From Fluviicola sp. (GTDB lineage Bacteria; Bacteroidota; Bacteroidia; Flavobacteriales_D; Crocinitomicaceae): DNA of 64,000 nt. The stretch spans positions 1 to 64,000 of the forward strand of contig JADLGD010000103.1 in assembly GCA_020849495.1 (NCBI GenBank). Direction: 5' to 3'. The position numbers were made by a program, and so were the translations under genes. Each line of letters opens with the position of its first letter. Positions within the stretch are counted from its first letter, which is position 1. Below, piece after piece: positions 1-64,000 of the stretch. Below the pieces are notes generated by a model. It saw only the letters and a program-made list of their open reading frames with translations. It ran no database searches and was not told the DNA's origin.

Positions 1-1
1 A

Positions 2-127
2 AAAGAAACAAATTCTAAGGTTTGGGACGGAACAGTAAATGGGCTAAAATGTAGTGAGGGGACTTACTTTTACATCGTTCAACTAGAGCAATTAGAATTA
101 AAAGGTTTTATCGAATTGATGAGATAA
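2..127 (+). CDS. 3' end of a T9SS type B (gliding motility-associated C-terminal, CHU_C) sorted protein, partial
   Basis: Frame 2 from the window edge reads KETNSKVWDGTVNGLKCSEGTYFYIVQLEQLELKGFIELMR*; the W-DG-x-G-x-x-EGTYFYIV-x-KGFIELMR pattern is typical of the CHU_C tail. Not in the ORF track because the start is outside the window. Confidence 0.8.
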   Translation, partial: KETNSKVWDGTVNGLKCSEGTYFYIVQLEQLELKGFIELMR

Positions 128-159
128 GAACGTTTATTCAATACTTCATCCCAACAAAA

Positions 160-186
160 AAGGCCCTGAAATAAATCAGAGCCTTT
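160..186. terminator. Rho-independent-like hairpin between convergent genes
   Basis: AAGGCCCTGA-AATAAA-TCAGAGCCTTT, one mismatch in the stem, flanked by an A-run. Confidence 0.6.
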
Positions 187-207
187 CGTATCATTGTGCG
201 TTTCAGA

Positions 208-1488
208 TTACAATCCGAAAGCAGTTTTTACTTGATCAACGTAGTCTAATTTCTCCCAAGTAAACAATTCCACTTCTTTCGAAAGAACGGTTCCGTCTGG
301 TGATTTAAACGTTTTTGTTACCACTTCGTTTTTACGTCCCATGTGTCCGTAAGCAGCAGATTCGCTGTAGATTGGGTTACGCAATTTCAAACGTTGCTCG
401 ATAGCGTAAGGACGCATGTCAAAGATCTCAGCAATTTTCTTAGCCAAATCTCCATCTGTCATGTTCACTTTCGCAGTTCCGTAAGTATTGATGAACAAAC
501 CACAAGGTTTAGCAACACCAATAGCGTAAGAAACTTGTACCAACACCTCATCACACAAACCAGCCGCAACTAAGTTTTTCGCGATGTGACGTGTAGCATA
601 TGCTGCAGAACGGTCCACTTTTGAAGGATCTTTTCCAGAGAATGCACCACCACCGTGAGCACCTTTACCTCCGTAAGTATCAACGATGATTTTACGACCA
701 GTCAAACCAGTATCTCCGTGTGGTCCACCGATCACGAATTTTCCAGTTGGGTTGATGTGGTAAGTAATTTGGTCGTTGAACAACGCTTGCAATTCTGGTT
801 TCAATTTCGCTTTCACACGAGGGATCACGATATTGATGATATCTTCTTTGATTTTCGCCAACATTGCTTCTTCTGTTCCGAAATCATCGTGTTGTGTTGA
901 AACAACGATGGTATCGATACGTTGAGGAACATTGTCATCCGAATATTCAATCGTAACTTGAGATTTTGCATCTGGGCGTAAGTAACCGATCAAATTTGGC
1001 TCATTGTTGCGAATGTTTGAACACTCTTGCAAAATTTTGTGTGCCAAATCCAAAGCCAACGGCATGTAATTGTCGGTTTCTTTCTTAGCATAACCAAACA
1101 TCATCCCTTGGTCACCTGCACCTTGAGCTTCTGCTTTCGCTTCAAAATCATCGTTTGCAACAACACGGTCAACACCTTGATTGATATCAGCAGACTGATC
1201 GTGGATCGCAGAAAGGATACCACAAGAGTTTGCTTCAAACATGTATTCCGATTTCGTGTAACCGATTTTAGCAATCACTTCGCGTGCAATTGCTTGAACA
1301 TCCAAGTATGTTTTTGTTTTCACCTCACCAGCTAAAACTACTTGACCAGTTGTAACTAGGGTTTCACAAGCCACTTTCGAAGTTGGATCGAAAGCCATGA
1401 AATGATCAATCAATGCGTCAGAAATCTGATCCGCTACCTTATCTGGGTGTCCTTCAGAAACAGACTCTGAGGTAAACAAATATGACAT
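208..1488 (-). CDS. metK: S-adenosylmethionine synthetase
   Basis: [30 protein letters not shown] and [19 protein letters not shown] motifs; full length 426 aa. Confidence 0.98.
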
Positions 1489-1598
1489 AGTACTTTTTAT
1501 AAAAATTGTGCGGGCGAAATTAGTGAAAAAAAAAGAAGTAACAAGTCAAAAAAGAAATGTTTAATAATTTATTCTACCTAATCAGTAGATTAATTTGT

Positions 1599-2669
1599 TT
1601 AGTCAGCGATTTCAAATAACGCTCCGCTTGTAGATTGCCCTTGCAAAATGTAACCTCCATATTTGTTATCGTTGGTGTAAATGGAACCTTTCAAATTATC
1701 ATGAATCCAAACCAAGCCATAAGGAAGCGGATCCTCTTGTAGTACATTTTTCGCATCCAAATAAAACGTATTATCTGATTCATAAGCTCTTCCTTCGATT
1801 TTCGTTTTAGCGATATAATTTACTCCATCAATTTTAAACGTAGTGGTTGCAGTACCTTCAATCAATCCACTGTAATTGTAGTTGAAACAAATTTTCAATT
1901 CGGAATAGACTTCTTGTCCGTTGACTTCAGATTTTAGATAACCATTGAAACATTCATTGAAAATTGGTGAAAAAATTTCGTACGGTGTCTTTACCTTTGG
2001 TTGCGGTTCATTTTTGATCCATTCCCCTTCAAACTCCAGTACATTACTTGCAGAATACAATTTACCATTACCATGACAATAGCCATCTACTACTTCACCG
2101 ATGTAATATTTACCGTCAGAGTAATGAATTGTTCCCGAACCAGACATTTCATCCGCAAAGAATGTTCCTTTGTAGTTTGAGCCATCTTCAAACTGTATGA
2201 AACCTTCACCATTTCGTTTACCTTCTTTGATTTCACCTTTGTAATAGGATTTTTCAGAAAGTGGTACATAACCATTCCCGCTCCAAATCTCACTATTCTT
2301 AAAAATCCCTGTAAACTTTTCACCATTTTTGTAATAAGCAGTCCCTTCACCTTCGTAAGCAGCGTTCAAGAACATTCCTTCATAACGTTCTCCTGACTTT
2401 AAAGAAACGCTTCCTTTACCAGTCATCGAATTCTCTTTAAACTCCCCATTGTAAATGAATTTACCAGGATTATTGAGTCTTCCATTCCCCTCTAAAACAC
2501 CATTTACAAAAGTCCCTTTGTAATACATCGTATCTTCTAAAAGCAACATTGCTTCACCACTACCGTTTTCACAATCGCCACTCATACATACGACTCCTCC
2601 TTCTTGAGCCAAAGAACGCTGATTGACCATCAAGCCCACTAAAACCAAACATGCAAACCACTTTTTCAT
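1599..2669 (-). CDS. Exported MORN-repeat protein
   Basis: Signal peptide MKKWFACLVLVGLMVNQRSLA then repeated YxGxFxxGxxxGxG units. Start trimmed from 2738 to the ATG at 2669 preceding the signal peptide. Confidence 0.8.
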   Translation of the reverse strand: MKKWFACLVLVGLMVNQRSLAQEGGVVCMSGDCENGSGEAMLLLEDTMYYKGTFVNGVLEGNGRLNNPGKFIYNGEFKENSMTGKGSVSLKSGERYEGMFLNAAYEGEGTAYYKNGEKFTGIFKNSEIWSGNGYVPLSEKSYYKGEIKEGKRNGEGFIQFEDGSNYKGTFFADEMSGSGTIHYSDGKYYIGEVVDGYCHGNGKLYSASNVLEFEGEWIKNEPQPKVKTPYEIFSPIFNECFNGYLKSEVNGQEVYSELKICFNYNYSGLIEGTATTTFKIDGVNYIAKTKIEGRAYESDNTFYLDAKNVLQEDPLPYGLVWIHDNLKGSIYTNDNKYGGYILQGQSTSGALFEIAD

Positions 2670-2785
2670 AACTTCAACTTTTTTACAAAAATGCAAGCAC
2701 TTGAAATTTCCTGTGTACGTATTTTTACGTAAAATCAAACTTGACTATTTAAAATGATAAAAATCAAACTATAAAAAATTACCTG

Positions 2786-2793
2786 TACATTTG
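2786..2793 (+). promoter_or_regulatory. Candidate Bacteroidetes -7 box TACATTTG
   Basis: Matches TAnnTTTG, 17 bp upstream of the 2810 start codon. Confidence 0.45.
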
Positions 2794-2809
2794 TCGCACT
2801 TAAAGATGA

Positions 2810-4996
2810 ATGGAAACAAGCTTACTTGATCAATTTGGGAAAGAATTCGAACACTTGTTAGGAGAGTTCAAATTTCCGCTTGAAAATCAAATTCTTACGT
2901 TTTCCATCCTCCTATTTATCATTCTTTTATCACCCATCATTCTCCGAAAATTCAAGATTCCAGCATTGATTGGTTTGATTATTTCTGGAGTAATCATTGG
3001 TCCAAATGGCTTTGAAATGATTTCGGAAGCCAATATGAAAATGGGATTTGTGAGCATGTTTGCCAAGTTTGGTTTGCTTTACATCATGTTTATGGCTGGA
3101 TTGGAACTCGATATGCAAGAGTTCAAACGCTACAAAAACAAATCCATCGCTTTTGGTGCTTTCACCTTCTTCATTCCGCTTTTATTGGGTTACCCCATTT
3201 GTAGATATGCACTTGGCCTAAATGAATTGGCTAGTTTGCTTACAGCAAGTATGTTTGCTACACACACTTTGGTTGCCTATCCAATTGTATCCAAATACGG
3301 TATTTCTAAAATGGAAGCTGTTGCCATTGCTATTGGAGGAACAATCTTAACGGATACAGCAGTTCTTATCATTTTAGCTGTTATTTCTGGATCCGACAAT
3401 GGTGTCATCAATACCAACGTTTTGATTCATTTAGCCGTGACCTTATCGATTTTCAGTGTCATCATGTTCTGGTTGATTCCGAAAATTTCGCGTTGGTTTT
3501 TTAGCAAATTGGAATCGGAAAAAACATCCCATTACATTTTCGTATTATCGGTTTTGTTTTTCGCAGCCTTTTTAGCCGAAGCAGCTGGAATTGAAGCCAT
3601 CATTGGTGCATTCGTAGCAGGATTAGTACTTAACAGCCTCATTCCACATTCATCTGCTTTGATGAATCGCATTGAATTCATTGGAAATTCCTTGTTCATT
3701 CCTTTCTTCTTGATTTCCATCGGAATGGTGGTCAATGTAAAAGCACTTGCAAATGATCCATGGGCTTGGGCAGTCGCCGGTATTTTGACAACTTTCGCCA
3801 TCTTCTCCAAATTTTTGGCAGCATTGGCAACACAGTTGATTTTTAAAATGACGGGGCCAGAACGACAAGTTATTTTTGGTCTCAGCACGGCTCATGCAGC
3901 AGCTACACTTGTGGTAATCAATGTTGGGTTCAACATGGACATTCTCTCGATCGACATTGTCAATGGAACAGTTATTTTGATCCTATTAACCAGTATGACG
4001 GCTTCATTCGTCACAGAAAACGCTGGTAAAAAACTATTGATCGAACAATCGAAGAATGAACCAATCGAAGGTCCACTAAGAAGAAGTCAGCATTTAATGG
4101 TCGCAGCAAATCAATTGAAGGACAACGAACAATTATTGGATTTCTCTATTTTGATTACCGACAAAAAAGTAGTCAACCCGATTTCGGTTGTGAGCGTTTT
4201 AGAAAACGACAATGATGTTGAAAATCGCATCCGTAAATCCAGAAAGCACATCGATGATTTCTTGAATCATTTCTCCAGTAGTGAAATGTCCATTCAAGCC
4301 ACTGCAACCATCGATCACAATATCTCTAGCGGTATTGCTCGTGTTTCAAAAGAATTAGCCGCAGATATTGTATTGATCAACGACTTTTCAAAAACGAATA
4401 TTTTAAAGCGTTTGGTTGGAGATGATCGCGACCATTTATTGGATGTTTGTGATAAAACGATCTTTTTCTGTCATTTTGAAAAGTCCTTTGCTACCTATCG
4501 AAACATTGCACTAGTTTGCCCACCAATGGCCGAATTAGAAAGTAGTTTTACGCAATGGATTGAACGCGTTTTCCGAGTTGCAAAAGAACTCAATTGCAGT
4601 TTAGAGGTATATGGAACAAGTGATACATTTGATAAAATCAAAGCCTATCAACAATTCCGAAAATTTGGTTCCGCATTGAAACACCATGAAATAGGACATC
4701 CAGATGAAGCCTTGGAATTCATTAGTAAAGCTAAAGAAAGCACCTTGATTATTGGTGTTTTTGCACGAACTGGTGCCATATCATCTTTCTTGGGAATGGA
4801 TATTTTACCACAACGCATGGAAAAAGAAGGTGCTGCTTTGGATCGCATTTTCATCTACCCAGCTCAACAAATCACAGATGGTTTCTTTGCTTCCTACGAT
4901 GATTTAAGTGCAGTTCCACTTGCTGTCGGAGTTGGAACCCTTCAACGTTTATCCAAAGGAATCTTCAAAAAGAACGATTCGGAATCAGAACAATAA
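2810..4996 (+). CDS. Cation:proton antiporter (CPA2/Kef-like) with C-terminal universal-stress-like region
   Basis: About 12 hydrophobic segments, GPNGF and FVAGLVLNSLIP motifs, soluble C-terminal domain. Confidence 0.88.
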   Translation: METSLLDQFGKEFEHLLGEFKFPLENQILTFSILLFIILLSPIILRKFKIPALIGLIISGVIIGPNGFEMISEANMKMGFVSMFAKFGLLYIMFMAGLELDMQEFKRYKNKSIAFGAFTFFIPLLLGYPICRYALGLNELASLLTASMFATHTLVAYPIVSKYGISKMEAVAIAIGGTILTDTAVLIILAVISGSDNGVINTNVLIHLAVTLSIFSVIMFWLIPKISRWFFSKLESEKTSHYIFVLSVLFFAAFLAEAAGIEAIIGAFVAGLVLNSLIPHSSALMNRIEFIGNSLFIPFFLISIGMVVNVKALANDPWAWAVAGILTTFAIFSKFLAALATQLIFKMTGPERQVIFGLSTAHAAATLVVINVGFNMDILSIDIVNGTVILILLTSMTASFVTENAGKKLLIEQSKNEPIEGPLRRSQHLMVAANQLKDNEQLLDFSILITDKKVVNPISVVSVLENDNDVENRIRKSRKHIDDFLNHFSSSEMSIQATATIDHNISSGIARVSKELAADIVLINDFSKTNILKRLVGDDRDHLLDVCDKTIFFCHFEKSFATYRNIALVCPPMAELESSFTQWIERVFRVAKELNCSLEVYGTSDTFDKIKAYQQFRKFGSALKHHEIGHPDEALEFISKAKESTLIIGVFARTGAISSFLGMDILPQRMEKEGAALDRIFIYPAQQITDGFFASYDDLSAVPLAVGVGTLQRLSKGIFKKNDSESEQ

Positions 4997-5007
4997 AAAC
5001 AAAAAAA

Positions 5008-5031
5008 ACGACTACCAATATTGATAGTCGT
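5008..5031. terminator. Bidirectional hairpin terminator
   Basis: ACGACTA-N10-TAGTCGT between convergent genes, preceded by an A-run. Confidence 0.6.
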
Positions 5032-5054
5032 TCTTATAAAGAATCTATTTGATT

Positions 5055-5390
5055 TTACATCCCGCCAACTTTACAGCACGAAGGTAATTTTTCATACGCT
5101 TCCGGATTTGCTTTTACTTCATCTGCTTGATAACCTAAGTCAGATACTATTTGCTTGATCTTTTCCAAACTAATAGCCTTCGGACTAAATTTAACCGTCA
5201 ACTTTTTAGATGGAACATCCAATTCAGCAAACTTTACTCCTTTTGTAAAATTCAATTTACCTTCTAAACGTGTTTTACATTCATCGCATTCCGCAGAAGT
5301 TTGAATCACAACGGTCATTGATTTTGGTTGTTTTTGTGAAAATGCTGACAATCCGATCAACAATAACATTCCTAAAAAAAGTGTTTTCAT
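5055..5390 (-). CDS. Exported heavy-metal-associated (HMA) domain protein
   Basis: Signal peptide, CDECKTRLEGKL metal-binding loop (CxxC), C-terminal SCCKVGGM. Confidence 0.8.
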   Translation of the reverse strand: MKTLFLGMLLLIGLSAFSQKQPKSMTVVIQTSAECDECKTRLEGKLNFTKGVKFAELDVPSKKLTVKFSPKAISLEKIKQIVSDLGYQADEVKANPEAYEKLPSCCKVGGM

Positions 5391-5391
5391 A

Positions 5392-7590
5392 TTAATTGGT
5401 TTTTCGTTTTAATTCTACTCTAAATCCTGCATAAACAATTGTTCCTACAATGGGCGCCCAAACTCTTGTTGCATCAAAAGTTGCACCATAAGGATTTTCT
5501 GCACTGATAATTGGGTTTTGCTGAGTGAAATTCAATAAGTTTTCTCCCCCAACATAAACAGCTCCCCATTTGAAATTACGTGTTACTTGTGCTAACACAT
5601 TTGGGAAACGACCACTTTTTTGATCGTGCAAATGCGTGCCATCGGCTAACATGACATCGTGCATGCGCATTCTTCCAAACAAGGAAAAAGTAGCATCTGC
5701 TGCCCATTTTTTGTTTCTTGAAGCATAAGCCACATTAAACAATCCTCTGTGTTGTGGAATCATCACTTGTTGTTGCATTTTTCCATTGTATTCTGCTTTC
5801 ACTTGCAACCATTTATAAGCCAAACGAATTGTGAGTACTTTGATTGGTGAGAAACTCAACTCTGTTTGCAACGCATTACTAAAAGCATTGTTACGCTGAA
5901 AATCAAAGAAAAAAGTATCCTGCGAACGTTCACGATCCACTATCAATTGATTCATGAATCGAGCATGGTAATAATCAATTGAAAAACTCGCCGGTCGATT
6001 CCACCAACGCATGTAGCGTACAAGCGAAGCTCCCGAATTCCACACTTCTTCTTGTTGTGTTTCAGATGGTAGACTCCAAGCTTTAGATGTTGCTAGCAAT
6101 GAACTATTGTCCACAATTACATTTGAAAGGCGAAATGCTTTCCCCGTTGTGAGGCGTAAATCGGTAAATTCATCCAAGGTCACTTTCATGTGAATACGCG
6201 GTGAAAACTGAAAACCATAGCGCTCTTGATAATCTGCTCGAACCCCTACAACAGCCATGAAGCGAACGCCAGTGTAAGTATATTCTGCAAAAACACCTGG
6301 AGTAGTCACCACTCGATTCATCGCAATCGTATCCAATCCTTGTTGCAAATCCTGATACACCATTGAAGCTCCAACTTTGTATTTGTGAATGGTCGTTCCA
6401 ATGATTCCATCATAAATCGCATTGACAAAACCACGCTTCTCAGTGCTTTTAACGGTTCGTTGATCAAAATTACTCACAAATTCATGCACTTTCAATTGAT
6501 AAACAATCCCTAAACTTTGATAAGGCTTTTTAGGAAATAGAAAACCTGTTTTAGCAAACACATCCACGTGCTTATTCGTTGTTTGGGCATCGTAGCGATT
6601 TGCCACTGCATTTAATTGTCCACCACTTCGTTCATCTGTGTAGGCACTCACTCCAAATCGTGATTCAAATCGTTTTCCATTGTATTCCCATCGATTCAAG
6701 GCAGAAAGTGTTTTACTTAAAGGAACATCGCGAAATTGATCTTTGTTGCGATCGATCTCTGTTTGTAGCATTGAACCATGTAAAAAAGTAGCCGTACTCC
6801 ATTTGTCATTAATGATTTGTCCACCGTGCAGATTCAATTCTCCGCGACCCAAAATAGATCCATAGCCATTTACATACAAGCGTTCCATGGTTCTAGGTTT
6901 TTTGAATTCTACATTGATCAATCCAGCCATGGATTCGTAGCCATTCATTACAGAACCTGTTCCTTTGGTGATTTGAATCGATTCCACCCATGTTCCAGGT
7001 ACCGTATTCATTCCAAAACTGCTTTCAATTCCCGACAAAAAAGGAATGTTTTCCATTTGAAGTTGGGTGTAAACACCATCCAGTCCCAACATTTGGATTT
7101 TTTTGGCTCCAGAAATCGCATCTGTTAGATTTACATCCACAGTGGCACTGGTCTCAAAGGATTCGGATAAATTACAGCAAGCAGCTTTTTTCAACTCACC
7201 TTCTCCTAAGGTTTCTATCATTATAGGCTTTAAACGGGAAATGGATTTTGAATCACGTTGAGATACGATGACCAACTCTTCCATTTCATTGAGTTCCGTT
7301 AAAATAATTTCAAGTCCTGTAAATCGATCTTCCTTGGTTAGAATAACCGAATCAGACTCATAACCTTTTGCGCTTACAACCATTGTGACAGGCAATTCTT
7401 TTGGCAATACCAATTCAAATCGACCTTCATCACTGGTGTAAACTTCTAGTTGTGTATTTCTTAATTTGACTGAAGCTCTTTGAAGGGGAACCTTTTGTCC
7501 ATTTGTAATCCCAAAAACAATTCCTTGTACTTGAGAAAACAAAAAAATAGGTGCACAAACAAGAAGCAACAGCATGATGCTTTTTATCAT
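5392..7590 (-). CDS. TonB-dependent receptor with N-terminal carboxypeptidase-like domain
   Basis: Signal peptide, carboxypeptidase-regulatory-like domain, plug domain, long beta-barrel; ends in YAGFRVELKRKTN. Confidence 0.92.
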   Translation of the reverse strand: MIKSIMLLLLVCAPIFLFSQVQGIVFGITNGQKVPLQRASVKLRNTQLEVYTSDEGRFELVLPKELPVTMVVSAKGYESDSVILTKEDRFTGLEIILTELNEMEELVIVSQRDSKSISRLKPIMIETLGEGELKKAACCNLSESFETSATVDVNLTDAISGAKKIQMLGLDGVYTQLQMENIPFLSGIESSFGMNTVPGTWVESIQITKGTGSVMNGYESMAGLINVEFKKPRTMERLYVNGYGSILGRGELNLHGGQIINDKWSTATFLHGSMLQTEIDRNKDQFRDVPLSKTLSALNRWEYNGKRFESRFGVSAYTDERSGGQLNAVANRYDAQTTNKHVDVFAKTGFLFPKKPYQSLGIVYQLKVHEFVSNFDQRTVKSTEKRGFVNAIYDGIIGTTIHKYKVGASMVYQDLQQGLDTIAMNRVVTTPGVFAEYTYTGVRFMAVVGVRADYQERYGFQFSPRIHMKVTLDEFTDLRLTTGKAFRLSNVIVDNSSLLATSKAWSLPSETQQEEVWNSGASLVRYMRWWNRPASFSIDYYHARFMNQLIVDRERSQDTFFFDFQRNNAFSNALQTELSFSPIKVLTIRLAYKWLQVKAEYNGKMQQQVMIPQHRGLFNVAYASRNKKWAADATFSLFGRMRMHDVMLADGTHLHDQKSGRFPNVLAQVTRNFKWGAVYVGGENLLNFTQQNPIISAENPYGATFDATRVWAPIVGTIVYAGFRVELKRKTN

Positions 7591-7633
7591 ACAATTTGTA
7601 TTAAATTATTAGTATTAAACAACTAACAATTTT

Positions 7634-8068
7634 CTACAGACGCCAAATACAATAAAGGGGTAAACGTTCATTTGCTCCAAGTGGAGGAGCATTGCTTTGA
7701 TTAGCAAGAACAGGAGCTTTTGTTGTAAAAACAAACGATTCAGTTGAAAGAAACGAATTGGGAATTATTGGAAGAGCTTCAAAATGAAAAGAAATACTGC
7801 TTTTTTCAAAATAATTAAGCGGAAGCATAATAGCACTCACCTCATCTTCACAACAACGGCGATCACTCACTTTTTCTAATGCTTTCTTACAACATGCATC
7901 AACTACTGGAGCTTCACATTTTTCAGTTTCACAATGATTAGAAGGAGTAAAAACAGTACGAATGGTCAGATCCTCATGCAAGCATGTATGTTTATACAAT
8001 GGAATCCCAATAGAACCCATCACGACGAGCAAAGCTCCTAACAATGCAATTACTTGTTTGATTTTCAC
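7634..8068 (-). CDS. Small Cys-rich exported protein, HYC_CC_PP-like family
   Basis: YKHTCLHED, DACCKK, RRCCEDE and NAPP motifs after an N-terminal hydrophobic segment; upstream of the TonB receptor. Confidence 0.7.
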   Translation of the reverse strand: MKIKQVIALLGALLVVMGSIGIPLYKHTCLHEDLTIRTVFTPSNHCETEKCEAPVVDACCKKALEKVSDRRCCEDEVSAIMLPLNYFEKSSISFHFEALPIIPNSFLSTESFVFTTKAPVLANQSNAPPLGANERLPLYCIWRL

Positions 8069-8196
8069 GACACAAATGTAACGATTTATGAGTTTCAGGA
8101 AGTGGCAGATTTACTTATACTCTTTAAAAGCTAATAAAAAATTAATTTTTCAACAGAAACAACCTTTTCAGTTAAGAAAGCGTCCTTAAAAAAACT

Positions 8197-9942
8197 ATGA
8201 TTATGCTCTCCTCTCCAAAATACAGCTGGATATTCCTCTTAGTGAACATCTTCTTCGGATTTTCATCTTATTCTCAAAACTGGGACTGGACCGTAAAAGG
8301 TGGTGGTGATTTATCTGATAAAGCATCTGATGTTGTAATGGATGCTCAAGGAAACACTTATGTTACAGGTTATTACAACGAACAAGGTCAATTTGGAAGT
8401 TTCAATATTCCATTTTCTAATCCGCATAGTAAAGAAGTATTCATCGCTAAGATTGATCCAAATGGCAATTATCTATGGGTGAGACATGGTGAAAATTATT
8501 ATGATGATCGTGGTTTGGGAATGTGCTTGGATGAAAACAACAATGTTTATGTAACAGGTACCTGCTGGGGAGGAATTAACTTTGATGGAAATTTTTCATC
8601 ACTACCAAGCTCCTATACAGACAATATTTACATCGTTAAATACGATTCAAATGGAAACTTTCAGTGGGTGAAGACCTGCGGAACGGATGTTGGAGATGAT
8701 CATGGACACGATATAGCAAGTGATTTAAATGGGAATTTGTATTTAACCGGATTCATTTCCAGCTATTGCTTTGGTGAAAATGGTCCTTCTACAGCAGTAT
8801 TTGGAACACTCAACACTCCTAGTACAAACGATTCATTGGCTTTCATAGCTAAATTAAATCCATCCGGAGTCTTTTCATGGGTAAAAACCTTTGATGGCGA
8901 AGACGCGTCTAAAGATAATCGTGTTGCAATTGATGCTTATGGAAATCCTTATGTTGTAGGCGGGTATCACGGAACGGTGAATTTCGGGACACAAACATTA
9001 ACCAGTTATGGTGGCCGAGATATTTTTGTCACCAAATATGATTCAAACGGAAATCATTTGTATGTAAGAACAGCTGGTAGTACTTTGGATGATCGAGCAG
9101 ATGGAATAGCCATTGGTCCGGATGACCATGTTTACATCACTGGAGAATTCAAAGACAAAGTGGGTTTTGGAACAGATTCCATCAATAACAATGGTGGCCC
9201 AAATGGAAGAGATATTTTCGTTGCAAGAATGGATCTCCAAGGTAATTGGAAATGGGGTAAAAAGGCTGGTTCGTCTAGCGGCAGCGATCGTGGAACTGCT
9301 GTTGCTGTCAACAATAAGTACAACATTTTCATTTCGGGACAATTTAGAGGAAGTGCTAATTTTGGATCCACTATCAATTTAGACTCAGGAACAGACAGTG
9401 TGCAAGCATTTGTTGCGGCAATTGATACGACTGGAACATGGCGGTGGGCACTCCAAGGCGGTGGAGCTTTAGAAGATCGTGGAACATCGGTTGCAGTTGA
9501 TACTTCTTGCAATTTAGTGACTTGTGGGTATTACGTTGGAAACTCAACCTTTGGCCCAGATAACTTAGCTGGAAATACCAAAAAAGACATTTACATTTCA
9601 AAAATTGCGGATCCTTGTTTTGGGTATGACCCACCTCCCCCACCTCCAAGTGTAGAAGAAGTTTGTGATGTTGAAGAAAACAACATTTTTACACCAAATG
9701 GTGACAGCAAAAATGATGGCTTTGTGTTTTCTAGTAACTGCAATGCGACTAAAGCTACAGTCAGTGTCTTCAATCGTTGGGGAAATACTGTTTATTCCAG
9801 CTCAAATATAGAACAACCATGGGATGGCAAAGATTGGAGTGGATTACCTGTTGCTGAAGGTGTTTATTTCTACATTGTTGAATATACACTGACGAATGGC
9901 ATTTCAAAAACCAAACAAGGTTATATTCATGTGATTCGTTAA
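8197..9942 (+). CDS. SBBP-type beta-propeller repeat protein with T9SS type B (CHU_C) C-terminal domain
   Basis: Repeated GN.YVTG / D..GN.. units; Pro-rich linker; C-terminal NIFTPNGDSKNDGFVF...VAEGVYFYIVEYT..KQGYIHVIR. Confidence 0.9.
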   Translation: MIMLSSPKYSWIFLLVNIFFGFSSYSQNWDWTVKGGGDLSDKASDVVMDAQGNTYVTGYYNEQGQFGSFNIPFSNPHSKEVFIAKIDPNGNYLWVRHGENYYDDRGLGMCLDENNNVYVTGTCWGGINFDGNFSSLPSSYTDNIYIVKYDSNGNFQWVKTCGTDVGDDHGHDIASDLNGNLYLTGFISSYCFGENGPSTAVFGTLNTPSTNDSLAFIAKLNPSGVFSWVKTFDGEDASKDNRVAIDAYGNPYVVGGYHGTVNFGTQTLTSYGGRDIFVTKYDSNGNHLYVRTAGSTLDDRADGIAIGPDDHVYITGEFKDKVGFGTDSINNNGGPNGRDIFVARMDLQGNWKWGKKAGSSSGSDRGTAVAVNNKYNIFISGQFRGSANFGSTINLDSGTDSVQAFVAAIDTTGTWRWALQGGGALEDRGTSVAVDTSCNLVTCGYYVGNSTFGPDNLAGNTKKDIYISKIADPCFGYDPPPPPPSVEEVCDVEENNIFTPNGDSKNDGFVFSSNCNATKATVSVFNRWGNTVYSSSNIEQPWDGKDWSGLPVAEGVYFYIVEYTLTNGISKTKQGYIHVIR

Positions 9943-9978
9943 TTGCGTTTTTTCATTTCTGAAATCAACTTGAAATAG

Positions 9979-9986
9979 TAACTTTG
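9979..9986 (+). promoter_or_regulatory. Candidate -7 box TAACTTTG
   Basis: TAnnTTTG match 26 bp upstream of the Fur-family start codon. Confidence 0.4.
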
Positions 9987-10011
9987 TTACTCACTGAAAC
10001 GTGAAGTTGAA

Positions 10012-10410
10012 ATGAAACAAACACGAAACACTGTAGCACGCACAACCATTCTGGAAATGATTCAGCAATCTCCAATTGCGATGTCGCAACCAGCTATTCA
10101 ACATGCTTTGGATGGATTGTGTGATCGCGTCACGATTTACCGTGTTTTGGATCGTTTAAGTGAAGAAGGAAAAATCCATAAAATCGTTAACGTAAACGGT
10201 GTGGTGAATTATGCCGCTTGCAACACTTGCAACCATCAACACACACATCAGCATCAACACGTACATTTTAGTTGCCGAATTTGCAATGAGTTAACTTGTC
10301 TTGAAACAGTTGTTCCCAATTTTCAACTACCAGAAGGATTTCAACAAGAAGAAACATTTTTCACCATATCAGGTGTGTGCAATCACTGTCAATCAGTAGC
10401 AGATGAGTAA
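10012..10410 (+). CDS. Fur-family transcriptional regulator (possibly Zur-like)
   Basis: Winged-helix HTH (QPAIQHALDGLCDRVTIYRVLDRLSEEGKIHKI), His-rich HQHTHQHQHVHFSCRIC, paired CxxC motifs. Confidence 0.88.
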   Translation: MKQTRNTVARTTILEMIQQSPIAMSQPAIQHALDGLCDRVTIYRVLDRLSEEGKIHKIVNVNGVVNYAACNTCNHQHTHQHQHVHFSCRICNELTCLETVVPNFQLPEGFQQEETFFTISGVCNHCQSVADE

Positions 10411-11287
10411 ACACCAACAAGCAGAAAAAACAGCTTGGTTGAGCTTGGTTGGCAACTTTGCCATGGCTATCGTGAAAGGAGCTGTTGGCTTTTTTGGGAA
10501 TTCGTATGCTTTGATTGCAGATGCCATTGAATCAACGGGCGATGTATTTTCATCCATGCTTGTATTAATTGGAATCAAATACGCACAAAAACCACCTGAT
10601 GAGAATCATCCTTATGGGCACGGGAAAGTAGAACCACTCATCACCTTTGTTGTTGTAGGTTTTTTAGTCGCTTCTGCTACCATCATCATTGTAGAAAGTA
10701 TTGACAATATTTTGACTCCCCACAAAGCCCCACATGCATACACACTTTGGTTTTTAGCTGGAATCATTCTTACTAAAGAAATATTTTATCGCATAGTTTC
10801 TAAATCAAGTGACGAAACGGGAAGTTCTTCACTGAAAGCTGATGCTTGGCACCATCGTAGCGACGCAATTACTTCAGCATTTGCCTTTATTGGAATTTTA
10901 ATTGCCGTTTTATTAGGAGATGCTTATGCAGCAGCTGATGATTGGGCTGCTTTATTAGCTGCGGGTGTTATCTACTTCAACGCTTATTTGATCTTTCGTC
11001 CTGCCCTTGGTGAAATTATGGATGAACACCGTTATGAAGACCTCATCGAAGTCATTCGACAAAAAGCAAAACACGTACCTGGCGTGATTGACACAGAAAA
11101 ATGTTGGGTTCGAAAATCAGGTATGCGTTATTGGGTAGATATTCACACCCATGTTGAAGGAAGCATTTCTGTTCACGAAGGTCATACCATTGCTCATGCT
11201 TTGAAAGAACATTTGATGGCCGAACTTCCAGAAATAGAAGATGTTTTGGTACACATTGAACCAGCTGAAGAAGCAAATCCATTTTAA
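10403..11287 (+). CDS. Cation diffusion facilitator family transporter
   Basis: DAIESTGDVFSSMLVLIG, HPYGHGKVEPL, LKADAWHHRSDAITS; overlaps the Fur gene by 8 bp. Confidence 0.95.
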   Translation: MSKHQQAEKTAWLSLVGNFAMAIVKGAVGFFGNSYALIADAIESTGDVFSSMLVLIGIKYAQKPPDENHPYGHGKVEPLITFVVVGFLVASATIIIVESIDNILTPHKAPHAYTLWFLAGIILTKEIFYRIVSKSSDETGSSSLKADAWHHRSDAITSAFAFIGILIAVLLGDAYAAADDWAALLAAGVIYFNAYLIFRPALGEIMDEHRYEDLIEVIRQKAKHVPGVIDTEKCWVRKSGMRYWVDIHTHVEGSISVHEGHTIAHALKEHLMAELPEIEDVLVHIEPAEEANPF

Positions 11288-11301
11288 CGATCAATTTTCC
11301 T

Positions 11302-11309
11302 TATTTTTG
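11302..11309 (+). promoter_or_regulatory. Candidate -7 box TATTTTTG
   Basis: TAnnTTTG match 21 bp upstream of the nfu start codon. Confidence 0.4.
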
Positions 11310-11329
11310 TGTCATAAAAATTCAAACAG

Positions 11330-11932
11330 ATGACACAAGTTCCGGTTACAGTATATGTAGAGATGACTCCCAATCCTAGCACCATGAAATTCGTGGCGAA
11401 CAAGTATTTATTGATGACGGGAGATTCAGTAGAATTCACTGAAAAAGCAGATGCAAAAGGTTATTCGCCATTGGCTGAAGAATTATTCAATTTTCCATTT
11501 GTGAAAGGCGTTTTCATGGCAGCTAATTTTGTCACCATTTCAAAAAACGATTCCATTTCTTGGGATTTTGTTGCAATGGAATTGCGCGAATTCATCAAAA
11601 ATTGGATCGCAGATGGAAAAGATGTGTTGATCCAAATGCCTGCACCAAAAGCAAAAGTTACAAACGAAGAAACCAACGAAGTAAAAACCTATGCGCCATC
11701 AGAATACGATGATGCGATTCGTTCCTTATTGGATGAATATGTTCGTCCAGCAGTTGAAGGAGATGGAGGAGCGATTGATTTCGTGGGATTTGAAGAAGGA
11801 ATTGTAACGGTTGCTCTTCGCGGCGCTTGTTCTGGCTGCCCATCAAGTACTGCTACATTGAAAGGCGGTATCGAAAACTTATTAAAACAACATTTACCTG
11901 AAGTAAAAGAAGTGGTTGCGGAATCTTTGTAA
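11330..11932 (+). CDS. NifU-family Fe-S scaffold with Nfu N-terminal domain
   Basis: ETPNPSTMKFV N-terminal domain and GDGGAIDFVGFEEGIVTVALRGACSGCPSSTATLKGGIENLL. Confidence 0.95.
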   Translation: MTQVPVTVYVEMTPNPSTMKFVANKYLLMTGDSVEFTEKADAKGYSPLAEELFNFPFVKGVFMAANFVTISKNDSISWDFVAMELREFIKNWIADGKDVLIQMPAPKAKVTNEETNEVKTYAPSEYDDAIRSLLDEYVRPAVEGDGGAIDFVGFEEGIVTVALRGACSGCPSSTATLKGGIENLLKQHLPEVKEVVAESL

Positions 11933-11954
11933 ACATACTCTTTTTCAAGTATTT

Positions 11955-11983
11955 AAAATCCAAGTTCAAAAAACTTGGATTTT
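11955..11983 (+). terminator. Rho-independent terminator
   Basis: AAAATCCAAGTT-CAAAA-AACTTGGATTTTTTT. Confidence 0.8.
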
Positions 11984-12048
11984 TTTATGCCTTTTTTATG
12001 GAAAAGTAAAACTTCTTACATCTCAAGAGAAATTAAATACTTTAAGCC

Positions 12049-12762
12049 ATGAAAACAATCACACTAATAGCAAGCGTAGTTCTTTTCGGAACAAGTTTCG
12101 CACAATCAACAAGCGGAGATATCATTGGTACTTTGATGAACAAAGAACAAACAGAAGGTTTATCCAATGCAGTTGCAGTTACATCAAGAGGAGAAGCCGT
12201 TTTTCGCGCTATGACCGATTTGGATGGTAGATTCAGAATTTCTGGAGTGCCCGCAGGTGAATACGACGTATTCTTTCTTTATGATGGCGACACCATTTTT
12301 GCACCTTCAAAAGTTGAAGTAGCTCCAGATGGAATTGGAGATTTAGGAATCGTAACACAAATGTCGTCTACTGATATTGGAGTAGTTGAAGTAAATGGAG
12401 ATCGTTTAAGATTAGGTAAAGGCGTTTCACCAGAAATCAAACTTTCTCGCAAAGATATCACTCACCGTCCAGACAAAAACAATGTGAAATCGATGATCAC
12501 TACCATGACATCAGATGTTCGACAAACTGAAGATGGAGGTTTGGTTTTTAGAGGAGCACGCAAAGGTGACTTGATCAACTACATCGATGGTGTAAAAATG
12601 ACTGAAGTACAAAACATGCCAAGTTCTTCCATTGGTTACATCATGGTCTATTCTGGGGCAATTCCAGCAAAATACGGTGATACAACAGGAGGTGTTGTAG
12701 TGATGGAAACAGTAAGTTATTTTGATTTACTAAGAGAGTGGGAAGCTAGAAACGGACAATAA
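12049..12762 (+). CDS. Exported carboxypeptidase-like + TonB plug protein lacking a beta-barrel
   Basis: Signal peptide, CarboxypepD-like region (TDLDGRFRISGVPAGEYDV), plug region (LINYIDGVKMTEV...VYSGAIPAKYGDTTGGVVVMETVSY), stop soon after; 237 aa. Confidence 0.75.
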   Translation: MKTITLIASVVLFGTSFAQSTSGDIIGTLMNKEQTEGLSNAVAVTSRGEAVFRAMTDLDGRFRISGVPAGEYDVFFLYDGDTIFAPSKVEVAPDGIGDLGIVTQMSSTDIGVVEVNGDRLRLGKGVSPEIKLSRKDITHRPDKNNVKSMITTMTSDVRQTEDGGLVFRGARKGDLINYIDGVKMTEVQNMPSSSIGYIMVYSGAIPAKYGDTTGGVVVMETVSYFDLLREWEARNGQ

Positions 12763-12781
12763 AACAAGATTTGATACTGAC

Positions 12782-12816
12782 AAAAAAGGTCTGATACAAA
12801 TGTGTCAGACCTTTTT
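12782..12816. terminator. Bidirectional hairpin terminator
   Basis: AAAAAAGGTCTGA-N10-TCAGACCTTTTT between convergent genes. Confidence 0.75.
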
Positions 12817-12822
12817 GATGTT

Positions 12823-13923
12823 TTATCCTTTTGGAAAGAACTGAGGACTTGCCTCTTCCATCGGTGCCATGTATTTCTTTAAGTTTTGTTCGTCGTGTTG
12901 GTTCAAAATCATCAACATGTTATCTGATTCAACCACAATGTAGTTTTCCAAACCTTGAATCAAAGCCAATTTATTGTTCGGTAAATTCACGATACAGTTT
13001 TCAGAATTGATCATGTGAACATTATCACCAATCACTGCATTTCCATTGTAATCTTTTTCCAAGTGAGCATACAAGCTTCCCCAAGTACCAAGATCAGACC
13101 AATCAAAAGTAGCCAAGACCACATCTACGTTTTTGGCATTTTCCATCACAGCAAAATCGATGGAAATATCTTCACATGCTGCAAAACAACCATTCACATA
13201 CGCTTGTTCTTCAGCAGAATTGTATTTATTCGCTTCTTGTGTAAACAAAGTGTATAATTCTGGTTTGAATTTTTCCAAAGCATTTAAAATCGTGGTCGCT
13301 TTCCAAATGAAAATTCCAGAGTTCCAGTAATAATTTCCGCTTTTCAAGAAAATCTCAGCCAATTCACGATTGGGTTTCTCCGTAAAATGCTTTACATCTT
13401 TTACTTGTCCAGGTAAAATATCGCCATCTTCTACAAACTCGATGTATCCATAACCGGTATCAGGGCGAGTTGGTTTGATTCCAAGCGTTACCAAACGATC
13501 ACTTTTATTTGCTGTAGCAATAGCCGTATTGACAATTTCAGTGAATTTTTCTTCTTTCAAAATCAAGTGATCTGATGGAGCTACCACCAAAGTTGCATTT
13601 GGATTAATTGCATGAATTTTAGCTGCCGCATACGTAATACAAGGAGCTGTATTTTTACGCTCAGGCTCTGTCAATATTTGGTTATCACTCAACTCCGGCA
13701 ATTGTTCCTTCACCAGGTCTTTGTACATCGCATTGGTCACAATGAAAATGTTTTCAGCTGGTGAGACATTCAACAAACGCTCAAACGTCATTCGTAAAAG
13801 TGATTTTCCAATACCCAAAACATCTAAAAATTGTTTCGGTCGTTGTACTGTTGACATTGGCCAGAATCTACTACCGATTCCGCCTGCCATGATTACGCAG
13901 TAATTATCTTTCATTTTCTTCAA
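12823..13923 (-). CDS. Mannose-1-phosphate guanylyltransferase
   Basis: CVIMAGGIGSRFWPMSTVQRPKQFLDVLG nucleotidyltransferase signature; FTEKPN; FDWSDLGTWGSLY. Confidence 0.95.
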   Translation of the reverse strand: MKKMKDNYCVIMAGGIGSRFWPMSTVQRPKQFLDVLGIGKSLLRMTFERLLNVSPAENIFIVTNAMYKDLVKEQLPELSDNQILTEPERKNTAPCITYAAAKIHAINPNATLVVAPSDHLILKEEKFTEIVNTAIATANKSDRLVTLGIKPTRPDTGYGYIEFVEDGDILPGQVKDVKHFTEKPNRELAEIFLKSGNYYWNSGIFIWKATTILNALEKFKPELYTLFTQEANKYNSAEEQAYVNGCFAACEDISIDFAVMENAKNVDVVLATFDWSDLGTWGSLYAHLEKDYNGNAVIGDNVHMINSENCIVNLPNNKLALIQGLENYIVVESDNMLMILNQHDEQNLKKYMAPMEEASPQFFPKG

Positions 13924-14551
13924 TCAATTGAATCGTTGCAAGTGCATGCACTAAAAATTGGCGTTTTGTTCCCAATTCCTCGCACAAAAAACGGGTTCTT
14001 CTAAGTTCTCCTTTTCGGAATTGCTTTCCTTGCAAAACAAAAGTAGCATTTTTCGGCAATTCTTCTAGGGTTAACTCGTGATCAGGACGCTCATCATACA
14101 TGCGCAACACGCGTGATAATTGCGTATCTGAACAAGAAGATGCTTTGGTATTTGTTAGGCTTTTCATCAAAGCAGATTCGATGGGCTTGGGCAATAATCC
14201 CGTTTGAATTGCTGGCCACAAGCGGTGACGGTACATTTGTTTCCATTCATCGCCATGAGGTTTCACCCGATGACCGAATTTCAAAAATGTTTCCAAATGC
14301 GCAAACTCATGCAAAGTGGTCACTAAAAAACTGTATTTATTTAAATTCCCATTCACAGAAATACGGTGGTGTTTTTCGCCATTAATCGGTGCTCTGTAAT
14401 CACCTAACTTCGTCGCTCGAGGATTGGTAATTGCAAACCGAACGGGATATTGCAACAACAAATCAGCAACCATCGCCTCAAAACCTTCGGGCAAATACGC
14501 TTTTAATTGTTGTTTTAACCGTTCTCGTTTATCCATTTTTGACTCGTTCAA
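13904..14551 (-). CDS. SprT-like domain protein (putative zinc metalloprotease fold)
   Basis: TTLHEFAHLETFLKFGHRVKPHGDEWKQMY resembles SprT HExxH-H. Confidence 0.75.
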   Translation of the reverse strand: MNESKMDKRERLKQQLKAYLPEGFEAMVADLLLQYPVRFAITNPRATKLGDYRAPINGEKHHRISVNGNLNKYSFLVTTLHEFAHLETFLKFGHRVKPHGDEWKQMYRHRLWPAIQTGLLPKPIESALMKSLTNTKASSCSDTQLSRVLRMYDERPDHELTLEELPKNATFVLQGKQFRKGELRRTRFLCEELGTKRQFLVHALATIQLIEENER

Positions 14552-14677
14552 GCAACAAAATAAGCAGAATAATCGCCTTTAAATGAGTTCAACTACTTGA
14601 AGTTATTAGAGGGAAAGCGTTGAAAAAGTTACTATTCCTTCCAACCAAGCGATATTTCTTTTAATTTTAACACCTCA

Positions 14678-15418
14678 ATGAAAGTAATAAACAACATCGG
14701 TAAGTACATCATCATGATGACCATCGTCTTTTCAAAACCTGAAAAATGGCGTATTTTCCGCATTCGTTTATTTCAAGAAATCGAATTCATTGGCATCAAA
14801 TCCATTCCAATTGTGGCATTGATGTCAACATTTATGGGAGGAGTTATTGCTCTGCAAACAGCTTCCAACATGGATTCACCTTGGTTACCACAATACACCA
14901 TTGGTTACATCACACGTTCCAGTACCATCCTAGAATTTTCACCAACCATTATTTCTTTGATTTTGGCTGGAAAAGTAGGTTCGAACATCGCTTCTGAAAT
15001 AGGAACCATGCGTGTTACTGAACAAATTGACGCTTTGGAAATCATGGGTGTCAATTCATTGAATTATTTGGTATTGCCAAAAATCACAGCTGCAATGTTG
15101 TTCTTTCCAGTATTGATTATTTTCTCGATTGGTTTGAGTTTGATTGGTGGTTGGTTGACATTGACCATGTCTGATTTAGCATCTACAGACACTTATATTT
15201 TTGGTATTCGTTCGTTTTACACTGATTTGGAATTGCAATATGCCTTAACAAAAGCAGTAGTATTTGCCTTTTTAATCACTTCAATTGCTTCGTTCTATGG
15301 ATATTATACCAAAGGTGGAGCTTTGGATGTTGGTCGTTCATCAACACAATCCGTTGTTAGCTCTAGTATCGCTATTTTGATTGCCAATTTCTTGTTAACT
15401 CAAATGATTTTGTTGTAA
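14678..15418 (+). CDS. MlaE-family ABC transporter permease
   Basis: STFMGGVIALQTA, GKVGSNIASEIGTMRVTEQIDALEIMGVNSLNYLVLPK. Confidence 0.93.
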   Translation: MKVINNIGKYIIMMTIVFSKPEKWRIFRIRLFQEIEFIGIKSIPIVALMSTFMGGVIALQTASNMDSPWLPQYTIGYITRSSTILEFSPTIISLILAGKVGSNIASEIGTMRVTEQIDALEIMGVNSLNYLVLPKITAAMLFFPVLIIFSIGLSLIGGWLTLTMSDLASTDTYIFGIRSFYTDLELQYALTKAVVFAFLITSIASFYGYYTKGGALDVGRSSTQSVVSSSIAILIANFLLTQMILL

Positions 15419-16188
15419 TGATTGAAGTAAAAAACATCAATAAAACATTTGGCGACAACAAAGTCTTGGACGATGTTTCAGCTTCTTTTCACAAAGGAAA
15501 AGTAAACATGATCATTGGGCAATCTGGTCAAGGTAAATCGGTACTTGCGAAATGTATTGTTGGTTTGCACGAAGTTGATAGTGGAGAAGTACTCTATGAC
15601 AACCGCGATTTTTGTAAAATGGATCGTTTGGAACGCAAAGCAGTTCGACAAGAAATTGGAATGCTCTTCCAAGGTTCAGCATTGTTTGATTCATTGACGG
15701 TAGAAGAAAACGTTATGTTTCCACTTTCGATGTTCACCAAAATGACAAAAGCGGAAATGCAAGATCGTGCAAATTTTTGTCTTGAGCGAGTAAATCTAGC
15801 AGGAAGAAATAAGTTGTTCCCTTCAGAATGTAGTGGTGGTATGCAAAAACGTATCGCTATTGCTAGAGCAATTGCTATGAATCCACGCTATTTATTTTGT
15901 GACGAACCCAATTCAGGTTTGGATCCAAAAACGTCGATTGTCATTGACAATTTGATTCGTGAAATCACTTACGAATACAACATCACAACAATTGTGATTA
16001 CCCACGATATGAACTCCGTGATTGAAATTGGAGATAACATTTTGTTCATTTACCAAGGTAAAAACTGGTGGCAAGGTGGTAGAGACGAAATCATCACTAC
16101 AGACAATCCTGAGATCAATGGATTTGTATATGCATCAGAGTTCATGAAGGAAATCAAAGAAACCTTGAAACACAAAAAAGCACACTAA
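15418..16188 (+). CDS. ABC transporter ATP-binding protein, MlaF-like
   Basis: Walker A IGQSGQGKSVLAK, signature ECSGGMQKRIAIARA, Walker B YLFCDEPNSGLDP; adjacent to the permease. Confidence 0.95.
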   Translation: MIEVKNINKTFGDNKVLDDVSASFHKGKVNMIIGQSGQGKSVLAKCIVGLHEVDSGEVLYDNRDFCKMDRLERKAVRQEIGMLFQGSALFDSLTVEENVMFPLSMFTKMTKAEMQDRANFCLERVNLAGRNKLFPSECSGGMQKRIAIARAIAMNPRYLFCDEPNSGLDPKTSIVIDNLIREITYEYNITTIVITHDMNSVIEIGDNILFIYQGKNWWQGGRDEIITTDNPEINGFVYASEFMKEIKETLKHKKAH

Positions 16189-16258
16189 TAAACGACACAT
16201 CCCTCGTTCAATCGTTTATTAATCCACCTATTCTTCTATATTTACTAAAAGTTACAAC

Positions 16259-16663
16259 ATGAGACCCATTTTTGCAGTTATCATCGGAGTCGTGTTAGGC
16301 GGTTTTTTCATTGCTTTAGGCGAAATGATTTTGAAATATATGATCCCGACCTTAAATGCTCCGAGCAATCTCGATTCATCAAACATGCAAGTGTTCGTCG
16401 ATCAAATTCCACTTATAGCTAAAATTGGAATTGTCATCAATTGGGGAGTTGCTGGTTTCGTCGGTGCTACAGTTACAACTTTCATCCAAGGCAGAACACA
16501 TTACAAGCCCATGCTAGTAACCATTGGCATTTTACAATTATTGACCTACATGAACATGATGATTCTTTGGGGTCATCCACTTTGGATGTGGGGGGCAGCT
16601 ACTTTTATTTATATCATTGTTGGTTTCATTAGTTATTTTTTAATTCGTAAAAAAAGTGTCTAA
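16259..16663 (+). CDS. Hypothetical four-TM membrane protein
   Basis: 134 aa, several hydrophobic segments; intact between well-supported genes. Confidence 0.65.
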   Translation: MRPIFAVIIGVVLGGFFIALGEMILKYMIPTLNAPSNLDSSNMQVFVDQIPLIAKIGIVINWGVAGFVGATVTTFIQGRTHYKPMLVTIGILQLLTYMNMMILWGHPLWMWGAATFIYIIVGFISYFLIRKKSV

Positions 16664-17267
16664 TTACAGTGACTCAATTTCCAATTACATTGATAAATCT
16701 GCTCCTTTTGCCCAAACGATATTAACGGAGCTTCGAGCAGTTATTCATACTTTTTGTCCTGAAGTAATTGAAACGTTAAAATGGGGAATGCCTCATTTTA
16801 CTTATCGAAATGCAAATCTTTGTCATTTTGCAGCTTTCAAACAACATTGTGCTTTAGGATTTTGGCTACATACTGAGATGAAAGATGACTTAGACATTTT
16901 TAAGCGTGAGCAAGAAGGTGGAATGGGCTCTTTAGGAAAGCTTCAACAATTGAGTGATTTACCTTCCAAAGAAGCACTTGGTTCCTACATAATTGAGGCC
17001 ATGCAGTTGATTGAAAAAGGAGTGAAACTGAAAAAGAAACCGAGCAAACAACAAGCAGAATTCATTGTTCCCGATGTACTTTTAAAAGCTTTTGAAACAT
17101 TTCCAGTGGCTAAATCCGCTTTCGACAACTTTAGCCCATCCCACAAAAGGGAATACATCAATTGGCTAAATGAAGCAAAAACGGAAGCCACCTTACTGAG
17201 ACGATTGGATAAAACCATTGCGAATTTGTTGGAAAACAAATCCATGTTACAGCATTATCAGAAATAA
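16656..17267 (+). CDS. YdeI/DUF1801-type protein (GTG start)
   Basis: LKWGMPHFTYRNANLCHFAAFKQHCALGFW; C-terminal SPSHKREYINWLNEAKTEATLLRRLDKTIANL. Confidence 0.8.
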   Translation: MSNYSDSISNYIDKSAPFAQTILTELRAVIHTFCPEVIETLKWGMPHFTYRNANLCHFAAFKQHCALGFWLHTEMKDDLDIFKREQEGGMGSLGKLQQLSDLPSKEALGSYIIEAMQLIEKGVKLKKKPSKQQAEFIVPDVLLKAFETFPVAKSAFDNFSPSHKREYINWLNEAKTEATLLRRLDKTIANLLENKSMLQHYQK

Positions 17268-17399
17268 GGAGAATTTTCGTTCAGCAAAATTATAACCGCT
17301 CATTTTTAATTGGTTACAAAAATTAAAAGCTAAAAAGTTTATTTTAAATAGTATCATTTATGGTATTGTTTTTGTAAATTGCTGTCAAATTTTTGAGCT

Positions 17400-18209
17400 A
17401 TGAACCGATTATTACTATTCTTAAGTTTTGTTCCTTTTGCATTTTTTGCACAAACAAAATGGCAAGTTGGAAGTTACCTTTCAACCAGTTTTCCAAACAA
17501 GTCTATCATGCCCAAAATGAGTCCTGCTACTGGACTTGGACTACAATTAGCCTTCCAACCAATTGATCGTGTTCCCATTGCATTTGAGTTAAAATCCAAT
17601 TTTGGAATTTACGCAGCTAAAACATTGGAACAAACCTTTTACTTTGAAGATTTATCGAGTACGACTACCAATGTTTCTTATTCCAGTAATTTTAACCAAG
17701 TAAAATTTGGTGCGAAATACCAAATCGGGAACGATTTCAAACAAATACGAGGATACTTTACCCCACAAATTGGCTACGGTCTTATGCGTTCTAAAATACG
17801 CATCGATGACCCAGCTGATGAAGATGATTGCAAACCTTTGGCAAAAGAAACGACACAACGCAGTTCAGGTTTCACTTACGGTGGAGAACTTGGATTAGAA
17901 GTCGATATGAGTAAAATCTTCAGAAAAATGAATACAGAAAATCGTCATTACTTATTTGCATCAGCAACATTTATGAATGGTTTCAAGCCTTTTGAATACG
18001 TGAATATTCGCTACATGAAAGATCACGACCATGGTCCTCTACCAGCAGGAGGAGCTGAATTAGAAACAACAGACGGGAATGGCAGACCAATAACTGCAAC
18101 GTTTATCAACGTATCAAATAACAATTTACACGATCATAAAATTGCGGAATTGTACAAAACTGGACTCCAATATTGGGGATTCAACATTGGATATGTGATT
18201 CACTTTTAA
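17400..18209 (+). CDS. Outer-membrane beta-barrel protein
   Basis: Signal peptide, alternating beta strands, ends in aromatic YVIHF. Confidence 0.7.
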   Translation: MNRLLLFLSFVPFAFFAQTKWQVGSYLSTSFPNKSIMPKMSPATGLGLQLAFQPIDRVPIAFELKSNFGIYAAKTLEQTFYFEDLSSTTTNVSYSSNFNQVKFGAKYQIGNDFKQIRGYFTPQIGYGLMRSKIRIDDPADEDDCKPLAKETTQRSSGFTYGGELGLEVDMSKIFRKMNTENRHYLFASATFMNGFKPFEYVNIRYMKDHDHGPLPAGGAELETTDGNGRPITATFINVSNNNLHDHKIAELYKTGLQYWGFNIGYVIHF

Positions 18210-18725
18210 TTAAGATTGAAGCTTTTTAATAATGGAGGTTGTGGAAAATCCATCTACAAGATCGACTGTTTTCACAACTCCTCCATGAAGCAATAATTCT
18301 TCTCTTCCTACAATGTATTTCTTGCTTGTTGGGTCAGTTTCATCCGGATCGTAATCCGCACCTTTTACCAATACATCTGGTTGTAATTGTTGGATGATGT
18401 GTCTTGGCGTATCGTCTTCAAACACCACTACTCCATCAACAAACTCCAAAGCTGCCAACAGCAAAGCTCTTGCATCTTCTGGATTCACAGGTCGTTCTTC
18501 TCCTTTACCTTGTCGTTTTACAGAAGCATCTGAATTGAGTCCAATCACCAACTTGGTTCCAAAATCAGCTGCTTTAGCTAAATATGTAACATGGCCTTTG
18601 TGTAAGATATCAAAACATCCGTTGGTAAAAACAACCCTTTCTTGAGCCATTTGCCATTTCTCAATTTGACGAGCAGTTTCGTCGATACTACGAATTTTCT
18701 TGAGGAGGTGTTGGAATTTCGACAT
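18210..18725 (-). CDS. rfaE2: D-glycero-beta-D-manno-heptose 1-phosphate adenylyltransferase (RfaE2-type)
   Basis: VVFTNGCFDILHKGHVTYL nucleotidyltransferase motif; VKGADYDP; standalone 171-aa domain. Confidence 0.9.
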   Translation of the reverse strand: MSKFQHLLKKIRSIDETARQIEKWQMAQERVVFTNGCFDILHKGHVTYLAKAADFGTKLVIGLNSDASVKRQGKGEERPVNPEDARALLLAALEFVDGVVVFEDDTPRHIIQQLQPDVLVKGADYDPDETDPTSKKYIVGREELLLHGGVVKTVDLVDGFSTTSIIKKLQS

Positions 18726-19722
18726 TTTTCGAGAAGTTTTTAGGTAAAAGTACGAAAGAAAGTAATCCCAAAAGAATGATTAGAAGTGTTTGTGAAGACC
18801 AAATAATCATTCCTAAAGCATAACCTAAACCCTTTGCTTGTTCACCGTATTTATCACTGAGGTAAAATTCTACAACTAAGCCCACAACCAATGGAAACAC
18901 ACCTAAACCGCCATTCGTCAAAGAAATACCTACTGAACCAGCCACAAAAGCCAGTAACATGCCTTTGAATGGCACTTCAGCTGTTGCGTCTAAGGCAAGA
19001 AAAGGGATACAAAAATACAGGACATACAACATCCAAATAAAGAAGGTATGAGCAATGAAGGAAAAAGGATGTTTCGTTTTAAAAATAGAGAGAATACCTT
19101 GAATCAATCCTTTTACGAACTCCAATACTTTTGAGCGCAATTTTGGTAAAACAGCAACTAAAACAACCCCCAAAACACCAAGAGCAACAATGATCCATTT
19201 AACTATTGTTCCGGATTGTTGAGCACCTTTAGATCCTGAAAAGGAAAGTTCAATTTGGGTTTTAATTTTAATAAAATCTGCTGATGTTAGGTAAAAAGTG
19301 AGTAATGTAACAGTCAATAAAAGCACTACATCAACAACTCTTTCGGCTAAAATGGTTCCAAACGATTTCGAAAAAGGCACTCCATCTGAACGAAATAACA
19401 TCGCAGCTCTGGAAGCTTCACCAGCTCTAGGAATGGTTAAATTAACGATATAACCAATCATTAAAGCATGAAAGCGGTGCCAAAACTTGGTTTCATAGCC
19501 CATCGGCTCCAATAAATACTTCCAGCGATAAGCCCTTGAAAAAAGTGCAAATACGCTTAAAAACACTGATAGTAAAATCCACCAATAATTGGCATCATAA
19601 ATTGCTGCGTAGAAAGCTTTTTTGACTTCTGGATTCATTGAATCAAACAAGTACCAAATCAAATATGTCCCAAGTGCAAGAGGCAAGACAATTTTGAGAA
19701 GGGCACCGATTGATTTTTTCAA
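18688..19722 (-). CDS. Lysylphosphatidylglycerol synthase TM region/UPF0104-type membrane protein
   Basis: IPRAGEASRAAMLFRSDGVPFSKSFGTILAERVVD; GSVGISLTNGGLGVFPLVV; overlaps the downstream gene by 38 bp. Confidence 0.85.
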   Translation of the reverse strand: MKKSIGALLKIVLPLALGTYLIWYLFDSMNPEVKKAFYAAIYDANYWWILLSVFLSVFALFSRAYRWKYLLEPMGYETKFWHRFHALMIGYIVNLTIPRAGEASRAAMLFRSDGVPFSKSFGTILAERVVDVVLLLTVTLLTFYLTSADFIKIKTQIELSFSGSKGAQQSGTIVKWIIVALGVLGVVLVAVLPKLRSKVLEFVKGLIQGILSIFKTKHPFSFIAHTFFIWMLYVLYFCIPFLALDATAEVPFKGMLLAFVAGSVGISLTNGGLGVFPLVVGLVVEFYLSDKYGEQAKGLGYALGMIIWSSQTLLIILLGLLSFVLLPKNFSKNVEIPTPPQENS

Positions 19723-19726
19723 TGTT

Positions 19727-20077
19727 TTAAGGAATTAGATTACTTTTTTCATCTGGAAAAACCAAAGAAGGTTTAAACGATTTTGCTTCTTCCATGGTCA
19801 TGTATCCATAACCAATAATGATGATCATATCACCAACAGCAACTTTTCTTGCTGCTGGTCCATTCAAACAAATGGTTCCAGAATTACGATCACCTTTTAT
19901 GACGTATGTTTCTAAGCGTTCACCATTATTAATATTAACAATCTGAACTTTCTCACCTTCTATTAAATTGGACGCTTCCATCAACGCTTCATCAATGGTA
20001 ATGCTTCCTACATAATTTAATTCAGCTTGTGTTACATGAACACGGTGAATCTTAGATTTAACAACTTGTATCAACAT
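19727..20077 (-). CDS. panD: Aspartate 1-decarboxylase
   Basis: [23 protein letters not shown] (Gly-Ser cleavage site), [22 protein letters not shown]. Confidence 0.97.
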
Positions 20078-20137
20078 GAGTACTAAAAACGAAAGGCAAA
20101 GTTAATTCAAAAAAAATGATACACCTAATGAAATACT

Positions 20138-20986
20138 TTATTCATAAGGCACAATTGTCAAATTATCTATCAAACGCACATCACCACAAAAACAAGCAAT
20201 ACACACCGTAGCACCGGGAACCCAAGAATCTAATAAATCTTCTAAGGTAACAGGATCAACAATTGACAAATATTCCAACTTTAAAGCACCTTGATTAAAA
20301 AACGAGACTGCTTCATGATACAATGCTTTCGGTGAGTAATTCTCTACATTCTCTTTACAAAAAGCAAGTGTTTTAAAAATATGAAGAGCTGCAGCTTTAT
20401 CCGCATCGTTCAAACGCATGTTTCTGCTACTCATCGCCAAACCAGTTGTTTCTCTCAAAGTAGGACAAGGGATAATGTTCACCGGTAATTTTAAGAAATT
20501 CACCATGTGCTGAATGACTGCCACTTGTTGAAAATCCTTTAAGCCAAAAAACGCTTTATCAGGTTGGATCAAATCAAAGAATCGATAGACAATTTGGATG
20601 ACTCCATTGAAATGACCAGGACGAAAAGCCCCTTCCATTAATTTTTCCAAATTTCCAAGAGGAACATTTGGCGTTGTAAATCCGGCAGGGTACATTTCTT
20701 CTGTGGTTGGAAAAAACAATAAATCACAACCGTTTTCTTCTAATAAACGTGCATCATTTTCAGGAGTACGAGGGTACAACTTCAAATCATTCTGATTATT
20801 GAACTGTGTTGGATTAACATAAACGGTAGCGACAACAAAGTCTGATTCCTTGCCTGCTCGACGAACTAACGCCATGTGACCTTCGTGAAGTGCGCCCATC
20901 GTTGGAACAAAACCAATACTTCTTCCTTCTTTACGAACACTTGTCAACGACTCGGTCAACTCCTCAATTGAGTGAACTATTTTCAC
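20138..20986 (-). CDS. panC: Pantoate--beta-alanine ligase
   Basis: GFVPTMGALHEGHMALVRRA, VYVNPTQFN, FFGLKDFQQVAVI, MSSRNMRL. Confidence 0.97.
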   Translation of the reverse strand: MKIVHSIEELTESLTSVRKEGRSIGFVPTMGALHEGHMALVRRAGKESDFVVATVYVNPTQFNNQNDLKLYPRTPENDARLLEENGCDLLFFPTTEEMYPAGFTTPNVPLGNLEKLMEGAFRPGHFNGVIQIVYRFFDLIQPDKAFFGLKDFQQVAVIQHMVNFLKLPVNIIPCPTLRETTGLAMSSRNMRLNDADKAAALHIFKTLAFCKENVENYSPKALYHEAVSFFNQGALKLEYLSIVDPVTLEDLLDSWVPGATVCIACFCGDVRLIDNLTIVPYE

Positions 20987-21058
20987 AATGAAATAAATAC
21001 TTGAAAAACTAAGCTGGCAAATCTATATGAATTAATTGAAGTTTCGCTCTTTTTTTCC

Positions 21059-21066
21059 TATTTTTG
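21059..21066 (+). promoter_or_regulatory. Candidate -7 box TATTTTTG
   Basis: TAnnTTTG match upstream of the 21101 start. Confidence 0.35.
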
Positions 21067-21100
21067 CACATTATAATCCAAAATCCCCACTACGAATTCT

Positions 21101-21928
21101 ATGGAAAAGAAAAGAATTCTCTTTGTTTCGCAGGAAATTTTCCCGTTTCTTCCGAAATCAGAAGTATCACACAACGCGCGCAAATTGCCACAATCCACAC
21201 AGGAGAACGGCAAAGAAATCCGCGTGTTTACGCCACGTTTTGGCTGTATCAACGAACGCCGTCATCAATTGCATGAGGTGATTCGTTTATCGGGGATGAA
21301 CATTATCATAGATGATCACGATCATCCGTTGATTATTAAAGTTGCATCTATTCCTGCTGCAAGAATTCAAGTTTATTTTATTGATAACGATGAATACTTT
21401 AAGCGCAAGAACAATGTAACCAATGAAGATGGTTCAGACTACAAAGACAACGACGAAAGAAGTATGTTCTTTTGTAGAGGTGTTTTAGAAACAGTGAAAA
21501 AACTAGGGTGGAAACCTGACGTGATTCATTGTCACGGCTGGATGACTTCATTGATGCCTTTGTATATCAAGAAAATGTACAACAAAGATCCGCATTTTGC
21601 AGATACTAAAGTTGTTTACAGCATTTACAATGATACAGAAGGTTTTTCAACAGAATGGGATCCACGTTTTGCAGATAAGTTAGCTTTTGATGGTTTTGAT
21701 GAAAGCGTCACAAATTTAGTTAAAACACCTTCGATGGATGCAATAACTGGAGCTGCTGTTGCGTTTTCTGATGGCGTTGTTCAAAGTAGCGAAAACATAC
21801 CAGCTGGTTTGCAATCCGTTTTTGACAATGCAAGTTGTTTGAAATTAAACTATTTAGCTGAAGAGCACTTAAACAAAGGACTAAACGAGTTTTTTGACAA
21901 AGTGATTGAAGAAGCTGTGTTGATTTAA
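21101..21928 (+). CDS. Glycogen/starch synthase N-terminal (GT5-like) domain protein
   Basis: RILFVSQEIFPF, GKEIRVFTPRFGCINERRHQLHEVIRLSG, PDVIHCHGWMTSLMPLYIK; only 275 aa. Confidence 0.8.
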   Translation: MEKKRILFVSQEIFPFLPKSEVSHNARKLPQSTQENGKEIRVFTPRFGCINERRHQLHEVIRLSGMNIIIDDHDHPLIIKVASIPAARIQVYFIDNDEYFKRKNNVTNEDGSDYKDNDERSMFFCRGVLETVKKLGWKPDVIHCHGWMTSLMPLYIKKMYNKDPHFADTKVVYSIYNDTEGFSTEWDPRFADKLAFDGFDESVTNLVKTPSMDAITGAAVAFSDGVVQSSENIPAGLQSVFDNASCLKLNYLAEEHLNKGLNEFFDKVIEEAVLI

Positions 21929-21929
21929 T

Positions 21930-23231
21930 ATGATGAATTTCAATTTGAAAAATAACTGGCGGAAAGTTGTAGGACTTTCCGCTTGTTTTGTGTTTGCACT
22001 TTCAGTTTCTGTGAGTTGTAAAAAGACATTCGACACCATCGGAAATGGTACTTTAACACCAGAAGAATTACTTGCTTCTGGTGGAATTGATACGTTTTCA
22101 ATTAACACCTACAGTACACTTCAAGACTCTGCATACACGAGTGGCGTATCCAATTTAGTGTTAGGATCCATGCATGACCCAAAAATGGGAATTACAAATG
22201 CATCGTTTTATGCGCAGTTTGATTACACTGGAACATTGAACCAAGGAAATGGTGGTGCTCCTGTTTTAGACTCGGTTGTTCTTTCAATGAAGTATGTTGA
22301 ATTCTATGGTAAATTGGACGAAATCACTGTTCAAGTTCACGAATTAACAGAAGAAATGGATGTTGATTCAAATTATTATAGAAGCACAACATTCCCGGAG
22401 AACTCTAACGACTTGGCAGATCCAACATCAGCAACACAAACTCCTGATCCAACTAAAGATGTAGTGATCGATGGAGATACTTTAGACCCTCAATTACGTG
22501 TCAAATTGGACAACACTTGGGGAAGCACGATTTTAAATGAAGGCTTCAATGGGACGGCTTTTGACACACATGAATCATTTCGATCATTTTTCAATGGTTT
22601 AAGAGTGAGTGTTCAAGAAACAAATCCTGCAAGCGGACAAGGAGGAATTCTTTATCTTGATCCGAATGACAAAAACACGAAAATTACTTTTTATTACCAT
22701 ATAACTGGTGAATCTGATCCATACAACTTTGGTATCGGCATCACAAGTGATTGTGCTTACTTCAATCATGTTGACATTGATAACAGCGGTTATCCAGCTG
22801 GAAACATCATTGGGAACCCCGCATTGGGATTGAATCAGTATTATGCACAAGCATTCAATATGAAAGCAGTAATCGAATTCGCTGGTGTGAGTGATATCCC
22901 AAAAAACAGTGTGATTCATGCAGCGCTTTTGGAACTTCCTGTTGAATATCAAACTTACAATACTTATTACCCGAGCCCTTCATTAGCAGTTGTTTTTGAA
23001 CTAGCAAGTGGTTTTAAAGTAGGTACTATTCAATACAATAATTCTAGAAAAAGTTATTTATTTGATATTCGCCAGTACATCCAAGAAATTGTAAACGACG
23101 ATGTTGCAAATACAGGTGTAACAGTTGCACCAAGTAAATTCTCAAGTTCAGCTGAAAGAATTATTTTTAATGGCCCTGGTACATCAAATAAGATGAAACC
23201 CAAATTGATTATTAAATACACTACATTCTAA
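21930..23231 (+). CDS. DUF4270-family lipoprotein
   Basis: Lipobox-like VSVSCKK; C-terminal NTGVTVAPSKFSSSAERIIFNGPGTSNKMKPKLIIKYTTF; adjacent to the GT5-like gene and glmS. Confidence 0.8.
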   Translation: MMNFNLKNNWRKVVGLSACFVFALSVSVSCKKTFDTIGNGTLTPEELLASGGIDTFSINTYSTLQDSAYTSGVSNLVLGSMHDPKMGITNASFYAQFDYTGTLNQGNGGAPVLDSVVLSMKYVEFYGKLDEITVQVHELTEEMDVDSNYYRSTTFPENSNDLADPTSATQTPDPTKDVVIDGDTLDPQLRVKLDNTWGSTILNEGFNGTAFDTHESFRSFFNGLRVSVQETNPASGQGGILYLDPNDKNTKITFYYHITGESDPYNFGIGITSDCAYFNHVDIDNSGYPAGNIIGNPALGLNQYYAQAFNMKAVIEFAGVSDIPKNSVIHAALLELPVEYQTYNTYYPSPSLAVVFELASGFKVGTIQYNNSRKSYLFDIRQYIQEIVNDDVANTGVTVAPSKFSSSAERIIFNGPGTSNKMKPKLIIKYTTF

Positions 23232-23238
23232 TTACACT

Positions 23239-25083
23239 ATGTGTGGAATTGTTGCTTATATAGGAAAAAAAGAAGCGTATCCAATTCTGATTAAAGGATT
23301 GAAACGTTTGGAATACCGTGGATACGACTCTGCTGGAATTGCTTTATTGAATAACGAAAGTTTGCGTTTATACAAACGTCAAGGAAAAGTCTCCAATTTA
23401 GAAGAGTTTGTCATTGGAAAAGATATTACAGGATATGCAGGTATTGGTCATACACGTTGGGCAACCCACGGACCTCCAAATGATACCAATGCACATCCTC
23501 ATTTTTCAATGGATCAAAAAATCGCTTTGATTCACAACGGTATCATTGAAAACTACAATTCACTTAAAGAAGAATTGATTGCTCGCGGATACGTTTTTCA
23601 AAGTCAGACTGATACAGAGGTATTGGTGCATTTGATTGATGACATTCAAAAGAAAGAACAAGTAGATTTAGCAGAAGCTGTTCGTATTGCTTTGTTAAGT
23701 GTGATTGGAGCTTATGCGATTGTCGTGATTTCAAAAGACAATCCAAATCAATTGATTGCTGCACGCAAAAGTTCGCCTTTAGTAGTAGGAATTGGAACAG
23801 AAAACGATTTTTATCTAGCTTCTGATGCAACACCAATCATCGAATATACCAACCAAGTAGTTTACTTGGATGATGAAGAAATAGCTGTTGTAGATTTAGT
23901 AGACGGTTTAAAAATCACCAACTTACGCAACCAAGAAAAAACACCTTATGTTCAAGAACTTGAATTGCAATTAGAAGCTTTGGAAAAAGGTGGATACGAG
24001 CATTTCATGTTGAAAGAAATTCACGAACAACCGCGTTCAATTAAAGATTGTTTCCGTGGTCGTTTGAATGCTGATGAAGGTTGGGTTTCTCTTGGAGGAA
24101 TCAAAGACTACGAGCAAAAAATGATTCAAGCACAGCGCATCGTAATGGTGGCATGTGGTACTTCATGGCATGCTTGTTTAGTAGGTGAATATTTATTTGA
24201 AGATTTAGCACGTATCAATGTAGAAGTAGAATATGCTTCTGAATTTAGATACCGTAATCCAATCATCAACGAAAATGACATTGTTATTGCTGTTTCTCAA
24301 TCAGGTGAAACTGCGGATACCCTTGCTGCGTTGGAATTGGCTAAATCAAAAGGTGCTACCATCTTAGGAATTTGTAACGTGGTTGGTTCATCCATTTCTC
24401 GTGTTACAGATGCTGGTTCATACACACATGCTGGTCCAGAAATCGGTGTTGCATCAACAAAAGCATTTACTGCTCAAGTTACAGTATTGACCTTGATGGC
24501 ACTTTCTTTAGCACATAAAAAAGGAACCATCAGTGAGTCGAAATTCCGCACAATGCTTTCCGAATTGGAAATTATCCCAGAAAAAGTAAAACGCGTTTTA
24601 GAACGCAATGGGGATATTGAACAAATTGCATCCATCTACAAGAATGCAACAAATGCATTATATCTTGGAAGAGGGAGTTCATTCCCAGTTGCTTTAGAAG
24701 GAGCATTGAAATTGAAAGAGATTTCTTATATCCATGCTGAAGGTTATCCTGCTGCTGAAATGAAACATGGTCCAATTGCTTTGATCGACGAAGAAATGCC
24801 TGTATTTGTGATTGCAACAAAAGGAACTTCTTATGAGAAAGTAGTTAGCAATATCCAAGAAGTGAAAGCACGAAAAGGGAAAATCATTGCAATTGTAACG
24901 GAAGGCGACACAGATGTGAAAGCCATGGCTGATCATGTGATTGAAATTCCTGACACAGACGAACATTTAGTGCCGATTTTAGCAACGATTCCTTTGCAAT
25001 TATTGAGTTATCACATTGCAGTGATGCGTGGTTGTAACGTGGACCAACCACGAAACTTAGCAAAATCAGTTACAGTAGAATAA
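23239..25083 (+). CDS. glmS: Glutamine--fructose-6-phosphate aminotransferase (isomerizing)
   Basis: MCGIVAYIGKKEA, RLEYRGYDSAGIA, VACGTSWHA, SQSGETADTLAAL, C-terminal QPRNLAKSVTVE. Confidence 0.98.
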   Translation: MCGIVAYIGKKEAYPILIKGLKRLEYRGYDSAGIALLNNESLRLYKRQGKVSNLEEFVIGKDITGYAGIGHTRWATHGPPNDTNAHPHFSMDQKIALIHNGIIENYNSLKEELIARGYVFQSQTDTEVLVHLIDDIQKKEQVDLAEAVRIALLSVIGAYAIVVISKDNPNQLIAARKSSPLVVGIGTENDFYLASDATPIIEYTNQVVYLDDEEIAVVDLVDGLKITNLRNQEKTPYVQELELQLEALEKGGYEHFMLKEIHEQPRSIKDCFRGRLNADEGWVSLGGIKDYEQKMIQAQRIVMVACGTSWHACLVGEYLFEDLARINVEVEYASEFRYRNPIINENDIVIAVSQSGETADTLAALELAKSKGATILGICNVVGSSISRVTDAGSYTHAGPEIGVASTKAFTAQVTVLTLMALSLAHKKGTISESKFRTMLSELEIIPEKVKRVLERNGDIEQIASIYKNATNALYLGRGSSFPVALEGALKLKEISYIHAEGYPAAEMKHGPIALIDEEMPVFVIATKGTSYEKVVSNIQEVKARKGKIIAIVTEGDTDVKAMADHVIEIPDTDEHLVPILATIPLQLLSYHIAVMRGCNVDQPRNLAKSVTVE

Positions 25084-25102
25084 AAAATAAGTAATAACAT
25101 AT

Positions 25103-25137
25103 AAAAGAGGTTGTCAATGAAGACAACCTCTTTTTTT
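25103..25137. terminator. Rho-independent terminator
   Basis: AAAAGAGGTTGTC-AATGAA-GACAACCTCTTTTTTT. Confidence 0.85.
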
Positions 25138-25154
25138 GTGGATCAATTCTAAGC

Positions 25155-25883
25155 TTAATCTTTAATGACTTTACCTTTGATGTGATCTTGAATTGGTAAA
25201 AGAATTTGGAACCGATTCAATTCTTTGTATAAGTGGAATTCAAAACTACTTGATGCTGTTGTGCCATAAAAAACAATCATGTAACTTGGTTTTTTTGACC
25301 AATCAAGCATCGTTTGAAAAACGCCTTGTTCATTGGTTCTGATGGATTGGATCAATTGACCATCTCCATCCATTACATTTACGGAAGCATTTCTTATTGG
25401 ACTCTTTGCCAAACTTAAAACGGTTCCTTTCAATTCACTTTTTTCCTCGCCATTCAATGGATGTTGGTAGATCATAACCGCATCTCCCATCCATTTTTCT
25501 TGGATCGTATCAGAAATACACAAAGGCGAAAGCACAGGTTCGTTAATGGTATTTACAGTTGTATTCTGACTATAAACAGACAAACTAATCAACGTTGAAA
25601 AAGCAGCTCCCATTAAAATTGATTTTAAGTGAAAACTTCCAGCGTAAATTTCGGTAGATTTATTCAATTCTCTGTGTAATTGATCTGATTCAAATCTTCC
25701 ACAAACTGATTGATTTACCATTTCATCCATTGTACGAAGAATTTGTGCATCACTCATCCATGAAAAATCAACAACTACTTTTTCACAGGATTGACAAAAT
25801 TTCCCTTGCTCTTCTGGGATCATTTTACTCCAATCGGCATGACAAGGTTGATCTATTTTAAGTTTTCCATTGGACTTTTTCAT
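25155..25883 (-). CDS. Hypothetical protein with N-terminal Cys motif, TM segment and carboxypeptidase-like domain
   Basis: CHADWSKMIPEEQGKFCQSCEKVVVDFSWMSDAQILRTM; ELKGTVLSLAKSPIRNASVNVMDGDGQLIQSIRTNEQGVF. Confidence 0.7.
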   Translation of the reverse strand: MKKSNGKLKIDQPCHADWSKMIPEEQGKFCQSCEKVVVDFSWMSDAQILRTMDEMVNQSVCGRFESDQLHRELNKSTEIYAGSFHLKSILMGAAFSTLISLSVYSQNTTVNTINEPVLSPLCISDTIQEKWMGDAVMIYQHPLNGEEKSELKGTVLSLAKSPIRNASVNVMDGDGQLIQSIRTNEQGVFQTMLDWSKKPSYMIVFYGTTASSSFEFHLYKELNRFQILLPIQDHIKGKVIKD

Positions 25884-26054
25884 CTTATAAGATTTTCATT
25901 CGCTTACAATTTGATGACCGATAAGTTCAATCAATGCATTTAAACAAGCTCTTTTCATAAACAGTATATAAACTTATTATTTTCATTCTCTGAATGTTAA
26001 ATAAGACCAATTAGTGAAAGATTTTTTTATATTCGTTATTATTAGCAGAACAAA

Positions 26055-26261
26055 ATGGATCGAATACGACGTTTTCAACGGACAATGATTATCTCTTTAA
26101 CAGCCTTAAACTCTTTCGTTTATGGCATTTCGATGGATTTTTCTATGACGAAAACTTTTGGTTTCACAATCATTACCACCTCCATCGCTGCAGCAGCAAT
26201 TCTCGTAGTTGTACAATTCAAAAAAGCAAAGCTGAAACGAAAACCAATCCCTAAAGATTAG
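26055..26261 (+). CDS. Small hypothetical two-TM protein
   Basis: 68-aa ORF with two hydrophobic segments and a basic tail, in an otherwise empty gap. Confidence 0.45.
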   Translation: MDRIRRFQRTMIISLTALNSFVYGISMDFSMTKTFGFTIITTSIAAAAILVVVQFKKAKLKRKPIPKD

Positions 26262-26306
26262 ATTTCAAAAGCCGCTTTCATTTCCAATAAATTCGATTTT
26301 TTGAGC

Positions 26307-26314
26307 TACTTTTG
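26307..26314 (+). promoter_or_regulatory. Candidate -7 box TACTTTTG
   Basis: TAnnTTTG match 21 bp upstream of the 26335 start. Confidence 0.4.
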
Positions 26315-26334
26315 GTGTTCTTAAAATCAATGAT

Positions 26335-28359
26335 ATGAAACGTTTGTTGCTGTCAATTTTTATCCTTCAATTCACTTTCTCCATCTTCGGGCAAGAACCA
26401 CAATTCAGTGTAGAAAAAATGTGGTCATTAACCCGTTTATCAGGCTCAATTGTTTCTCCAAACGAAAAACACATCTTTTACCAAGAAACCAATTACGATT
26501 ACACTAAAAATACAGGGACAACTACTCCTTTTTTGATGGACATACCAAGTCAAAAACGATCATCAATTGCTATTGAAGGTGCTTGGAATGTTGTTTGGAA
26601 TTCGAATAATGAATTGGTTTATTTAATTGCCGAAGAAAATCACACGGTGATGAAATCATACAATCCAACTACGAAAACTTCAACTACGCTTCATGATTTC
26701 GAAGAAACAGAAATTGAAGGATTTGTTCTTTCTTCTGACGGTAAACGTTTCGCTACTTTGGAAAGCATTAAATTAAGGCCAATTGTAGTTGACAAATACC
26801 CCGATTTACCTTTAGCTAAAGCAAGAATTGAAGAATCATTGATGTACCGCCATTGGAATGCATGGACAGGCGAAAAAGGACTTCATTTATTTTGGTATGA
26901 AAAAACAGCGACCAACTTTGTCAAAAAAGGAGATGTCATGAAGGGTGAACCGTTTCCTTCTGTAACTGGTCCTTTTGGTGGAATTGAATCCGTATGTTTT
27001 AGCGCTGATGGGAACACCATCTATTATTCAACAAAGAAAAAAAGCGGAAAAGAATTTGCTGTTTCAACCAATAGTGAAATCTATGCTTTTAGAACACAAG
27101 ACAACATCACCACCACTTTGACATCTGCCCACAAAGGTTATGATACCAATCCATTGATCAATTCAACGGGTAAAACACTCGCTTGGTTGAGCATGGAAAA
27201 AGATGGTTTTGAAGCAGATAAAAACCGCATTCGCATCATGGATTTAGCAAGTCGTCAAGAAAAAGATTTGACCGCAAATTTAGATTTGAGTGTTGACCAA
27301 TTTGTGTGGCATCCATCACAAGAAATCATCTATTTTATTGCTGCAATTAAAGGAACCAAACAGTTGTTTTCTGTGGACGTGAAAACATCAAAGATTACTC
27401 AATTGACAGCAGACCGCTGTGATTATGTGAATTTATCTGCTACAAAGCATCAAGTTATATTGGAACGTCAATCCATGATTGACCCCACTGACTTGTGGAT
27501 TTTCACACCAAAAACAGGTTTATTGGAACAAGTAACGAAAGTGAACAACGATAAACTTGCGAAAATTGCAGCTCCAACAGTGAAAGAAAAATGGATTACA
27601 ACAACTGATGGTATGAAAATGTTAGTTTGGATGGTCTTGCCTCCAAATTTTGATCCTTCAAAAAAATACCCAACCTTGCTATACTGTCAAGGTGGTCCAC
27701 AATCACCAGTTTCGCAATATTTTTCTTATCGTTGGAATTTCCGATTAATGGCTTCACAAGGCTACATCATCGTTGCACCAAACAGAAGAGGTTTACCAGG
27801 TTTTGGACAAGAATGGAACGATGCGATTTCAAAAGATTGGGGAGGCCAAGCAATGGAAGATTATTTAGTGGCAATTGACAGTTGTGTTGCACAAGAACCT
27901 GCAATTGACAAAGATAAATTAGGAGCAGTTGGTGCTTCTTATGGTGGTTATTCGGTTTATTACTTAGCTGGAATTCACAACAATCGTTTCAAAGCATTTG
28001 TATCCCATTGTGGCTTGTTCAATTTAGAGAGTTGGTATGGAACTACTGAGGAATTGTTCTTTGCAAATTCTGATATTGGTGGACCTTATTGGTTACCAGA
28101 AAACAAAGCATTGTATGCAAAAAACAGTCCTCATCACATGGTTGATAAATGGAATACACCAATGCTGGTAATACATGGAGGAAAAGATTTTCGTGTACCA
28201 GAAACGGAAGGTATGCAAGCTTACCAAGCACTACAATTAAAAGGAATTCCAAGTAAATTTTTGTACTTCCCAGACGAAGGTCACTGGATTACCAAACCTC
28301 AAAACGGGATTTTATGGTATCGCGAATACTTTGAATGGTTGGGAACTTACTTAAAATAA
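26335..28359 (+). CDS. S9-family prolyl oligopeptidase-type peptidase
   Basis: Signal peptide; C-terminal GAVGASYGGYSVYYLAG (GxSxGG), HGGKDFRVPETEGMQAYQAL, FPDEGHW triad. Confidence 0.93.
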   Translation: MKRLLLSIFILQFTFSIFGQEPQFSVEKMWSLTRLSGSIVSPNEKHIFYQETNYDYTKNTGTTTPFLMDIPSQKRSSIAIEGAWNVVWNSNNELVYLIAEENHTVMKSYNPTTKTSTTLHDFEETEIEGFVLSSDGKRFATLESIKLRPIVVDKYPDLPLAKARIEESLMYRHWNAWTGEKGLHLFWYEKTATNFVKKGDVMKGEPFPSVTGPFGGIESVCFSADGNTIYYSTKKKSGKEFAVSTNSEIYAFRTQDNITTTLTSAHKGYDTNPLINSTGKTLAWLSMEKDGFEADKNRIRIMDLASRQEKDLTANLDLSVDQFVWHPSQEIIYFIAAIKGTKQLFSVDVKTSKITQLTADRCDYVNLSATKHQVILERQSMIDPTDLWIFTPKTGLLEQVTKVNNDKLAKIAAPTVKEKWITTTDGMKMLVWMVLPPNFDPSKKYPTLLYCQGGPQSPVSQYFSYRWNFRLMASQGYIIVAPNRRGLPGFGQEWNDAISKDWGGQAMEDYLVAIDSCVAQEPAIDKDKLGAVGASYGGYSVYYLAGIHNNRFKAFVSHCGLFNLESWYGTTEELFFANSDIGGPYWLPENKALYAKNSPHHMVDKWNTPMLVIHGGKDFRVPETEGMQAYQALQLKGIPSKFLYFPDEGHWITKPQNGILWYREYFEWLGTYLK

Positions 28360-28380
28360 GCCCTCTTTTGCCGATTTAAT

Positions 28381-28388
28381 TAACTTTG
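28381..28388 (+). promoter_or_regulatory. Candidate -7 box TAACTTTG
   Basis: TAnnTTTG match 20 bp upstream of the 28408 start. Confidence 0.4.
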
Positions 28389-28407
28389 TATCCTATTTTA
28401 AAGAAAT

Positions 28408-31074
28408 ATGTGGAATAAGCTTGCCAATATAATACTTCGAAATCGTTTTTTAATCCTTGGAATCATCGCTTTGTTGACCGTGTTTTTCGGTTATCATACG
28501 ATCACAGGCTTAAGAATTGACAACAAGTATGGCAATATGTTGCCTAAAGACGCTGAAACTCAACAAACGTATTTGAAATTCAAAGAAATGTTTGGTGAAG
28601 ACGGTTCGTCTTTGGTTATTGGTATACAAGATGATTCATTATTCACGGAAGAAAAGTTCTTAAAATGGAAAGAACTTGGTGATAGTATTTTGCAATTGGC
28701 GGGGGTTAACTCAGTGATTTCTGAGGCAAAACTATTTACCCTTCGCAACGACCAAGATCGCGAAGAATTCATAGCAAAACCGATCTTTTCTGATACTCGA
28801 TTCAAAGAAAAAAGCATCGATTCCATCAAGAAAGAAATTCGAAACAACCCACTTTACAAAGACATGCTTTACAATGATTCATCGAATGTGAGTTTGATGA
28901 TGGTTAACATTGATGAGAAGTTTCTAGTAGATCGAAAAAAACAAAAAGTAGTCATTCAGATTGAAGAATTAGCAGCAACTTACGAGCCTGTTTTTGGTAA
29001 AGTTCATTTCGCGGGATTACCTCACATGCGTGTTTTGATTGGTAAACGTGTCATGAATGAAATGTACTTTTTCGTTGCCTTATCCATTTTGGCATCTTCC
29101 TTCATCATGTACTTCTTCTTCCGATCGATACGCGTTACATTGATTTGTAACATCGTTGTATTGGTGACAGTAGTTTGGGCCATGGGAACCATCGGCATGA
29201 TGGGTTACAACGTATCCATTATGATGGCTTTAATTCCGCCATTGATGATTGTTATTGGAATACCGAATTGTATCTATCTCTACAATAAATACCATCAAGA
29301 ATACCGACTTCATAAAAATAAGGCCAAAGCTTTATCTCGAACGATTCGTAAAACGGGAACTGCAATGTGGTTGACCAATGTCACATCTGCTTTGGGTTTC
29401 ATTACAGTCTGTTTTACAAGCTCTCAGAAATTCTTTGAATTTGGGGTTATTTCGACCTTGAACATCATGTTGTGTTATGTGGTTTCTATTTGTTTAGTTC
29501 CCATTTTTGCTTCCTTCTCAAAAAGCCCACCTGAAAAGCACTTACGCCATTTGGACCGCAAAGCTGCTGTCAAATTATTAGACAAGTTGGTTTTTATTAC
29601 TGCAAAAAGAAGACCTGCCATTTACATCATCACGATAGTAGTTACTGCAGTTAGTTCATTCGGTGTCATTTTCATGCAAGTGACAGGAAACTTGACAGGA
29701 GATTTACCATCAAAAGACCCCATCTTAAAAGACATCCAGTTCATGGAAGCGAATTTTGGTGGAGCTGTACCTTTTGAGGTAATGATCAAATACAAAGAGA
29801 AAGGACGATTGTTTAGCAAAAACACATTAGAACGTGTTGAATCGGTTCAACAATCATTTAAGGACGATACTTTGTTTGCAAAAAGTTTGTCTATTGTTGA
29901 CTTTGTGAAAGTAGTCAACATGGCTTACTACAACAACGATCCGGATCAATACAACTTGATTTCAAAACGCGACATGTTGCGTTTGAAAAAATACGTTGAC
30001 AATTTTAGTATGTCGAACAATAACTCGGCGTTTTCTTTGAAAGAATTAGTGGATACTACCAATTGCATTTTACGTGTTCGCACACAAATGAAAGACATTG
30101 GTTCTTATGAAGTATCGGATGAAGTGGCGCTTGTCAAAAATAGAATTGACAGTTTAATGAATCCAGATAAAGCTGATATTGAACGCTTGTATGCTAAAGC
30201 TGCGAAAGGCAAAAAAGTGTATTACGATTCCATTTTAGATAATTACTCATTTGTATACAATTCTTTGACTTCCGTTTTATCGAATGGCAATAGTGATAAG
30301 CAACTAGCATTTGACTCTGATCCTGAACTATTAAAAAGCTATTACAACAAACCTGATTTCTTGAAAAAATTACGCAAGGCGATTGATCAAGAATACTACG
30401 ATGTAGAATTAACAGGAACTTCCGTTGTAGCTTCAGAAGGAACGCAGTACTTGGTAAGTAATTTATTATCCTCCATCATTTTTGCCATCTTGTCCATTGC
30501 AGCTTTGATGTCAGTCTTGTTCTACTCATTCAGAATGGTAGTCGTTTCGATGATTCCTAATTTAATTCCGATGGTTGTAACAGCAGGAATCATGGGATGG
30601 TTTGGTATTCCGTTGAAACCTTCTACATTATTGATCTTCTCCATTGCATTGGGAATTACAGTTGATAATACCATTCACTTCTTGGCACATTACCGTCATG
30701 AAATCAAACTAAAAAAATGGGATTTAAAAGACTGTGTTGCCATTTCGATTCGTGAAACTGGTTTGAGTATCATTTATACATCGGTGATTCTATTCTTCGG
30801 ATTCATAGTGTTCGTATTCTCTGATTTTGGTGGAACTCAAGCTTTGGGATACTTATCAGCAATCACCTATTTTGTTGCATTGTTTACCAACTTGATCTTA
30901 TTACCAGCGTTGTTATTGAGCTATGAGCGCAAACTGACAACGAAATCATTTGAAGAACCATTGTTTGAAATCTACGATGAGGAAAGCGACATCGACTGGA
31001 ACCTGTTAGAAGTTCAATCAGACGATGAGGACGAAACAGAACAAAAATCTCCTGAAGATTCTAAAGACGCTTAA
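28408..31074 (+). CDS. RND/MMPL-family exporter
   Basis: Two repeated TM blocks, large soluble loops, [25 protein letters not shown]. Confidence 0.9.
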
Positions 31075-31085
31075 TTACTTCAACT

Positions 31086-31946
31086 ATGAAAGGGATCATT
31101 TTAGCCGGCGGTTCTGGTACTCGTTTACATCCATTAACACTTGCAGTTAGTAAGCAATTGATGCCTATTTACGACAAGCCGATGATCTATTATCCGCTTT
31201 CGATACTCATGGCAGCTGGAATAAAGGAAATTCTCATTATTTCAACTCCTCATGATTTGCCTCAATTTCAAAAATTGTTAGGAGATGGTAAACAACTGGG
31301 ATGTGATTTTCAATATGCCATTCAAGAAGAACCAAATGGTTTAGCGCAAGCTTTCATTATTGGTGAATCGTTTATTGGTAAAGAGAACGTAGCACTCATC
31401 TTAGGCGACAACATCTTCTATGGTGTAGGAATGGATGATTTACTCAAAGAAAACACTTCTCCTGAAGGCGGAGTCGTTTATGCTTACCATGTAAGTGATC
31501 CTGAACGATACGGGGTTGTTGAATTTGACGAAAACATGAACGCTAAATCCATAGAGGAAAAACCAATTCAACCAAAATCAAATTTTGCTGTTCCCGGTTT
31601 GTATTTTTACAACAATGATGTCATTGAGATTGCGAAGCATTTGCAACCATCGGCTAGAGGTGAATATGAAATTACGGATATCAATGCAGAATATTTAAGA
31701 CGCGGAAAATTGAAAGTTGCGGTTTTAAACAGAGGCACTGCTTGGTTGGATACAGGAACATTCCCTTCATTGATGCAAGCTGGTCAGTTTGTTCAAGTTA
31801 TTGAAGAGCGTCAAGGATTGAAAGTGGGTTGTATTGAAGAGGTCGCTTATCGCAATGGATTTATTGATAAAGAGCAATTAAAACAAATTGCAGCGCCGCT
31901 TGTTAAAAGTGGATATGGCAACTACTTGTTACAATTGATAAAATAA
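31086..31946 (+). CDS. rfbA: Glucose-1-phosphate thymidylyltransferase
   Basis: [54 protein letters not shown]. Confidence 0.95.
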
Positions 31947-31948
31947 AG

Positions 31949-32917
31949 ATGCAACAACTACCCGTTCTAAGTGCGTTTGTAGAGCAACATGCAACTCAAA
32001 AGCATTTTCCTGAAACACCAGAAAACTTATACGATCCTTTACGGTATTTCCTAAGTATTGGAGGTAAACGTATGCGTCCTATTCTCACATTGATGGCTGC
32101 TCAAGCATTTGATGTTTCTAAAGAAGAAAGTATTCATGCGGGATTAGCGATTGAGTTTTTTCACAACTTCTCATTGATTCACGATGACATCATGGATGCA
32201 GCTCCTGTAAGAAGAGGAATGCAAACGGTACATGAAAAATGGAATAGCAACATTGCAATTCTTTCAGGTGATGTGTTATTAGTAGAAGCTTACCAACAAC
32301 TTTTAGCTTATCCTGACCATCGTTTAGCGCCCCTGCTTCAACGTTTTAACCAAACTGCCATTGAAGTCTGTGAGGGACAGCAAATGGACATGGATTTTGA
32401 AGCCAGAGCAGATGTAAGCGAAGCAGAATACATTGAAATGATTCGTTTAAAAACTTCTGTTTTACTAGGCTGTGCCTTGGAATTTGGAGCCATATTAGCC
32501 AATCAGTCGGACGATACCCGCAAACGCATCTATGATTTTGGTGTGGAATTAGGCATTGCGTTTCAAATACAAGATGATTTATTGGATTTGTATGCCGATC
32601 CTGAGAAATTTGGAAAACAAGTCGGCGGAGATATTTTATCCAATAAGAAAACCTTGTTGATGCTTCGAGCTAAACATTTGGCAGAAAGCAAAAACGATTC
32701 GCGATTTGAGGAACTGATTCAAATGCCAGCCAACGAAAGCAAAATAGCAGCTGCGAAAGCACTATTCATCGAATTAGGTGCAGTTGAAGAAGTAACTTCA
32801 GTCATGAATGAGTATTACAACAAAGCAATGGCTGATTTGAATTCACTTCCAATTTTAGAAGAACTCAAAGCACCTTTACACGATTTAGCTGACTACTTGT
32901 TAAACAGAGAACATTAA
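31949..32917 (+). CDS. Polyprenyl (trans-isoprenyl) diphosphate synthase
   Basis: GGKRMRPILTLMAA, first DDxxD-type HDDIMDAAPVRRG, second QIQDDLLDLY. Confidence 0.95.
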   Translation: MQQLPVLSAFVEQHATQKHFPETPENLYDPLRYFLSIGGKRMRPILTLMAAQAFDVSKEESIHAGLAIEFFHNFSLIHDDIMDAAPVRRGMQTVHEKWNSNIAILSGDVLLVEAYQQLLAYPDHRLAPLLQRFNQTAIEVCEGQQMDMDFEARADVSEAEYIEMIRLKTSVLLGCALEFGAILANQSDDTRKRIYDFGVELGIAFQIQDDLLDLYADPEKFGKQVGGDILSNKKTLLMLRAKHLAESKNDSRFEELIQMPANESKIAAAKALFIELGAVEEVTSVMNEYYNKAMADLNSLPILEELKAPLHDLADYLLNREH

Positions 32918-32976
32918 TAAGCTGATTCCTACGAATATAATTGACAGGAAATAACTATATTCTGTTGAAACTGTTA

Positions 32977-32984
32977 TATATTTG
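32977..32984 (+). promoter_or_regulatory. Candidate -7 box TATATTTG
   Basis: TAnnTTTG match 20 bp upstream of the 33004 start. Confidence 0.45.
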
Positions 32985-33003
32985 CTTTGCATAATTAATC
33001 GAT

Positions 33004-33432
33004 ATGAAAACAAAAACAATTTTAACTCTTGCAACGGTTGTTGCAGCTACTACTTTTCTTGCTTCTTGTGGGAAATACGAAGATGGACCAGGTTTTACCC
33101 TATTAACTAAAAAAGCTCGCTTAACTGGTGAATGGGATATAAAAGAATACGTTGATGGATCTGATGGATCTGTAGTTGCCGAAACTAGCTCAGATACTTA
33201 TTTAATAGAAAAAGATGGTACAATTACTATTAAAAGTGGTAATGTATCTACTAAAGGAACATGGGAATTTGTTTCTGATAAAGAACAATTAAGTGTTACT
33301 GTTCCTGTTGTGATTTTTGGAGTAACTTATTCTGAACCTGAAATTTCAACTATAACTCGTTTGACAAACAAAGAATTGTGGATCAAAGATACAGATGGAA
33401 GTGGTGACGTAACAAAATTAGAGAAAATCTAA
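33004..33432 (+). CDS. Lipocalin-like lipoprotein
   Basis: Lipobox FLASC; LTGEWDIKEY...GTITIKSGNVSTKGTWEF...ELWIKD pattern. Confidence 0.7.
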   Translation: MKTKTILTLATVVAATTFLASCGKYEDGPGFTLLTKKARLTGEWDIKEYVDGSDGSVVAETSSDTYLIEKDGTITIKSGNVSTKGTWEFVSDKEQLSVTVPVVIFGVTYSEPEISTITRLTNKELWIKDTDGSGDVTKLEKI

Positions 33433-33456
33433 TTTTCACTTTATACAATACTCAAG

Positions 33457-33483
33457 GGCAGCTTTTTAAGCTGCCTTTTTTTT
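33457..33483 (+). terminator. Rho-independent terminator
   Basis: GGCAGCTT-TTT-AAGCTGCC followed by a T-tract. Confidence 0.85.
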
Positions 33484-34152
33484 GTTCATCCATTCATGAA
33501 TGGCAACAATGGGTAATAACATGCACAAATTGTAATACAAATCTTCAAATGGAATGGAGCCAATGCGCCAACCAATGATATGATCTTCACTGTACCATAC
33601 AACAGGTTCTGGTGTGAAAAATCCAGTTAGTATTCCATTCACAACTAAGAAGGGAATCAAAGCGACCATGTAAGTGAAAGCAAAATTGCCAAACCACTTC
33701 ACTTTTGCAGTAAAAGCAAAACCAATCACCAACAAAGAAGCCAAGCTGCAAGCAGTTAAGGTGTACCATTTATTGAGGTAAATAGCGCTGAAAAGCAATC
33801 CTGACATTCCGAAAGCAAAAGCGAAAACCTTTCCTAAAAGCTCTGTTTTGATCGTTGGAAAATACGCTTTCAATACTTCGTGGATGAACAAACAAGCATA
33901 AGGTACTACGAGGAAAAACAAACATTCTTCAAGAGGCAAACCGAACATCGATACCCCCATCAAGTACCTTGGTGTGAATCCCCAAATGGATTGACTGGTG
34001 AAATAAGCGTCCCAAATAATAAAGAAAGTACCAACAATTGCTATTGCTACAAAAATTGACTTCCAATAGGTATAGAAATGTACCTTTTTATCAAAACTCA
34101 AAAAAAATGGACCTGCAATTGTTCCAAGTATGATCCATAGGTACAAACTCAT
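33466..34152 (-). CDS. Lycopene cyclase domain-containing protein (CrtYcd-type)
   Basis: Polytopic; FGLPLEECLFFLVVPYACLFIHEVL and FEDLYYNLCMLLPIVAIHEW motifs, two repeated halves. Confidence 0.88.
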   Translation of the reverse strand: MSLYLWIILGTIAGPFFLSFDKKVHFYTYWKSIFVAIAIVGTFFIIWDAYFTSQSIWGFTPRYLMGVSMFGLPLEECLFFLVVPYACLFIHEVLKAYFPTIKTELLGKVFAFAFGMSGLLFSAIYLNKWYTLTACSLASLLVIGFAFTAKVKWFGNFAFTYMVALIPFLVVNGILTGFFTPEPVVWYSEDHIIGWRIGSIPFEDLYYNLCMLLPIVAIHEWMNKKKAA

Positions 34153-34637
34153 GCTTTTGCTGATTTATTGAAGTGGTACTTTTTCGCTTCTTTGTAATAC
34201 TTCATTGGAAACAATAACATCCCAAAACACTCGCCCTCTTCTTTAGAAGTGTGTTTATGGTGTATTTTATGTGCTTTACGAATAGCCGTAAAATAAGGGT
34301 GTTCAATTTGTTTCACCCATTTAAAGCGTTGATGTATAAACACATCATGCACTAGAAAATAGGCGATTCCATAAACAGCAATTCCATAACCAATCCAAAC
34401 CGGCACATAAAAGTCATACATCATCCCTAACATGATACACAACCAAGAAGGTATTGCAAAAATGAGAAAGAAAACATCGTTTTTTTCAAACAATTCACCA
34501 TTTACTTTATGGTGATCTTCATGGAAAAACCACATGGATCCGTGCATAAGGTATTTATGCGCCAACCAAGCAACAAACTCCATTCCGATGAAAGCTGCAA
34601 TCAACACAAAAGGTCCCCACCAATACATCTTATACAA
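34149..34637 (-). CDS. crtZ: Beta-carotene hydroxylase (fatty-acid-hydroxylase-like)
   Basis: EFVAWLAHKYLMHGSMWFFHEDHH, HDVFIHQRF, HKIHHKH histidine motifs. Confidence 0.92.
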   Translation of the reverse strand: MYKMYWWGPFVLIAAFIGMEFVAWLAHKYLMHGSMWFFHEDHHKVNGELFEKNDVFFLIFAIPSWLCIMLGMMYDFYVPVWIGYGIAVYGIAYFLVHDVFIHQRFKWVKQIEHPYFTAIRKAHKIHHKHTSKEEGECFGMLLFPMKYYKEAKKYHFNKSAKA

Positions 34638-35265
34638 AGTTTAAAATCCCGAAAAACAGTATCAAGATAACAAATAAACCAACAGCAACAGGATTTTGTT
34701 CACTTGTTTTGCGTTTTATTATCCAAAGGTGCACAAAAAAGGAAATAATCCACCAGCAAACATAATTGTAAACTGGGATAATTCCGTTGTGCCAAGACCA
34801 AAAATCACTTGCAACTGCTACCGGTTCTATTAAGAAATCTAATGCTGTCATGATACTCGCTGAAAGCAATGCTTTTACTACAATAGAAGTTTTTAGTCGG
34901 ACAACAAACGCTACACTTGCATAACTCAACATGACCCAATTAGCTGCAATGATCACTGGTACATCAAACAATTTCCATCCAAGATTGGCTCCGTAAACAT
35001 AATTCCCGAAAAGTAAACCTGTATGAATACCAATTAATTCGACACTAAATCCTACGATTCCAACTAACATAAAATCCAGCAAGCGCTTTTGGGAAAATGT
35101 TTTGAAAGAAATCCATAAACACAGTACGGATAATAAAAGATTCATCGGACTTAAGCCCAAAAAATAAGCTCTTGAATCACTCAATAATCCAAAAATACCC
35201 ACCGTATGAAATATGATCAGTACAGCAAGTAAAATGAACTGTTTGTATGTTTTTAAAAATTCCAT
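34630..35265 (-). CDS. CruF-like carotenoid biosynthesis protein
   Basis: Polytopic; FSVELIGIHTGLLFGNYVYGANLGWKLFDVPVIIAANWVML; lies with crtZ and the cyclase. Confidence 0.8.
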   Translation of the reverse strand: MEFLKTYKQFILLAVLIIFHTVGIFGLLSDSRAYFLGLSPMNLLLSVLCLWISFKTFSQKRLLDFMLVGIVGFSVELIGIHTGLLFGNYVYGANLGWKLFDVPVIIAANWVMLSYASVAFVVRLKTSIVVKALLSASIMTALDFLIEPVAVASDFWSWHNGIIPVYNYVCWWIISFFVHLWIIKRKTSEQNPVAVGLFVILILFFGILNFV

Positions 35266-37472
35266 TAGATAAATCGTAGTCCTAAAACAGTTACATCGTC
35301 AACTTGTTCGAAATCACTTTTCCAATTATCAAAAGCTTGTTCGAGATTTAAGGCTTGTTGTTCGAGATTTAGGTTGGCACTTTCTAACAATAAATGATGT
35401 AATTGCTTGGATTTAAATTTCTTTCCTTTTTCACCACCAAATTGATCTGCAAAACCATCTGTCAACGCATAAATCACATCATTTGCTTCTAAATGAATTT
35501 CATGTGTTGTAAAAGAAGCTGTTTTATCACTCATTCCTATGGGCATTTTATCAGCTGGGAACACTAAATAAGATCCATCCCTTGCCACTACTGGCGCATT
35601 GTAAGCCGCACTATAAGTCAGTTTTTGTTTTACCTTATCAAAAACAAACAACACGCCATCCATCCCATCTTGTGCACCACTATGAGAAATGTAAGCAATT
35701 AATTGTTTGCGTACATGATTCAATATTTCTCCTGGTTCTTGTATGTTTAATTCGTTGATGGCCTCTGACAAAAAAGAAATATTCAACAAACTCATAAATG
35801 CACCGGGAACACCATGCCCTGTACTATCACAAACAGCCAAATAAAATTTGCCATCTCGTTCTGCCGACCAATAAAAATCTCCTGAAACAATGTCTTTCGG
35901 ACGGTAAAACAAAAACAAATCATTGACATGTTGACGAATGACTGTTTCTTGGGCCAAAAGGGTCTGTTGGATGCGTTTTGCGTAGTGAATGGAATCTAAA
36001 ATTTCTTTTTGCTTTTCATCAACAAGCGATTTTTGCAACTCTATTTCAGATTTTTGAGCCTGCAATTGAACATTCACTCGTTTTTTATGCTGATTGGCTT
36101 TGTAACTCAAGCCCAGTAAAACAACAATCAATAAACTAATTAAGCTTCCTGCAACAATTAAATTGGATTGGCGTTTATTCTCGGCAGTGAAATACAAGTT
36201 CTTTGAATTCGCAATTTTTAAATCGCGTTCCTTTTTATCCAATTCATTGATGGCATTCAAGGTTGCAATTTGTTCCGTCACATCATTTAAAGCAGATTGC
36301 TCAGCTACTTGATTCGACAATTCATTGTAGGTTAATGCTTGTTTAAAATCACCTTTTTGTTTGTACAAAGTGGACAAACTACTATAGGCTGCAGCTAAAC
36401 GTATGAGATCTTCTTCTTTTTTTACTCGCTTGATGCCATCTAAAAAAAATGCTTCCGCTTGATCGTATTGTTTCAATTGCAAATACACATCACCTTTGGT
36501 CAACAATAAATCAGCATAGGTCAACACATCAACGGAACTATCTGCTAATTGCAGCGCTCGATTTATTGCAACTAATGCTTCATTCGGTTGATTGATTTGA
36601 GACAAATAATTCGCACGCATTTGTTCCAAAGAACTCGTAAATTCGGGTTCATCCAATTGTTCTGCAAGTAGCTCCATTTCTTGAATGATTTGTGCTACTC
36701 TTTTGTAATTTCCTTTCGTGCGGTATTCAACGCCAAGATTGTATAAAACAGTTCCCGAGAGCCGTAAATTTTGCATTTTCCTGAAACTCTTAAGTGCTAT
36801 TTCATTGTAGCGAATGGCTTGATCTAACATTTTTCGTTGATCATAAACGGTAGCTATGTTCAGGTAAAACTGCGCTTCTTGAAAATCATCGTGCTGTTGT
36901 TTGTTGAGCGCCAACCCTTTTTGAAAAGCTTTTAATGCTTCGTTGTATAAACCCGAAGCTTTATAAGCTACTCCGATGTTCATCAGAACAGTTAATTGTA
37001 AATCTAGTTGTTTCGTTTCATAGGCTAATTCCAAGGCTTTATTGTAGTAATTCAATGCTTTGGCATTGTTTCCCATCTCATAATAAACGGATCCCAAATT
37101 AGAGTAAGCTCCAACTAATTTATCCTTTCTACCCTGCAGTTTGCGTTTTTGAATAACAGTGTTATACGTTTGAATAGCAGCATTGCTTTTGTTCTCAATT
37201 CGTTGAATGATTCCAAGGGTGTTTAAGGCATCAATTTCACCATCCACATAGCCGATTTTCTTTGAATAGGTGACTCCTTTTTGTTGGTACACTTTTGCTT
37301 GACTCAAGGAATAATCCAAATAATTACATGCCAATTCGTTGTATTGAAATGCACGCATGGTATCATTGGAAACTGGTTTTTTCAAAGCCATTAATAAGCT
37401 ATCCAACTGTTCACTTTGAGCAAACAATAACGTTGGAAATCCCATTAAAAGAAAAACAAGTAAGTTCCTCAT
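35265..37472 (-). CDS. TPR-repeat SpoIIE-type PP2C serine phosphatase
   Basis: Signal peptide from M at 37472; TPR units (AYSNLGSVYYEMGNNAKALNYYNKALEL); TM; RPKDIVSGDFYWSAERDGKFYLAVCDSTGHGVPGAFMSLL. Confidence 0.92.
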   Translation of the reverse strand: MRNLLVFLLMGFPTLLFAQSEQLDSLLMALKKPVSNDTMRAFQYNELACNYLDYSLSQAKVYQQKGVTYSKKIGYVDGEIDALNTLGIIQRIENKSNAAIQTYNTVIQKRKLQGRKDKLVGAYSNLGSVYYEMGNNAKALNYYNKALELAYETKQLDLQLTVLMNIGVAYKASGLYNEALKAFQKGLALNKQQHDDFQEAQFYLNIATVYDQRKMLDQAIRYNEIALKSFRKMQNLRLSGTVLYNLGVEYRTKGNYKRVAQIIQEMELLAEQLDEPEFTSSLEQMRANYLSQINQPNEALVAINRALQLADSSVDVLTYADLLLTKGDVYLQLKQYDQAEAFFLDGIKRVKKEEDLIRLAAAYSSLSTLYKQKGDFKQALTYNELSNQVAEQSALNDVTEQIATLNAINELDKKERDLKIANSKNLYFTAENKRQSNLIVAGSLISLLIVVLLGLSYKANQHKKRVNVQLQAQKSEIELQKSLVDEKQKEILDSIHYAKRIQQTLLAQETVIRQHVNDLFLFYRPKDIVSGDFYWSAERDGKFYLAVCDSTGHGVPGAFMSLLNISFLSEAINELNIQEPGEILNHVRKQLIAYISHSGAQDGMDGVLFVFDKVKQKLTYSAAYNAPVVARDGSYLVFPADKMPIGMSDKTASFTTHEIHLEANDVIYALTDGFADQFGGEKGKKFKSKQLHHLLLESANLNLEQQALNLEQAFDNWKSDFEQVDDVTVLGLRFI

Positions 37473-37531
37473 GCTTCTAAAATACGACAAATTTCCAGAA
37501 ATCAAATTCAAGTAATTCGCTTAGTATGAAA

Positions 37532-38725
37532 TTAATAGAGGTAATTGTTGTAAGGATAACGGATAGCAAAAATGCGTTTGACTTCATCGTACATTTTTTC
37601 ACGTAATTCCTCCACATTGGTTTTGTCTTCAGCCGATATGAATACACAATGAGCAGCATCCAATTTGTTCATCCAAGTACGTTTCAATTCATCCAATGTC
37701 ATCGCAACTTCCGAATCCACATCTTCTGCTTCTAATTCTTCCGGATGATAGGCATCAATTTTATTGAAAACCATGATCATTGGCTTGTCTTTGTTATCGA
37801 TTTCTGCCAATGTTTCGTTCACAATTTGAATTTGATCCTCAAAATTTGGATGCGAAATATCAACAATGTGCATCAATAAATCAGCTTCACGCACCTCATC
37901 CAACGTGGATTTAAACGACTCTACCAATTGATGTGGCAATTTGCGAATGAAACCAACGGTATCTGTAAGTAAGAACGGCAAATTATCAATCACCACTTTT
38001 CGAACTGTTGTATCCAAGGTTGCAAAGAGTTTGTCTTCTGCAAACACATCTGATTTGCTCAACAAATTCATCAAAGTACTTTTTCCAACATTGGTGTAAC
38101 CCACCAAAGCTACTCGAACCAATTGACCACGATTACCTCGTTGAATGGCCATTTGTTTATCAATTTCCTTTAATTTTTCTTTCAATAAAGCAATCCGTGT
38201 TTGGATGATTCGACGGTCGGTTTCAATTTGTGATTCACCCGGACCGCGTAAACCAATCCCCCCTTTTTGTCGTTCCAAGTGTGTCCACAAACGTTTCAAA
38301 CGGGGTAACATGTATTGCATTTGTGCTAATTCCACCTGGGTTTTAGCGTGAGATGTACGCGCACGACTGGCAAAAATATCCAAGATCAAAATGTTTCGAT
38401 CCAAGACTTTGCATTCCAAATCGCGTTCGATGTTGCGCAGTTGAGAAGGAGACAATTCGTCATCAAAAATGACCAATTCGATTTCTTCTTGCTTCAAATA
38501 ATCGCGAATTTCTTCCAACTTTCCTGTTCCCACATAGGTTCTTGGATTGGGAATTTGCAAACGTTGTAAAAATTTACGAACGGTCATTGCTCCAGCTGTT
38601 TCAGCCAAAAACTCCAATTCATCCAAATATTCATGTGCTTGCTCTTCGCTTGTGCCTGATGTAATCAAACCAACCAAAACACAACGTTCTTCCGTAGCAT
38701 CAACTAATACGTGACCTTCTGACAT
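37532..38725 (-). CDS. hflX: Ribosome-associated GTPase HflX
   Basis: GPGESQIETDRR, GYTNVGKSTLMNLL, DTVGFIRKLPHQLVESFKSTL, FNKID. Confidence 0.97.
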   Translation of the reverse strand: MSEGHVLVDATEERCVLVGLITSGTSEEQAHEYLDELEFLAETAGAMTVRKFLQRLQIPNPRTYVGTGKLEEIRDYLKQEEIELVIFDDELSPSQLRNIERDLECKVLDRNILILDIFASRARTSHAKTQVELAQMQYMLPRLKRLWTHLERQKGGIGLRGPGESQIETDRRIIQTRIALLKEKLKEIDKQMAIQRGNRGQLVRVALVGYTNVGKSTLMNLLSKSDVFAEDKLFATLDTTVRKVVIDNLPFLLTDTVGFIRKLPHQLVESFKSTLDEVREADLLMHIVDISHPNFEDQIQIVNETLAEIDNKDKPMIMVFNKIDAYHPEELEAEDVDSEVAMTLDELKRTWMNKLDAAHCVFISAEDKTNVEELREKMYDEVKRIFAIRYPYNNYLY

Positions 38726-39069
38726 TATTCCTCTCGTAGTGTTTTAACAAATTTCACCAAACCTTCAACTTCTCTAGCAGAAAGCATTTCTTTATAAGGC
38801 ATCATTCCTTTGTCATTTCCGTTCAAAATGGTTTGCTTGATGTGTGCATCATCCATTTCACTTTTCGATAAATCTGCTGCATTGGATGCTTTCAATTTAC
38901 CATCCTGTCCATGACAAGAAGCACAATTCAAAGTATAAACCGTTCGCGCTTCTTCTGTTCCCATTGGTTCTTCAACCTTTGGATCTTCGTTCTCAACAAC
39001 AGGAGCTTCCCCACCACAAGAGGTGATGAGAAACAATCCTGCAAAAACTGTAAAATACCTTAGAACCAT
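38725..39069 (-). CDS. c-type cytochrome lipoprotein
   Basis: Lipobox LITSCGG; CASCHGQDG haem site; GNDKGMMPYK distal Met. Confidence 0.9.
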   Translation of the reverse strand: MVLRYFTVFAGLFLITSCGGEAPVVENEDPKVEEPMGTEEARTVYTLNCASCHGQDGKLKASNAADLSKSEMDDAHIKQTILNGNDKGMMPYKEMLSAREVEGLVKFVKTLREE

Positions 39070-39491
39070 TTTGCTCCTAAAATTTCTCTAAATGGCCATG
39101 GAATACCTGCTAAAATCAAAACTAAAGCAATGGTGTACCATATAGCGATTGTTTTATTGCGTTTACTTAAATCTTCCAATTTTTCAGCCTTCTTACGACC
39201 AATTGTCAATAAAACAGCTGCCAAAACCATCAATAAAATGTGCTCCAATCCAAAGAAACGGTACTGTGGGTTTTTCATCCAACCTTCAGCATAAGACATT
39301 TTACCTGATGAAAACGTCAAAATTGTTCCTAAAGTCACTTGAATGTGCAACAAAACCATGGCAAACAAATTCACCATTTTATTCGACTTCTCGTATTTTC
39401 CAGAACGAATTCCAGCAAATGCTTTTACAATGGCAAACACTAATAGTGCTAAAGCCAACCATCTTAACCCTGAATGTGCGTGTACTAACAT
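39060..39491 (-). CDS. Hypothetical four-TM membrane protein
   Basis: 143 aa, HAHSGLRWLALALLV with conserved-looking His residues; overlaps the cytochrome gene by 10 bp. Confidence 0.7.
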   Translation of the reverse strand: MLVHAHSGLRWLALALLVFAIVKAFAGIRSGKYEKSNKMVNLFAMVLLHIQVTLGTILTFSSGKMSYAEGWMKNPQYRFFGLEHILLMVLAAVLLTIGRKKAEKLEDLSKRNKTIAIWYTIALVLILAGIPWPFREILGAKWF

Positions 39492-39604
39492 AATTAATTC
39501 TCGTTTTCAACAAAATTACCGAAAAAAAGATGGCATTCGTCGGATAGTCTCACATATTTCAATTCAGAATCATTAATTTGCACCTCTCAAAATAAAAAAC
39601 AAGT

Positions 39605-42600
39605 ATGCAAATTCTCCGATTTCTACTTTTAACACTGTTTCCGTTTGCAGTATTTGGACAACTCCCAGTCCCTACAAATGGAAGCCCCTTACCCAAAAAC
39701 AACTCCTTTGTTCTGACAGAAGTCCGCATCCTCGTATCACCGACAAAAGTGATTGAAAACGGTGACATCATTGTTCGAGATGGGAAGATTGTTGAGGTGG
39801 GTAAATCTGTCTCTATCCCCAATGACTTGCCCATCATTAATGGCAATGGAAAAGTGGTTGTTCCTGCATTTATCGAATTAAACACCTCTGTAGGCTTACC
39901 CGAAATTAAAGGAAGCGGCTGGGATCCTTCACCACAATATGAAAGCAAGAAAAAAGGTCCATATTACTGGAATGAAAGCATTCACCCAGAAATCGACCCA
40001 ACTGATTTGTACAACATCGATGCTTCTGCCATTGATGAATTGAATAAAATGGGCTTCGGTTTGGCTGTCACCCATCAAAACGATGGAATCGCTCAAGGTA
40101 CAGGAACGCTTGTTACTTTAGGAAAAACTGATCCGCGTTTACAAATTGTTCAACCCAACACCGCTGCATTTTTTTCGTTTAGAAAAGGTGCTTCCAATCA
40201 GAGTTATCCTAGCTCACAAATGGGATCCATCGCTTTGTTGCGTCAAGCTTTGTACGATGCGCAGTGGCACCAACAATATGGAAAAACGCCTAACTATTCG
40301 CTGGATGCATTGAACAAACAAGTTGCTCTACCAAGTATTTTTAGTACAACCGATGTGTATGAACTACTTCGAGTACGAGCAATCGGAAAAGAATTCAATC
40401 GCACTTTTACAATCGTTGGAACTGGGCATGAATATGAATTAGGAAATGTATTTGATACGCTCAATCAACCTCTTATCATTCCCATCGCTTTTCCAGAAGC
40501 TTATGATTTGAAAGATCCTTTCATTGCCCGTCAAATTCCATTAAGCGATTTGAAACATTGGGAATTAGCTCCAACAAACCCTGCTTTTTTAGCAAAATCA
40601 AAAGTGCCATTTGTTATTACCACTCAAGGAAATAAAACTGCTGCTGATTTTTGGAAAAACATGCACAAAGCACTTGCACATGGTTGGTCAGTTGAAGATG
40701 CTTTGCGCGCTTTAACTACAACTCCTGCTGAAATGCTAGGGATTCAAAAAGAATTTGGAAGCATTGAAACCGACAAATGGGCTTCATTCAATGTCTTTGA
40801 CAGCGATCCTTTTCTGCAAGATGCTAAATTGGTAGAAACTTATGTAAAAGGTGAACGCACCATTGTGGTTGATTTACCTGACGCAGATTTACGTGGCAAA
40901 TACAGCTTAAATATTGATGGAACAAAATACTTCCTTGATATCACTGGAACGGCTCAACGTCCAGAAGGAAAAGTAAAATTGGTCAAATCGGTCAATGATC
41001 CTGTTACTGGAACCCAAAAAATGGACACCCTTTCAGCTGATGCCTATGTGAATTACACCGACAATGACATCGTCTTGCAGTTCAACCTGAAAGAAGGCAC
41101 TACCAGCAATCATTTTAGTTTGAAAGGAATTGTAAATACACGTGTGTGGATTTTTGAAGGTACTGGAACCAACACTTCTGGAAACTGGATCAAATGGAGT
41201 GCAATTCGCAACAAAAGCAACGAAGAACAAGCAGAAATCAAACCTGTTTGGAAGCCTTTAGAAAACGTGAATACACAACCACTCTACCCTAACATGGCTT
41301 ACGGATATGCTGAAAGACCGGTTTCCAATACTATTATTTTTGAAAATGTAACTGTTTGGACCAATGAAGCTGAGGGGATCATTTCGAACGCAACAGTCAT
41401 TACTGAAAACGGTAAAATCAAATCCATCATTCGTGGTTCTAGTTCGTACACCGTTCCTGCTGGCGCAAAAGTGATCAATGCAGAAGGAAAACATTTAACT
41501 GCTGGTATCATTGATGAACATTCACACATTGCCATCAGTAAAGGTGTCAATGAAGGTGGACAAGCCATTTCATGTGAAGTGCGCATTGGAGATGTTGTCA
41601 CAGCTGACGATATCAATGTTTACAGACAATTGAGTGGAGGTGTAACTGCAGCGCAATTGTTACACGGATCAGCTAATCCTGTAGGAGGTCAATCGGCTTT
41701 GATCAAATTAAAATGGGGACATTTACCCCAAGATTATCTGATTAAAAACGCTCCGAAATTTGTGAAATTCGCCTTGGGTGAAAACGTGAAACAAGCCAAT
41801 TGGGGTGATTTTAACACAACACGTTTCCCGCAAACGCGCATGGGTGTTGAACAAGTGTACATCGATGGGTTCTCTCGTGCATTGGCTTATCACGAAGCAT
41901 TGACCAATCCTGCAAAAGGAACAACTCCACCAGCAAGAGATTTGGAATTAGATGCTTTGTATGAGATTGTGAAAGGCGAACGCAAAATCACTTGTCACTC
42001 TTACATTCAATCTGAAATCAATATGTTGATGCACGTTGCTGATTCTTTTGGTTTCACAGTGAATACTTTCACGCATATTTTAGAAGGATACAAAGTTGCC
42101 GACAAGATGAAAGCACATGGAGCAGGAGCTTCTACTTTCTCTGATTGGTGGGCATACAAATACGAAGTAAAAGACGCTGTGCCTTTCAATGCTTCATTGA
42201 TGCACCAAATGGGAATTGTGGTAGCGATCAATTCGGATGACGCAGAGATGGGTCGAAGATTGAATCAAGAAGCTGCTAAAGTGATCAAATACGGTGGAAT
42301 CAGCGAAGAAGAAGCTTGGAAAATGGTGACCTTGAACCCTGCTAAATTATTGCACTTAGACGATCGCATGGGAAGTGTGAAAGAAGGAAAAGATGCAGAT
42401 TTGGTTTTGTGGACAACGAATCCATTAAGTGTTGAAGCAAAAGTCTTGTACACACTTGTGGATGGTGAAATTTTGTTTGATCGAACAGCAGATTTTGAAG
42501 CTCAAAAAGCAATGGAAGCAGAACGTGCGCGCATCATTGCAAAAATGGCAGATGCCGGTAAAGGAGGTGAACCAACCAAACCGTTCGTTAAAAAACGTAG

Positions 42601-42661
42601 AGGAAGTTACCATTGCAATACCGTTGGCGAAGAAGCATCAACTGAAGCAAATGAACATTAA
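39605..42661 (+). CDS. Exported amidohydrolase-family protein (two amidohydrolase-like halves)
   Basis: Signal peptide; ITAGIIDEHSHIAISKGVNEGG; VAINSDDAEMGRRLNQEAAKVIKYGGISEEEAWKMVTLNPAKLLHLDDRMGSVKEGKDADLVLW; N-terminal half ends IQKEFGSIETDKWASFNVF. Confidence 0.9.
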   Translation: MQILRFLLLTLFPFAVFGQLPVPTNGSPLPKNNSFVLTEVRILVSPTKVIENGDIIVRDGKIVEVGKSVSIPNDLPIINGNGKVVVPAFIELNTSVGLPEIKGSGWDPSPQYESKKKGPYYWNESIHPEIDPTDLYNIDASAIDELNKMGFGLAVTHQNDGIAQGTGTLVTLGKTDPRLQIVQPNTAAFFSFRKGASNQSYPSSQMGSIALLRQALYDAQWHQQYGKTPNYSLDALNKQVALPSIFSTTDVYELLRVRAIGKEFNRTFTIVGTGHEYELGNVFDTLNQPLIIPIAFPEAYDLKDPFIARQIPLSDLKHWELAPTNPAFLAKSKVPFVITTQGNKTAADFWKNMHKALAHGWSVEDALRALTTTPAEMLGIQKEFGSIETDKWASFNVFDSDPFLQDAKLVETYVKGERTIVVDLPDADLRGKYSLNIDGTKYFLDITGTAQRPEGKVKLVKSVNDPVTGTQKMDTLSADAYVNYTDNDIVLQFNLKEGTTSNHFSLKGIVNTRVWIFEGTGTNTSGNWIKWSAIRNKSNEEQAEIKPVWKPLENVNTQPLYPNMAYGYAERPVSNTIIFENVTVWTNEAEGIISNATVITENGKIKSIIRGSSSYTVPAGAKVINAEGKHLTAGIIDEHSHIAISKGVNEGGQAISCEVRIGDVVTADDINVYRQLSGGVTAAQLLHGSANPVGGQSALIKLKWGHLPQDYLIKNAPKFVKFALGENVKQANWGDFNTTRFPQTRMGVEQVYIDGFSRALAYHEALTNPAKGTTPPARDLELDALYEIVKGERKITCHSYIQSEINMLMHVADSFGFTVNTFTHILEGYKVADKMKAHGAGASTFSDWWAYKYEVKDAVPFNASLMHQMGIVVAINSDDAEMGRRLNQEAAKVIKYGGISEEEAWKMVTLNPAKLLHLDDRMGSVKEGKDADLVLWTTNPLSVEAKVLYTLVDGEILFDRTADFEAQKAMEAERARIIAKMADAGKGGEPTKPFVKKRRGSYHCNTVGEEASTEANEH

Positions 42662-42677
42662 CAGTAAAAAATTAGAA

Positions 42678-43973
42678 ATGAAACAAGCTATCATCGTATT
42701 CATCTTCGGAGTTATTTTTTCTGGAATGAATGTTACTTGGGCTCAAAAAGCAAAAAGTATTTTATTGGAAAATGCTACGGTACATGTTGGAAACGGTCAG
42801 GTGTTCGAACAAGGTCTCGTTGGGATCAAAGACAACAAAATTGTTATTGTACGCAATGCTTTGGCCTACACCTATAAAAAAGAAGAATGGGATACCATCA
42901 TTGATTTGAGCGGTCAACATTTGTATCCTGGATTTATTTCACCCAATACCACTTTGGGATTGACGGAAATTGAAGCTGTTCGTGCATCCAATGATTTCAA
43001 TGAAGTAGGAATTTTCAATCCACATGTACGAGCATTGATTGCATACAATTGTGAATCGGATATTTTAAGTACTGTTCGCACGAATGGCGTTTTATTGACA
43101 CAAACAACTCCAAGAGGTGGAATCATTTCCGGTGCTTCTTCTGTAATGCAAACGGCTTGTTGGAACTGGGAAGACGGCGTTGTTCGAGAAGACGATGGAA
43201 TTCATCTGAACTGGCCTGCATCGTTACAAGGAGGTGGCTGGTGGGCAGAACCGAGCCCGAAAAAGCGCAATGAAAAATACGCGGAAGAAAAACAAAGCAT
43301 TTATTCCTTTTTCGAACAAGCAAAAACATTTAACTCGGAAAAAGCAGGAACAGTTGATATCCGTTTTGCGGCCATGAAAGCTTGTTTTAATGGAACCAAA
43401 CGCTTGTACATCCATGCAGACGAAGTGCAACAATTATTAGACGTGTTGGATTTCGTAGCGCATTTTGAAATTCAGTTTCCTGTTATTGTTGGTGGTTACG
43501 ACAGCTATATGATTACTGAAAAATTGAAAGAGAAAAAAATTCCGGTGATGTTGCCACGTTTGCATTCATTGCCAGAAATGGATGGTGATGCGGTTGATTT
43601 GGTGTATCAATTACCGTATTTATTGCAAGCTGGAGGCGTAAAATTTTGTTTGCAAAACGAAGGAGACATGGAAGCGATGAATGCACGAAACATTCCTTTC
43701 CTTGCTGGAACGGCAAAAGCCTATGGTTTGAGTGAAGAAGAAGCTGTGCGTTGTATTACGCTAAGCGCTGCTGAAATTTTAGGCATTGAAAAAAGTGTTG
43801 GTTCAATCGAAGAAGGAAAAGTGGCAACGCTTTTTGTTTCCAAAGGCAATGCATTGGATATGCGAACCAATCAAGCAAGTGTCATCATGATTGATGGTGA
43901 ATTCTTGCCAACAAACAATTTTCAAAGTGATTTGTATTATAAGTACAAAAAGAAATACGGTCTAACCGAATAA
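42678..43973 (+). CDS. Exported amidohydrolase-family protein
   Basis: Signal peptide MKQAIIVFIFGVIFSGMNVTWAQ; LYPGFISPNTTLGLTEIEAVRASND; AAEILGIEKSVGSIEEGKVATLFV. Start trimmed from 42429. Confidence 0.88.
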   Translation: MKQAIIVFIFGVIFSGMNVTWAQKAKSILLENATVHVGNGQVFEQGLVGIKDNKIVIVRNALAYTYKKEEWDTIIDLSGQHLYPGFISPNTTLGLTEIEAVRASNDFNEVGIFNPHVRALIAYNCESDILSTVRTNGVLLTQTTPRGGIISGASSVMQTACWNWEDGVVREDDGIHLNWPASLQGGGWWAEPSPKKRNEKYAEEKQSIYSFFEQAKTFNSEKAGTVDIRFAAMKACFNGTKRLYIHADEVQQLLDVLDFVAHFEIQFPVIVGGYDSYMITEKLKEKKIPVMLPRLHSLPEMDGDAVDLVYQLPYLLQAGGVKFCLQNEGDMEAMNARNIPFLAGTAKAYGLSEEEAVRCITLSAAEILGIEKSVGSIEEGKVATLFVSKGNALDMRTNQASVIMIDGEFLPTNNFQSDLYYKYKKKYGLTE

Positions 43974-44030
43974 TTAAAAATGAAACGCCAAAAAAAGAGA
44001 AAATCGGTTTCCGCTTCATTCTTTTGTGGC

Positions 44031-44038
44031 TATATTTG
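44031..44038 (+). promoter_or_regulatory. Candidate -7 box TATATTTG
   Basis: TAnnTTTG match upstream of the sod ATG at 44062. Confidence 0.5.
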
Positions 44039-44061
44039 TTCAACAAAATAAAATACTAATT

Positions 44062-44661
44062 ATGGCATTCGAATTACCAAAATTACCATACGCTTACGAT
44101 GCGTTAGAGCCACATATCGATGCTCGCACAATGGAAATCCACCATACAAAACATCATCAAGCGTACATTACCAATTTGAACAATGCAATTGCAGGAACAG
44201 AATTGGAAGGAAAAACAATTGAAGAGATTTTGCAAAATTGCAAAGACAAACCAGCAGTTCGCAATAACGGTGGTGGTTTTTGGAACCACAACTTGTTTTG
44301 GGAAGTGATGGCACCAAATGCTGGAGGTACTCCAACTGGTGAATTAGCGCAAGCAATCAACGATGCATTCGGTACGTTTGAACATTTCAAAGAAGAATTT
44401 GCGAAAGCAGGTGCTACTCGTTTTGGTTCAGGATGGGCTTGGTTGTGTGTTGAAGGTGGAAAATTAGTTGTTTGTTCTACTGCAAACCAAGACAATCCGT
44501 TAATGGGTGAAGGTTGCAAAGGAGCTCCAATCTTAGCAATGGACGTTTGGGAACATGCTTATTACTTGCATTACCAAAACCGCAGACCAGATTATATCAA
44601 CGCATTCTTCAATGTCATCAATTGGGATGTTGTTGCTAAAAAATATGCTGCTGCGAAATAA
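44062..44661 (+). CDS. Superoxide dismutase (Fe/Mn)
   Basis: [70 protein letters not shown]. Confidence 0.97.
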
Positions 44662-44679
44662 AATTCAAAAGCAAACATT

Positions 44680-44715
44680 AAAAGTCGGAAGAGTTATCTT
44701 TCGACTTTTTTTTTG
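44680..44715 (+). terminator. Rho-independent terminator
   Basis: AAAGTCGGAAGA-gtta-TCTTTCGACTTTTTTTTT. Confidence 0.85.
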
Positions 44716-44782
44716 ATAGAAAAAATCATTTAGAAAGGTCTTCATCAACTTTTAATTCAAACGATCTATTCAAAATATGTCA

Positions 44783-45243
44783 TTAATCAATATAGATCCA
44801 TTTGTACCAATTTTGCTCTATTTTCTTTAATAGAATTGTTTCATTAACACTATTTAGTCTGTGATAATTCTTAATATTTCCTTCGTAAAATAAATAATTG
44901 TAAAAGGTAGTTTTACTTAAATCTTTACCGAAAGAACTTTCATATTCATACTCATATCCTAATTTTCTAGAACCTGATATATAAAGAAAATTTTTTGTCG
45001 TTAGTGAAATTAACTTTATAGAATCCTTTTCAGATAAAGTTGTTGAATCAAACTGATATACATTGACTCCATTATTACCATTAACACAAAGAAAGAATCT
45101 TTTGGTATACTCAGAAGTAATAATTTATTCAATTCCTTTATCTCATGAAATTGTTTCATATTGGTATGCTTTTATTCTTTATTTTGATACACACAACCCA
45201 AAAGGGGTAAAAATAAAATTAAATATTTGATTGTTTTTTTCAT
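44783..45243 (-). pseudogene. Degraded lipoprotein gene (in-frame stop plus frameshift)
   Basis: Minus strand from 45243: MKKTIKYLILFLPLLGCVYQNKE* (TAA 45174-45172), same frame continues KHTNMKQFHEIKELNK, then a shift near 45124 into IITSEYTKRFFLCVNGNNGVNVYQFDSTTLSEKDSIKLISLTTKNFLYISGSRKLGYEYEYESSFGKDLSKTTFYNYLFYEGNIKNYHRLNSVNETILLKKIEQNWYKWIYID* ending at 44783. Confidence 0.65.
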
Positions 45244-45360
45244 CTAAATTTAGCCACCATTCTAAGGATTTAACGAGTGATTTTAAGACAGAACTTCTAA
45301 ATTAATGAATTTATGAGTTGCTTAAAAAAACTACTTTTACTTACAATAAATGTTTTTATC

Positions 45361-46005
45361 ATGAACCCAGAACTCGATTTCTTTTTTCAGGCAACAAAAA
45401 AATGGCAACAAGAAATGAACCTTTTGCGCAAAATTGTTTTGGATTGTCAACTCCAAGAAGAGAAAAAATGGGGAGTTCCTTGCTATACATTACAATCGAA
45501 AAACATTTTGATCATTCATGATTTCAAAGAATACTGTGCACTCAACTTTTTCAAAGGCGCATTGCTCAGCAATGCAGATGGTATTTTGACACAACCTACT
45601 GAAAATTCGCAAGCAGCTCGTCAGATCAGAATTACATCTGTGCAACAAATCATGGAATGGGAATCAACTATCCGCGCTACGATTTTTGAAGCCATCGAGA
45701 TTGAAAAAGCAGGATTGCAAGTTCCTTTAAAACCAGTTGAAGCTTTTGAAATGCCTGAAGAATTTCAAGCGAAACTAAACCAATCACCTGCGCTTAACAC
45801 AGCATTTTACGCACTAACTCCAGGTCGACAAAAAGCGTATTTATTGCACTTCTCCGAAGCTAAACAAGCTAAAACACGAGAAGCACGTATTGAAAAATAC
45901 ACCCAACGCATTTTGGATGGAAAAGGATTTACGGATTGTGTTTGTGGCTTATCGAAACGCATGCCTGGTTGCGATGGATCGCATAAATTTTTGAAAGAAA
46001 GATGA
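45361..46005 (+). CDS. YdeI/DUF1801-type protein with C-terminal CDGSH iron-sulfur motif
   Basis: KKWGVPCYTLQSKNILIIHDFKEYCALNFFKGALL; TPGRQKAYLLHFSEAKQAKTREARIEKYTQRILDGKGFTDCVCGLSKRMPGCDGSHKFL. Start trimmed from 45313. Confidence 0.85.
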   Translation: MNPELDFFFQATKKWQQEMNLLRKIVLDCQLQEEKKWGVPCYTLQSKNILIIHDFKEYCALNFFKGALLSNADGILTQPTENSQAARQIRITSVQQIMEWESTIRATIFEAIEIEKAGLQVPLKPVEAFEMPEEFQAKLNQSPALNTAFYALTPGRQKAYLLHFSEAKQAKTREARIEKYTQRILDGKGFTDCVCGLSKRMPGCDGSHKFLKER

Positions 46006-46161
46006 ATTGTAAATCGTTTGAAAGAAAAAGTTAAACGAACTTCTATAAATAGTTCATCTTGATTTTCACGGATTATTCATTAATAAACTTTTATGAGGAA
46101 GAAGAGTGAAAGGAGAAAAAATCAAACCTTGGATAAGCCTATAAAAATCTCACTTCCAGCG

Positions 46162-46187
46162 TTTTAATCTCGGTAATATTGCAATAT
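46162..46187. repeat. 26-bp direct repeat copy 1, containing a perfect 22-bp palindrome at 46171-46192
   Basis: ttttaatctCGGTAATATTGCAATATTACCG; CGGTAATATTGCAATATTACCG is its own reverse complement. Confidence 0.85.
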
Positions 46188-46295
46188 TACCGAAAACATT
46201 TAACCTTCTTAAAACTGCCTTTGTTCCCAAGTTTCACCCACCCAATAATACCACTCTAATAAAAAAAAACAAGCTTAAAACACTATATATCAAAA

Positions 46296-46321
46296 TTTTA
46301 ATCTCGGTAATATTGCAATAT
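46296..46321. repeat. 26-bp direct repeat copy 2
   Basis: ttttaatctcggtaatattgcaatat identical to copy 1 over 26 bp; the right arm of the palindrome is degraded (cacctg instead of taccg). Confidence 0.85.
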
Positions 46322-46539
46322 CACCTGTTTTTTTGTAGTTGCTAGATGTGATTTTCAAAAACTAAAACATCCGTCAATAAATTTTTATTCAAGCTATTTT
46401 TGAATTCATTTTTAGAAAATCAACAATCCAAAAATGAAGTCTTTACAATTCATCCATCAAATTCAACAGTTCACCATTTTTTATTGCGCATCATTTTAGA
46501 GAAGTCAGTAATCTTGTACCACAAAAGATAAACTGTTGT

Positions 46540-48900
46540 ATGAGAACATTATTCGTTTTTTTATTGGGAATCCTTCCCTTCGCACTATTCGCTCAAAACA
46601 CACAAACCATTAAAGGAACCGTTTTGGACAAACAATCACTTCAACCATTACCTGGAGTGCAAATAGAAATTGTAGGTTCAGAACCCAAAAAAGGAAGTGT
46701 CACAGATTTGGACGGAAAATTTAGAATCACTGATTTGGCTCCGGGTCGTTACGATGTTCGCATCTCGTTTCCAGGTTACATCGAACAAACAAGAAACAAT
46801 GTGGTGCTCACTTCTGGAAAAGAAGAAGTCTTAGAAATCCAACTGGAAGAAAGTGTGACGGATATTGGTGAAGTGGTGATCAATGCCAATAAAAACAACG
46901 ACATGAACAACGAGTTAACCACTGTGAGTGGACGTTCGTTCTCCATGGAAGAGGTGAACCGCTATGCAGGAGGTCGTTCGGATCCCGCTCGTTTAGCATC
47001 CAATTTTGCTGGTGTAAGTTCACCAGACGATTCTCGAAATGACATTGTGATTCGTGGAAATTCACCGATTGGCGTGTTATGGCGTATTGAAGGAATGAAC
47101 ATTCCAAATCCCAATCACTTCTCAACTATTGGTACAACTGGTGGACCAGTGAGTGCCATCAATACCAATTTATTGCGCAACTCTGATTTCATGACATCCG
47201 CTTTCCCTTCCGAGTATGGTAATGCCAATGCGGGTGTGTTTGATTTGGGATTACGCAACGGAAACAGCGACAAACGTGAACATACCATTCAGTTTGGAGT
47301 ATTAACCGGATTGGAATTCAACACAGAAGGACCTATCAACAAAGAAAAAGGAAGCTCTTACTTGATTGGATATCGCTACGGTTTTTCCAGTGTTGCTCAA
47401 ACGATTGGTTTACCGATTGGAACAGCTGCTACTCCCTACTACCAAGATTTGAGTTTCAAAGTCAATACAGGAACGACAAAAATTGGAAAATTCACCTTCT
47501 TTGGAATTGGAGCTTTGAGCAGCATCGACTTCTTACACAAAGAAATTGACACAAACGATTTATTCGCTGATCCAACCAGAGACAGTTATTTCACGAGTCA
47601 AATTGGTTTATTTGGTATCAAACACAACATTCGAGTGAACGATAAATCGTATTTCAACACGGTCATTGGTGTCAATTATGCGGGATCCAATTATTTGCAA
47701 GACAGTATCAATGCTTCCGATGAAGCTGTTCGAACGATTGAAAACAAAACCGGAAGATTGAACTACAGCTTAAACACTTCATACAATTCAAAAATCAGTG
47801 CGCGTTTGTTTATCAAAGCTGGAATCATCGCTGAGTTAATGAACATTGATTTATACTATAGAAATCGCGAAGACCAGCCTTTTTGGGTACAATTATGGGA
47901 CACCAAAGAACAAACAGTTTTGTTGCAAGGCTATGTTCACAGCAAATACAGCTTCAGTGATAAATTGACGATGAACTTAGGTGTACACAGCCAATATTTA
48001 GCATTGAACAACAGTCTATCCGTTGAACCACGTTTTGGATTGAAATACCAAGTTGGGAAAAAATCATCGTTGAATCTTGGTTATGGTATGCACAGTCAAA
48101 TGCAAGCTTTGGATTCCTATTTTTTACAATCACTTGATGCAAATGGGAATGCGCAATTGTTGAACAAAAACATGGATTTCACCAGAAGTCATCATTTGGT
48201 TCTAGCTTATGACTGGACTCCATTAAAAGACTGGCGTTTCAAAAGTGAGATCTATTATCAATACTTGAACAATGTTCCAGTGGATCGCTTTTCAAGCAGC
48301 TATTCCATGTTGAATGCTGGTGCCTCGTTTTACCCAAATAACCGCACCGATTTGGTCAACGATGGAACGGGTCAAAATTACGGTGTCGAGTTGACCATTG
48401 AAAAATTCTTCTCTAAAGGATTTTATGGTTTGATTACAGGTTCACTTTATGAAGCGAAATATACTGGAAGCGATGGCATAGAGCGAAACACAGCTTTCAA
48501 CGGTCGTTATGTTTACAATGTGTTGATTGGGAAAGAAGTGAAAGTTGGAAAAGCAAAACGCAATGCTCTTACCTTGGATGTGAAATTCACGCATGCAGGT
48601 GGACGTTTTTACACGCCTGTTGATTTAGTGAGCTCCCAATTGTTCCAACAACAAATCCTCAAAGGAGATGAGTATGCTTTCACAGAAAAATATGCTGATT
48701 TCATGCGCTTGGATGTCAAAGTTGGTTTCACCTTGAATGCGAAAAAACGCAAAATCAGTCAGTCTTGGTTCTTTGATGTGAACAACGTGACGAATCGCAA
48801 AAACATCTTTGCAGAGCGATACAATCCCGTTACCAACTCCATCAACACGGCCTACCAAATTGGCTTCTTCCCGAATTTTGTTTACCGTTTACAATTTTAA
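46540..48900 (+). CDS. TonB-dependent receptor with carboxypeptidase-like domain
   Basis: Signal peptide; KGTVLDKQSLQPLPGVQIEIVGSEPKKGSVTDLDGKFRI; plug NDIVIRGNSPIGVLWRIEGMNIPNPNHF; barrel ends NFVYRLQF. Confidence 0.92.
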   Translation: MRTLFVFLLGILPFALFAQNTQTIKGTVLDKQSLQPLPGVQIEIVGSEPKKGSVTDLDGKFRITDLAPGRYDVRISFPGYIEQTRNNVVLTSGKEEVLEIQLEESVTDIGEVVINANKNNDMNNELTTVSGRSFSMEEVNRYAGGRSDPARLASNFAGVSSPDDSRNDIVIRGNSPIGVLWRIEGMNIPNPNHFSTIGTTGGPVSAINTNLLRNSDFMTSAFPSEYGNANAGVFDLGLRNGNSDKREHTIQFGVLTGLEFNTEGPINKEKGSSYLIGYRYGFSSVAQTIGLPIGTAATPYYQDLSFKVNTGTTKIGKFTFFGIGALSSIDFLHKEIDTNDLFADPTRDSYFTSQIGLFGIKHNIRVNDKSYFNTVIGVNYAGSNYLQDSINASDEAVRTIENKTGRLNYSLNTSYNSKISARLFIKAGIIAELMNIDLYYRNREDQPFWVQLWDTKEQTVLLQGYVHSKYSFSDKLTMNLGVHSQYLALNNSLSVEPRFGLKYQVGKKSSLNLGYGMHSQMQALDSYFLQSLDANGNAQLLNKNMDFTRSHHLVLAYDWTPLKDWRFKSEIYYQYLNNVPVDRFSSSYSMLNAGASFYPNNRTDLVNDGTGQNYGVELTIEKFFSKGFYGLITGSLYEAKYTGSDGIERNTAFNGRYVYNVLIGKEVKVGKAKRNALTLDVKFTHAGGRFYTPVDLVSSQLFQQQILKGDEYAFTEKYADFMRLDVKVGFTLNAKKRKISQSWFFDVNNVTNRKNIFAERYNPVTNSINTAYQIGFFPNFVYRLQF

Positions 48901-48902
48901 GT

Positions 48903-49478
48903 ATGAAGATTTTAGTCATAAACGGACATCCAAATCCAGATTCGTTTAATCACGCTTTGGCGGATGCATTTATCAAAGGAGCATCAATTGACGGCAAAAA
49001 CGAGGTGCGCTACTTGCAATTGTCAAACATGAAATTCAATCCCAATCTATCGTTTGGTTATTCAAAGCGAGTAGAATTGGAAACGGATTTACTTGAAGTA
49101 CAAGAATGGGTGAAATGGTGCGATCATTTAGTCATCATTCATCCGATTTGGTGGGGAGGATTGCCAGCACAGTTAAAGGGTTTATTTGATCGTGCTTTTT
49201 TACCCGGTTTCGCTTTCAAATACAGAGAAAAAGGCGTTTGGTGGGATAAATTATTAGCTGGAAGGACTGCTGAGATTCTCTACACGATTGATCAACCGAT
49301 TTGGTATTATAAACTCATCAATGGTGCTCCAGGATTGAAGCAATTGAAAAAAATGATCCTTTCTTTTTGTGGATTTAAAGTAAAGCGAGTGACTGGGTTT
49401 GCCAATGTCCGTTTTTCAACTCCTGAGAAAAGAGCAAAATGGTTAGAACGAGCAAGTCAACTAGGGAATAAATGCTAA
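48903..49478 (+). CDS. NAD(P)H dehydrogenase (quinone)/flavodoxin-fold oxidoreductase
   Basis: MKILVINGHPNPDSFNHALADAF; HPIWWGGLPAQLKGLFDRAFLPGFAFKY. Confidence 0.93.
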   Translation: MKILVINGHPNPDSFNHALADAFIKGASIDGKNEVRYLQLSNMKFNPNLSFGYSKRVELETDLLEVQEWVKWCDHLVIIHPIWWGGLPAQLKGLFDRAFLPGFAFKYREKGVWWDKLLAGRTAEILYTIDQPIWYYKLINGAPGLKQLKKMILSFCGFKVKRVTGFANVRFSTPEKRAKWLERASQLGNKC

Positions 49479-49488
49479 ATTAGTTAAG

Positions 49489-50523
49489 ATGTTACAATCA
49501 AAATGGCGTTTTGTATGGATGTTTTTCACAGGAATTGTGATCAGTTTTGTGATGCGAGCAATTTTACCCTTGCCACCTGGTTTTGAAATCAATTCCACAC
49601 GAAACATTCTTTTTTCAATTCTTCAATCCATCATTATCACATTTTTAGTGTGGGAAGGAACGTTGCGTTTTGACCACTGGGTAAGCAAATTCTGGCCTTG
49701 GGAGAAAACGTTTGTGAAGCGCTTCTTTTTAGTGATGTTGGGAAGTATTTTAATCTGTGTTGCTTCGATCATGACCGTGGGCGCCTTTTTTGATAGCTAC
49801 ATCTGTCACTTCCCTTTGGTAAAAGACCCCAATATTTTCTATATCTGTTTGGGAATTGCAATCAACATAAGTATCATGATTCTATTTGTAGAATTTGGTC
49901 TTCAAATTTTTAGAAAATGGAAACAATCATTGGTTGAAATCGAACAACACAAAGCACTCACGGCACAAGCGAAATTGGAAAATTTACAACACCAAGTCAA
50001 CCCCCATTTCTTGTTCAACAACATGAGCGTGCTCACTTCTCTCATTTACAAAGACCAAGACAAAGCAGTTGATTTTGTGAACCAACTTTCAAAAGTGTAT
50101 CGTTATTTATTGGACAACAAAGACAACGAATTGGTCAGTGTGGAACATGAAATAGCTTTCATTGAATCCTATGCTTACTTATTGAACATTCGTTATTCCC
50201 CCAATTTGAATGTTGTTTTAAATATTCCTGATTCATCACTACAACTCCATTTACCGCCCTTATCGTTACAACTGTTATTGGAAAATGCAATCAAACACAA
50301 TGTGGTTTCAACTGCTTCTCCTTTGACCATTGAAATTCGTGTAGAGGAAGAATACCTTGTTGTTAGCAACACTAAAAAATTGCGAAAAGTGACAGAAGAA
50401 AGTTCCAAAACGGGTATTCGAAATATTCGTGATCGCTATCAATTTTTCAGTTCTAAAGCTGTCATCGTTGAAGATACTGAAACATCCTTTACCGTTAAAA
50501 TTCCACTTCTTAAAACCTTATGA
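49489..50523 (+). CDS. LytS/YehU-type sensor histidine kinase
   Basis: Multiple TMs; LENLQHQVNPHFLFNNMSVLTSLI; LPPLSLQLLLENAIKHNVV. Confidence 0.94.
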   Translation: MLQSKWRFVWMFFTGIVISFVMRAILPLPPGFEINSTRNILFSILQSIIITFLVWEGTLRFDHWVSKFWPWEKTFVKRFFLVMLGSILICVASIMTVGAFFDSYICHFPLVKDPNIFYICLGIAINISIMILFVEFGLQIFRKWKQSLVEIEQHKALTAQAKLENLQHQVNPHFLFNNMSVLTSLIYKDQDKAVDFVNQLSKVYRYLLDNKDNELVSVEHEIAFIESYAYLLNIRYSPNLNVVLNIPDSSLQLHLPPLSLQLLLENAIKHNVVSTASPLTIEIRVEEEYLVVSNTKKLRKVTEESSKTGIRNIRDRYQFFSSKAVIVEDTETSFTVKIPLLKTL

Positions 50524-51269
50524 AAGTAATCATCATAGAAGACGAGCAATTGTCAGCTGAACACTTGGTACGTTTACTTCACAAGATAGATCCAAGTATC
50601 CAAGTCATTGCGCAATTAGACAGTGTAGAAGCAAGTGTGAATGCATTTGAAAATGGATTGACAGCAGATTTGATGTTGGTGGATATCCATTTAGCGGATG
50701 GCAGCAGTTTTGATTTATTTTCGCAAATTTCAATTGATATTCCAGTCATTTTCACGACAGCTTTTGATCAATATGCAATTCAAGCATTTCAATTAAACAG
50801 CATTGCCTATTTGTTAAAACCAATCGATGGCTTGGAATTGTCGAAAGCATTGAACAAGTTCAGTAAACTGACCATTCAAGAACAGCAACGATTGATTGTT
50901 CAAATCCAAAATCTACAGTCAACACCCAATTACAAGCAACGATTTTTAGTGAAATTGGGTGAAAACATACACTCCATTAAAACCAATGAAATTTGTCATT
51001 TTATTTCGGAAGATGGCATGGTATTTTTGATCAATCACCAAGGAAAACGCTTCCCTATAGATTTCACTTTGGATCAATTGGAAAGCAACTTACAGCCGGA
51101 GCATTTTTTTCGCATCAATCGAAAAGTCATTTTACACATCGATTGCATTCAAAAAATGGCAGCGTACTTCAATTCGCGTTTAAAAGTTCAAACCTTGCAT
51201 TTGAACGGCGACGAAACCATCGTAAGTCGAGAGCGAGTTGCGGCATTCAAGGAATGGTTGAATCAGTAA
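50520..51269 (+). CDS. LytTR-family response regulator
   Basis: Receiver IIEDEQLSAEHL...LMLVDIHLADGSSFDLF...AYLLKPID; LytTR domain FFRINRKVILHIDCIQKMAAYFNSRLKV; overlaps the kinase by 4 bp. Confidence 0.95.
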   Translation: MKVIIIEDEQLSAEHLVRLLHKIDPSIQVIAQLDSVEASVNAFENGLTADLMLVDIHLADGSSFDLFSQISIDIPVIFTTAFDQYAIQAFQLNSIAYLLKPIDGLELSKALNKFSKLTIQEQQRLIVQIQNLQSTPNYKQRFLVKLGENIHSIKTNEICHFISEDGMVFLINHQGKRFPIDFTLDQLESNLQPEHFFRINRKVILHIDCIQKMAAYFNSRLKVQTLHLNGDETIVSRERVAAFKEWLNQ

Positions 51270-51284
51270 GTATCTTAATTGGAT

Positions 51285-53492
51285 TTATAAATTTCGCAGA
51301 TAAGCTTCTATCGTTTCTTTCAATTGCAATTCAGCTTCACTTTTGCCCAATTGTGCTTTTAAGTTTTCAAGTAAGGCAGCATCGACAGTGCCTTTATAAA
51401 CCGAGGATCGCAATTCCAAACCGAAAGCAGCAGCTGTAATCAATAATGGATTTGTAACGAAAGCATCTTTTTGTTTGACATAGAAATTAAATTCTTCGCT
51501 GTTTGCAGCTTCTAACAATTTATAGCGCAAATTCACTTCGGCGATATCTGTTTTATTTCTGGAAGATTTTGTTGAACTGTAAGTTGCATCCAATCCTTCT
51601 TCAGCTTTACCCAATTCTATTTCGTACAAGGCAACAACATGATGACCGTAACCCATCTCTCCTCCATCTTTGGTATCATCAATAAAATCTCTAGAGGGCA
51701 TCAAGCGGTTTTCATAACCAATCAAGCGATAAGAACTCACCGTATTTGGGTTGAATTGCACATTTAACTTCACATCACGAGCGAGGTTGATCATGTTGCC
51801 AGTGTTTTTCACTAATGCTTCATAAGCTTCTTGCCGGTTTCCAATGTAAAAATGATTTCCATCACCACGATCTGCTAACGTTTCTAATACATCGTTGCGG
51901 TAATTCCCCATTCCAAAGCCCAAAGCTGTTAAATAAATTCCTTTTCCTCGTTGTTGAGCAATGTAGCTTTCCAGATCTTTTGGATCGCTAATTCCAACAT
52001 TGAAATCACCATCTGTTGCTAATAAAATGCGGTTGTTAGCTTGCGGGTCATAAATGGAGTTTGCCAATTCATAGGCTTTACGAATCCCTCCCATTCCATT
52101 GGTAGAACCTCCAGCGGTAAGGTTTTCAATCGCACGAATGATTTTACTTTTATCTGAACAAGTTGTGGGTTCAAGTGCCACCGATTCTACACCTGCATAG
52201 GTAACAATGGCTACTTGATCTCTTTCATCAAGCGACTCCACCAAATCAATCATGGAAGCTTGTAAAAGCGGCAATTTATCTGCACTTTGCATCGAACCTG
52301 AAACATCGATTAAGAAAACCAATTGATGCGCTTGACGGGGTTTGTCTTGAGGCAATTCACTCGCTTCTAAATGAATCGCCAACAATTCGTTTTTGGTATT
52401 CCAAGGACATACCATCCGTTCTGTAAACACACCAATTGGTTGATTTTTCAAATCGTGGTCTTGGTAATCAAATGCATTGATGACTTCTTCCATCTTTACA
52501 GCATCTCTTTGCAAAGTCCCTCCTTGATTGATGATTCTTCGAATGTAATTCCAACTTGCTCTGTCTACATCAATTCCAAAAGTAGAATGTGGTGCGTCCA
52601 AAGGCGATTGAAACATGTTCTCATAAATCGTAGGAAAACGGTCCACTGAAAATTGTTTTTCAGGATAAAGATCATCAGAAGTACCACTTCGAAGTGCACG
52701 TGTTCGATAACCGTAATTCGAAGTGGAATGACCTGAGTAATAATCGTTAGCACTTTTTGTTTCAACAACAAACACACCTCCTGTTACATCCCCATAATTG
52801 GCTGGAATGCCGCCGGTGTACATCGTCACCGATGAAATAGCACTTTGAGGGACAACAACCGATCTGGTTTTCACTCCATCGATGAAATACACATTGGCAT
52901 CTGTTCTTGCCCCACGAACTGAAATGTCGTTAATCGAATTGAAAGAGTTCGTTCCAAACAGTTGATTAAATTGAGATGCAGAAGAAACATAATCTTGTCT
53001 AGTAATACTCACACTACTAACCGAACAACTAACACCTGGAGTTAATCGCAAAGAAGTAATCGTCACTTCATCTATTCCATATTCCTCTCCTTCAATTTCA
53101 TTGATAGACTTTTGTTGAGGTACATTTTGATCTTTGACCAATTCAACCGAATTTCCAAAATTCAAATTGGATGTCATTGGATTAACGACCAATTGAACAC
53201 ATTGTCCCGCTTGAACAGGAATTTCGATTGTACCAATAAATTGCTGATTGGAATAACAGTTGGCAAAAACTATCCCCGCTGGCAATTGGAGAATTGGGGT
53301 TGTTCCTTTATGATCGGTAAATGTGGAATCCAAGTAGTTGAATTTATATGTGGCATCCACTTGATAAAAAACCAATTTCGCTTCGTCATAAAAACACGAT
53401 TTGGATTGGTCCAACAAAGTCAAATGCACCGCACCTTTTTGACTAAATCCAAAAAAAGAACTAACTAATAAGAAAAAGAAGGTCGTTTTCAT
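51285..53492 (-). CDS. VWA (YfbK-like) protein with N-terminal TonB plug-like domain
   Basis: Signal peptide; plug-like ISVRGARTDANVYFIDGVKTRSVVVPQSAISSVTMYTGGIPANYGDVTGGVFVVETKS; FGIDVDRASWNYIRRIINQG; MIDAS LVFLIDVSGSMQ. Confidence 0.88.
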   Translation of the reverse strand: MKTTFFFLLVSSFFGFSQKGAVHLTLLDQSKSCFYDEAKLVFYQVDATYKFNYLDSTFTDHKGTTPILQLPAGIVFANCYSNQQFIGTIEIPVQAGQCVQLVVNPMTSNLNFGNSVELVKDQNVPQQKSINEIEGEEYGIDEVTITSLRLTPGVSCSVSSVSITRQDYVSSASQFNQLFGTNSFNSINDISVRGARTDANVYFIDGVKTRSVVVPQSAISSVTMYTGGIPANYGDVTGGVFVVETKSANDYYSGHSTSNYGYRTRALRSGTSDDLYPEKQFSVDRFPTIYENMFQSPLDAPHSTFGIDVDRASWNYIRRIINQGGTLQRDAVKMEEVINAFDYQDHDLKNQPIGVFTERMVCPWNTKNELLAIHLEASELPQDKPRQAHQLVFLIDVSGSMQSADKLPLLQASMIDLVESLDERDQVAIVTYAGVESVALEPTTCSDKSKIIRAIENLTAGGSTNGMGGIRKAYELANSIYDPQANNRILLATDGDFNVGISDPKDLESYIAQQRGKGIYLTALGFGMGNYRNDVLETLADRGDGNHFYIGNRQEAYEALVKNTGNMINLARDVKLNVQFNPNTVSSYRLIGYENRLMPSRDFIDDTKDGGEMGYGHHVVALYEIELGKAEEGLDATYSSTKSSRNKTDIAEVNLRYKLLEAANSEEFNFYVKQKDAFVTNPLLITAAAFGLELRSSVYKGTVDAALLENLKAQLGKSEAELQLKETIEAYLRNL

Positions 53493-53539
53493 GTTTTCAA
53501 TTTAGGTAGGGATGTAAACCTTCAGTTGATTCCATAAAA

Positions 53540-53563
53540 AAAAGATGCCCAAAAGCATCTTTT
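53540..53563 (-). terminator. Rho-independent terminator for the Mrp-Nfu operon
   Basis: Minus strand AAAAGATGC-TTTTGG-GCATCTTTTTTTT. Confidence 0.8.
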
Positions 53564-53586
53564 CCATCATCTATTTTGTTTTTGAA

Positions 53587-53835
53587 TTAGTTAACTGCCT
53601 CAACAGCAACTATTTCTGGAGCTATTTTTTTCACAGCTTCTTCCAAGCCTGCTTTGATGGTCATCATACTCATAGTACAATCACTACAAGCACCCAACAA
53701 TCGCACTTTCACGATACCTTCGTCTGTTATTTCCACCAATTCCATATCGCCACCATCTGCATGTAAATGCGGACGTAATTCGCTCAAGGAGATATTGATT
53801 TTTTCGCTTAAATCTACTTTATCCAATGCCATCAT
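53587..53835 (-). CDS. NifU C-terminal domain protein
   Basis: LRPHLHADGGDMELVEITDEGIVKVRLLGACSDCTMSMMTIKAGLEEAVKK. Confidence 0.95.
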   Translation of the reverse strand: MMALDKVDLSEKINISLSELRPHLHADGGDMELVEITDEGIVKVRLLGACSDCTMSMMTIKAGLEEAVKKIAPEIVAVEAVN

Positions 53836-54935
53836 TAAAGTGCTTTTACGGCTTTGCGAGCTTTGATCGCTTTCACCTCATCTACAAAGATAGTTACTAA
53901 TTCTTCAAATGCTTTTGCAGTTGGTGTATTTTCCTGAAAAACAGCAGGTCTACCCACATCTCCAGATTCTCTTACACCTTGTACCAAAGGAATATGTCCT
54001 AAGAATGTTTCTTTCATTCCTGCAGCTAGGTTTTTCACCCCATCACGACCAAAAATGTAGTATTTATTCTCAGGTAATTCTGCTGGAGTAAACCAAGCCA
54101 TGTTTTCAACCAATCCAACGATTGGAACATTGATCGTATCCAATTTGAACATGTTGACTCCTTTTCGAGCATCTGCCAAAGCCACTTCTTGAGGAGTACT
54201 CACAATGACAACGCCATCTAAAGGAACTGTTTGTACCAATGACAAATGAATATCACCTGTTCCTGGAGGTAAATCGATCAATAAATAATCCAAATCTCCC
54301 CAATAAGCATCCGTAAACAATTGTGTCATAGCTTTTGCAGCCATTGGTCCTCTCCATACAATTGCATCATCTTGACTTGAGAAAAATCCAATGGAAAGAA
54401 TTTTTATGCCGTAACTCATCACTGGATTGATCATCGGAGTGCCTTCCACATCGATCATGGTTGGACGTTCACCAACAACATCAAACATGGTTGGCATACT
54501 TGGGCCATAAATGTCTGCGTCCACAATTCCTACTCGGTAACCAGCTTTTGCTAGTCCACCTGCTAAATTCGCTGTAACAGTTGATTTACCAACACCTCCT
54601 TTTCCAGAAGCAACAGCAATGATATTCTTCACTTCAGGAAGAATTTTTCGATGTTCAGAACGTGTTTCAGCTGGAACACCTTTCACTGTACACTGAATGC
54701 TTATATCATTCCCGAAAACTCGTTTTAAATTAAACTCAACCGCTTCTTGCATGCGTTTGCGGGCGTGTAAAGCAGGATTCGAAGCAAATACAGTTAATTG
54801 AATGGATTTCCCATCAATTTGTACATCTTCAACGAAATTAAGGGAAACTAAATCTTTTTTTAAATCAGGATCTAATATCGACCCCAATACTTCCAATACG
54901 GATTCTTTTGTCATGACAACTAAATTGCGGTACAA
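53835..54935 (-). CDS. Mrp/NBP35-family P-loop ATPase (Fe-S carrier)
   Basis: IIAVASGKGGVGKSTVTANLAGGLAKAGYRVGIVDADIYGPSMPTMF; DYLLIDLPPGTGDIHLSL; N-terminal DUF59-like domain. Confidence 0.96.
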   Translation of the reverse strand: MYRNLVVMTKESVLEVLGSILDPDLKKDLVSLNFVEDVQIDGKSIQLTVFASNPALHARKRMQEAVEFNLKRVFGNDISIQCTVKGVPAETRSEHRKILPEVKNIIAVASGKGGVGKSTVTANLAGGLAKAGYRVGIVDADIYGPSMPTMFDVVGERPTMIDVEGTPMINPVMSYGIKILSIGFFSSQDDAIVWRGPMAAKAMTQLFTDAYWGDLDYLLIDLPPGTGDIHLSLVQTVPLDGVVIVSTPQEVALADARKGVNMFKLDTINVPIVGLVENMAWFTPAELPENKYYIFGRDGVKNLAAGMKETFLGHIPLVQGVRESGDVGRPAVFQENTPTAKAFEELVTIFVDEVKAIKARKAVKAL

Positions 54936-54969
54936 AAGTACTGCTTGTTTAGACTTATTCCAAACAAAA

Positions 54970-54996
54970 AAGCCCTTTCTATAAAAGAAAGGGCTT
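54970..54996 (-). terminator. Rho-independent terminator
   Basis: Minus strand AAGCCCTTTCT-TTTAT-AGAAAGGGCTTTTTTG. Confidence 0.85.
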
Positions 54997-55015
54997 CGTA
55001 AACTATTGTTTTAAA

Positions 55016-58000
55016 TTACGGTCTTGTTGGAGTTGGTTTAACCGGAGTCGTCGTTGCTGGTTTCGTTGTAGTTGTTGGTTTTGTAGTTGTAGGTTTAGTC
55101 GTAGTCGTTTTACCACTTCCTTTGTTACCTGAACCATTACCATTTTCATCATCTACCGTTCCACCTTCTTCGCCATTTGGACCACCTTGTCCATTTCCAG
55201 GATTCGATTCATCGTTACCATCTTCATTATTTCCATGACCATTATTGCCATTAGGATTTCGAATGATATTTTCTCCTTCCGATCCAACTAATATGGAAAT
55301 CAAACAAGTTTCAGTATCCGTTCCTCCTTCATTCGTTGCAGTGACAACAATAGGAAGATTCACTGTTTGAATGTTTACGTTAACTTGGAAAGAGAATGTC
55401 AACACATTGTTTGATACTGTCGATGTAAAGTTAACAGCTGTATTATTGAACAAGATCGACACTTGAGAAGCATTCGTAACATTAGCTACTGTTCCTGTAA
55501 TTGTTTGTAAGCCTCTAGAGAAACTAGCTGGACAAGCAGCAGGATTTGTAAACGTTACTATTGGTGCTTGCACTACTACAGGCTCAACATAAATGACTGT
55601 TTTAGTATCAGATGCACTTCCAGCGGTGTTCACTGCATTTGCTACAATGATATTTGCTCCAGGTTGGAAATTTGCATTAAAGCTAATTGCTCCAGTAGCA
55701 GCATTTAAATTAAAGTTAATCGATGCACCGTTCAAAGTTACGGATACTTGATTAGCACTTGTTACATTGGTTGCAACTGCATTAACAGTCATTCCATTTT
55801 GACTGATTTGATAAGGACTAGTTGCAGGATTTGTAATTGTTATCGTTGGTGGATTCACTACAACTTCTTGTCTTCTGGTAATTCCAAATTTCTCAAAGTC
55901 ATTTCCACATTCATTTTGTACTTTAATAGTAAATGAATTCACTCCAAGATTCAATGCTTGGTTGATGGTAAGGATTCCCGTTTGTTCATTGTAAACAAAT
56001 CCAACATTTTGACCATTCAAAGTAACAATGATTTGTGAGCTTGAAGATGCACCGGTAATTGCTGCAACATAATTTAAATTATCATTGAATGTTGTAGAAT
56101 TCAGTGGAATTGAACTATTGTTCAAGACAATAGTTGGTGCATTACATATTTTACGTGTAATCATCCATTTGATGAAATTCGTACCACATGCATTTGTAAC
56201 AGTAACTTTAACTTGGTTTTCACCTTCATTTAAATTTACGGTTGCACTTACAAGGTGAGTAGCAGCATCGTAATTAAAATTCGTGACAACACCATTTACT
56301 TGCAATTGTATTTCACTTGCAGAAGTAACATTTGTAACAGCAGCTTTGATCAATACTGAATTAGATTGAACAGTAAGAATATCTAAAACTGGTTCAATTC
56401 TAGTGACTGTTGGAATTAAACATGGTGCTGCAGGCTTCACGTAAATAATCACAGTTGAAACGGTTGTTTCACCACAGCTGTTAGTTGCAACAATAGATAT
56501 AGCATTTTGCCCTTCAGTCAATGTAACAGCTTTGTTAAACACTTTGCTTGTTGCATTATATGAACCAGCACTCTGTGGTGTTCCATTGACTAATACTTGA
56601 ACTTGGTTTGCAGAGGTGATGTTCATAATCGTAGCCATCACATTGTAAGATGCCTCATCTACAGTTAAACCAGAAGATGCTGGAGCTGTTAAGGTTATCG
56701 TTGGTTTATCACAAACAACTACAGGAATTTGGTAATTAATGTTGGTAGTTGCCGTATGCGAACCAGCAGAGTTAGTTCCTGTAACAGTAAAAATGTTGTT
56801 CCCACTGTTCAAGTTCGTATTGTAAGTAACTTCATTGTTAGCTGGATTGAAACTCCAAAAAGTAGGGTTTAAAGCTTGTCCATCTTGCATGAACACAATT
56901 TGAGAAGCTGTTGTTACATTCAATACTTTTGCTCTCACAACGATTGCAGAATTATTCACTGTTGTACCAGTTACAGCAGGATTAATGAATGAAGCAACAG
57001 GAGGAAGAACTACTTCTTGTCGAGAATAATTAATTGTTCTTGTATCAGAAGCTTGACCAGCAGTGTTCGTACCCGTAATCGTTACAGTATTTGATCCTGC
57101 ATTTAAATTCATGACAAAATTCAATTGTTTCGTCACTAAATCGTATGTGAAATTGGAAATAGCGCTACCATTTGCAATCACTTGTATATTCTGTGCGCCA
57201 TCTACATTCAAAACTGTTGCTGTAATGGCATGTGTATTTACAGTAGATGTAGAAGGATTTGCAGAAGGATTCGTAATTGTAACAACAGGAGGAACTGCAG
57301 GATTATTGATGCGATAAATAATCGTTGTGCTAGCTTGATCTTGTCCAGCTGCATTTGTACCAGTTATCTCAACAACATTTGCACCTTGTACCAAAGCTGT
57401 TGTGAAATCCATCAATTCACTTGAAGTACTGTAAGTAAAGTTTGTACTCAACTGACCATTGATTCGCAATGTAATATTTGATGCACCTGCAACATATCGA
57501 ACTGAAGCTTGAACAGCATAAGCTGGATTGTAAACTGTAATCGGATTCATTGAAGGATTTACAAAACTCACCACTGGTGGTTGAATAACAGCCGGTTTTC
57601 TGTAAATAATTGTTTGAGGTTCTGAATCAGTTCCAGCAGTATTTGTACCAGTAATGGTAATCACATTTGCACCTTCAATCAATGTCAAAGGAAGCGTAAC
57701 AACTCCATTTGCGAATGTAAAGTTGGTAACATTTTGTCCGTTCACATTCACATTCACACCTGAAATTGCAGTTACGTTAGTTACTGAAGCAACAACTGTG
57801 AACGTATTTTGATTAATTGTAAATGGATCTGTAGAAGGATTTGTAAACTGCACTTCTGGTGGAAGTACTTGTTGAACTGGACGGTAAATAATCGTTGTTT
57901 GTTTTGAATCTGTACCATCAGCATTCGTTCCTGTAACAATCACTGTGTTTGCTCCTACTTGTAAATTCAAGTTTGCTGTAACCCCATTGTTTGTGTTGTT

Positions 58001-59866
58001 GTAATTGAACTGAATGTTTTGATTGTTCAATTTAACAGTAATCTGACTAGCTTGAGTAACATTCAAAACAGTTGCTCCTAAATTAAAGTTCGCGCTGTTT
58101 GATTCGTAAGGATTCACACTAGGATTTGTAATGGTAACAATTGGTGGTTTTGGAGCAACACGATTGTAAATAATGATCGTTGATGCTTGAGCAGAACCAG
58201 CACTGTTTGTTCCAATGATTTCAAATACATTTTGACCTGCATTCAAAACAACTGTACTTTGGAAATCATCAGTTTGTGCATTGTACACAAAGTTTTGATT
58301 CACGGTTCCATTTTGTTTAAAGGTAATATTTTGCGCACCATCTACATTCAACACATCAGCATTGATAGTGAATGAAGGATTGGATGTCGTGTAAGGACTA
58401 ACACTTGGATCGATAAAATAAACAACAGGAGGTTGAACCGATTGAACTGGTTGATAGATAATCGTTGTGGATTCTTGATCTGAACCATAAGGATTTGTTC
58501 CAGTTGTTGTAACGATGTTTGTACCTACTACCAAATTCAAATTAGCAGTCACAGCACCATTCGATGCATTGAAAGTAAAACTAACAGGCTGACCATTATT
58601 GGTCATCGTTACTTGATTTTGTTGAGTAACGTTTGTAACTGTTGCAGCTAAAGCAAATGTTGGATTCTGAACTGTTGTAGGACTAGCTGCAGGATTTTGA
58701 TAAGTCACTACAGGAGGACGATTTTGATTAAGTTCGTAATTGATAATAGTTGTTTCTTGATCAGATCCAAAATCATTTGTACCCATTAATTCAAAAACAT
58801 TTTGACCAGGATTCAAGGTCACAACACATTCGAATGTTTGGTTAGAAGGATTGAACACAAAATTAGAAACGTAATTCCCGTTTTGTTTGAAAATCACATT
58901 GTTGGAACTCACTACATTTTGAATGCGTCCTTTAATCGTATAAGAAGGATTTGAAACGGTTGTTCCACTAGCACTAGGATTCACAAAATCAACAATTGGT
59001 GGTGTATTCGTAACTGTTGTATTGTTATTATAATTATTGACGTTATTCAACGAATTCTCATCATCACGAATGACACTGTGATCACGAATTTGGAAACGCA
59101 TGTAAACACTCGTATAGTGATACCAATCATTGTATTTTCCTTTTGCTGTATAACCATCAAAATTATCCGCTAATGTAAAAGTTGTTTTGTGTTCCAAGCC
59201 CATTGAGAAACGAGGGCCGAATTGATAACCGATACCAACACCAACACTTGGCATGAAAGCACCAGAGAATTTATCACCATTGTGATTTGTTTCATAAGAA
59301 CCATCCATATAACTAGCCAGGTTTGTTTTACTCAAACCACCTGTTGTAGCCAATGAATCATAATTATACAAAGCGCCATTATTGTACAAATTCAATTTTG
59401 TTTTGCTCCATGTATAACCGATTCCACCAAAAATGTAAGGATCCCAACCAGTATTTGCACGCAGGTTATTTGCATGAATCACCAATTCCAAGCTCAATTC
59501 ATTTGCACGTGTGTAATGATTTAACACAGCAGAACGACCATTTTGGGAATATGGCGCATACAATGGATTCGCAACTGTATCCAAACCATTGTATAAACCA
59601 GTACCTTGTCCGTACCATTGACCGGTTAAAAAACGTGCACGCAAGTCAAAACTTACTGGTTTTCCAATACCGTAATTAAATGATTTTCCGAGGGTAACTC
59701 CCCACCCCCAATCATGTTTTTTAGCCACATCCGCGGTAGACCAAGTGGTACCAACGTTTACTCCCCAAAACCAACGAGAATCATTGTCATAGTCGAGTTT
59801 CATTTTCTGACTATAAGCAAGTGTTGTGAGAAGAAGACCAAAGAAAAGTGTAAATATTCGATTCAT
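55016..59866 (-). CDS. Giant surface/envelope protein: N-terminal OM beta-barrel-like domain, about 13 Ig-like repeats, Gly/Asn-rich and Thr/Pro/Lys-rich tail
   Basis: Signal peptide; barrel-like first ~260 aa; repeated PPxVxFxNPsxxPxTvxnpxfxxxAxVxNVxxxxxixxxxNGxxxxxFxxnxxxxxxxxxxxLxxGxNxxxxxGTNxxGxdxxxxxIxY units; tail KTTTTKPTTTKPTTTTKPATTTPVKPTPTRP. Confidence 0.9.
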   Translation of the reverse strand: MNRIFTLFFGLLLTTLAYSQKMKLDYDNDSRWFWGVNVGTTWSTADVAKKHDWGWGVTLGKSFNYGIGKPVSFDLRARFLTGQWYGQGTGLYNGLDTVANPLYAPYSQNGRSAVLNHYTRANELSLELVIHANNLRANTGWDPYIFGGIGYTWSKTKLNLYNNGALYNYDSLATTGGLSKTNLASYMDGSYETNHNGDKFSGAFMPSVGVGIGYQFGPRFSMGLEHKTTFTLADNFDGYTAKGKYNDWYHYTSVYMRFQIRDHSVIRDDENSLNNVNNYNNNTTVTNTPPIVDFVNPSASGTTVSNPSYTIKGRIQNVVSSNNVIFKQNGNYVSNFVFNPSNQTFECVVTLNPGQNVFELMGTNDFGSDQETTIINYELNQNRPPVVTYQNPAASPTTVQNPTFALAATVTNVTQQNQVTMTNNGQPVSFTFNASNGAVTANLNLVVGTNIVTTTGTNPYGSDQESTTIIYQPVQSVQPPVVYFIDPSVSPYTTSNPSFTINADVLNVDGAQNITFKQNGTVNQNFVYNAQTDDFQSTVVLNAGQNVFEIIGTNSAGSAQASTIIIYNRVAPKPPIVTITNPSVNPYESNSANFNLGATVLNVTQASQITVKLNNQNIQFNYNNTNNGVTANLNLQVGANTVIVTGTNADGTDSKQTTIIYRPVQQVLPPEVQFTNPSTDPFTINQNTFTVVASVTNVTAISGVNVNVNGQNVTNFTFANGVVTLPLTLIEGANVITITGTNTAGTDSEPQTIIYRKPAVIQPPVVSFVNPSMNPITVYNPAYAVQASVRYVAGASNITLRINGQLSTNFTYSTSSELMDFTTALVQGANVVEITGTNAAGQDQASTTIIYRINNPAVPPVVTITNPSANPSTSTVNTHAITATVLNVDGAQNIQVIANGSAISNFTYDLVTKQLNFVMNLNAGSNTVTITGTNTAGQASDTRTINYSRQEVVLPPVASFINPAVTGTTVNNSAIVVRAKVLNVTTASQIVFMQDGQALNPTFWSFNPANNEVTYNTNLNSGNNIFTVTGTNSAGSHTATTNINYQIPVVVCDKPTITLTAPASSGLTVDEASYNVMATIMNITSANQVQVLVNGTPQSAGSYNATSKVFNKAVTLTEGQNAISIVATNSCGETTVSTVIIYVKPAAPCLIPTVTRIEPVLDILTVQSNSVLIKAAVTNVTSASEIQLQVNGVVTNFNYDAATHLVSATVNLNEGENQVKVTVTNACGTNFIKWMITRKICNAPTIVLNNSSIPLNSTTFNDNLNYVAAITGASSSSQIIVTLNGQNVGFVYNEQTGILTINQALNLGVNSFTIKVQNECGNDFEKFGITRRQEVVVNPPTITITNPATSPYQISQNGMTVNAVATNVTSANQVSVTLNGASINFNLNAATGAISFNANFQPGANIIVANAVNTAGSASDTKTVIYVEPVVVQAPIVTFTNPAACPASFSRGLQTITGTVANVTNASQVSILFNNTAVNFTSTVSNNVLTFSFQVNVNIQTVNLPIVVTATNEGGTDTETCLISILVGSEGENIIRNPNGNNGHGNNEDGNDESNPGNGQGGPNGEEGGTVDDENGNGSGNKGSGKTTTTKPTTTKPTTTTKPATTTPVKPTPTRP

Positions 59867-59989
59867 AACTTTTGGTTTTATAATTATTCGCCGCTATTCC
59901 ATGTACTGTGCCAAAATGTTTTGAAAATCAACACATGAGATAGTTGCGGGCGTGAAACTAAGAAAAAAGGATGAAAAATCGCGCTGAAA

Positions 59990-61309
59990 GTGTTAGTTTT
60001 ACGGAAATTACACATTTTCCTAATGAGATCTTGGAGGGCTGTTAATCTTTTGTTAATGACATTATTACTCTCTTTTACAGGTAAAAGTCAGCCTGTAAAT
60101 GACGCATGTAATTCTGCTACACCTTTATGCCCAAATGTCATTTCAAACGGAACAAACTATGCTGCAACGGCAACTGTTTGTCCGGATTGTGAAGATGATT
60201 TCACGTTCTGTTTTTCTGGTGTCAACTCTGTTTGGTATCGATTTACCACGAACAATAACGGAGGAGATGTTACAGTAGACGTAACTAATCTTGTATTTAA
60301 TCCACAAGCTAATAGAGGCAATCAATTGCAAGCTGTCATCGTAAATGCATTGGTACCTTGTGATGCGGCAACCTTCACAACAGTCAGCAATTGTGAAAGT
60401 GCTGGAAGTGCCAATTTTCAATTACTTGCTCCAGCTTTACTTCCGAATACCGATTATTACATCGTAATCAATGGAGCTAAAAATGGCGCTGCAGTCTTAC
60501 CAGCTGAAGCTACATTTGATATTCAAGCAAGTGGACCAGGAATTGATCGCTTACCTGTAGGTATTTCAATTGGAGGAAACAATGTTATTTGTCCGAGTAA
60601 TCCAGTTGCATATTCTGTGTATGTAGATAATTGCACCGATACGAGTTTGTTTCAATGGAGTTTAAATGGTGTTTTAGTTTCACAAAGTGCAACCCCGTAT
60701 TTTTTAAGCAGCTCCATTCAGGATGGTGATGTTTTATCCGTTAGCTGCACGTGTTTTGATGTTTGTCCAGAAACAGTAAACTATGTTTTTGGTCCTATTT
60801 CAGTTGACAATTTAGTGGTTGATGCTGGGCCCGATCAAACAATCAATTCTGGAACAACAGTGGTGTTAAATGCTACCAGTAATGGAAGTATTTATAGTTG
60901 GACACCAGCCATTTTGGTGTCTAGTGATTCAACTGCTACCACCTATTCAACACCAAATTCTACTACAACCTATTTTGTCACAGCTAGTAATAATTTTTGT
61001 TCAGTTTCAGATGAAGTCACCGTTTTTGTGACGGATCACATCGTTGTACCAGGAAGTTTCTCTCCAAATGGAGATGGTACCAATGATCGTTGGCTCATCG
61101 AAGGAATCGAATTTTATCCGAACACCCAAGTGAGTATTTATGATCGCTGGGGGCAACTGATTACAGACATCACAGGCTACAGCATTTTAAAAAGTTGGGA
61201 CGGTACCAATAATGGAAAACCAGTTACAGATGGCGTGTACTTCTACAGTATCGACTTCAACGATGCAAAAAGAGAAATTTTAAAAGGGAGCGTTTCAGTT
61301 ATTCGATGA
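59990..61309 (+). CDS. T9SS type B (CHU_C) sorted protein
   Basis: NDACNSATPLCPNV N-terminal domain; Ig-like DAGPDQTINSGTTVVLNATS; C-terminal PGSFSPNGDGTNDRWLIEGIEFYPNTQVSIYDRWGQLI...VTDGVYFYSIDF...LKGSVSVIR. Confidence 0.92.
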   Translation: MLVLRKLHIFLMRSWRAVNLLLMTLLLSFTGKSQPVNDACNSATPLCPNVISNGTNYAATATVCPDCEDDFTFCFSGVNSVWYRFTTNNNGGDVTVDVTNLVFNPQANRGNQLQAVIVNALVPCDAATFTTVSNCESAGSANFQLLAPALLPNTDYYIVINGAKNGAAVLPAEATFDIQASGPGIDRLPVGISIGGNNVICPSNPVAYSVYVDNCTDTSLFQWSLNGVLVSQSATPYFLSSSIQDGDVLSVSCTCFDVCPETVNYVFGPISVDNLVVDAGPDQTINSGTTVVLNATSNGSIYSWTPAILVSSDSTATTYSTPNSTTTYFVTASNNFCSVSDEVTVFVTDHIVVPGSFSPNGDGTNDRWLIEGIEFYPNTQVSIYDRWGQLITDITGYSILKSWDGTNNGKPVTDGVYFYSIDFNDAKREILKGSVSVIR

Positions 61310-62232
61310 GAAATTTTATTTGCATAGCAATCTTTTTAATCAGTTTTAGTGGCTTTAGCCAACAACTTTCGCATATAAGTCAATGGGCCAATCACCAATA
61401 CGCCATCAATCCTGCACATACTGGAATTAAAACTTGTTTGGAAGTACAAAGTACGATTCGTGGTCAGTGGATCAAAATGGAAGGAGCTCCAGTAACCGGG
61501 ATGCTAACCGTTAGCGCACCACTTAAAGCAAAACGCAAAAAATTACTGAGCGGTCGACATGGGATTGGCGGAATGGTCAACTATGATCAAATTGGGCCTT
61601 TTCAGCAATTCAATGTTCAACTTTCTTACGCTGGACATTTCAATTTTACCATTGACAATCGTCTCTCACTTGGACTTGCAGCAGGAATGTCACAATTATC
61701 GTTCGACTTAAACAAAGCAAGACCACTTACTCCCGATCCTGTAATCAATGGAAGTGCAACTGAATTGTTACCAACTGCTACATTTGGTGCATGGTGGAAC
61801 GGTAAAAACTATTATGCAGGATTGAGTCTTTACAACTTAATTCCTTTGAATTGGAAAAAAATTGGGACCAATGCACAATCCAATGTACATGGAATGATCA
61901 ATGGCGGTTTTCGAAAAGCCATCAATCCGAATTGGACCTTTTTGCCTGGAATGTACTTGGGTTTCACAAAAGGAGCTCCCGTGGATTTGCAATTACAAAT
62001 CATGATGGATTACCAACGGAAGTTTAATGTGGGATTGGGTTACCGTAATACGGATGCTGTCATCGCTTTTCTTGGATTTCGCTTAGGTGATCGTTGGCGC
62101 ATGATGTATTCTTTTGATTTTATAACGAGTAAGTTGCGAACAAATACCTTACATTCTCACGAAATCACCCTCAGTTTCTCGCCGTGTAGAATGCCTAGTA
62201 GCGACCAGCAGTTGTGTCCATTATTTCAATAA
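61306..62232 (+). CDS. PorP/SprF-family type IX secretion membrane protein
   Basis: SQWANHQYAINPAHTGIKTCLEVQSTIRGQWIKMEGAPVTGMLTVSAPL; GIGGMVNYDQIGPF; overlaps the upstream CDS by 4 bp. Confidence 0.93.
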   Translation: MRNFICIAIFLISFSGFSQQLSHISQWANHQYAINPAHTGIKTCLEVQSTIRGQWIKMEGAPVTGMLTVSAPLKAKRKKLLSGRHGIGGMVNYDQIGPFQQFNVQLSYAGHFNFTIDNRLSLGLAAGMSQLSFDLNKARPLTPDPVINGSATELLPTATFGAWWNGKNYYAGLSLYNLIPLNWKKIGTNAQSNVHGMINGGFRKAINPNWTFLPGMYLGFTKGAPVDLQLQIMMDYQRKFNVGLGYRNTDAVIAFLGFRLGDRWRMMYSFDFITSKLRTNTLHSHEITLSFSPCRMPSSDQQLCPLFQ

Positions 62233-62373
62233 GAATTTCTCTTAACAGCTTTTAACAAGCTTCTGCAAACCACTACTAGCAATCCTTTCAGCTTCATTCA
62301 AGCTCATTTTTTAAATCCATTTGTAACTTTTACTTCATGCCCTTGTCTTAAGAAAAACCTTAAAAAAAGCGTC

Positions 62374-62700
62374 ATGAAATTAATCGTAAACACTCTTCTA
62401 TTCGTTCTTGGAATATCCACTTTTTCATTTGCTGGAAATGGTGAACGTACCTTAAAAGAAAAAATCAATCGCAAAATCAAATACCCCACTTCATTGTTGA
62501 AAGACAAACAAGAAGTCGTTGTTTCAATTAACATTCACATTCGTGAAGATGGTAAAATGGAAATACAACAAATTGATTCGCAATCAGAAGCAGTCACCCA
62601 ATCCATTTTAAAACAAATTGAAGCCCTGCATTTTACACCCACTGCAGACATGTATGGAAAAGATTATCCTTTCCGATTTGTGTTGAAAGTACAAGAATAA
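62374..62700 (+). CDS. Small exported protein resembling a TonB C-terminal domain
   Basis: Signal peptide; INRKIKYPTSLLKDKQEVVVSINIHIREDGKMEIQQIDSQSEAVTQSILKQIEALHFTP. Confidence 0.7.
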   Translation: MKLIVNTLLFVLGISTFSFAGNGERTLKEKINRKIKYPTSLLKDKQEVVVSINIHIREDGKMEIQQIDSQSEAVTQSILKQIEALHFTPTADMYGKDYPFRFVLKVQE

Positions 62701-62727
62701 ACCTACCCATTTTCTTAGTTATTGGTT

Positions 62728-62754
62728 AAAGTCTGTTTCGGCAGGCTTTTTTTT
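62728..62754 (+). terminator. Rho-independent-like terminator
   Basis: AAAGTCTG-TTTCGG-CAGGCTTTTTTTT with one wobble pair. Confidence 0.65.
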
Positions 62755-62847
62755 ATGCTCTATTAAAAAGTCTTTGTTTAAAAGTCTCAGCACTTGATGC
62801 ATTTATCAAGGCACAATCTTCTGAAATTTGGTACAGAGAAAAACCCT

Positions 62848-63810
62848 ATGAAACAATTAGTGATTTTAATTATTGGTTTAGCAAGTTTTGCTGCCTGTGT
62901 TCCTGCCAAAAAGTACAATGAATTGGTTGAACGAGAGAAATTGTGCAGTGAAGAATTGGAGAAGTACAAAAGCAGTTCGATAGACAACGAAGGAAAAGCA
63001 AAAGATTTCGAGGCTCGCTACGATCAATTGAAAAAAGATGTCGGTACTTTAAAAAAAGACACACTTAAATTGGGATCAGATTATCGCTTTCTTCAGGCAC
63101 AATACGATTTAATGGTTGCGCAAAATGAAGCGTATGAGCGTAAACTGGATCAAATGCGCTTGAGCGGAGCCAAAGAAACTGCTAACTATCAAGCAGATAT
63201 TGAAGCTAGAAACCAAGAATTGTTGCGTAAAGAGGAAGCTTTGAAGAATTTGGAAACAGAGCTTGGCAACAAACAACGCTTATTGGAAGAACGTGAAAAC
63301 CGCGTGAATGAATTGGAAGAAATGATTCAGCGCAAAGACGATGCAATGAAGCTTTTGAAAACAAAAGTTGCGAATGCTTTAAAAGGTTTCGAAAACAAAG
63401 GTTTGACCGTAGTAGAAAAAAACGGCAAAATCTACGTGAGTCTAGAAGCAAAATTGCTGTTTCAATCTGGTAAAACAGATGTTGAAGTAGAAGGTAAAAA
63501 AGCATTGATTGATTTAGCAAAGGTTTTGGAATCAGAAAAAGATTTAGAAATCATTGTTGAAGGCCATACCGACACCGATAAATTAGTTAGTGCCAATCAT
63601 CCGAAAAGCAACTGGGAATTGAGTGTCTTGCGCGCTACAGCTGTGGTTGAAATCATGACTGGAAATAGTAAGATGAATCCAGCTCAATTAATGGCAGCAG
63701 GAAGAAGTGAATACCATCCTGTGGATCCAAAAGACAAGGCAAAAAACAGAAGAATCGAAATCATTATTTCTCCAAATTTAAACGAATTGTTCCAACTGAT
63801 TGGACAATGA
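62848..63810 (+). CDS. OmpA-family protein with coiled-coil region
   Basis: Lipobox-like SFAACVPAKK; long coiled coil; C-terminal IIVEGHTDTDKL...NWELSVLRATAVVEIM...AAGRSEYHPVDPKDKAKNRRIEIIISP. Start trimmed from 62794. Confidence 0.9.
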   Translation: MKQLVILIIGLASFAACVPAKKYNELVEREKLCSEELEKYKSSSIDNEGKAKDFEARYDQLKKDVGTLKKDTLKLGSDYRFLQAQYDLMVAQNEAYERKLDQMRLSGAKETANYQADIEARNQELLRKEEALKNLETELGNKQRLLEERENRVNELEEMIQRKDDAMKLLKTKVANALKGFENKGLTVVEKNGKIYVSLEAKLLFQSGKTDVEVEGKKALIDLAKVLESEKDLEIIVEGHTDTDKLVSANHPKSNWELSVLRATAVVEIMTGNSKMNPAQLMAAGRSEYHPVDPKDKAKNRRIEIIISPNLNELFQLIGQ

Positions 63811-63830
63811 CAAACAACTAAAAGCGTAAG

Positions 63831-63860
63831 AAAGACAGTCAAATTGGCTGTCTTTTTTTT
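63831..63860 (+). terminator. Rho-independent terminator
   Basis: AAAGACAG-TCAAATTGG-CTGTCTTTTTTTT. Confidence 0.8.
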
Positions 63861-63881
63861 AAGTTTACACCAAACAGCCCT

Positions 63882-64000
63882 ATGAAATCGGTTTTGCACC
63901 TTTGTTTAACATGCTTCTTAACTGTATTTGCTATTTCAGCAATGCATGCGCAAACACTTTCTTCAGCAAAAGTGGGTAAACTTTCCTTGTCTGAAATTGA
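63882..64000 (+). CDS. 5' end of an exported protein, truncated by the window
   Basis: MKSVLHLCLTCFLTVFAISAMHAQTLSSAKVGKLSLSEI open to the window end; signal peptide-like. Confidence 0.6.
   Translation, partial: MKSVLHLCLTCFLTVFAISAMHAQTLSSAKVGKLSLSEI

Follow-up and report, generated by a model that had tools for sequence, protein, structure and literature searches.

A CDGSH-type motif as a C-terminal tail on a DUF1801/OmdA protein of Fluviicola sp., with a possible role in iron or Fe-S handling

The stretch of DNA analyzed here, referred to as the window, comprises 64,000 nucleotides of contig JADLGD010000103.1 from a Fluviicola sp. assembly (GCA_020849495.1), and the gene of interest encodes a two-domain body followed by a short tail bearing a CDGSH motif. 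The features of the locus are as follows.

45361..46005, + strand: whole gene, DUF1801 + OmdA + CDGSH tail, 214 aa (open reading frame, Pfam, start of relatives)
45403..45696, + strand: DUF1801 domain, residues 15-112, YdhG/frataxin-like alpha/beta fold (Pfam E 1.4e-17; AF2 pLDDT about 85-97; best PDB fold match 2oc6, YdhG)
45745..45921, + strand: OmdA domain, residues 129-187, all-helical (Pfam E 5.6e-20; AF2 helices 133-141, 143-151, 154-164 and 170-185)
45907..45909, + strand: Arg183, end of the OmdA domain's last helix (49/50 tailed proteins have Arg or Lys here, whereas untailed ones mostly have Gln)
45934..45936, + strand: Asp192, the final residue in most untailed relatives and the Phi1 position, which is hydrophobic in other CDGSH motifs
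45937..45984, + strand: CDGSH motif, residues 193-208, with predicted ligands Cys193, Cys195, Cys204 and His208
45985..46002, + strand: residues 209-214, the variable C-terminus, in which Lys209 is conserved and the rest is little constrained (pN/pS 0.67 from residue 210 onward)
16656..17267, + strand: DUF1801 + OmdA paralogue without a tail, also in the window (24% identical)
44062-44661, + strand (as the tailed gene): gene for an Fe/Mn superoxide dismutase, lying some 0.7 kb upstream

The start of the gene is likely at 45361, because relatives begin MNPKVD; an alternative upstream ATG at 45313 would yield 230 aa. Both body domains are well supported by Pfam (DUF1801, 64.3 bits vs. a cut-off of 27.2; OmdA, 71.5 bits vs. 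25.6), and the zf-CDGSH score straddles its curated cut-off of 29.5 bits (27.4 bits, E 4e-6, in the protein scan and 30.0 bits in the genome scan), with the profile aligned solely from position 28-32 onward, of 48. Genome-wide, the tail is the sole zf-CDGSH match in the Pfam scan, and Pfam searches of the same genome returned six DUF1801 matches and no CyaY-type frataxin. The motif itself, CVCGLSKRMPGCDGSH at 45937-45984 (+), fits C-x-C-x2-[ST]-x3-P-x-C-D-G-[STA]-H exactly and is the single match to this pattern across the window’s six frames, where 1.4e-7 would be expected by chance. A preliminary description of the window had reported such a motif in a YdeI/DUF1801-type protein, and its sequence and position are confirmed. 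That description rightly placed the motif near the C-terminus but gave HKFL as the final residues, when three more, KER, come after. It was also correct that the paralogue at 16656-17267, which carries both DUF1801 and OmdA, has no such tail.

Conservation of the tail was assessed across 50 distinct tailed relatives, which represent several of the order's families. Motif positions C2, C4, P11, C13, D14, G15, S16 and H17 are present in 50/50, so that Cys193, Cys195, Pro202, Cys204, Asp205, Gly206, Ser207 and His208 of the window protein are invariant, and S/T7 (Ser198) is represented by 49 serines and one threonine. Among 82 close pairs, pN/pS was 0.048 for residues 193-209, 0.217 for the body and 0.67 for the residues beyond 209, making the tail the most constrained of the three parts. 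Conservation in orthologues had been set beforehand as a means of refuting the earlier reading, and the invariance of all four ligands, together with strong purifying selection, upholds the motif on this point. That the tail has no function and is a product of chance or decay might be suggested by its C-terminal position and by the many close relatives that do without it; this is exceedingly improbable, being contradicted by the selection data, by the invariant ligands and by the minute chance expectation for the motif. The tail is thus very probably a selected metal-binding element. Its distribution is also considerable: of 399 genomes from the order, at least 83 possess the tailed form (counted by hand from matches extending into the motif), and in a sample of 396 genomes it was found beyond the order, within the phylum, at loci L205, L207 and L209, and at L208 as judged from its match. 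Among the carriers is a cultivable species, Bizionia echini (L103).

The remainder of a CDGSH domain is a different matter. The residues universal to CDGSH proteins for [2Fe-2S] coordination and structure are C2, C4, S/T7, P11, C13, D14, G15, S/T/A16 and H17, and in every structure compared, all of them dimers or pseudo-dimers, a beta-sandwich is built from hydrophobic residues at Phi1 and Phi12, an N-terminal strand and a proline motif (PMC3174974). The window protein and 50/50 relatives carry the full set of ligand and structural residues. Phi1, however, is Asp in 50/50 tailed proteins, and Phi12 is non-hydrophobic in 48/50 (Asn, Gly, Ser, Arg or Thr, with Asn in 38/50; Ala was scored as hydrophobic), whereas the other CDGSH motifs from relatives have hydrophobic residues at Phi1 in 42/42 and at Phi12 in 42/42. 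The hydrophobic pair that joins the dimer core is therefore missing from the tail. The N-strand and proline motif were likewise not found, with the low confidence of the tail models leaving room for a hidden strand: in both AlphaFold2 models the last OmdA helix (170-185) is followed by coil, and the tail has no strands and a pLDDT of about 46-60 in one model and 34-46 in the other. Restricting the alignment to tailed sequences made tail confidence worse. Low values of this kind are to be expected where a metal site is modeled in its apo form and the alignment contains few tailed sequences. Judged by sequence, the tail appears to have kept its metal side intact and lost its dimer side.

An ordinary CDGSH domain that dimerizes in the usual manner, through parts not recognized in the sequence, is conceivable in that phmmer aligns residues 180-209 with the type 6 structure 3tbn, including the strand region (YTQRILDGKG with YPVTVEAGKT). 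The upstream part of that alignment, however, is found in untailed relatives as well and is predicted to be helical, and together with the polar Phi positions this renders such a domain quite improbable. Because the ligand residues are all in place and the two structural features of the dimer are not, the name “CDGSH-motif tail” is preferred here over assignment to a CDGSH domain of types 1-7, none of which is described as fused to DUF1801/OmdA (PMC3174974); in domain composition, too, the protein departs from those types.

The metal likely bound by the tail is a second matter on which alternatives must be weighed. A 3Cys-1His arrangement is a common zinc ligand set too, and the tail could therefore be a structural or regulatory zinc knuckle, holding Zn(II) in a protein without redox chemistry. 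The lack of the CDGSH-domain parts that normally enclose the cluster would be in keeping with this, as would the description of a co-occurring CxxCxxCC family (see below) as zinc- or iron-chelating. Even so, the conserved non-ligand residues S7, P11, D14, G15 and S16 are the universal residues of [2Fe-2S] CDGSH sites (PMC3174974), and a zinc knuckle would not need all of them; we consider it unlikely. A [2Fe-2S] cluster, rather than zinc, is probable. The preliminary description had invoked the redox-active, often labile 2Fe-2S clusters of CDGSH proteins on the strength of the motif. Its core, a likely metal site and probably a [2Fe-2S] one, stands; the simple transfer of known CDGSH properties does not, since the tail is without the upstream beta-strand and the hydrophobic dimer-interface residues, which every other CDGSH motif sampled retains.

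Comparison with untailed proteins bears on the history of the tail. Tailed relatives end in ...GKGLND-CxCGLSKRMPxCDGSHK, while untailed relatives end in ...GKGLND, with the stop right after the Asp192 equivalent or a few variable residues later, and the majority of relatives are untailed and terminate exactly at Asp192. The differing preference at position 183, in the last OmdA helix, suggests that the body has adapted to the tail. In a tree built without the tail columns the tailed and untailed labels were clustered, and holding the tailed proteins as one clade gave a likelihood better than the free search by 34.5 log units (p-AU 0.875). The simplest account is thus a single split between the two forms, through either gain or loss of the tail. 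Multiple independent gains were considered, as the first tree suggested five changes, and were rejected because the single-clade tree fits better. As a donor of the tail, the C-terminal half of a type 6 CDGSH gene is plausible, because type 6 proteins, like the tailed ones, terminate shortly past their (second) motif. As a separate observation, proteins from seven MAG contigs (L032, L045, L077, L090, L096, L100 and L102) labeled as Kuenenia, Anaerolineaceae, Moraxellaceae, Isosphaeraceae, Acidobacteria, Gammaproteobacteria or Anaerolineae were placed among Bacteroidota sequences in the tree, and some of these contigs may be misbinned or transferred, given that grouping.

The body was earlier held to have no clear biochemical function, a view that no longer holds, as DUF1801 is the YdhG/Fra family, whose frataxin-like fold points to iron or Fe-S handling (PMC4934914). 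The Bacillus subtilis protein YdhG, now called Fra, is an iron-binding protein of frataxin-like fold that interacts with SufS and SufU (PMC4934914, PMC10855754). In a Foldseek search of the PDB with the AF2 model, 2oc6 (B. subtilis YdhG) ranked first (prob 1.00, TM 0.59 by target length, a weak E of 4e-3) and 9t2w, a YdhG-like frataxin of Listeria, ranked third (prob 1.00, modest E-value), placing the body in the YdhG fold. Searching the PDB with a profile made from the alignment gave nothing significant and did not reach YdhG; a search of a viral fold library was similarly without significant matches, and anti-phage defence models gave no match. The acidic ridge on helices 1-2 by which Fra binds iron was considered as possible proof of iron binding and was not supported: residues 2-30 of tailed proteins have about 5 acidic and 4 basic residues, the net charge of helices 1-2 is about -0.8, and no clear ridge could be discerned. 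Because the ridge is not evident, the fold similarity is taken as support for an iron role and not as proof of one. As to the second domain, the description of PF13376 (OmdA) in terms of bacteriocin protection and association with OmpD presumably derives from another protein named YdeI.

Gene neighborhoods differ sharply between the two forms. Untailed loci lie in an ArsR - AHSA1 - DoxX_2 - DUF4256 - DUF1801/OmdA operon in 52-59 of 89 cases, and tailed loci in 0 of 51; many of the 51 have only about 1.5 kb of flank, and those with up to 6 kb agree. The operon with the untailed protein is well conserved across Bacteroidota (e.g., L037:2201-4579 and some 50 similar loci). A comparable operon logic for the tailed form was sought and abandoned, as no neighbor is common to most tailed loci. 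In the window, the superoxide dismutase gene and the tailed gene are probably not co-transcribed, because a terminator-like site (44680-44709) lies between them, and no Fe-S assembly genes were seen among the neighbors of the tailed gene. None of the window’s superoxide dismutase, TonB-type and flavodoxin-like neighbors was seen to recur next to the other tailed genes that were examined. Just 3′ of the tailed gene lies a perfect 20-base palindrome, GGTAATATTGCAATATTACC, with a second copy at one mismatch (sites 46172-46191 and 46306-46325); none would be expected by chance in the window, and the genome holds 19 copies at up to one mismatch, spaced at about 108 bases on contig C207 (five copies) and part of C153.

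These surroundings bear on whether the protein is a sensor of redox, oxygen or Fe-S status, in which an exposed tail cluster would switch the activity of the body. The clusters of CDGSH proteins have been described as labile and redox active (PMC6006223), the untailed form of the body shares its operon with an ArsR-type regulator and with AHSA1, DoxX and DUF4256 genes, and superoxide dismutase is encoded upstream in the window. Tailed loci are nevertheless absent from the ArsR-type operon, the superoxide dismutase neighbor is peculiar to the window among the tailed genes examined, and no output domain was recognized, leaving the sensor a doubtful proposition. The redox or Fe-S sensing role put forward in the preliminary description is therefore not supported as stated, and no result shows sensing. 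The DUF1801 identity of the body speaks for iron or Fe-S handling no less than for sensing, and we regard the case for handling or transfer over sensing as evenly poised.

A candidate partner for such handling is a CxxCxxCC protein of 288 residues (PF03692, YkgJ-type, putatively zinc- or iron-chelating), whose gene adjoins the tailed gene directly upstream in one lineage (L032, L033 and L168) and directly downstream in another family (L120 and L124). An orthologue is encoded in 33 of 83 tailed genomes vs. 15 of 316 others, and in 6 of 104 genomes with only an untailed copy. The association persisted in a within-genus permutation (p = 0.0003), for which strata were tallied by hand and in which genera still share ancestry, and it may thus be due in part to shared ancestry. 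The window’s genome also has the CxxCxxCC gene, interrupted by a contig end. In genome G041, which is without the tailed form, the next gene after the CxxCxxCC gene encodes a stand-alone tandem CDGSH protein, and in G354, probably the same case, the same CDGSH protein is encoded three ORFs from the CxxCxxCC gene. It may be observed that the 288-residue PF03692 protein adjoins CDGSH-bearing genes of two kinds, tailed YdeI and tandem CDGSH (L033:3107-3970, L120:1254-2105, L216:4079-4951).

The best overall explanation, held with middling confidence, is that a bare [2Fe-2S]-type site has been grafted onto a frataxin-fold body and participates in iron or Fe-S handling. The protein would consist of a cytosolic-type frataxin-fold (YdhG/Fra-like DUF1801) plus OmdA body, with a bare 3Cys-1His CDGSH-type loop joined directly after the ancestral terminal Asp192. 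The loop would bind a labile, exposed [2Fe-2S] cluster, held without the usual CDGSH dimer and conceivably steadied by the body, through Arg183, or by a partner protein. Body and tail could then jointly handle iron or Fe-S clusters through cluster uptake, transfer or protection, in some lineages together with the CxxCxxCC (YkgJ-type) metal-binding protein. More tentatively, the tail may be a new kind of CDGSH site, namely a non-dimerizing [2Fe-2S] loop acting as a portable tail at the C-terminus, carried in this case by a frataxin-fold body and working with a CxxCxxCC partner. If true, this portable tail would unite an iron-binding module and a transferable cluster on one chain and would break with the view that CDGSH clusters require a beta-sandwich dimer. 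A single motif that is under strong selection and has no dimer surfaces allows two questions to be put to the test, namely whether 17 residues are enough to form a [2Fe-2S] site and what takes the place of the dimer. The protein likewise offers a concrete way into the common YdeI/OmdA proteins: fusion links one of their lineages to Fe-S chemistry, and the other domain of that lineage has the fold of frataxin, whose bacterial role is still debated.

The DUF1801 + OmdA + CDGSH-tail architecture was not found described in the literature searched, of which coverage was incomplete and in which no paper covered both CDGSH and YdeI and the sole DUF1801 paper concerned the frataxin fold; a domain database may already list the architecture. 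Among known systems, B. subtilis YdhG/Fra (PF08818, PDB 2oc6) shares the DUF1801 domain and is the best solved-structure match of the model; it consists of that domain alone, whereas the window protein adds OmdA and the CDGSH tail and has no evident acidic ridge. The untailed YdeI-like DUF1801 + OmdA proteins of Bacteroidota have the same body, at 55-65% identity and ending at Asp192, but have no tail and in most loci occupy an operon of their own, in which none of the tailed loci lies. Type 6 CISD proteins (MmCISD, PDB 3tbn; human CISD3) share the same 17-position motif and provide the best PDB sequence match, yet the window protein has a single motif, no N-strand and no second module, with Asp at Phi1 and Asn at Phi12. 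Two-part CDGSH proteins resembling types 7 and 5 are encoded as separate genes in many relatives, and mutual exclusion of the tail and stand-alone CDGSH genes, which was also considered, is not supported, as both are present in some genomes. Finally, type 7 (DUF1271/Fer4_19 + CDGSH) and type 5 (CDGSH + glutamate synthase) CISD proteins are similar to the window protein in fusing CDGSH to another domain (PMC3174974) but differ in the partner domain and in keeping a complete, beta-sandwich-forming CDGSH domain.
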